From contig NC_019859.2 of NCBI RefSeq assembly GCF_002234675.1, positions 10,257,983 through 10,321,982 on the forward strand: a stretch of DNA of 64,000 nucleotides, in the 5' to 3' direction. The notes under the pieces are model-generated. The model did no database searches. It was given only the letters and a program-made list of their open reading frames with translations, and was not told where the DNA came from. Shown one piece after another: positions 1 through 64,000 of this stretch. The DNA is from Oryzias latipes. Its lineage: Eukaryota; Chordata; Actinopteri; Beloniformes; Adrianichthyidae. Each line of letters opens with the position of its first letter. The first letter of the stretch is position 1. The position numbers and the translations under genes were made by a program.

Positions 1-39
1 AACATCACAGATAAAACAAAAATGGCGAGCAAGGTTAGA

Positions 40-361
40 GCTATCAAGGTTAGAGCTATCTAGCCATACGGTTTTGAGCCAGAAACCGACCTAGACAAGG
101 CAAACAAAAGTGTACATGGATCTATTTGTCTGCATGTGGATGTATCAGAATGGAGCAAAGTAGGGAACTTGTGGCCCGCCGACTGTGGCACCTATGTCAC
201 TGCTACAGGCTTGTTCTAATGGCGTTTTTTCATCTGCTCCTGATCTGACATGATTTGAATAATGAAAGGCTGAGAAATGCAATTTTAATCTGAATTTTTC
301 TTTAATTATATACTCCATCATGTGAATACAACACCGAATGTATTTTCATTGGAGTGGGTCC
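40..361 (-). mobile_element. TTAA-flanked nonautonomous DNA transposon, copy 1 (reverse, 5' cut by window)
   Basis: The right end reads GGAGTGGGTCC followed by TTAA at 362-365, the reversed start of the family (TTAA-AGACCCACTC). Internal landmarks shared with other copies are the TCTGCTCCTGAT stretch, the GGAGC...CTTGTGGC block and the TGGATC...TTTGTC block. No coding capacity. Confidence 0.65.
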
Positions 362-1202
362 TTAAAGACGTTTCCTTATGTTTGGGCTAAAAGGAGCAGC
401 AGCTTAGCAAGATTTTTTTTCCAGCATGAAGTATTTCTATAAAAACGGTTAATTTTAGACTTAAGACAGAAAATGAGAACAGTCTTTTCTTTCTGTGACA
501 GTTTGGTTTAATCACTGAGCCCTTTTATTACAAGTACCCCCATTTTGAAGGTGAAGATGAGCTGGATGTTAGATTTGAGGTTAAAAATGGTTTTGTTGTG
601 GAGGTGGACGCAGCAGGGCGTCTGATGGAACGGGGTGGGGGGTGGGGGTGGGGTGAAAGCAGGACTCTGACTGGGGTTGCTGTGGGGAGGGCTTTAGGGG
701 GCTGCGGTGGGAAGATAAGGGGCTGGCTGTGCAGTTTGCAAACTCAACGAAGAGAGGGGTGAGGGGGTTTGTGGCTGCTGATGTAGCCCACAGCTTGCAG
801 AGCAGTGATAACCAGCAATCAGACCTCTGTCTTGACTCCCTCTCACCCTGTCCCCTTCATTTCTCTGTACAGCTGCGTGTTTCACTGAACTGCATCAGTT
901 GCACTCATTTCAACTGAGTGATGTTGTGACGTTTTGTAAGCAGTGTCAACTGAATGCAGTATCTGAGGACACAAAAGGCAAACGTTGAAATCTTCATCAC
1001 TCAGGAAAATATATTTTATTTGCAGGTCCCTAGAGGACATTAGCAAGCTGTTTAGACAGAAAAGCACAGATTTTCAAAATAAAAGTTTAAAAGGAGCATT
1101 TTAAAAGATTTTGTTGGTTGTGGTGTTACTTTTATGTAACTCTTAATGTGGTTGAACTTGACAAAAGTATAAAATAGAAATTAGTTACTCTTTTCTGATA
1201 CA

Positions 1203-1310
1203 GGCAGACTCCCATTTGGGGTTCGCCACAATAAATCCCCCCTCAATTCACATATCACTGGGCTTCAGGTTTTGACAGCAGATGCCCTTCCAGACCCAAT
1301 CAACTGCATA
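1203..1310 (-). repeat. Diverged teleost SINE-type tail, reversed
   Basis: Read on the minus strand, this contains a GGAAGGGCATCTGC motif followed further on by TGTGGCGAACCCC. It is the same order of motifs as in the clearer SINE at 36584-36808 (GGAAGGGCATCCGGC then TGTGGCGACCCC). No tRNA-like head is visible, so it is a fragment. Confidence 0.5.
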
Positions 1311-2449
1311 CTTAAAGACTTGAGACAGGAACATAAAAACACTTGTGTGCTCCCATTTGATTGCAGAGAGGAGCAGCATGGGCAATCAGTTAAAAATCAA
1401 AAAATCTTCAACAGTAACCGCATATATAAATGACACAACTTAAATAAACTATGACATCTAAAGAATATTTAGTGATTATATCTAAACGTTCTGCAGAAAT
1501 GTTGTGCCTACTTGGAAAACATTCAAACACTTTTGGAAACATAAATTTAAGTAATTAAAAGATCATTTCAACCAGACAATTACCCTTCAGACAATTCAAG
1601 TCCTTGCAGGATCTCCTTGAGGCAACAGTTTTGCACCTTTGATTGTTTTGTGTATTTCAGCTCAGGTTATGCAGTTTATTGAAGAAAAAATTAGATTTCT
1701 TTCAAAGACACATGCAGCGAATACGCTGTTAGCCCTGTTTGTTGCGAGAAACGTGTGTTCAGTGACGCAGAGTCCTGTAGTGAAGCTGTACACGATGACA
1801 AGCACAAAAAAGTCCAGGGAAAGTTGTGCTGTTTTCTCCACAGCTTTCATTGGCCGTCATGTATGTTTACTCTAAGTGTGTACCTCAGTGTTGGTCCCTG
1901 CAGTAGTGCGAGTTTTAAATGTGTTTGGGTGTGTGCGTGGTACGGGCACAGCCACGTATGTTTTGGAGAGAGTGCTGTCAGTTAGCTGGAATGTGGCACT
2001 ACCGCCAATGCTAAGATGGCTGCCAAGCTCTAAGATGGCTGCCAGGATTACACTCGGCCAGTGAGAGACACAGAGGAGTGAGACATTTAGCAAGAGAAGC
2101 TCTTTTTTTATTTCTCTCTGCTCTTTCTTTCCTTCGTTCTTGCTCTCGTCTGTCTCGCCTCTCCTTCTCTCTGTGGATAAGCGGTTCTTCGTAGGCAGAC
2201 AGGTCTGTTATTGTTTCTTTTCAGTAATCTGTGGCTTAGTGTGGCTGCAAGGCAAGTGCTGCTGGCAGGAGTCTGCGTGCTGTGTTATCATACAGCTTGT
2301 ATATAAACACCTTCTTCAGATAATGTTCTAGCTAGCTACAGCCTAGCTAGGCATGAATGGGCATCATTTCCCCATTCCCCACAAGTCCCGGAAAGACAGA
2401 CCAAAATGATTTCACGAGAACTGGACTTTCATTGCTACTATAAAAAAAG

Positions 2450-3027
2450 TTTATCTTAAAGTACCACTCCAATATAATCGTTCCTGGTCTTTGAATTGCA
2501 GTTATGCCATTTTTAGCCCAAATTAATAAATGTGTCTTATGTAGTTTCTGCGGAGCGCCAGGAATCATTTGAAATTTGCCTCTGAGTTGTGGGTGGGACT
2601 GTTGGTGCAGTGTAAGCCTGCCCACACTTCCCATCATCCTATCTCTTTTCCTTCTAGCCAGGAATCCCTTGAAAAAGAGATTTTCAATCTCAATGGGACA
2701 TTTCCTGGTTAAGTAAAGGTTAAATAAAAAATAAAAAAACATACTGGTGCAATAAAAACAGCTAGGGATAGTGGAGCTATCCGGCCGTACAGGTTTGACC
2801 CAGATGCCAGCTCAGACAAAGAAAAAAGAAGACATAACTGGATCTAGTACAGGTGGGTAAATCAGGATGGAGCAGAACAGGAAGCTTGAGGCCCGCCGAC
2901 TGTAGCACTTACTTCACACCTATAAGTGTTTTCCAACTGCATTTTTTTCGTCTGCTCCTGATTCAAAACGATTTGAGAAAAGAAATGCTCAGAAGGCTGT
3001 CAAAAAAAGTTTCATTGGAGTGTGTCT
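2450..3027 (-). mobile_element. TTAA-flanked nonautonomous DNA transposon, copy 2 (reverse, interrupted)
   Basis: It runs in reverse from TTAAAGTACCACTCC near 2457 to CATTGGAGTGTGTCTCT near 3015-3031. It has the same internal blocks as the other copies: GTTTCTGCGGAGCGCC, GGGACTGTTGGTGC, GATGCCAGCTCAGAC and TCTGCTCCTGATTC. It is interrupted by an L2-like tail at about 2640-2745. Confidence 0.6.
2640..2745 (+). mobile_element. L2-like LINE/SINE 3' tail inserted in copy 2
   Basis: GAAAAAGAGATTTTCAATCTC followed by TTCCTGGTTAAGTAAAGG and an AATAAA-type tail resembles the 3' end of widespread fish L2-type retroposons. Only the tail is present. The family name is from memory, not a search. Confidence 0.5.
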
Positions 3028-3707
3028 CTACAAGCAAACTTTTTTCTGGATTTGCAAAGGCTTCCCAGCCAGTGACAACAGTATGATGTCTGTTTAATTG
3101 CCTTGCATCTGTATAACCTTAGCTCATTTGTAAAAACGTCTTTCCCCCCCCCTTTAACTTTATCATACACTAATCCTTTAAGTCATGTAGACCGGCATGC
3201 TCTACCCAATCATTTGATCTGCATATCAGAGTTTGTGTTTATCCACGGATTACAACACGTTTTAATGCATTAGGTAAAAATCAGAGAGAAGCGAGGGTGA
3301 GTGAAAAAGCTTGTGTGTGAAAGTCTGTGTGTGTAAGGTGCACTGTATATGGAGGCTAAATCCCCAACAGCAAGAAAGAATTAAATGGGATTAGTGTAAA
3401 GGATATGATTGCCTGGTTAGATACTAAATGGTGCAGCAGCACAGTGGAAAACATTGCACCATGATCGCACAGGGACAGAGTGGATGGGAGGGATTGTTCT
3501 TAGATACAAGGCTATCACACACAAATGTGTGAATTCACATATCGCACATACTTCATATTCTCTCTCACACCTTAAGTATCTCTGTTTTTTGGCATCATAA
3601 GCATATGATTATTGTCGATAAAGTTTGGTGCTCATGTTTTCAAGCAAGTGAACCAGATCCTAACCATCTGTCTTCCCCCCCCCCCATTTGTCTCTTTTCT
3701 GATATAG

Positions 3708-26774
<23,067 letters not shown>

Positions 26775-29700
26775 CAAGGCATCTGAATCCACAGCTCACG
26801 TTGTGTCATAGAAATTGGAAAGCTGAAAAACAAACGCATCACCGTTGATAAAGAACAAACTGCTGAAAAGGTCTTGAAGGTCTTTCTCGCCAAACACTAT
26901 TGAAAGTACTACTACAGAACCCCGAGAACTCCCACAGCGCCCCCATGAGGACTCCCACTTCAGCACGTCTCAAACAGGAATGTTCGTCCCCGTTCACGCA
27001 GGAGGCTTGAATGAGATTGAGCGGACAGACTCGGAAGAATACACAGGAGAGGAAGAGGAAGATGAGGAACAAACTCTGAAATGCCAGAATGGAAACACAA
27101 CATAGAAAGCTGACAAACGACCAATTCAATATTTGTTTTTTTTCTTCTTCTTTTAAAATATATATATATATAGATATATATATATATCTATATATATGTA
27201 TATATATAGATATGTCGATATTTCTCTTTTTATGTTGTCTCCACAATGAAACTCCATGCATTGGCTAAGAGATCCACAAAAAAGGGTAGTTCATAGTGGC
27301 ATTTGAAAGTTCAAAAGATTGTCACCCAATTTGCACGCATCCATATCAGTGCATTTCTCTGCGCATTTCTCCTCCACTGTCACACATAACACTCATCGCC
27401 ATTCAAGCTCCTCCCCTTTATGGCGCTCAGGGTGGAGACAGCTGCACACCTGTGTGTCGCCACACTCTGCTGCTTGATTCGCTCAGTCCTGAGCCTCTTT
27501 CATTTCCGATTGGCCAATCACAGTGACGCCATCTGATGGTGTGACACGTATCTGCACTAAAGCGGCTGTTTTTTTTGTTTACCTGTCAAATGATGCGGGT
27601 GTCCTGCTGTGGGAGAGGTGACCGCCATGAGGCAGGTGCGAGCGAACACCAGACAGAAAGACATAACACTAACTTTACACGTGCTCCTTCGTCCCCTCAC
27701 CTATGCACTATTGATTTTTAAATAAGGGATGAAAAGTGTTGCACATTGATGATCATATGAGCGATGGAAGAAGTGGGCGAGGCCCGCTGCCACTGCAGGG
27801 CTGAAACTGTGCTGAATTCGGAGTCTTGGCCCCAAAATGCGCAGCACTACGCACACAGACGCATGTTTGCAGACCTTCTCCAGAGCAGGCCGTCACACAA
27901 AACAACCCCTTTGTTTACTGACACACATGCACACATATTATGTGCTTCATATCACCAGCTTTAACTTGGTTTTCAGGCATACTCTGGCTTTTCTTTCTCT
28001 CCAAGATTTTGTTTTTGGTTTGTCTCTCCTGGTTTGTTTTTGAATTGCATTTTTTTCCCCTCTCAGATTTCCGTAGCTCCGTAACAGCAAATCTCTTCCA
28101 CAGGCAGCACAGTACCAAGAGCTCTTCACATGCATCACTTGTGTTGCTTCACCCGGCATCCCCCCTTTCTCCAGATAAATCCAAACGAGCACACAAACGC
28201 ACGCACGCACGCATACGATGCACACCGACGCCACCGAAAACAGAATTAGAAAGGGAAGCCTTTACATTTGGTTCTCCACATCGCCTTTAAGGGCTTTTTT
28301 TTTGTTCATTATTTGTAATTTGAATTTGAATTTTTTTTATCTATGTAAATGTTCACCATGAAATTGTTGTTACTTTCATCATGACAAGATATTTACCTCA
28401 CAAAATAACTGGACTGCCTGGCTGTTGGTTCTGTTTTGCAGGGATAGTTAGCAGGGAATTACTCTTTCTAGAAACATTAGTTCTATGTACTAAAAGCATA
28501 TATCTAAACTATAACAGTATAAGGAAGTGCCTCTATTCCCCCTCCCATGTTTGAGCTAAAACTTTGGGGGATGTTGGTGCATGTGGAAACCATTGGCTGG
28601 ATCTTTATAGAGGACTGCAACAATTTTTTTTTTTTTTTTTTTGTAAAGACAGAGAGATCCTATATATTTATGATATATGCTCCTTTTGCTACACACGCTT
28701 GCTGGCAGTCTAGTTATTTTCTGAACTCTCTCTCCCCCTGACCCACAAGCCGCTTCAGTAATACCATGAATCAAAAGACGCCATTGCCATCTGCAACACA
28801 GCATTATGACATGTACATGTCAAAAATCGACAGTAGATTTGAAGAAGTGTTTTTTTTTTCTTTTTGATGGAAAGTATTATTATTGAAAATATGTGTCGAT
28901 TGAGCCACGTGCAATGCATTGGGTAGATCATTGTGTTTGTCTGTTAGAGATTTTTAAGAAAGCTTAGAGAAAAGAGAAAAAAAATGTAATTGTTTTAAAG
29001 TCTGCACGCTCCAGGACTCTAAACTAGAGAGCCATGAGAAATCCTAGTCTTTGTAAGTTTGGGGGTATTTGTTTTCACTACCTTCTTCTCTTTTTTTTTT
29101 TTTTTTTACTGTTTTATGTGTAATCATTTGTTAATAAATATGCGGGAGGGCTGAAGGAAAAGAAAACCTACATAAAAAAGAAATTATCATCAGATGAAAA
29201 CTGGTGCTTTAATGCTATAAAAATACATTCAGACCTACGAATAATTAAAAAAAAAAGAGCAAACAATTTAGGAAAACAGCATTATTCCTCTATCTCTCTA
29301 TTTGTATTCTTCTCTTTTTGTATCAAGTTCGGGGAGACACCCGCCACACAGAAGGTAGTTGGTTTCAATCTTCATTCGATCTCCTTTCTGAGAAGACCCA
29401 TGTGCTCTGCCAGGAACTCACCAGCAAAAGTCAAGCCACCCGCCAAATTGACTTCTTCACTATCTCCAACTCCCATTAAGCCCACGATAGAGATCCCTTT
29501 ACCCTGTGCAGACAATTAACCCCCCGAATCCTCGTGTCTTATCGTCCTCACCTGAATGGAGCTCATCTGCTCGTGCTCAGAGTCCTCCTGTTCACGAAGC
29601 GCGAGTGTTGAGACCTTCTGTACACATCAAGGGGGCAATCGTAGCTCATAGTCAGGCAGAAATAGCCATTTTTGAAGCAGGCAGTAAAAGCTGAGCCTCT

Positions 29701-31320
29701 CCCCCTGTTCCACCCCCCCGCTCTGTAAATGATTCTTATAGTGCTCGTGCTGTAGTGTATAGTTTCCCAGCAGTTAAAGGTTGTCCCCTTGAAAGTGCCT
29801 TTTGTTCACAGACTCCATTTTGTAATCCAGGTCGCCCCTTTTGTTTTCAAAAATGGTTCGAGGTGGCAGGTTGTTCCCCAGTGCCCCCACATGGGGGGGT
29901 GGGGGTGGGGGCAAGAGGTCGTTGCCAGTTCAGCGCTTCGGGACAACTTCTTCCTCCGGCTTCAAATGAATCCCCTCCATTCTTCCTCCCTTCTCTCCTT
30001 GATTCATTTTCAAAGCTGTGTATCTATATGTTTATATGATATATATAGATATGCACCTTTGTAAAGTTCGAAAAGAAACTGGTGTGAATTAGTTCTTTAC
30101 TTTTTATTGATAAATGACAAAAAAAAAGTTGGAAAAAAAAAGCTTAAAAAAAGTCGTTCTTGTTCAGCTTTGGCTCTTTTTTCTTTTCCTTTGTCTCCAC
30201 TGTCTGTTTTCTGGTAGACACTGGAGTAGTCTGTAACTGTGTGTCCGTCACTCTCCGTCTCTCGCGCGCCCTTCTCTGCTGTTGGGAGGGCGGGAAAAAA
30301 ATAAGAAAGAAAAAAGATATTTCGGGAAAAAAACAAAAACAAAAAAAAAAACCTTTTTGTCTGAGCAGAATGCAGTTAGCTCACATGTTATTCTTGTCTG
30401 TATGCTTCACATTGTATTACCATATCCATCTACTTCAGCTTCTCCATTCAGCAGCTAATGTAAGTGAACAAATTACACGGCCGGGCTTTTGGGGGTGTCC
30501 TTGGGTGGATTAGGAAGAGCCAACAGGGGTTCAAGGGTTTGGGTGCACAAGGTTTACACGGAGGATCAACAGGGTCTGGAGGGCTGGGTGAGCTGCTTTG
30601 GGAAGTTAGGACGGGGCTGCTCAGACTAGAATAAGAGTTTACTCTTTTGTTATAGCTATTTATACTTTGGCTTTGTTTTATTCCCCTTTTTTTGTTTCCT
30701 TTTTAATTTGGAATTCAAATTTGCTATCAGGGTATGCTGTCGTTAAGGCTCCCTTTCTGGACGCCTTGGACTGTAAAATGGAAGCTACAAGCACCTTATA
30801 ACCTGACGTGTCCCACATGAGGCCCAAAGAGGAAGCTGCATTACTCGGATGAAATCCCACATCAATTGAAACAGATCTTTTCAAATGAAGTATTGTTTCA
30901 AATGGGTTCCACACAGTAGAACCCTCAGCAGTATTAAAACACACCAACTAAATGGCTAAAAAAGGCACACGTGACCCCTGACCTCTCAGACTAAAGAGGA
31001 CTAAGGGGGAGTTCTGCCACTATCTTCCTCTGACCACCTCATGCTGGACAGTCCTGTGTCTTTGTTGTTTATTTTGTTGTTCTTAGATGTGTATGGTTAT
31101 TGTGGGGGGGAAAAAAAAGACAGCAACCCAGCCCCCCCCCCGTCCCTGACTCCTCGGTCTTCTACGCCTCTGTCCGTGCTCTCAGTGCAGCACCACTTCA
31201 TTGTGAGAACACCCCCAGGGCTCCAAGTGAAATGCATGTGTTAATTACAGTTTCTTTTCCATAAGAAGAAAAACAGTTTGAGAAGAGCAGCACCTGATTG
31301 AATAAAAAGGATGTTCTTGA
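26775..31320 (+). other. nfix: nfix 3' untranslated region
   Basis: The sequence after the SWFL stop has no convincing exon. Candidate poly(A) signals are AATAAA at 29133-29138 and 31301-31306; the latter is followed by a TG-rich stretch and is taken as the distal end. NFIX genes are known for long 3' UTRs. Within it are an AT palindrome near 27164-27197, several long T runs and a (CGCA)n-like tract near 28197-28211. The exact end is inferred. Confidence 0.55.
27164..27197. repeat. AT palindrome in nfix 3' UTR
   Basis: An (AT)n tract with AGA and TCT placed symmetrically at 27172 and 27187 makes a self-complementary stretch of about 34 bp. Confidence 0.7.
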
Positions 31321-32188
31321 CTGTACCTCCTCGCCGTGTCTCGTCGTTTTTGTTCTCCAGAGTTTCAATGTTGCGCACAAAATTGCTTTGAACCCGTTTC
31401 TAAAAATACTGACCAAGAACGCCAATAGTTATAAATATTTTGCACTTTATTTTAAATAGGACGAAATATTAACTGTAGGTGCAAAGTTGAAAGATAAAAT
31501 TTGAAAATATGTAAAGTGAAATAAAACAATTAAAATCAAACAGAAAAAATGGTACAAAGGTAAACAGGCTTATCCACTAAGGCCAAGGAATTTGTTTGGA
31601 CATAAGGATGTGTGGTATCCTATGACTCCACCCTTACATTGACGTGTTCTCCCTACCATGACAAAGGTGGATCAAGGTGGAAAGATTTCATGTAATCCAT
31701 GGACACCAGTGAAGATCACAAATCATTGAAAAAAAAGGTTCAGCGCACTGTCTAGTGTGTCTAGATGACCCAACTCCCAACGTTAAAGTGCCTAGGATAG
31801 CACAAGGGTTAAAGCTGTTTTAAAGCCTAAAAACTATTATTGCACAAATCTGAAAAAATAATTAAAAAATAAGAAAAAACTAGCTAAATAACATTAAACA
31901 TTCATACTGCTACAGGAAGTGAAAATAATTATCTGTTGGGACCCGGAATGTAGTCCTCATTCTCAAATTTGTAAAAACGTTTAGCCTTCTGGTTGTGCAA
32001 GCTATAATGAAGTCGCACATATAACCTCTGCACACAGACGACAGTCAGCACTAAAGTGTTTTACCTGAGTCTGTTTCCAATTTCCATTTTTCACAAATGC
32101 ATGCATTGTAAAACATCATTTAGATGTTTAAAAACAGTATATTATGAATCAGTCCTATTTATTGGACCCGTTGTGTGGAAGTTCCAGT
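31321..32188. other. Convergent intergenic region nfix / proline-rich gene
   Basis: AT-rich sequence with no exon seen. The block 31610-31810 (ATGGACACCAGTGAAGATCA, GACCCAACTCCCAACG) has the feel of a dispersed fish repeat, but only one copy occurs here. Part of it is probably the 3' UTR of the minus-strand gene. Confidence 0.4.
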
Positions 32189-33229
32189 TCATGGCAGCTG
32201 GACATCTTCGTGCTCTTGTGTATGATCCTCTTCCACTGTAGTCTCATTCTGCAAAATAGAATGAAAAAAGGTTTTCTTTCTGAGACTTAAAAGCTCTCGT
32301 GTGTTTAGAAAGATGACGCACCTGCAGGCTGCTCAGGGCCTGTGCTGCGGGGCTGGTTTCCTGCACAGGTGGAGGTTTCTTCTCCACATCAGGAGGATCG
32401 TCACCTTGGCTGTCAGATGGTGGTGGAGATTGGGGTTCGTTTTCTTCTGCGAGCGGTGAGAATGTTGCTTCCTCAGCCTATATGTGCAAAAAACACTTCA
32501 TTACACCTGTGAGCATCCCTCTCTAGAGCAGGGATGGGAAAACTACGGCCTGCCTCCACATTTGGTCCGGCCTGCCGAAGAAATGTCATAGAAGCATTTT
32601 TTTGTTGTTTTTTTTCTTTAATCTGACCCCACGATTGCTGCTTTCATGTGTGCTTTTAGGTTACGTGGCCCTCACAAGAAAACGTTTGGGGACCCCTGCT
32701 CTAGCATCTATGTGGTGTTGGAAGGTTAGTAGTTTTTTTTCATTCAAACACTGCATGAGTGCTGCATTTTATCTAAGTTTGCGATTTACCCAAGGTAAAT
32801 CAAATGGTGCAAACTAAAGCAACACATTTGAAATAAAAACTCAAAATATCCTTTTTCAAAACATATTTTTTCAGTCAAACTGTTCATCCAGATTCCATGT
32901 TATTTCTTTCTCTTACAAGGAGGATTACCAAAACACTGCGCATCCGCTACTGGTCCAGCCCTCCTATCAAATTTTAGAACCCTTCAAACCCCACCATTCG
33001 AAAAGTTCCACCCCCGGTTCTGGACTTTCTGCTGTGTTTGTGGGAGTCCGTGGAAGAGACTGACCTGGGAGTTCTGATCCGGTTCGTAACCCGTTTCCTG
33101 GACAGGAGGTGTCGGACCATAATTAAATGGAATTGCAGCACGCTGAGGGATCGGTGGAACACGGCTTTGAGAGGTCCTGGTTTTCACCAAGGTGGGGAGG
33201 GGTGGGGGTGGAGGGATCATACTAGTTTC
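32189..33229 (-). CDS. Unrecognised proline-rich protein, last three exons
   Basis: Three minus-strand exons join in phase 0: 33229-33065 (acceptor TTTAG, donor GTCAGT), 32477-32322 (acceptor TATAG, donor GTGCGT) and 32248-32189 (acceptor TGCAG, stop TGA). They read SMIPPPPPLPTLVKTRTSQS, then FNYGPTPPVQETGYEPDQ, then SPPPSDSQGDDPPDVEKK and ETSPAAQALSSLQ, ending EEDHTQEHEDVQLP. If the first Met (33220) is the start, the protein has 123 residues; otherwise more exons lie upstream before 34.3 kb. It is proline-rich then acidic, with no signal peptide or known domain seen. I do not recognise the family. Clean splice phases and absence of stops argue for a real gene. Confidence 0.6.
32529..32698 (+). 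mobile_element. Short hAT-like MITE
   Basis: It begins CAGGGATGGGAAAACTACGG and ends GTTTGGGGACCCCTG, imperfect inverted ends of CAGGGG type. Flanking 8-mers CTCTAGAG (32521-32528) and CTCTAGCA (32699-32706) share 6 of 8 bases. 170 bp, inside the intron of the proline-rich gene. Confidence 0.6.
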
Positions 33230-34600
33230 CTAAATGTAGGGGGGGGGGAAAGAAGCAGCATATTTTGATTTTTTTTTTATTAAAGAATTTTATTTGCTTA
33301 TGCTTTCTGTCCAATAGAACATAAATGTAAGCTAGTAACACTTCAGCGTCATTTGTGTTTCTGCAGTTTGACATGGAGTGAAATGGAGAGACATCCTTTC
33401 AGTGTGTGAAGGCCTCACAGTTTAACAGGTGTTAAACAGGTCATTAACAACCTGACCCACCTCTATCCTAGAAGTACATCACTCCATCTTGTTTAAAAGT
33501 TTATATAAGGGGACATAAATGTCCTAAGTATGTGCCTACACACTCCAAAGACCTCATTATCCTCACAAGCTGCAGGAGAGTTGAATCCTTTGATGCTAAG
33601 TATGCTGAGCTAGCTAGTAGGTAGCTTTAACAACTAGCAAATATAGAGAGTATAATGTCCACGATCAATAAGTTTAGTCAGTGAGGGTGATCGTCTCCAA
33701 TCCACAGATCCAGACTTAAACAACAAAAAGTCTGGGATCCGCTCATGTATCTCTGTGCTCTCCATTAGCTAAATTTAGCAGCCATACATTATGATACAAA
33801 GATGTTTTTCCGTAGACAGCGCTCATTGTCATTCCGCACAGTTTTTTTTTTTTTCATGACTCGAGCCACTATAAAGTTGGAGGGAGTGGCCCACCTTCTT
33901 TACTTCCATTTGTTGTGATAACAATAACACGAACACGTTATGTCATAATTTACGGAAAACCCAAATACGAGACATCCATCTATGTTAGCAAGCTACGAAT
34001 ATCAACTCCATAACAATATTTGTTTTAAAGTAGCAAAAAAGCGCAACGATATTTATTTGTTGTACAAATTCAAAAATGCTGTGTCATACGCAAAAACTAC
34101 TAACTAAAAATAAAGTGTACTTAAGGCAACATAAATACTTTTTTGCAAGATATATGTTGTGACTTTAAACCTTACCGTTTAATGATGCGCACAACTTGGG
34201 CAGTCACCGGCTAAACACTGGAACCGATCAACACTGGAACCGGCTAAACACTGGAACCGATCAACTTAAACGCATAGACTGCTATGGCTATAACTCATTG
34301 GGTTAACGAACCGTTGCTTCCATATAAGACAGGGGAACATTTGTTTCTTCCTTTCTGGTTTCACTCTTCATGCGCAATGTGCAATACTGCCCTCTATCGA
34401 CTGTTGGATACGTCGCTGAAGTTTTTATTATTATTTTTTTTTATTTTTTTTAATTAAGAAATGTTTCAACAGTACAGTATTATTCATTTCGAATTAACGA
34501 AGGTTGCCCTTTTTTAAAAAATTAATTCACATCCAAAGGTGTTTACATATTAATAATTCACACAAAAAAGAAAGAAATGCATTTTATTTTGAAAATACAT
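33230..34600. other. Region upstream of the proline-rich gene
   Basis: No exon is confidently seen. A possible donor (ACG/GTAAGG, minus strand, near 34177) could end a noncoding first exon. A short tandem repeat lies at 34205-34265. Confidence 0.3.
34205..34265. repeat. Short tandem repeat (CACTGGAACCGATCAA unit)
   Basis: The words CTGGAACCG and GGCTAAACACTGGAACCGAT recur three times in about 60 bp, alternating GATCAA and GGCTAA spacers. Confidence 0.75.
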
Positions 34601-34933
34601 CTGAGCTGTTACCTAAAGCGGATGTACAGTTTTAGAACTGTCCTGCTTAGAGTACTTCCGGCGTTTATTTAGTGTAAACACAACACACAGCTGGATACAC
34701 AACAAATATCACCTTGAGTACAGAGTTTAAAACCCGTGTGTCCGCCGTCGCGATGAGGTTTCCTATTCCCCATTTTCGTCCACAGAAGACAGCGCTCTTC
34801 TGAGAAGCTAAATTCCAGCGACAGCGACCGAGCTAAGCTAACGCGAAGCCAGAAACCGCTCGCGCTTGTCTTCAAAGTTGGCTCAGTCTAGCCCGTTTAA
34901 AAAAGCGCCCTCCTTCATGTTTGTGTCAGGTCA

Positions 34934-37304
34934 ATGGGAAACTGTCTATTTTCACAAGGTGCGGATGACCTCTCGCCTCTAAACGAGTCTGAGGGGGGCA
35001 GTCTGCCCGGAGAGCCGACGGTAACACAACAGGTGAGCTTTAAGTTTAAGGTTGTATTAGTTACCTATTTTTTGCTGGTTTCCAAGTACATTTTACTATA
35101 TATACTTTTTTGCATTATATTGACTTGTTTTTTTAAGCCACCAGAGAAAAGTAGTACATGTTATGCAACCAGTCCAAAGAATATATGAAACTTAAAAGGC
35201 TTAAACGATTTTAACACAGTACATGTAAACGTTATGTGTGAGTTTTAGAGCCACGTGACTCTGATTACTTTATCAATTTAAAGACTATCAATATTGGTGT
35301 AATTTTATTGGTCAGCCATAGTTTTAAAGTCTGGAAATTTGTCACAATACCTTCTTATATTTGCAAAAAGAAAAATAACTTCTTGAATATTTACCCCTTT
35401 TTGAAATGTAGTTTCACCTTTGGAGCTCATGGAAACCCTGACATTTATAATGCAACTAAAATTTTATTTAATATAGTCCTCTAGTTGACTAAATTGGGAA
35501 TTTAACACAATAAATGTGTTATTGTGTTTAGTCTATTTATTTGTCTTTTTTTTAGTAGGTCAACTGAAGTGAAATAATAATTAATTCAACCAATCAATTG
35601 TATTTGAAGAGCTCTCATAAAATGCCAGAGCAACCAATGTTCTGTGCAAGTAAAATGTAGATATAAAAAATAAACTAACAATTGACAACTATGGCCTGCT
35701 AAATCTGCTCACTGGAGTAAATTCAATAACATTAACTGAGATCAAATGGATGAATGCTTTAATATGAGAAATCCTTAAAATAAAGGCAATTTTCCAGGCA
35801 TTTCCAACCAACAACAACTCCATTTTTTTTATCACCTAAAGACATGCACAAAACCTAGTGTGTTTTGTTTGTGTTGCTGATTGTGTGGTGAAGGACTTTT
35901 ATAGCAGCGTTATGTTTGGCAAACACATGACTTTTCTGAAAACCCTAAGGGGACTGGAGAATAAACTGTGGGTGTGGAAAACTATCACCCAGAAGGAAAG
36001 TATATGCAGTGGAATATTGATGGTTTTGCTTCAAAAAAATCTGTTTTTAATCACTAGAATCAGATGTTTTTAATACAGTATATTTTATTTTGAGCATTGC
36101 TGCTGTTTAGTGTAATGAACAGACAAAGGTCTGGGAAATAAAAGAGCTACCTCTCCAAAATGATAAGATCCTCTGGTACCAATGAGGTCCAAAGTCTTTC
36201 TCTTCTTTCCATTTAAACCATTTACTTCTGATCGCAAAATAATCTTTGATTTCAGGATCTAGTGTTGACTGTTGAGGACTGGTGTCTTTAGTTGCACTAC
36301 TGGAAATTTTTGAAGTCCTGTAACCCGACTAATATCTCAGAAGGTGTTGTGAGATTGTGCAAAGAAAGTGTTGGTTTTTCCTCAACAGCTGCACAGGCTT
36401 TAACCTGACTAGCAAACCCCCCCCACTGTCTTATCTGACTCCAGGCCTGATGACTATTCTACTGCCGACATGGTTATCAGGTTTATGGCGACTCTATAAA
36501 GTCCACGCAGCTGCTGTCGCTGAAGCAGAAGGAGGGCAGAACTGTTTGATGACATTTTCATAGATCATTAAAATGTGCATTTTGGAGCCGGTTTAGCTCG
36601 TGCTGGTTTGCGGCGCCTTCTGTCCGTGAAACCCAGGTTCAACTCCGGGCTGCTCCCTGTTCCCCTCTCTACTTCTGTGCCGGTCCCAAGCCCGGTTGCC
36701 TTGAGAGGGTTGCGTCAGGAAGGGCATCCGGCGTAAAACATTGCCAAGTTTACCATGCGACTCGTTCGCTGTGGCGACCCCTGATGGGAACAGCCGAAAG
36801 AGAAACAACATTAAAATGTGGTTTTGTATTGATAGATAATCCAATCTGTTTGGTTCGAAATCATCTCCAGGAGCGCAGCCAGCTGGAGTTCCATCCCAAC
36901 CCTGGAGAGAGTCGCCCCGTCAGCCAGCTGACCGAGGAAGAGCAGATCCGGATTGCCCAGCGCATTGGACTCATTCACCACCTTCCCAAGGGCATCTTCA
37001 ACCCCGGCTCTGACCCCTCTGAAAAGAAAGTGATAGAGTACGTTTAAAGGAAGGCGTGCCTCATGTCCATATTCATATAACTGACAAAAATCATCAAGGT
37101 TTTGACCGTGTCCTCAAATCTCTCTTGTGCAGGTGTGTGATCTGCATGATGGATTTTGAGTATGGAGACCCCATTCGGTTTTTGCCCTGCCTTCACATCT
37201 ACCACGTTAGCTGCATCGACCCTTGGCTGATGCGCTCCTTCACCTGCCCCTCCTGCATGGAGCCCGTAGACGCAGCCCTGCTGTCCACCTACGAAACCAA
37301 CTGA
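34934..37304 (+). CDS. rnf11: RING finger protein 11-type E3 ligase subunit lacking the PY motif
   Basis: RNF11 is a small RING-H2 E3 adaptor that partners NEDD4-family ligases, ITCH and the A20 complex in TGF-beta, NF-kB and endosomal sorting. Exons are 34934-35032 (donor GTGAGC), 36871-37037 (donor GTACGT) and 37133-37304, giving 145 residues. The N-terminus MGNCL keeps the myristoylation glycine and palmitoylation cysteine. Conserved blocks follow: QLTEEEQIRIAQRIGLIHHL, CVICMMDFEYGDPIRFLPC, LHIYHVSC, CIDPWLMRSFTCPSCMEP and the VDAALLSTYETN end. All eight RING zinc ligands are visible. Exon 1 ends GEPTVTQQ where typical RNF11, from memory, has EPPPPYQ, so the WW-binding PY motif is absent. 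Probably a divergent rnf11 paralogue; symbol suffix uncertain. Confidence 0.9.
36584..36808 (+). mobile_element. tRNA-derived SINE
   Basis: The head has a tRNA-like A box (GGTTTAGCTCGTGCTGG) and B box (GGTTCAACTCC). The body carries GGAAGGGCATCCGGCGTAAA and TGTGGCGACCCCTGATGGG. Flanking direct repeats CATTAAAATGTG at 36566-36577 and 36809-36820 are identical over 12 bp, showing target duplication and a fairly young insertion. It ends 50 bp before the exon 2 acceptor of the rnf11 gene. Confidence 0.85.
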
Positions 37305-38975
37305 GCAGCCTCCCGCTCGGCTGCTCCCGCCTAGAAACAGGCGCACCTCCGTCGGCACGCCTGTCCTGTTTCTGCTCCAACAGGTAGCCCAGGTGGCGTG
37401 GGACGAAGCAGGTATTTATAGACCGATGTGAAAGGGGGTTTTGCAGAAATGCAACGCTTAGGTTTCATACGCCCGTTTTCTGGAGGTGTGAAAGTGTGTG
37501 CCAAATGACTTTAGATGAAGAAAATAGACGAATATATTAGAAGAATGTTGCCCCACATCTGCTTAACGGGCAGGCTTGATTTTTGAAAGTGGTCTTTGCT
37601 TCAGGTGTGATGTGCAAATGTCACCAGAAAGAGAAAACATGAAGGGAAGTGAGAATGTTCTTCAAATAGTTGTGAATGTCTCTGAAATGCGATCCCTCCC
37701 CCCAACGGAGGGTGACCACGCCAATCTTCTTGAACAAATTGATACTGTGAGGTCCCACGACATTTCAACGTTTACAGTGCTGGGATGCAAAATGCTGTCG
37801 TTTGACAACTTATAAGCCTTCTTGAAGCTCTCGTTTTTGAACGGTTTGTTCTGTAGATCTTTTTTTCTTTCTTTTTTTAAAAGCTGCTTTTCAAGAAAGT
37901 TAATCTAAGTTTTGCCTTACCAGATAACAAATCCCAGCCTTTCACCTTGGGGTTGCTTTTAATGTCACGTTGTAAAAACCCAGTTCCTCTGTGTTCCTCT
38001 GTGTTCATCTGTCTCTAACATTTACACAATATGCTGTGCAATCTCCTGGAAGCACCTTGATTTAACCCAAATCTAAAAACACTGTAGAACTCAGATGATT
38101 GAGTTTCATTTCTTTTTTCAGTCGTTTATGCTGCTGTTGCCTTGAACCTGAAGATAGCTGAGGATTTTTTTTTTTTATTAGTAACCACGCATTTCCAAAG
38201 TTCATGAGCGGCAACACAGATCCTTCTATGATCTCTCAATGTAAAGCACACACATTTTTTAAGAATTTTGAAATAAATGCTACTAATAGAGGGGAATGTA
38301 AATGTAAAGCAGGATTTTACATAGATTTGAATGATGATAAGGAGTTGATATTAATTTTACTGTGCACTTTTTGTGCCTTTTTAAGGTATATGTTGGTTAA
38401 TTCATGTGAAGTACAATCATTTCTGAAATGGCTCATGTCTTAATTTAGCTGTCCTCTAGGGGGAGACAGATACCAGCCGTTCTCAGACCTTGGAAAGTTT
38501 TTCTATAGCATGGGTATGGTGTGGTTCAGTTTTTTGTTTGAATTCATTTACCAGCCAACATTTTTATATTAGGATCTGGTTTTCTAAGGCCAAGGGGAGT
38601 TGATTCCACAGGTATTGTTCACCCTAAGACACCACGGGATAAGAGTTATCGAATGACTTGACCTATTAAAAAAAGCTTGTGGGAAAATGTCTTTTGGCCA
38701 AAATAAAAGCTCGTGAGCTTTTATTTTGACTCCATGAAGTTAAAACTTTTTCCCAAAATATTTTAGCAAATGTTATCATGGTGACAGTAAAATATCACAC
38801 AGACAGTGTTTTCTTTAGGAGAAAATCAAGGACTTCTCCTCCTGAGTGGAGCCACACTTTGTCATGCACCATGAATACCCATTATGGAAAAATATGAGAT
38901 TAAGTCGGGAAAATACTGGCTGTTTTTAATTTATGCATGTTGAGAAACTTCAATAAAGATGGATACCGAGTCTCA
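37305..38975 (+). other. rnf11 3' UTR
   Basis: Noncoding sequence after the stop, ending with an AATAAA at 38952-38957. The following GTGTGG-rich stretch fits a cleavage site. Confidence 0.65.
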
Positions 38976-39277
38976 CCCTGTGTGGTTCTCACGTCTGTGA
39001 CTTTGTGTACAGAAAATATAACATGTAGAGCTGAAATATTGACTAAAAAAAACATGCAGAATACATTTAAATCAAAAATATTCTTTTAATTAAAAAATAT
39101 ATTTACAGTGGTTTTACAGTGTAATCCATTTAAACACAAAGTGCTGCAGTGTCACAGTAACATTTACAGTTCTTCTTAACAGACTTGATCCATTTACAGA
39201 GATGTGAAATAACAAATGTGATGCATTTATAGTTAAATTGTTTCGGCCGTGCAAAGGAAAAACCTAAAAGTCTACAT

Positions 39278-40622
39278 TTATAGAGCGTAGAATCCCACAC
39301 TGACTGTAGCCAGAGCCAGAAAAAGCCCCAGCACCATCCTGATGAGCGGGACGTGGAGTGTTTTCGCCTCTCCTGACTTGAAGGTTAAAATCTTCTGCAG
39401 CTTGTTTTCTGTGACGTCCAGCAGCTTCTCAATGTCATCAAAGACCTGCAAGTCAAAGGTCATCTCTTGTCAGCTAATCCGGTTAGAATTTCCTTTCTCT
39501 GCTCAAGCATCACTTCTAACCTGGATGTTGAACTCGAAGGCCCTGACCGCCTCCTCCAGCACGCCGTTCCTCTGCTCCTCCGTCAGCTCCACGCTGTTCA
39601 TTCGGCTGCGGTAGAGCTGCTTGAACAGGTTGGGGCTGGACACTCCAGGGAAGGCAAAGAAGGACAGACCCTCGCTGCTTTTCAGCCCCATGGATTTCTG
39701 GGCAATCCGACCAAGAACCTGGCCTCCAGACAGATCGCCGAGGTAACGGGTGTAAGCGTGGGCCACCAGAAACTCGGGGTACTCTTTGCCGATCTGGGTA
39801 ACCACGCCAAAGACAGGTGTCAATGCAGTTTCACTCTACTGAATGGTTTTCTTATGTTTTATCATATCAAATGTACCTGTCTGAGCCTGTGACAGTATCT
39901 CTTGGTGGCGGCAGGAACAACTATTTTCTCTCTCCAGTTGGTGCCGTAGAAATACTCCAGGTCTTTCTCAATGGACTCCAGCCTGGCCAGTTCGGATGGA
40001 AAGTAAATGGGCGCCACACCAGCATGGTTGGAGTTCCTGCTCAGCTCTTCCTCCAGAGCTTTGTAGATCTCATACAGGGAGCACAGGAGGAGCTGCAGCG
40101 GGTGAAAAAGAAGGATCTTTGGTCAGATTAAGAGCTCGATTAAGAGCAAAAATCTGGGCTGCATATTTTCTAACCTTGTACTGTGGAAGCGTCACTTGTC
40201 CCCGCTGGAAGCTCAGCATTAGCTCTGTGTTTTCTGCTCTGACGTGACTCTCCTTTGTCACCTTCTTGATTTGTTCAGACAGATCCCTAAAAAAATAAAA
40301 ATAAAAGGAGAATGAATCCCATTCAGGGCAGTATGAGACGCATGTGCGTCCATAATGGCAGCTTGGAGGACCATGCAGACTGTTATCTCAGGAGTACAAA
40401 AGTAAAAACCATCACTTAATGCGATTAAAATTCATTTTAAAAGCATCCAGGAACTTTATCAGAAAGTAAAATCCATTGCCTGTTAATAGTCTTGTCCTAT
40501 AAATGGATCGTTTCTGTTAGTAAAAGAGGGGAATTGGATGTGAAAAGGAAAATCTCAGCAGTTTACTCTTACCTGTCAGCAGTCTGCTCTGTTGCTGCTT
40601 GAGTCTTCCTCTCAGTTTCCAT
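39278..40622 (-). CDS. hmox1: Heme oxygenase 1
   Basis: Cleaves heme to biliverdin, CO and ferrous iron at the ER membrane using cytochrome P450 reductase. Exons (minus): 40622-40573, 40286-40175, 40092-39877, 39793-39521 and 39445-39278; every join keeps phase, giving 272 residues, the family's usual length. His31 in KESHVRAE is the likely proximal heme ligand. [19 protein letters not shown] is the heme oxygenase signature, with the distal-side aspartate at about 146. [16 protein letters not shown] is also conserved. The C-terminus [17 protein letters not shown] is the tail anchor. The start METERKTQ lies in the second exon; a noncoding first exon is at about 40812-40760. A possible ATTAAA poly(A) signal on the minus strand is at 39090-39085. 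Confidence 0.95.
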
Positions 40623-40839
40623 TGTGATGCTGAAATCCAAGCAGTCAGAAACCCACTTTGAAACATCTCCACTTGTTTTTCGATCTCACAAGGTTTACGG
40701 TCTAATACGTGAAAATGAAAAGCATGAAATCTGAACTGTAAAGTCTCAAGTTTACTCACCAGTTAAGATCAACTCCTTCAGATTTGTTAGTCCTGGTTTT
40801 TCCTCTGGATGTCCTGTGTGGTTGGTTTGCCTTCTCTGT

Positions 40840-40848
40840 CTTTTTATA
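40840..40848 (-). promoter_or_regulatory. hmox1 TATA box
   Basis: On the minus strand TATAAAAAG lies about 28 bp upstream of a likely start near 40812. The noncoding exon then ends AACTG/GTGAGT at 40760. Inducible HMOX1 promoters are known to be TATA-driven. Confidence 0.75.
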
Positions 40849-40934
40849 CAGTGGTGGCTTCAGTCTCCTCCCTCCACATTAAAAAACAGGATCAGAGTCA
40901 CAGCCAGACATCAGTTCAGTGGGAGGCACTGAGA

Positions 40935-41157
40935 GTTAACATGACGCAGCAGTTTTGAGAAAGCGCTGAGGGAGGGACTACTGGAGTTAGCATGACATCA
41001 GGAAATTTGCTCTTGGAAAACCAGAAGGGGTGGGAGGGGCTGAGAGGTTAACATGACTGTGCAGACCGAGATTCCAAAGTTGAACCAACAAGAGAGCTCC
41101 AAACATGACTCTGAGCTTTTAGGGCGCTCCAAACATGACTCGGAGCTTTTAGGGCAA
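40935..41157. promoter_or_regulatory. Cluster of antioxidant-response-like motifs upstream of hmox1
   Basis: Two sites fit the RTGACnnnGC core: ATGACGCAGCA at 40941-40951 and ATGACTGTGCA at 41053-41063. Between and beyond lie further ATGAC words: GTTAGCATGACATC near 40987 and a 31-bp tandem duplication containing CAAACATGACTC near 41097-41157. NRF2/BACH1-small MAF control of HMOX1 through such elements is established. Occupancy here is inferred. Confidence 0.7.
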
Positions 41158-41821
41158 AAATAAGAAGTTGAATGAGAATATGCAACACATTCTTGTTCAA
41201 CTTTATGTATTCTTTATAAACAGATCTTTAGAAATATTACTAACTGATAGTTTTATCGTGTTTTGTGAACTCTGGATAGAGGGAAATGTTGAGATTTATT
41301 TTAATCGGTCGTCTGTCAATAAATCTGTAAATGCAGCGAAGATCAGATGAAGCAAAAAACCACAACTTGAAGAAAAAAATAAAAAACTACCAATTCTAAA
41401 CCTGTTTGCACAACTTTTATTATTGTTTCATTTAAGGTGAATCAATCTAATGTGCTCTTATGCCTTGTGTGATTTTTATCAAAGTGTTTATGTAAAGAAA
41501 TGTCTTTAATAAAAAAAATACAACAAACTTTGTTGAAGAGGACAAAAAGTTCTACGTATTTGATAGCTTTGGTTTTAGTGTATTGAGGTGGACTATCTTG
41601 GATTTTCTGGTGGTTTTATTAGACTACATCCTAAATAATTTGAAGCCTCGGACAACAGCAAACTTATATCTGATCATTTCTGCAAGTTTATTGTGTGGTT
41701 TCTGTACCACACAAATGTTTCCTAACTGGCCTTTAGGTATTTTTCAACATAGTGATTTTAGCTGAAACTCCTCCAACCTGGCAACAAAGCATTAGAGCCG
41801 CCTGCAATTGGCCAAGAAAAC

Positions 41822-41832
41822 ATGACTCAGCA
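41822..41832. promoter_or_regulatory. Consensus ARE/MARE-type site between hmox1 and the HMGXB4-like gene
   Basis: ATGACTCAGCA matches the RTGACnnnGC core and contains an AP-1-like TGACTCA. It sits within CATGACT...AGTCATG, an inverted repeat (41821-41838). It is about 1 kb upstream of hmox1 and just before the probable first exon of the divergent gene. Confidence 0.65.
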
Positions 41833-41889
41833 GTCATGAAGGGGGGGCGGAGGTAAGGAAGGGAAGGAGAGTGCTAAACGTGAGACGGC

Positions 41890-42134
41890 AAGTTTTTCTC
41901 CAACAGACTGGCGGGCAGTTCGACAGACTTCGGCTTCAGTCGTGTATTTCCGTATGGGTGGAACAAATGTTCAATCAGCTGATCTGATTTTCGTTGGAAA
42001 TTACGTCAACTTGAGAAATCCAGTCTTTCGACTCTTTTGTTTGTTGTTGTTGAAAATTTCGACGCAGATAATACATCAGAGGACGGTTCTGCAGAGAACA
42101 GTTTTAACACCAGAGCAGATTTTGGTGCAGAAGA
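41890..42134 (+). other. Probable noncoding first exon of the HMGXB4-like gene
   Basis: The segment ends GAAGA/GTAAGT, a strong donor, 1.26 kb before the coding start exon. Reading through it into 43396 meets a stop, so it is taken as 5' UTR. The start point is inferred from position only. Confidence 0.45.
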
Positions 42135-42510
42135 GTAAGTTTAACTCAAACTTTTCATGTTGACCGACTTTTAATTCTTGGCCTCGCGCCAACACACCGC
42201 GCGCACCGGTGACTCATTACAGGGAAAGTAGGTTAAACAATAATTTTAACTATGGGAGCGCAGCACATTCAGTATTTTTTTCTATAAAAGGATGGAAATA
42301 GTCCCCCCCCCCCCATTTATTTTCTCCCCAAAATGAATTCACTCATTTGGAATAAATCAAATATTTCTGTCCTGTTACAAAAAGTAGTACAATTTCTGCT
42401 TGTCCTGGGAACTTGCTCTCTTCATCCCTAGTTGGGTTTGCAATTAAGTTTTATTTGAATTTCAAAACAAATATTACAATTTTCTTTATGTGTTGAAAGG
42501 GAAGTTTTAA

Positions 42511-43101
42511 AGACCCACTCCAATGAAGATCATATTTTTGGTGTTTTTAACACATTCTTGTAGCCTTTTTCCTCATGATAGAGAACATGTATTAATAAAA
42601 TTAAGCTTAAAATTGCGTATCTGAGTATTTTTTTTTTTTAGATTGAAGTCATTGTGAATCAGGAGCTGACGGAAAAATTCTGCTGGAAAAAGCTTGTAGG
42701 TGTGAAAGCTACAACAAGCTTCCTGCTGCGCTCCATTCTGATGCATTATAGACTACTAGATCCATGCACGTCTTTCGTTTTCCTCGTCCTGAGCTGGTAA
42801 TTGGTTTACTCTGACATTGCTTGCTATCTTTTTTGCACCAGTAATGATGGGTTGAGGGTGTGAAGGGCTGTAAGCTAGGAGTAGAGCGTGTAAACAGATG
42901 GATGATAGAAAGGGGGATGGCTGACACTGAACCAACAGTCCTGCCCACAACTCCAAGGTAAAGTTCTAATAAACTACTGGCGCTCTGCACCATGTCCTAG
43001 AAGACAACACAGGTTTTTTGATTTGACTAAAAATGTCCAAATCATAATTAAAAGACCACTGTGAACGCTTTAAAGTAGATGAAGGTGATCGGAGTGGGAC
43101 T
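42511..43101 (+). mobile_element. TTAA-flanked transposon, copy 6 (best preserved)
   Basis: The left end is TTAA (42507-42510) plus AGACCCACTCCAATGAAGAT; the right end is CGGAGTGGGAC plus TTTAATG (TTAA at 43102-43105). About 590 bp, intact at both ends, noncoding, in the first intron of the HMGXB4-like gene. Confidence 0.75.
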
Positions 43102-43395
43102 TTAATGAACTTTGTAGGAGTTTTGTCCATCTTTGATGTATTAAATTCAACTGCAGTCCTCAAAGAGACAAACACTTTCACATTTTTCTGAGTGATCAGA
43201 GGTTGTTGAGTTTTGTTATTCAATATTGACATTGAGTCTGTCACACATGAAGGTGTTTGGAATAATCTCTCATCCAGAAGGACAGAGACCAATACGAGAG
43301 TCCAGATCGTTTAAGAGTTGATTTATTCTTTTGCTAAAATAAATATTGTTTATTCCCTAATTCCTTGTGCCTCCTGTATTATTTTTTGGTAACAG

Positions 43396-46300
43396 ATGGA
43401 TGGAGAAACGGACAGTGATGGGCCCAGGGAAAATCAAGGACAAGAAAAAGGCATTCCGATGGAGGTGGAGAACCTTTTGGTAGATTCAAAGAACTCTGGT
43501 ACAAAAGGAAACAAGGAGGGGGAATAAGAACCCTTTTCAATTTTTTTTTTTTTTACTGGAATCACATTTCAAAACTTGGTTTAAATAAGCTAATAATGTT
43601 TGTGTTGCTGTCTGATGCTCTTGAATATTTACTGATTTAAAATGTTTCTTTAGTTTCCTAGATATATTATTTTCAGCATACATTGTCATTCATACATACA
43701 CACAGCTTGGTGCATTGAGCATTGGTTGTTCTGACAGACAGAAATATTAAAGAGAAATTCCTGAATTAAATTACATCAGAATGGGAGCAAAAAAAAAGCC
43801 AATAAAATCAGTTTTGAGATGCTTAAATTCTTAAACCTAGTTTAGGAACAAGCCAAAAACCAGCATTTTTATGGGTGTCTGCTGTTTAAATTTGGTAAAT
43901 CCATATAAAAAAAAATCTTATCCCACAAGAGCCAGTGACTAGTTGGCTCATCTGCTTCAAGGTGTTCAGAGACGTTATTCTGAATTAGTTTGTTGTAATC
44001 CGTTTGTTTTTATAGAGGAGCAATTTAAATGTAGTTGTTCCTCCATCCCTGTCTTAATGCCACTCACTTGACCTCTATCTGAACTGATATGTGGCTCCAG
44101 GTGAAGTTGAACCAGCCCACCTGAAGTAAAGTAGTCTGCGAGTTTCACTGTGATGTTTCTCACATATTTCTTCTGTTTTACCCCCACAGAAACTGGATGG
44201 CACCAAGAAACGACACAACGGTATGTTGGTAAACCTTTAAGCTTAGATTGTGCTGTAAGATTTAGCCTCATTTCTTTTGTAATTATTGCTAATCACATGT
44301 CTGCATTCATATATATTTATTTACGCCCTTTATTAAAGCTCAACCATAAAGTAAAGGATTTCTTTTGCACCAAATCTTTGTAATTCCAGGTAAACCTGAT
44401 GCCGAACTGCGCAGGTTAGACTCCTCTGATCCTCTCTCTGCTTGTGCAGTTCACATGTTTTCAGATGAATGGACAATGAGACAGGAGGAAGAGGTGAACA
44501 AACAATCAATTCTTTTATTTCACTGTTTTGAACATCAATGATAATTTTTCTAAACCAATCTGCGGAAAACAATCATAAAAACATGTTTTTTCAAAATGTT
44601 TTCATCCTTCTGCCTATACTTTTATGAATATCTTTTAATAAATTGTGTTTATTTTAGATCTATTTATTTTAATTCCTCTTTTTTTTATCCCCCAGATTAA
44701 TACTAGCTCCCTGCTGGAGAACTCGCAGTTTCTTAATTGCCACAGCACTATGCTAGAAGGTCACACGGATGCAACTGAAAGGCTCTCCGACCCCCTAGTT
44801 TTGGGGAGGTCGGATCTCTCTGATCCCTTGCGCAAGGCTGGTCTTGTGGTACCAAGGCTCTCCAGCGAACCTCGCAGTCCCATCACTTCTTCATGCTTTG
44901 TGACCAGTCCAACCTCAGATGCCCTCAAGTTTGCCTCCAGAAGTCCCAGTCCACTGAGGGGAGATCCTGTCTCTGCTGCAGCTCACCTGCACCTCCTGGG
45001 GGAGTCCCTGTCTTTGATTGGACAACATCTGCAGGACGTAAATGTAAGTAAATCATAATTTTTAAATATTTCCATGAATTCCGCCAAAGTGTCCGTACAA
45101 CTTAAATATTCAATGTTTAAGTTATTTGTTCACCAAAGGATAATTTTTTCTTATGAAATGCAGTAAATGAGCCTTAACTGTTGCAGATTAAACACTTGAG
45201 AGAACTTCACCCTCTTATTTTGCCAATATTGGAACCAAAAGTTCAAATGTCCCCACACAGTTGAACCTGAAGCCGTTCACGTGAAAACTGCGGCTGTTTG
45301 TCAAAGACTCTGCAAATATGAAATGTTTGCCACGTCGATTTTTGAAAGGGCTCTGGGGCCGTTGTGTAGTAAAATATAGGTCAAGATTTATAAACTGTTT
45401 TTTTTTCTGTTGTATTAACAGTTTTTTGAAAATTCCTTAAACAATAGATCAACTATTTAAATTTTAAACAAAATATTGATTAAAAAGATCAAACAGATTA
45501 GGGATTTTAAGTATTTCCGCTTTATTTATTGTGATTTTATTATGATTGAGCACAATGTCTTATATTCACGCGATATGTAAGCATATTGTGTTTTCTGGAA
45601 AGATGGTTTTGTCACTAATGCTTTATTTAAAAGTTTTTATTCAAATAACCAGCTCATTTAAAAAAAAGCCAATTGTAGCTATTATAAGTTTATCACGACG
45701 AATTCTGTTTCATGTCAGAAATGTTGGTATTTCCACATTAACTGTAGATGTCACCTTGACTTTGTTTAATTTAATAGTAAAAGAACTTCAACAATTCAGG
45801 GAATTCCACTAAAATCAAACTGTAAAGAAGAGAGTTATGTTGTTGATTAAGCAGAAGTAACTTTCTTTCTCACACTTTTTTTAAATCTGGAAGACATTTG
45901 CCCCCAGAATCTGGTAGAATCTGGTAGAAACTGGTAGGTGGTGCTGTTTGACAAGTTACGTCGATGCAAAAAGCTTCATTGTGTTTCACATGACCAAACA
46001 AAAGCACTGCATTTAGGCAGAACTTACTGAGTTTCTGTTTCATTCCGTTTTTTTTGTTGTTGTTGTTTGTCTTAGATGATGTAAAAAACACATTCAAACT
46101 TAACTTGAATTTCTTGACTGATCTTTTGTATTGGAGACTCAGAAAACAACATAGAAATGGTCAGCAAGTTCAGTAACTGCATGAGAAGCTCAAAGATGAA
46201 TATTTTGACATTTAAATTTGTGTCTGCCTGGACCATTTTTCTTGGCAGACAGCACTACACTTATGGTAAGGAGGTATTATCATCATTTAGGAAACTCTAT

Positions 46301-47458
46301 TAGTAATAAATCATTAAAACCTACATGCTTAATCTAATTTTTATTATTTTCATAATGGAAAAAAGTTTGTTCAGAAGCATTTGTTGTTTACATTGATGTT
46401 TTTACAAAACCAAGCCTCAACTTATAAAATTATTTTATTATTGATCAACGTGGTAAATTCTTATGAACAGCTCGCATTGTGTTTTGAACAGCCAGATGGT
46501 TTTATTTTATTTTTTTACGGGTTATGCCACCTAAAACAGAGAGTTTGTGCTGAATTACACAAAAGGTTATTTCCAAGGAAACACAAAGGATATCAATGTT
46601 TTAAAAACGTTTTTGTGAAATAAAGCTTCTTTATGCATTTAGTTGAGGTTTTGCACCATTTTTTTTTTTGCTTACAATCTTCTCTGTTTTCATAAATGCT
46701 TGAACATATGGTTGTGTCAATTTTTCAAGTCATTTTTCTGTTTTAATAATAGTGAGGAAAAGCAACAAGCAATGGAAGAGACTCAAATAATCCAAATACA
46801 GATAATTTTAGGTCTTTCTTACAGAGAAGCTGTAAAGAAAGTGGAGGTGTCAGTGAGTGCAGTTTCCTTCACCGTCAGAAGATGTTTTAAAATCTTAAAA
46901 ACTTTCTCATCACTTCATTTTATGTTAGTTCTGCCCCATCATTTTCAAAATAGTTTCTTTAAGTAGAGGGGATGGTGTGCTGTCACATTACAGACTGATC
47001 AACTATCATCTCTGGAGTCCTAACCCCATAAAGCCTGCATTTATTTTGAATCATAAAAAAGTAACAACATGCTTTTGCTTTCAATTAGATGCTAAATTAA
47101 GTTAAGTTTGGAGCAGTTTGATGTGTATTTGCATCAGCATCAAGGGGTTAATGGATTTCACAGGTCTCTCTGTGCCTCTCTGCAGAAAACGGTGTGTTTG
47201 TCGAGTTCCTTCTCTTTACTTTTGGATTCTCTGCTGTGTGCCTTGGCTCCATTGATGAGCCTCACCTCTGAAATACCTGAGCTGTCGAGCTGCACAGACC
47301 GCACACTGGTGAGAAATGCACTCCTTCAGCAGCGGACATCATCTTTAAGACACTGCTATGACTTTACAAAGATTACAGCAAGGATTTAACATGTTTTTTC
47401 TTTCTTTTCCAAGTCCTCCTCTCTGGAAAACTTTGCTTATTTGATGCCCGGACTGTAA
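43396..47458 (+). CDS. Short HMGXB4-like protein without HMG box
   Basis: Exons: 43396-43479 (start ATG directly after the acceptor), 44190-44220, 44390-44493, 44696-45043, 47186-47308 and 47414-47458, in frame, 244 residues. The C-terminal half matches my memory of HMGXB4: AAHLHLLGESLSLIGQHLQ, SSFSLLLDSLLCALAPLMSL, then LENFAYLMPGL-stop. HMGXB4 is a chromatin-associated HMG-box protein of about 600 residues, linked to Wnt and NURF-type complexes. Neither its HMG box (around KKNMSAYQVFCKEYR) nor its lysine-rich N-terminus is found in the introns or upstream; instead the N-terminus is MDGETDSDGPREN. A noncoding first exon at about 41890-42134 ends with GTAAGT. Adjacency to hmox1 matches human 22q12. 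The first donor (GTAGAT) is weak, so the 43396-43479 end is uncertain. Confidence 0.72.
46755..46900 (+). mobile_element. Fragment of Tc1/mariner transposase helix-turn-helix
   Basis: The frame through this stretch reads EETQIIQIQIILGLSYREAV then KKVEVSVSAVSFTVRR. This resembles the first helix-turn-helix of fish Tc1-like transposases. The fragment is isolated in an intron, with no catalytic domain nearby. Confidence 0.45.
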
Positions 47459-50400
47459 GTGACCATATTGGGACATGACGCAATTTTGGGCGGTCGCTAA
47501 TTTTATTTTCCCATTATCATAGTAAGCATTATTGTATGTGCAATTTCACTTCATTAAACATTTAAAAAAGACACACAGATACTGCTCATTTAAAGGTATC
47601 TAAAGGTATGCTGAAGCTTCGGTCATGGAAGCTTATGTTGCATTCAGACATTACCTTGATATAATTTGCTCTTGTGACTAAACGTATTTTAAAGATTTCA
47701 ATTATTCAGAAGCAGATCAGTGTAGCACTCAGGTCCAATCAGTTTAAATATTTTCCTACAATAGGTAATCTTCAGGAGCTTTACAAAGAAGATTTTAGAT
47801 ATTATTTTTTTCACTAAATAGTTTTAAAGAAAGTAGACCAGATGTGCAAACCTTCTCGTTTTTTTTGGGTCATATCACTAATTCTGAGGTTGACGGTGGG
47901 CAGAAACGACTCTTGTTGAGCAGGAACCTGCAGAATCAGGAAGGAGCATCGTTGACTGGTTGGAGTCAGATAACAGGAAGGAGACGCAAAAACACGAAAA
48001 CATACTTTCACTTTGAAAGCAAGCAACACATTAGCAAGTGCAAAAAATAATATACGCTAACGGAGAGTGAAGAGAGTAGTGTTTATTACTGTGTACAGGG
48101 CATGAGAGCTCCGTGCATCATGATATGAGCCCCAGCCATCTGAAAGCTTTGACACACTATGCAAGAGTAAAGCATATTTTAAAACAATATTTAGTTATAT
48201 TTATGTATTTATTTATTTATTTATATATTTATTGTACAATATTTATTTAGTTATAGCCCTCCTGATCAGTTAATACTTGTCTTCAACCCCTCACCCCCCC
48301 CCAAAAAAAACACATGAAAAAGGAAGAAACAGAAAAGACTGACCAAAAAAACAAAAAGGCTCTGACAAAGATGCTCCCCAATCTTACCACAGTGACCTAG
48401 AGAAATATCCTTCACCACAAACGATAGCCACTGGCTGCTGCCTTTTTATATGAGCAATCAGAGATCCTGCAGCCTGACAGCAAAACTCTGCTTTAAAGAC
48501 CATGAAACACTGAAATCTTTGAAATAGGATGGAGCAGACAATAACGGTGTCCTGCAGACAATCACACGTGCTCAGAATAAAAGGCCAATTTCAAAACAAG
48601 CATTTAGGGTTAGTGCAGCGTTGGTGAGGGGAAGCCAGAAAACAAAAAGAGAACGCAGAAATGGAAAAGAATAAGCAAACTCTTCATAGACTTCATTTGG
48701 ACCGCAGAATCTTGTTGCTGTGAAGGGATGCAGCCCTGGACAGATGTCCACTTAAGCAGATAGGAATTACTTTCAGTTAATGTCAGACATTCTCAATGTC
48801 CTGCAATCTCTCAATATTACTATTTACTGTGTTGAGTTTCTTTAACAAAAAAAAAACAATAAATCTGACACGTTTTTAAAATCAAACAAAAAACTAGGAT
48901 GTTTTTTTTAATGTTTTTCAGCAGGTACATTTCTTTGATTTTTTTTTTTTTTTAGAAACGAAACAGGCAAGCTTCATTTCCTCATCTTGACCTGACAACA
49001 AAATATTTACTCAGTTTAGATTGCCAGTTTTTCACCTTAGCGACTGCAGAACCTGAAAGGCATCCTTTTTGGAAAGACACCCAGGAGGTCTGGGTGGAGC
49101 AGATGACACAGTGGTGGAGTGAGTCATTTGAGGTTAGGGCTTGAACCTCCACCTTCCCTTGGAATGCACAGTACTGAGCAGACGGAGAAACCTGTTGTAC
49201 ACACACGCAATCTGTGCGTTTGGGTGCATGTGTAGTCAAAGTGAAGAGTGAGACGGCAGCATATCTTTGTCTACGGAGACCCAACATGTTCTGAAGTTCT
49301 CTGGTTTGGACAGAATTTGGAGCCAATTGAACACATTCAGGCATCGCATAAACTGCACCTCGTCCAACACAGTAAGTATGTTTCCTGATTTAAAACTTGC
49401 TTACAAAAACATAAGTATAGTCCATAATCTAAGGTTGTTGAAACTTAAAAGACGGTTACAAAAATACGGAGCATACACGTTATTTACGACAATACCAGGC
49501 TCGCTAAAAAAAAAAAAAAGAAATTATAGGAATTTACTGTCCTATGCTAAATTTTTGCGCGTCATTTATTATTTATAACTTTAATTTATTGCATATTTTG
49601 ATCATATAAAGGTGATTTAAATATTCCATGTAGCACTTTTGGGATTTTTTTCTTTTGTTGCTTTGGAGTGACTGTATATGTCAGTGTGAAAGTCTATGCT
49701 GAATGTTGTTAAACTGGACTGGTAGGTGTGGCTATTTAATAGCTGTGACATCTAAGGAATGCTTAATGCTCCACTTAAGTGTTGGTTTCAGTAAATTCAA
49801 TGGCTGTTTTTTGTTTTTGTTTTACCTGTTCTTGAATTGTGAGCCAAAATCAAAGGGTTGAAAATGAAGAAATTACATGAAGGTTCAAGAAATACCAAAA
49901 AAGATGTGCTTTTTTTTGGTGTTGTTGTAAAATTTATATATTTTTTTTTACACTTGGTAATTCAGTACTTGATAGATCCACTCCAATGTAAATTGTGTTT
50001 TTTTGGTGTTTTTAGCATGTTCTTGTACCTTTTTCTTTTTTAGGAAATTAAGCTTAAAGCTTCTGAATATTTCTTAATTTAACTTGTGGTAAATCAGAAA
50101 CAGACAAAAAAAATGCAGTTGGAAAAAAGCTTGTAGTTGTTCTGTACAAACTACAATTGGTCTTTGCTCGGCTCAATTCTGATGCCTCCACTTACAGACA
50201 AATAAATCCCTTAAACATCCTTGTGTTACTCGTCTGAGCTGGCATCTGGCTGCTGCTCCAATATTGCTGGCCATTTTTGTTGCGCTGGCAATGTTAGGAT
50301 GGAAGTGTGACGAGCTGTAAGCTAGCGGGAGAGAGTGCAAACAAAGGGATGATGTGAAACGGGGAAAGGCTTATTCTGTGCCAACAGTCCCATAACCACT

Positions 50401-51125
50401 GCCACTCTGCAGAAATAATGCCCCAGAAAAATACACCGTTTTTTTTATTTTGTCTAAAAATGGCATAATCAAAACCAAAAAGACCACTGGCAACACTTTC
50501 AAAATAGATTCAAAAAATGATTGGAGATGATTGTCTTCCTTTAAATACATGCAGTTGTGCCCATGAAACTTTATGAACAACAAGCTTAACATGTATTTTG
50601 TTTTGTTTTGGTTTACTTTTTTTTTTTTTTTTTTACCCTGAAAATTCTAGTAAAGTAATTTTCTTTCACGACTACATCAACATAACAAGTGTTTCCTGAT
50701 TACTTCAAACCAAACATGCATAGCTTGAAATGCTTGTTTCTGAGGAGTTTCTTTGCCAAATAGTTATTCAAATCAGCTGTTTGCTTTCTATTCGATGAAA
50801 CCAAACAGAACAGATAACCTTTTCTCTACTTGCTAGATGACTTTTTATCTACTATCAGTAAAGAGATCCATTTTCTTTTTCAGGTGTTTATGTTTCTCAG
50901 TGTGGAGAATGTCAGCATATTGTGAAAAGAAAAGCATTTTCTATTTTTCTTTTTCTTGAACACGAATCCACAAAAACTTTTCTAAAATTTGCCTTGGAGG
51001 CAGAAAGTCTGCTGTCTTCTGAATGTGGAAAAAAACTGCTTTGGTTTTTTCAGTTCTCAATTGTGGCATTAAATGTTGATTATTAATTAGGAAACACATT
51101 TCATCCCTGAATTCTCCTTTATGCC
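47459..51125. other. Intergenic region HMGXB4-like / GIMAP-like
   Basis: It contains the TTAA-family copy 7, an AT-rich tetranucleotide (TTTA)n tract near 48195-48240, several T runs and no supported coding exon. A strong donor (ACACA/GTAAGT) at 49372 could end a noncoding first exon of the GTPase gene; no phase-compatible coding join to 51126 exists. Confidence 0.4.
49970..50545 (+). mobile_element. TTAA-flanked transposon, copy 7 (diverged)
   Basis: It starts GATCCACTCCAATGTAAATT. It contains the family blocks GCTCAATTCTGATGCCTCC, CGTCTGAGCTGGCATCTGG, CCAACAGTCCC and CTCTGCAGAAATAATGCCC, and ends near GATTGGAGATGATTG. Both ends have lost the exact TTAA context. Confidence 0.6.
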
Positions 51126-54100
51126 ATGTCAGGAATGAGTGAATACAAGAGGCAGAACTTCAACAGCTCCTCAGACCTGAGGTTGTTTCTTTTGGGGAAC
51201 ATTGGCTGTGGAAAGACGTCGTCTGCTAACACCATCCTTAACCAGCCGTCCTCTCGCTCTGCTGATGACCCCAAAAGCTGCAATCTACGAGAAGCCTTCA
51301 CCGACGGCCGGAGAGTGGCTCTGGTGGAAGCTCCGAGATGGTATTGGGCCGGCGAAAAGGTGGACGACAGCGTCAGAAAGGAGACGGAACAAGCTGTGGC
51401 TCTGATGGAACCAGGACCACATGCTGTTTTGCTTCTGATCCCTGTTAACCAGTTTACTGAGGTTGGTTTTTCCCAACAGAACACGTGTATGTATTCAAGA
51501 TTTGAAAAAAATAAAGTTCAGCTACCATACAGACACATTTTTGTGGAAACCCAGGCAGTGAAATCTTAAATTAAGCTTGATATCATACATTTTTATGTCT
51601 CCTTATTCTTTTTTTGTCCAGATGGAGTCTCGTGTGCCTTCAGAGTTGCGAGAGATGTTTGGGCAGGAAGTGCTGGATCACACTTTGGTGCTGTTGACTT
51701 GTGGAGACTACTTGATGGGAAAATCGGTTGAGGTATTGACAAATGTATAGGTAGCCTCTGCTTAAAGTCATTTTTATTTGATGCACAAGTCAGACACGAA
51801 CCACCAAAAAGAATAAGTAAGTAAGGAAATGCTTTCTAAATGACTAACCCTAACCCTTTGCAGTTTGTTTTTGCAAATCTGCTTTCCACCAATTGGTGTT
51901 TTTCCAGCAAGTGGAAAGGATTTTTTGTGCACAGCAACACTTACCACTTTTGCAAACCGGTCTTAATAGTGCCATCAAATTACCTACATTCAAAAATTAG
52001 GTTTCATGATAGAAATGAAAGTCTGCAAATGTTTTATGTTATTATATTAAAAAGGGGGACTTTGCCTCCAAAGCCCCTCTTTCTTGTACGTTTATATATA
52101 CTGTGTTCTGTTCAAGTGATATTTTAGTACTTTTCAATATCTTTTTTTAAAAATGTGTGCCTAAATTTACTCAAGTCAAATTGTTGGTTTGCAGGAATAC
52201 CTGCAGAAAGAAGACCCAGGATTGAGGCAGATGATCAAGGGTTGTGGTGGAAATTTCCATGTTCTGAATAATCGTAACCCAAAAGACAGAGAGCAGGTCC
52301 GCGAGCTGCTGGAGAAGGTGAGCAATGCAGAATACGAACAACTGGAGTTTGCATCAACTTTGCTTGACATATAGTTGTTTGCGGGAATGGTTTGAATGGA
52401 AATTTGTCACAAAAATTTGAACACGCCTCATTTTCTACTACTTTCTATGTTTGTTATTGTTTGGAATTTTTTGATCTTGTTTAAAAAAAATCCAAGATGG
52501 CAGAAACACTTACACAAGTGAAAACAAAGACTTGTGGTAAATTTCCAAAAAAACAAATATCAAGTCAGAATGGAAGAAAGGCATGAGGTTTAGATGGTTT
52601 GGGTCTGGAACAAAAACCCCTGAGGTTAGGTTTGTGTGTCTTAGTGAGATGGAGTCAAAAGGGCTGGGCTATTCGAATGCTGCATGACTACGTTTAGATA
52701 AAGAGGGGCAGATTTTGATGGATTCATAGAAAACAATTTGAATCTCAGTCGAACTCAAACAGATTTGTAGACTTTATTGGTTAAAGTACAAACCTGAATG
52801 GATACTTAACAATTTTAAATAGTAAATATCGTTTCAAAGTTAAAACCAAAGTGACAAACTAGATAAAGGCAAACCAGCCTGACATTTATTTCAAATTTAA
52901 AGTAAATTAATTTGAAATTAATACTCAATGAAATACATATGTTGTAGAAAGATGCAAGAAATTAAAACTTCAAAAAAAAGATCAGATTTATTAAATTAAT
53001 GTATTAGAATCAGATCTATTCACATTTACATTTTGTCCTATTTTAGATTATTCCTTTATGGAAATATAGATTATTGGGAATTCTGAAGTACTTTTTGTGT
53101 TTAGAAGTTTTTAGATGATTAGCTGCTTGTTTTTTTTTAATTGCAGACCTTGTTTTAAGGGTTAAACAATGTACCGAACTCTCTTTCTCTCCAGTCTGCC
53201 TTCACATGAAAACCTTCCATTTTTCTTAGCATTTTTGTTCTGCTTGAATCCAAAGCTGTGTTTTTGCTTCTTCATTTTCTATGCTTGCAGCAGAGTTTCC
53301 GTTTGAGCGGTTCCCTCTGACTCAAATTTCCACTTAGGTTCCCTTGAACATGTGCACTTCCATTTTCCTTTTTACCCTCCTAAATTCTTCAGAAATAATT
53401 ACCCCAACAGAATGCCAGCTATGATATCAGTTTGCTGAAATGTGGGCGGACCTGCATCACTAAAGTGATGTAACCATCATATCTAGCACTTGGGGTGGGA
53501 CGGGTTCCTGCCATGGTGGGGATCCAGTGCGCATGAGGGTGGTTGCTCCCGGGTTTTTGTCTGACAGCGGGGCTCTTGGAGGCCTAAGTTGGCCGGGCTG
53601 CGGCGCTGTCGGCCGCTGGCTCTGGGGTGGGGATGTCAGGCCTCTTGCCTTTGCTGGAGCATTCAATGTGAACAAGGTACACTCTAAGAAGCACACATTT
53701 TCTTTCAGCCCACCTGCTTACTACTTTTTGCACAAATATAGGCAAGGGTAATGTTTTTACACCCTTCTCCAAGAATATTGTTTATGCAAACTATGTGTGT
53801 GTATCTTTCTGTGTGCATAGTGTGTGAGGTAAAACTTCCATCATCAATGTTTGAATATACTTAAAACCTGTAAACAGTTGTGTTCAGACTATTTGTTGGT
53901 GTGTGTAGGTGAGAACTAAGTCATGCAATTTATTAATGACAGACACTCTTATGTTATGAGTCTGTATCATCATCTTAACCCTAACAGGGTTGCATGGGAT
54001 AGAGCAGTGTTTTTCAATCAGTGTGCCGTGACACACTAGTGTGCCGTGGGAGATGGTCAGGTGTGCCGTGGGAAATTGCCTTCATTCACTGATCTAAAAA

Positions 54101-57100
54101 CATTTTCCATCTCCAGGATTTCAGCTCTTTGTTCATCCAAACAGGCCCTGATAAAACACTGAGTGGTTAGGAATATGAAAGATCATAAAATAGTTTTTTC
54201 TTTGTGTGTATTTGATTCTATTAAAGACATTTTAATAAGAATGACCGTACCGCGATTTAGCCGTAGCTTCAGCTGTTTGCGGAAAAGTCCCGCCCCTTTT
54301 ACTGTCTCCACCAATCATTCTTGGAGGCTTAATGACACGTCATCAGTCTGACCAATCAGAAGTGGTTAAAGTCTTCACTTCCTTGTTCCGATCTGCTCAT
54401 AAAGTCGCTCAGTTCCAACAAAAATACGAGTTAAAGCTCGTCTTCAGCGGTGTAGCTTTCCACTGAATCTGGTGTCAGACCGTGGAACAAGTGAACAAAA
54501 CAATGAAGCTCAGAGACGCAAGTCTTTCTGCGTTCGGTGGCTGTTTGCACTACATCTCCCATGATGCATTGGGTTAAAGTGACAGCGTCTCAGTGCAGAA
54601 TGAGCCTTTCTTTGTAAACGTCTTGAAACCACAACAAACACACATCAAACAGTTTTTAAATCTTTTAACTTAACTTTTATTACATTTTTTAGAAAAAAAC
54701 AGTTGCAACTTCCAGCTTTTTCTGCCACAATTATCACAAAAATGCACGTGAGATTGTGGAAGGGCTGTAGATCAGTACAGACTATGAGTTTCTCGTTTTT
54801 TTGTTTTTTTTTTTGGATGCTGGTGCGCCGCAGGATTTTTGTCAAGGTTAAAGTGTGCCTTGGCTTAAAAAAGGTTGAAAAACAGTGGGATAGAGGGACA
54901 CATTCAATCTAGGTTAACCATGATATAAAAGTAGGAAAAATGCTAGAGAGGTGATACCTTTGCTCTACCCATTCTTTTGAAAACCTATTGGATGATATCA
55001 AGTCCAGCATATCATGTGATTTTCTGCTTGATTTTTATTTTTTTTACCCAGCATGAAAAAAAGGTTATGGTACACATGTTCCATTATTAATAATTACTAT
55101 TGGAATTATTTTGTTTATCAAAACAAATGTTTTCACAGTTAAAAGGAAAATAAGTGAAGCAAATAATTCCAAAAATGAACCTAATTTCAAATTCTAACCG
55201 TTTATTTAAGATTTAATTTGGAAATTAGGGGGCGGGGACATGAGAAAATCTTTTTGTGTTTTGCAATTTTGGTATTTTGGAATATTTTCTTTGTAGATTT
55301 GGACTCATGACGAGTAAATTTATTCAGAGATTACATTTTTTAATATTTCATTTGTGTATTATTTAAAATAGGATGGATGGGACATACAATGTTCTTAAAG
55401 TCTGGAATAAGCCTTGAAATCAGCCTCCAAGGCTGTTAATGTGACAATTCTCAACACTTTTGTGACAAATATTACTTTTATTAAAGGTGGACCGCATGGT
55501 GGCGAAAAATGGAGTATTCAATATGAAAACTGCTGAAACCAGACAGCTGAACAGTCAAATCGAAGACCAAGAAGAAGAACAAGAAGAAGAAGAAGAAGAA
55601 GAAGAAGAAGAAGAAGAAGAAGAGGAACAAGGACAAGAAGAGGAAGAGGAGGAACAAGAACAAGAAGAAGAAGAAGACGAGAGATACTTGTTGGAATTAA
55701 TGCAAGATCAGTTGCTGGGGAGAAGTGAGACATTAGCTTTGAACAGAATTTTAGGCACGGGTGCACTTGAAGTGGTAGTTGAAGAGGAGGAAGAAGAAAA
55801 CGATGATGATGATGAAGAAAAAGAAGAGCCCATCGTACCTTTGAAAATGACAAACGTTAAACAAGTGATTAATAAAAGGGATGGAAGTATGGGTGAAGCT
55901 CGAGTGCCCAATGGGTTTCCTTCATCTCCAGAACCAGAGCTGCAATCGCATTCGAAGTCTTTTGATGACCCACAGCTGAACAGCACTCTAAGTTCACTGA
56001 AAGCAGGTACATGTCAATGCACGAAGGCACATCACTTTCTTTCCAGAGGTTACAAACAACTCACAATAGTGAATGCAACTCCTCCTATTTTCCTGTAGAT
56101 GGAGGTCTTCTCTCAAAAATATCTGAGATTGTAACATCTTCAAGAACCCCAGCTTCCAGTAGGTTTCTTGACTTTGTCATCTTGTGCTATTCTTTTACAT
56201 TATTTACTCTTGTGGACGTTAAAGTTTTCCATGTTTCTTTGAATTTTATTTGCAGTTGAAAGCAGAAGCAGCAGTGTTGATGGAGCAGCACCTCAACCGT
56301 CTCCTGTTTTTTCTAATCCTCATTCACCCATCTTCGTCTCCACCACTCAACCGTTGTCAAACTTGTCCCCCTCTGCTTCAATATGTTCTCCATCCTTCTC
56401 GTCCTACCCGATGCCTTCCGCTTCGTCTTCTCCGGAGCTTCGTCTGATTTTGCTCGGTCGATCCGGAGCAGGGAAGAGTTCAGTCGGGAACAGCATTCTG
56501 GGGCAGAATGTCTTCAGATCTGAGTCAGACAGCTTTACCGCAGTCACTCAGAAGTGTGAGAAAAGGAAGGCAGTGGTTGAAGCACAAAAGGTTTGTGTTT
56601 AAAACATTTTAAGCTTTGAATCCTTGCTTACCTCACTCAGAATTGTCAAAAGATTTCAATTTTTGTTTGTAGTTTTCTGACAAATAAAATGTTTTCTTGC
56701 TGTCTTTTTTCTCTTCTGCAGGTGGCAGTAGTGGACACTTCTGATTGGTTTAATTCAGAGCAAACCCCTGAGGAAGTGCGAGCTCAGATCTCCTCTTGTG
56801 TTGCACTGTCCACCCCCGGCCCTCACGCCTTCCTGCTGTGCGTCCCGTTGGACCAACCTGCAAAAACCGAGCTGCAGGCTCTGGAAGCCATGGAGAAGGT
56901 TTTTGGCCCAGATGCAGTGACAAAACACACCATTGTCCTCTTCACCTACGCCGATCGCCTGAGGGACAGTGGGATGATTGGGAATGGCGGCGTGGAGGCC
57001 TACATAGCGAATCAAAGGGGGGATTTGTTGAAGCTTGTTGAAAAGTGCAGGGACAGGTTCCAGATCATGGAGAGGGGTCAAAGGGAGAAGAAGAGTGTGG

Positions 57101-58116
57101 CTGATCTATTCACTTTGGTGGCGCTAACAGTGAAAGAAGCTGGAGGACAATACTTTTGTTCTCCTGCTTTTCTGGAGGCAGAGAACAAAGTGAAACAAAA
57201 GCAACTAGACCTCGTAAGAGAGAGGAGAGAAAAAGAACTAGACCAAAAAACTGTAAAAAAGGCTCAATTGCTCAGCCCAAAACGTAGGTCTTTATTTGAG
57301 ACAGAAGATGAGCTTGAGGAAATGAGGGATGAGGCAGAGATGAGTGTAAGTCTGACTAGTATGGACTGCATTTCTCTACTTACAATTTCTGACTTGTCCC
57401 CTTCTTTTCTGAATTCTCTTAAAGAGAAAATGGAGACTAGTATGAAGATGCTTCCTAAACTGACGTCAGATAGCTCAGTGCGACTTGAAGAAACAAGGAA
57501 GCAGCAAAGCAGTCCGGTGTTGGCAATCCAACAGATGGTGGCAGACGGTTCCCTGTGGGGAAAGGTGGGATCTACTGCAGGTCATGTTTCCAGAGCGGTA
57601 GGAGATAAGGTTCCAAGGGTAGTGGCAAATGGTTCCTCATGGTTGGGATTCAGAGCTAGAGCAGTGGCAGGGAGTCCAATGTGGGAGAAATTGGGGGCTG
57701 GTACCAAAACTGGAGCTAAACTGGTGGCAGACGGGTCGTTAAGAGTTGGAGCCGGGATTGGTGCTGGTGCAATGCAGGTTGCACAGAGTCCCATGTGGGG
57801 CAAGATGGGCTCCGGGGCAAAAGCAGGGGTCACAATGATGGCTGAGAGCTCACTGTGGGAGAGAATGGGAAACGTTGCTAGACAGGTTCCAAAAATAGTG
57901 TTTGCAGCTGGGCTGCTAGGACTGGTGCTCGGTGTGTTTTTTGGTGGACTGTTTTGGGGAATTGTCGGAGCCGCTGCTGGATCTGCAGCATCTGAGATGA
58001 CCCGACAAAAATTCATCAGCAGAAATTCTTCAGAGGAGACGTCTGAAGCTGCAAGAAACATGGAGAAAAGCACGTGCAACAGTGCAGATGGAGGGAAAAG
58101 TCTGAAATACGAATGA
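51126..58116 (+). CDS. Tandem AIG1/GIMAP-type GTPase with acidic linker and C-terminal repeat-membrane module
   Basis: Seven exons join in frame: 51126-51461, 51622-51732, 52195-52317, 55487-56006, 56099-56158, 56256-56590, 56722-58116; 959 residues. Domain 1 (about 17-200): P-loop GNIGCGKTS at 24-32, TCGD at 138-141 and HVLNN at 171-175; exon 3 ends RELLEK and exon 4 resumes VDRMVAKNG, normal GIMAP sequence. Linker (about 216-440): two acidic runs, one encoded by a GAA microsatellite, then a Ser/Pro-rich part. Domain 2 (about 445-650): P-loop GRSGAGKSS at 451-459, TPGPHAFLLCVPLD, FTYADRL. Then a charged helix, about six 18-residue repeats (766-886) and a hydrophobic glycine-rich segment near 888-920. 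GIMAPs are membrane-associated immune GTPases. Start Met at residue 1 or 4; it follows GCC, a fair context. AATAAA at 58474-58479. Confidence 0.82.
53460..53690. repeat. GC-rich block of unknown nature in AT-rich intron
   Basis: The composition changes sharply to G/C-rich with GGGTGGGACGGG and GGCCGGGCTGCGGCGC type words, then returns to AT-rich. It has no convincing gene signal. It may be an inserted repeat; no second copy is in the window. Confidence 0.35.
54005..54887 (+). mobile_element. hAT-type nonautonomous transposon, copy B
   Basis: Same family as 6714-7590: the left end is CAGTGTTTTTCAATC, the right end GGTTGAAAAACAGTG. Flanking 8-mers GGATAGAG at 53997-54004 and 54888-54895 are identical. 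It is 883 bp and aligns along its whole length with copy A at roughly nine bases in ten. Same orientation, independent insertion. Confidence 0.9.
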
Positions 58117-60841
58117 AGAACTCAATGTAGCATGGATTGAATACATACATTTAATTTAGCAAATTAAAAAAATGTACCTATGCTCAACTGACTCCATTAG
58201 AATATAGTATTTATTTTGTCATTCTTTTAGATACAAAAAACTTTTAAATTAAGTTCAAAGATTGAAATCCCCTATTCAGTTATGGATCGAACTAATTTGT
58301 TTTTGTATAAAAGCATCAGAGAGAAAAAGAAAATCCATGTATATGTTTATTTGCAGAACTTTTTTCTTAATTTGTAAATACCTCTTTTTAAATACCTTCT
58401 TTTTTGGGGAATTGTCTATATTATGCATTGTGTACATTCTATACTCTTTAATCTGTGCCTCATTACAATGAACAATAAAATATTTTTGCTGGACATTCAT
58501 ATGAACGAAATCCTACAAAATAAAACAAATTAAGGGTATCTTTTTTCAAAAACTACCTTTTTTTCCCCTCTTTTCTCAATTTTATTTCCTGTAAGTTGGT
58601 CTGATGGTTTAAATTAGGAACCTCACTTGAATGTTATAAACCTTAAACTTTGACAAAGCAGTAAAAAGAAATCATTACTGTTGTGCTTGGACTTGGATTA
58701 CCCCAAAAACTCTTCTGTTGGTCAATTACAGGTATACAGTGTAATAGCACTTTCAAGACAATTCGGCTTTACCAGAATTCTCCGGACTAACTAGGCGGAT
58801 TATGACTATCATTAAAAATAAAGCTCTTTCTAATTTTTTTTCCTGACAGCTTTTTGTAGCGCTTTGAGAAGATCTGTTTTGAACTGGTGCTTTATAGTTT
58901 GTTTTCTGGCTTAGACGCGTGGAAGTAGTATTATTATCTCTCAGTCCCATGTTGGCCGGTGTTGCCCGGCCCCTAAGATAAACGCCAAGCCTTTACAACC
59001 AACAGATCTGGAGCACCAGATTTTTACCGGAGCAAAACTATTTACATGAATTTCAATGTTGCTTGTCAAGAAGTCTCCGCCTTCACACGTTTCAGGAATG
59101 GGTGGACTAAAGACCAAGCTTCTAGTATCATTTCATTATTTTTAGGGAATTTTTTCTTCTCAATTTCCTAATTTTTCAGTAATTTTTTTTAATATGTATT
59201 TAGGAACATCCTATCTTTTTCTGTTTCATTTTGTTACACAAAAAGAAACCCACTCTAAAATGTGTTGTCATGTTCTGATCTATTTTTTTATGACAAGTAA
59301 TTTTGGTTGGGTGTATTACATCGGGTAAAAATTACCCATCCAAATAGGATGGTGTAACTTTTTATAGCCAAAGTGTTTTAGGGTTAAAGTAGAAACAATT
59401 TTCTAGTAAAGTTAACAATCATTTAGATTGTGCTTTTGAAACTCATTCAGAGCAGTATGATAAAACAGAGTGAGATACAGTATGTTGATGTATTATGATG
59501 CTAATATCTAACACAAGGAACGCCCCATGTGTACTTTACAAATGTATTTTGTAAAAGCATTAGTGAGGAAAGATTGAATTAAAAAAAAACATTTGACCTC
59601 TGTAGTGGGGTGAAAAAAGGGAGGGGTCAGTGCCGCAGATGAAGCCGCAGCAGCAGTGTTGTGAAAGTGACTCTTCCTGTTATGTGATCCTGAAACCAAG
59701 TGCACATGGGTTCCCTAAACATCCTGATGGCTTTTTTCTGTTTTTTCTCTTTTATCCAACTCTCTCCCTTCTTCAATTAAAACGAACGCATACATACACC
59801 ACCACACCTTCAGGAAGCTCGTTAGCCATCAATGAGACAGCACTAACTGTAGCTATATCCTGGCACCAGCGCAGAGCTGATCATGCACGCTGGTAGATTG
59901 CGCTGCTGCAGCTGCAACTTTCCCCCTGCACACTTTTTAGCCTTCCTCCACCAAGCTGAACCCCATTTTTAACCACATCCCACATCCATGCAGATCTTCC
60001 TCAGTTCAACCACACGCCCCAAACTGTTGGCTGTCACATAAATCTTTGTCTAGTTCAGCCGCATGTACTTTGCTTTTTTTGTGCAGAATTTGCCTCCAGG
60101 TTACAGAGCCCTGGATATGACGGGAAAAAAATTGTTCCTTCATTTTACTAATTTTGTGGGCACGAATTAGTGTTTTTTTTACAATGAGCATTAGCATTTC
60201 GTGACATTAAATTAACATTTTGTGTCTGAAAATGAGTATTTTTGGTACCAATTAGCATTTTGTGGGCACAAATTGGCATTTTGTGACATTAAATAAGCAT
60301 TTTGTATGCACAAGTTGGTATTTTGTGGCTGCAATTGTGTACTTTGGAGCCACAACTGCAGCAGACTGACGACTTGTTCAGGGTGTACACTGTCTTTGCC
60401 CAACAGTTGCTGGGCTGGCTCCAGCAGCCCAATGACCCCTAAAGGGATTCAGCGGGTTCTGAAGTTGAATGGATGGAGTATGTAAAGATTCATTTTTGAA
60501 AATGTGGTTTCACTTAAAAATATTCACAATAGATATGCAAAGAAAGATTAGGGGGATTTCCAAGTGTGCTGACTGATCTGCTATGGAACAGTGCTTATTG
60601 TAATGGGCTTAGAGTAAACTTGGAAAGGGTCTGAATGTTCCTGAACTGAAGGCAACAAAACATTTGCACATATTGAGTAACTGTGCTGACAATGAGCAGT
60701 CTTTAGCAGAGTAAGAGGATGTTAAAAAAGGAACAGCAAACTAAGGCCCACTTTATTTTTGTCTGGTATGAGTGTGTCACAACTTCAGGGTATTGTCATC
60801 CACTCAGCAGAGACACTAAATGTGGCAAAGCATGTAGGATG
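58117..60841. other. 3' UTR of the GIMAP-like gene, then intergenic DNA
   Basis: The UTR runs to about 58500. Beyond that is AT-rich sequence with no exon seen, a possible weak repeat near 58950-59040 (GTTGCCCGGCCCC) and a minisatellite-like tract near 60140-60350. Confidence 0.5.
60140..60350. repeat. Degenerate minisatellite (about 20-bp unit)
   Basis: The words GGCACAAATT, AGCATTTTGTG and TTTTGTGACATTAAAT recur at roughly 20-bp spacing about eight times with many substitutions. Confidence 0.6.
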
Positions 60842-61937
60842 TAAACTATATTACCAAAATAATTGACTCACCCATCTAAATGATCAGAATCAGGTGTCCT
60901 AATCACTTGGCCTGGCCACAGGTGCATAAAATCAAGCTCTCAGGCATGCAGACTGTTTTTACAAACATTAGTGAAAGAATGGGCCGCTGTCAGGAGCTCA
61001 GTGAATTCCAGCGTGGAACTGCCATAGGATGCCACCTATGCAACAAATCCAGTGGTAAAATTTCCTCACTCCTAAATATTCCACAGTCAACTGTCAGTTC
61101 CAGCAGAACAAAATGGAAGAGATTGGGAACAACAGCAACGAAGTGGAAGGCCATGTAAACTCATAGAGAGGGGTCAGCAGATGCTGAAGGGCATAGTGCA
61201 AAGTGGTCGCAGACTTTCTGCACAGTAAATTGCTACAGAGCGCCAATATTCATTTGACCTTCAGATTAGCCCAAGTACAGAACGCAGAGAGCTTCATAGA
61301 ATCGATTTCCATGGCCGAGCAGCTGCATCCAAGCAGTGGTGTAAAGCACACCGCCACTGGACTCTAGAAAAGTAGAGATGCCTTCTCTGGAGGGAAGAAT
61401 CGCGCTGTTCCATCTGGCAATCTGATGGATGAGTCTGGGTTTGGAGGTTGCTAGGAGAACGGTACATTTCAGACTGCATTGTGCCGAGTGTGAAATTTGG
61501 TGGAGGAGGAATTATGATGTGGGGTTGTTTTTTTTAGTTAGTTCCAGTGAGAGGAACCCCCTAATGCTTTATACCAAAACATTTTGGACAACCCCATGTC
61601 ACCAGTCTGGTGTGAATAAACCTGACAGGCCTGCACAGAGTCCTGACCTGAACCCGATTGAACACCTTTAGGATGAATTAGAGTGGAGACTGAGAGCCAG
61701 GCCTTCTCCACCAGCATCAGTGTGTGACCTCACCAATGTGCTTCTGGAAGAATGGTCAAAATTCCTATAAACACACTCCTTGACCTTGTGGACAGCCTTC
61801 CCAGAAGAGTTGAAGCTGTAATGGCTGCAAAAGGTGGACCAACATCTTTTTGAACTCTATGGAATAGAAATAGGATGGCACCTCAGTTCATATGTGAGTC
61901 AAACCAGGTGAGCCAATACATTTGAGAATTTAGTGTA
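60842..61937 (+). mobile_element. Tc1-like DNA transposon, decayed
   Basis: The left end TAAACTATATTACCAAAAT and the inverted right end TACACTAAATTCTCAAATG (minus strand) start at TA dinucleotides, the Tc1/mariner target. Inside, plus-strand frames show MGRCQELSEFQRG, then LLNIPQSTVSS (helix-turn-helix), VKFGGGG/MMWGC-like codons, and RPAQSPDLNPIEHL close to the catalytic C-terminus. The reading frame is broken several times, so the copy is inactive. About 1.1 kb. It lies between the GIMAP-like gene and lyl1. Confidence 0.85.
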
Positions 61938-62375
61938 TGTGAAACTGAAATAAAATTTATTTCATGTAATCTCAAGATGAGTTGAATCTTTTTTTAAGGA
62001 AAGTGTATATTTTTGTGTCCACAAAGTCACAGTTTGATGTTTGTTTGTTTATTTATTATATCTTAATGGATTCCAGCACTGAGGAAGGAAAAAGATCGAT
62101 CCAGTTGATTGAAATGTTTAATCAGTTGGTCTTTGCATTTTCATAGCTCAGAATGCTCCAAAGCCATTGTCAGGTGTTGCATTGCTGCACAGAGTGTCAC
62201 ACAGTAAATTTGTACACTACTACAAAAATAAAAACCAAAACTACCAAATACAACCAGGAAACAAAATGTTCAACTGCTTGATTTCACTAAAACTGAAGCC
62301 TCTTTGGCTCGTCAAACACATTTGGTGTCGTCTGTCAAAGTCCAATTTTCGTTTTGTCTTGCTGCCTTAGTGGTG
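61938..62375 (-). other. Probable lyl1 3' UTR
   Basis: Noncoding between the Tc1 copy and the lyl1 stop; minus-strand AATAAA-type signals occur near 62048-62053. No gene seen. Confidence 0.4.
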
Positions 62376-63489
62376 TCACCGCTCATCATTAGTGGATGCC
62401 ACCATCCTTATTTGACTTTTGACCTTTCCCAAAATGCTGTGGGTAACCATAGAGGTCTTGACCCCGAGGCTTTCCTCACTGTCTGTGTCGCCATAGCAAC
62501 TGGAGGTTGATGGGGAATTAGCCAGGGCAATGACAGAGTCTGTGGAGTCTCTATGGTTCGTCACAGCAGCAGCACGGGCTGTTTCTGGTGAAGTTATGGT
62601 CTGGAAAAGAGACTTTTGTTTGCTGCTCTCCGTGCCAACAGCAGGGCTCTCATCCTCTGCCCCTTCCTCCGTGGAGTTGCCGCTCTTGCCCTGGGCCTGG
62701 TCATTGAGCAGGGTGACTAAAAAGTCGATGTACTTCACAGCCAGACGCAGGATTTCATTTTTGCTGAGCTTCTTGTCGGGTGGGTGTGTGGGGATTAATT
62801 TTCTCAGCTCAGAAAACGCTCCGTTCACATTCTGCTGTCGCCAGCGCTCACGGCTGTTGGTGAAGACGCGGCGAGCCAGTTTCTGAGGAGGGCCTGTCAG
62901 AAATACATTAACACTGCATAAGAGCCCAAGATATTGCAAGATAACAGAATATATGTATGTTTTTTCATGTTAGGAATAAAAACATAAAGGGTTTTTCTGC
63001 TCTGATGGGTTGCCAAAACCTGAAGTAAAGCCACTTTGCAAGTACTTATTACTGAACCATAAAATAAATCCTTTAATCTTCATTTTTAGTCTCTAACATA
63101 GAAATAGTGGCCTTTATCCTTCTTTAAAGAAAGATTGAAAAGCATTTAATCCACCTGCTTTTCTGTTTTAAAAAATGTCTTACACTTTTGTGAATTCTAT
63201 ATTTTTTAATCATTGCATTACTTTATTTCTGAAATAAGTTTGACCTGTGTGATTTAATTTACTGTCTACAATTAATGCTTGAAATAAACCAATAAATCAA
63301 ATTAAACAATAAAAAGCAATACTGTATATAATACTGTAAATATTGGTGTGTAAGGTATGAAAGTAGTTTTTGTTTTTTCTCAGACACCTACATTCGGAGA
63401 TCTCCATCTCATATTGTGATGACGGCCTCCTCTTGATGCGACTGTTGTTGATGATGCTATAGCTTCCACCTGATGGTCCCAGGTAAGAG
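62376..63489 (-). CDS. lyl1: LYL1 basic helix-loop-helix factor, last two exons
   Basis: SCL/TAL-family bHLH factor acting with E proteins, LMO2 and GATA factors in blood and vessel development. Exons (minus): 63489-63393 reads [20 protein letters not shown] then [12 protein letters not shown] with donor GTAGGT; 62893-62376 reads [59 protein letters not shown], then TLLNDQ and a Ser-rich tail to the stop. The two join through one shared codon (Cys). The [10 protein letters not shown] and YLGPSGG wording favours LYL1 over TAL1, as does the nfix neighbourhood (NFIX and LYL1 adjoin on human 19p13). Exons for the N-terminus lie beyond base 64000 or are unrecognised in 63490-64000. Confidence 0.9.
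62894..63392. other. lyl1 intron
   Basis: AT-rich, with no other feature noticed. Confidence 0.6.
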
Positions 63490-64000
63490 CTAGCCATAAA
63501 AAAGACAACAGAAAAACACCAGGGCGTCAATAAGAAACAGACAAAATAACTCACTAATAAGTGACGGTGGAGATTTTCCTACAATGAGGGGGTAATGATG
63601 TTTGTGGGTTGAGGGAAACCATGATCGGGGATGTGATAAGTTTTCTTGTGTTGGCTGATGCAGAACCTCAACCCCATCCTATACAGATTCTTTTTCTGAC
63701 AGAGAGCCTCTACAAACAAACCAAAGGAAGGGGTGAGATTCTGTTACCAATAGAAAATCCTTCATCTGCCTTATACGGTGGATGCTTTTCTATTTTACCG
63801 CTCAAAACTGAGTAAAGTGCTCTTCGTTGAAAAATCTAATGTCCAGAAGGGATATAAACTCAGTGCTTTTCTTTAGAAACAAAAGCATGAAGCCACCACT
63901 TCCAGGGAAAAATACACTGGAGTATTATATTTTTAATGTTTTGCCTAATGGAATTATTATGGAATTATTTGATTCAACATTTATTTAACAAAAAGTCAAC
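63490..64000. other. lyl1 upstream intron or flank to window end
   Basis: A CTAG acceptor for the 63489 exon is at its left end (minus strand). No further exon was identified. Confidence 0.4.

Follow-up and report, generated by a model that had tools for sequence, protein, structure and literature searches.

GIMAP proteins are described as pairing through their G domains in a GTP-dependent way, in the manner of septins and dynamins, and some members of the family are held at membranes by their C-termini (PMC8201404, PMC4774019, PMC9881219). In the same accounts, GIMAP2 sits on lipid droplets via a double hydrophobic C-terminus (PMC8201404); its dimerisation is driven by GTP and its hydrolysis is promoted by GIMAP7 (PMC8201404, PMC9881219, PMC4774019). 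Chains that carry several AIG1 domains are represented by mammalian GIMAP8, which has three (PMC3100574, PMC8201404, PMC4201521), and, in the snail Biomphalaria glabrata, by arrangements that keep two AIG1 domains apart (PMC7053062). The gene studied here resembles both, the likeness to the snail forms being one of description and the latter differing in being invertebrate. Compared with the published description of GIMAP8, it is distinguished by two domains instead of three, which are split by introns, by a long acidic linker, by repeats and by an anchor-like tail. With GIMAP2 it shares an AIG1 domain and a hydrophobic C-terminus, whereas GIMAP2 has one domain and a double hydrophobic segment (PMC8201404). 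The open-access literature, searched for chains with two AIG1 domains, gave two papers on snails and none on fish among those listed. Within a family this well known the gene stands out as unusual, and its putative immune role is read from family membership only.

The gene lies on the forward strand of the window (the whole stretch of 64,000 nucleotides analysed, C1:10257983-10321982). Its sequence and gene model were confirmed, and most likely represent one gene encoding one protein with two AIG1 domains. Joined together, seven exons give a single open frame of 959 amino acids and a stop, with GT-AG borders at all six introns. The first AIG1 domain is spread over exon 1 (51126..51461, coding), with the P-loop GNIGCGKT and an altered switch II, EAPRWY; exon 2 (51622..51732), with LLTCGDYL, which looks G4-like by eye; exon 3 (52195..52317), which holds the G5 region by eye and ends with RELLEK; and the beginning of exon 4 (55487..56006), which supplies the final part of the domain (VDRMVAKNG) before entering the acidic linker. 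Exon 5 (56099..56158) is a 60-nt exon of phase 1-1 and could therefore be skipped without loss of the frame. Exon 6 (56256..56590) contains the Ser/Pro-rich end of the linker followed by the start of AIG1 domain 2 with the P-loop GRSGAGKS, and exon 7 (56722..58116) encodes the remainder of this domain, a charged stretch, the repeats, a hydrophobic segment and the stop. The preliminary description had placed both P-loops on one model of about 959 residues, with RELLEK continuing into VDRMVAKNG in the same phase, and this holds: the two junctions that it gave, 52317>55487 and 56590>56722, are exact and of phase 0. Junctions 56006>56099 and 56158>56256, both of phase 1, complete the link between the domains. 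The four junctions that fall within domains are gapless when set against 42/42, 39/42, 42/42 and 42/42 of the distinct AIG1 domains found elsewhere in the genome (51, 46, 51 and 51 of 51 AIG1 sequences before removal of repeats from overlapping loci). At the 5' end, inspection of positions 51120-51140 by eye revealed a cag at 51130-51132, a possible splice acceptor closely followed by another in-frame ATG (51135), which suggests an upstream untranslated exon. The start may thus be three residues further downstream, giving a predicted protein of about 956-959 residues. On the 3' side, the nearest AATAAA after the stop is a candidate poly(A) signal at 58474..58479; AATAAA/ATTAAA also occur within introns 1, 2, 3 and 6.

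The assignment of both domains is strong. The whole 959-residue protein yields two AIG1 stretches totalling 268.7 bits (E 3.7e-80; Pfam AIG1, PF04548, curated cut-off 27 bits), and splicing raises the score of domain 1 to 124.9 bits (E 3.6e-36) versus 44.9 bits for the match in the first exon alone. Both domains match the solved structures of GIMAP1, 2, 4, 5 and 7 in PDB alignments, GIMAP2 being the best such match of domain 1. The G1 P-loop, GxxxxGK[ST], is intact in both. The G3 motif DTPG is missing from both, being replaced by EAPRWY/EAPRW in domain 1 and DTSDWF/DTSDW in domain 2. As DTPG is present in 29 of the 49 distinct AIG1 sequences of the genome with letters at that site, it is typical of AIG1 rather than defining, and the Pfam model does not demand it; its absence from both domains nevertheless lowers any claim of catalysis. 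By eye, G4, G5 and the conserved box appear present in domain 1 (LLTCGDYL, CGGNFHVLNN) and altered in domain 2 (LFTYADRL, CRDRFQIM). Under the stricter rule given in one account, a domain without a conserved motif counts as a partial AIG (PMC7053062), and domain 1 might be classed as such. A second change concerns a column that carries arginine in 14 of the 50 distinct sequences with a letter there, and glutamine in both domains of the window gene. We take this column to be that of the trans-acting, catalytic Arg103 of GIMAP7. A GIMAP7-type arginine is thus absent from both domains, the PDB alignments that place arginine against the glutamine being those with GIMAP2, 4 and 5, and not with GIMAP7. 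Four entries have glutamine at this column, namely the two window domains and both entries (model and exon) of the one-domain relative L011; in L009 and L012 a glutamine is inserted beside the column, so that the pattern depends on the alignment. What the switch II and arginine changes would mean for function is read from these motifs.

A glutamate-rich linker had been noted in the preliminary description, and the composition bears it out: its acidic core (aa 214-305, 55556..55831, forward strand) holds 44 Glu and 7 Asp in 92 residues and is probably disordered. Inside this core, an imperfect GAA triplet tract spans 55569-55677 (codons GAA 25, CAA 5, GAG 4, GGA 1 and GAC 1). Coding signal was gauged with a codon score. 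Its training set consisted of 12,040 codons from 31 further AIG1 frames, among them a few cases where overlapping loci contribute the same gene twice. Exons 1-4, exon 7 and that part of exon 6 which belongs to the domain show a coding signal; the GAA tract of exon 4 was left out of the score, and the signal is found on both its sides. Exon 5, the weakest exon, has no clear coding signal by this score (0.29 of null windows at or above the observed value), nor has exon 6 over its opening 56 codons (0.26 of null windows), where another frame scores slightly higher (-0.072 versus -0.104). The score depends on the amino-acid composition of AIG1 proteins, which makes it a poor judge of Ser/Pro-rich stretches. 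Since exon 4 carries both the acidic linker and the end of domain 1, the linker is tied to this domain; its predicted tie to domain 2, through splice sites, frame and order, is weaker.

The C-terminal half has features beyond those in the preliminary description. Between domain 2 and the repeats lies the charged stretch, followed by C-terminal repeats (aa 758-885, 57508..57891, forward strand) with a period of 38 residues, in which two half-units of about 18-20 residues can be seen by eye; the lag-38 score exceeded the best lag in each of 1000 shuffles (0/1000 as high). The repeats run into a glycine-rich, anchor-like hydrophobic segment (aa 883-915, 57883..57981, forward strand), recognised by hydropathy and by a homologous tail in L011. 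Its mean hydropathy reaches 2.43 per 19 residues, and 33 residues of the tail lie under windows above 1.6. A hydrophobic C-terminal segment like that of GIMAP2 is thus present, as one stretch. GIMAP2 itself presumably has neither an acidic linker nor 38-residue repeats. Matches in the tail to Pfam DUF456 (E 0.0023) and to NCBIfam thylo_ssl2009 (E 0.009 and 0.0053) fall under the cut-off and were dismissed as chance hits on a glycine-rich hydrophobic stretch.

The Pfam AIG1 search of the genome (734,051,031 bases in 25 contigs) gave at least 55 match places, three of them within the two-domain gene, and 33 loci around such matches were examined for relatives. Four distinct single open frames among them carry two to three AIG1 domains (L001, also seen as L014; L006, also seen as L015; L013; and L017), L001 being another gene of the same genome with three. 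One of them, L017 (L017:2035-7344, reverse strand; C18:18.754-18.759 Mb), is a single frame of 1,769 residues whose two ends are AIG1 domains, separated by a charged stretch of more than 1,300 residues that looks like coiled coil by eye; its Pfam matches are AIG1 and a weak MMR_HSR1 only. Like the window gene, it has two AIG1 domains on one chain with a long charged stretch between; unlike it, its second domain is C-terminal, introns are absent and, by eye, there is no anchor-like tail. By eye, L009/L010 and L012 apparently spread two AIG1 domains across neighbouring open frames, L009/L010 with a short E/R-rich linker; L012 may be damaged. A two-domain plan with a charged linker is therefore not unique in this genome. 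The preliminary description was right in assigning an acidic linker and a pair of GIMAP-type domains to one gene model, but its view that a linker of this kind is missing from multi-domain forms is not supported, in the light of L017 and, by eye, of L009/L010. Elsewhere in the genome, three pairs of AIG1 matches with equal scores lie about 38-40 kb apart (C4:4078544-4083792 versus 4118325-4121443), reflecting a recent duplication or else an artefact of assembly.

Domain 2 has a relative in L011 (C8, 21.07 Mb; L011:4427-5891), a one-domain GIMAP whose P-loop is degenerate (GPADAGRK) and whose DTPG is replaced by SSPAW; it is likely a pseudo-GTPase. It groups with domain 2 in the tree (99/96), has an intron at the same alignment column, 72, and carries a homologous tail (21/52 identical, 40%, E 7e-10, in a single BLAST comparison). 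MAFFT aligned the L011 terminus with the first repeat rather than with the hydrophobic segment of the window gene; the local BLAST alignment was preferred by choice. L007 gave a weak match to the tail (E 0.001, no composition correction), which was left out of the count. L011 differs from the window gene in its single domain and, by eye, in having neither acidic linker nor repeats. As for the origin of the pair, domains 1 and 2 are not adjacent in the free tree, and their intron columns differ (134, 181 and 241 in domain 1 versus 72 in domain 2). A clade of domain 1, domain 2 and L011 was not rejected (p-AU 0.519, with a slightly higher likelihood), nor was a clade of the two domains without L011 (p-AU 0.141). 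An internal tandem duplication is one possible source of the pair.

These data bear on how the locus is to be read. The weak coding signal of exon 5 and of the Ser/Pro-rich start of exon 6 leaves room for two transcription units or isoforms: a short domain-1 protein, with or without the acidic stretch, ending after read-through of exon 3 or 4, and a separate membrane-anchored one-domain protein, similar to L011, starting near exon 6. Stops are indeed met at 52374 when exon 3 is read through and at 56098 when exon 4 is read beyond its donor, the latter making a shorter isoform possible; intron 3 contains four ATTAAA; an in-frame ATG lies directly upstream of domain 2; and domain 2 groups with L011, a one-domain paralogue with the same type of tail. 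We nonetheless consider this arrangement unlikely, given that all six introns are GT-AG and frame-compatible, that the end of domain 1 shares an exon with the acidic linker and that further frames with two to three AIG1 domains exist in the genome. Moreover, no AATAAA/ATTAAA occurs within 55871-56683, so none follows soon after the 56098 stop, and the start context of the ATG before domain 2 is weak by eye.

One protein could also be soluble, its hydrophobic segment serving as an oligomerisation or packing element and its domains forming an intramolecular dimer in the cytosol. The L011 counterpart of the tail fits such a role, being glycine-rich and weakly hydrophobic (best 19-residue mean 1.76), but the higher hydropathy of the window gene's own segment and the length over which it extends make a soluble protein quite improbable, all the more as membrane association is described for GIMAP1, 2, 3 and 5 (PMC8201404). 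The loss of switch II in domain 1, where EAPRWY replaces DTPG, together with the faint coding signal of exon 5 and the exon 6 start and the imperfection of the GAA tract, might finally be signs of a decaying gene with a drifting middle, from which no full protein is made. Such decay is very hard to reconcile with 959 codons over seven exons without a stop, with the coding signal of exons 1-4 and 7 and with two intact P-loops, and we regard it as the least probable reading.

We tentatively favour, with a confidence a little short of even, a membrane-anchored tethered GIMAP pair: one chain of about 956-959 residues whose two GTPase domains would act as a GTP-dependent scaffold, a function proposed from sequence features. 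The hydrophobic tail would anchor the protein in an internal membrane, both G domains facing the cytosol. Upon GTP binding, the G domains would pair via a septin/dynamin-type G interface, either within or between molecules. The glutamine in place of GIMAP7 Arg103 in both domains, together with the abnormal switch II of domain 1, suggests slow self-hydrolysis, which would result in a scaffold or tether that persists at the membrane until turned off by a partner GIMAP. Anchoring, pairing and slow hydrolysis are all predicted properties of this protein. A more elaborate form of the proposal is rather doubtful: here, a switch-impaired and a more normal G domain would be a built-in pair connected through some 245 residues of acidic tether, the repeats and a glycine-rich hydrophobic hairpin would hold the protein on a membrane, and the GTP-locked chain would crosslink membranes or lipid droplets. 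GIMAPs are thought to act by G-domain pairing on membranes, and their partners are hard to catch in cells. A natural protein that combines two differing G domains with an anchor-like tail would offer a test of which of them binds, which hydrolyses and whether pairing is intramolecular. Besides, the gene adds to the multi-domain AIG1 forms of one fish genome.

Several other elements were observed in the window. Within intron 3, positions 54005-54887 are occupied by an element without an evident gene, bounded by near-matching inverted ends that start with CAGTGTTTTTCAA and CACTGTTTTTCAA and by an 8-base flank, GGATAGAG, on both sides; we assume it to be hAT-like. Stretches at 60880-61700 resemble, by eye, remnants of a Tc1-type transposase. 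Neighbours of the gene include a heme oxygenase (39503-39835, reverse strand; Pfam E 1.9e-34), a bHLH factor that appears TAL1/LYL1-like by eye (62376-62969, reverse strand; Pfam E 5.8e-20) and, at 36553-37047 on the forward strand, a stretch with no Pfam match that looks RNF11-like by eye.
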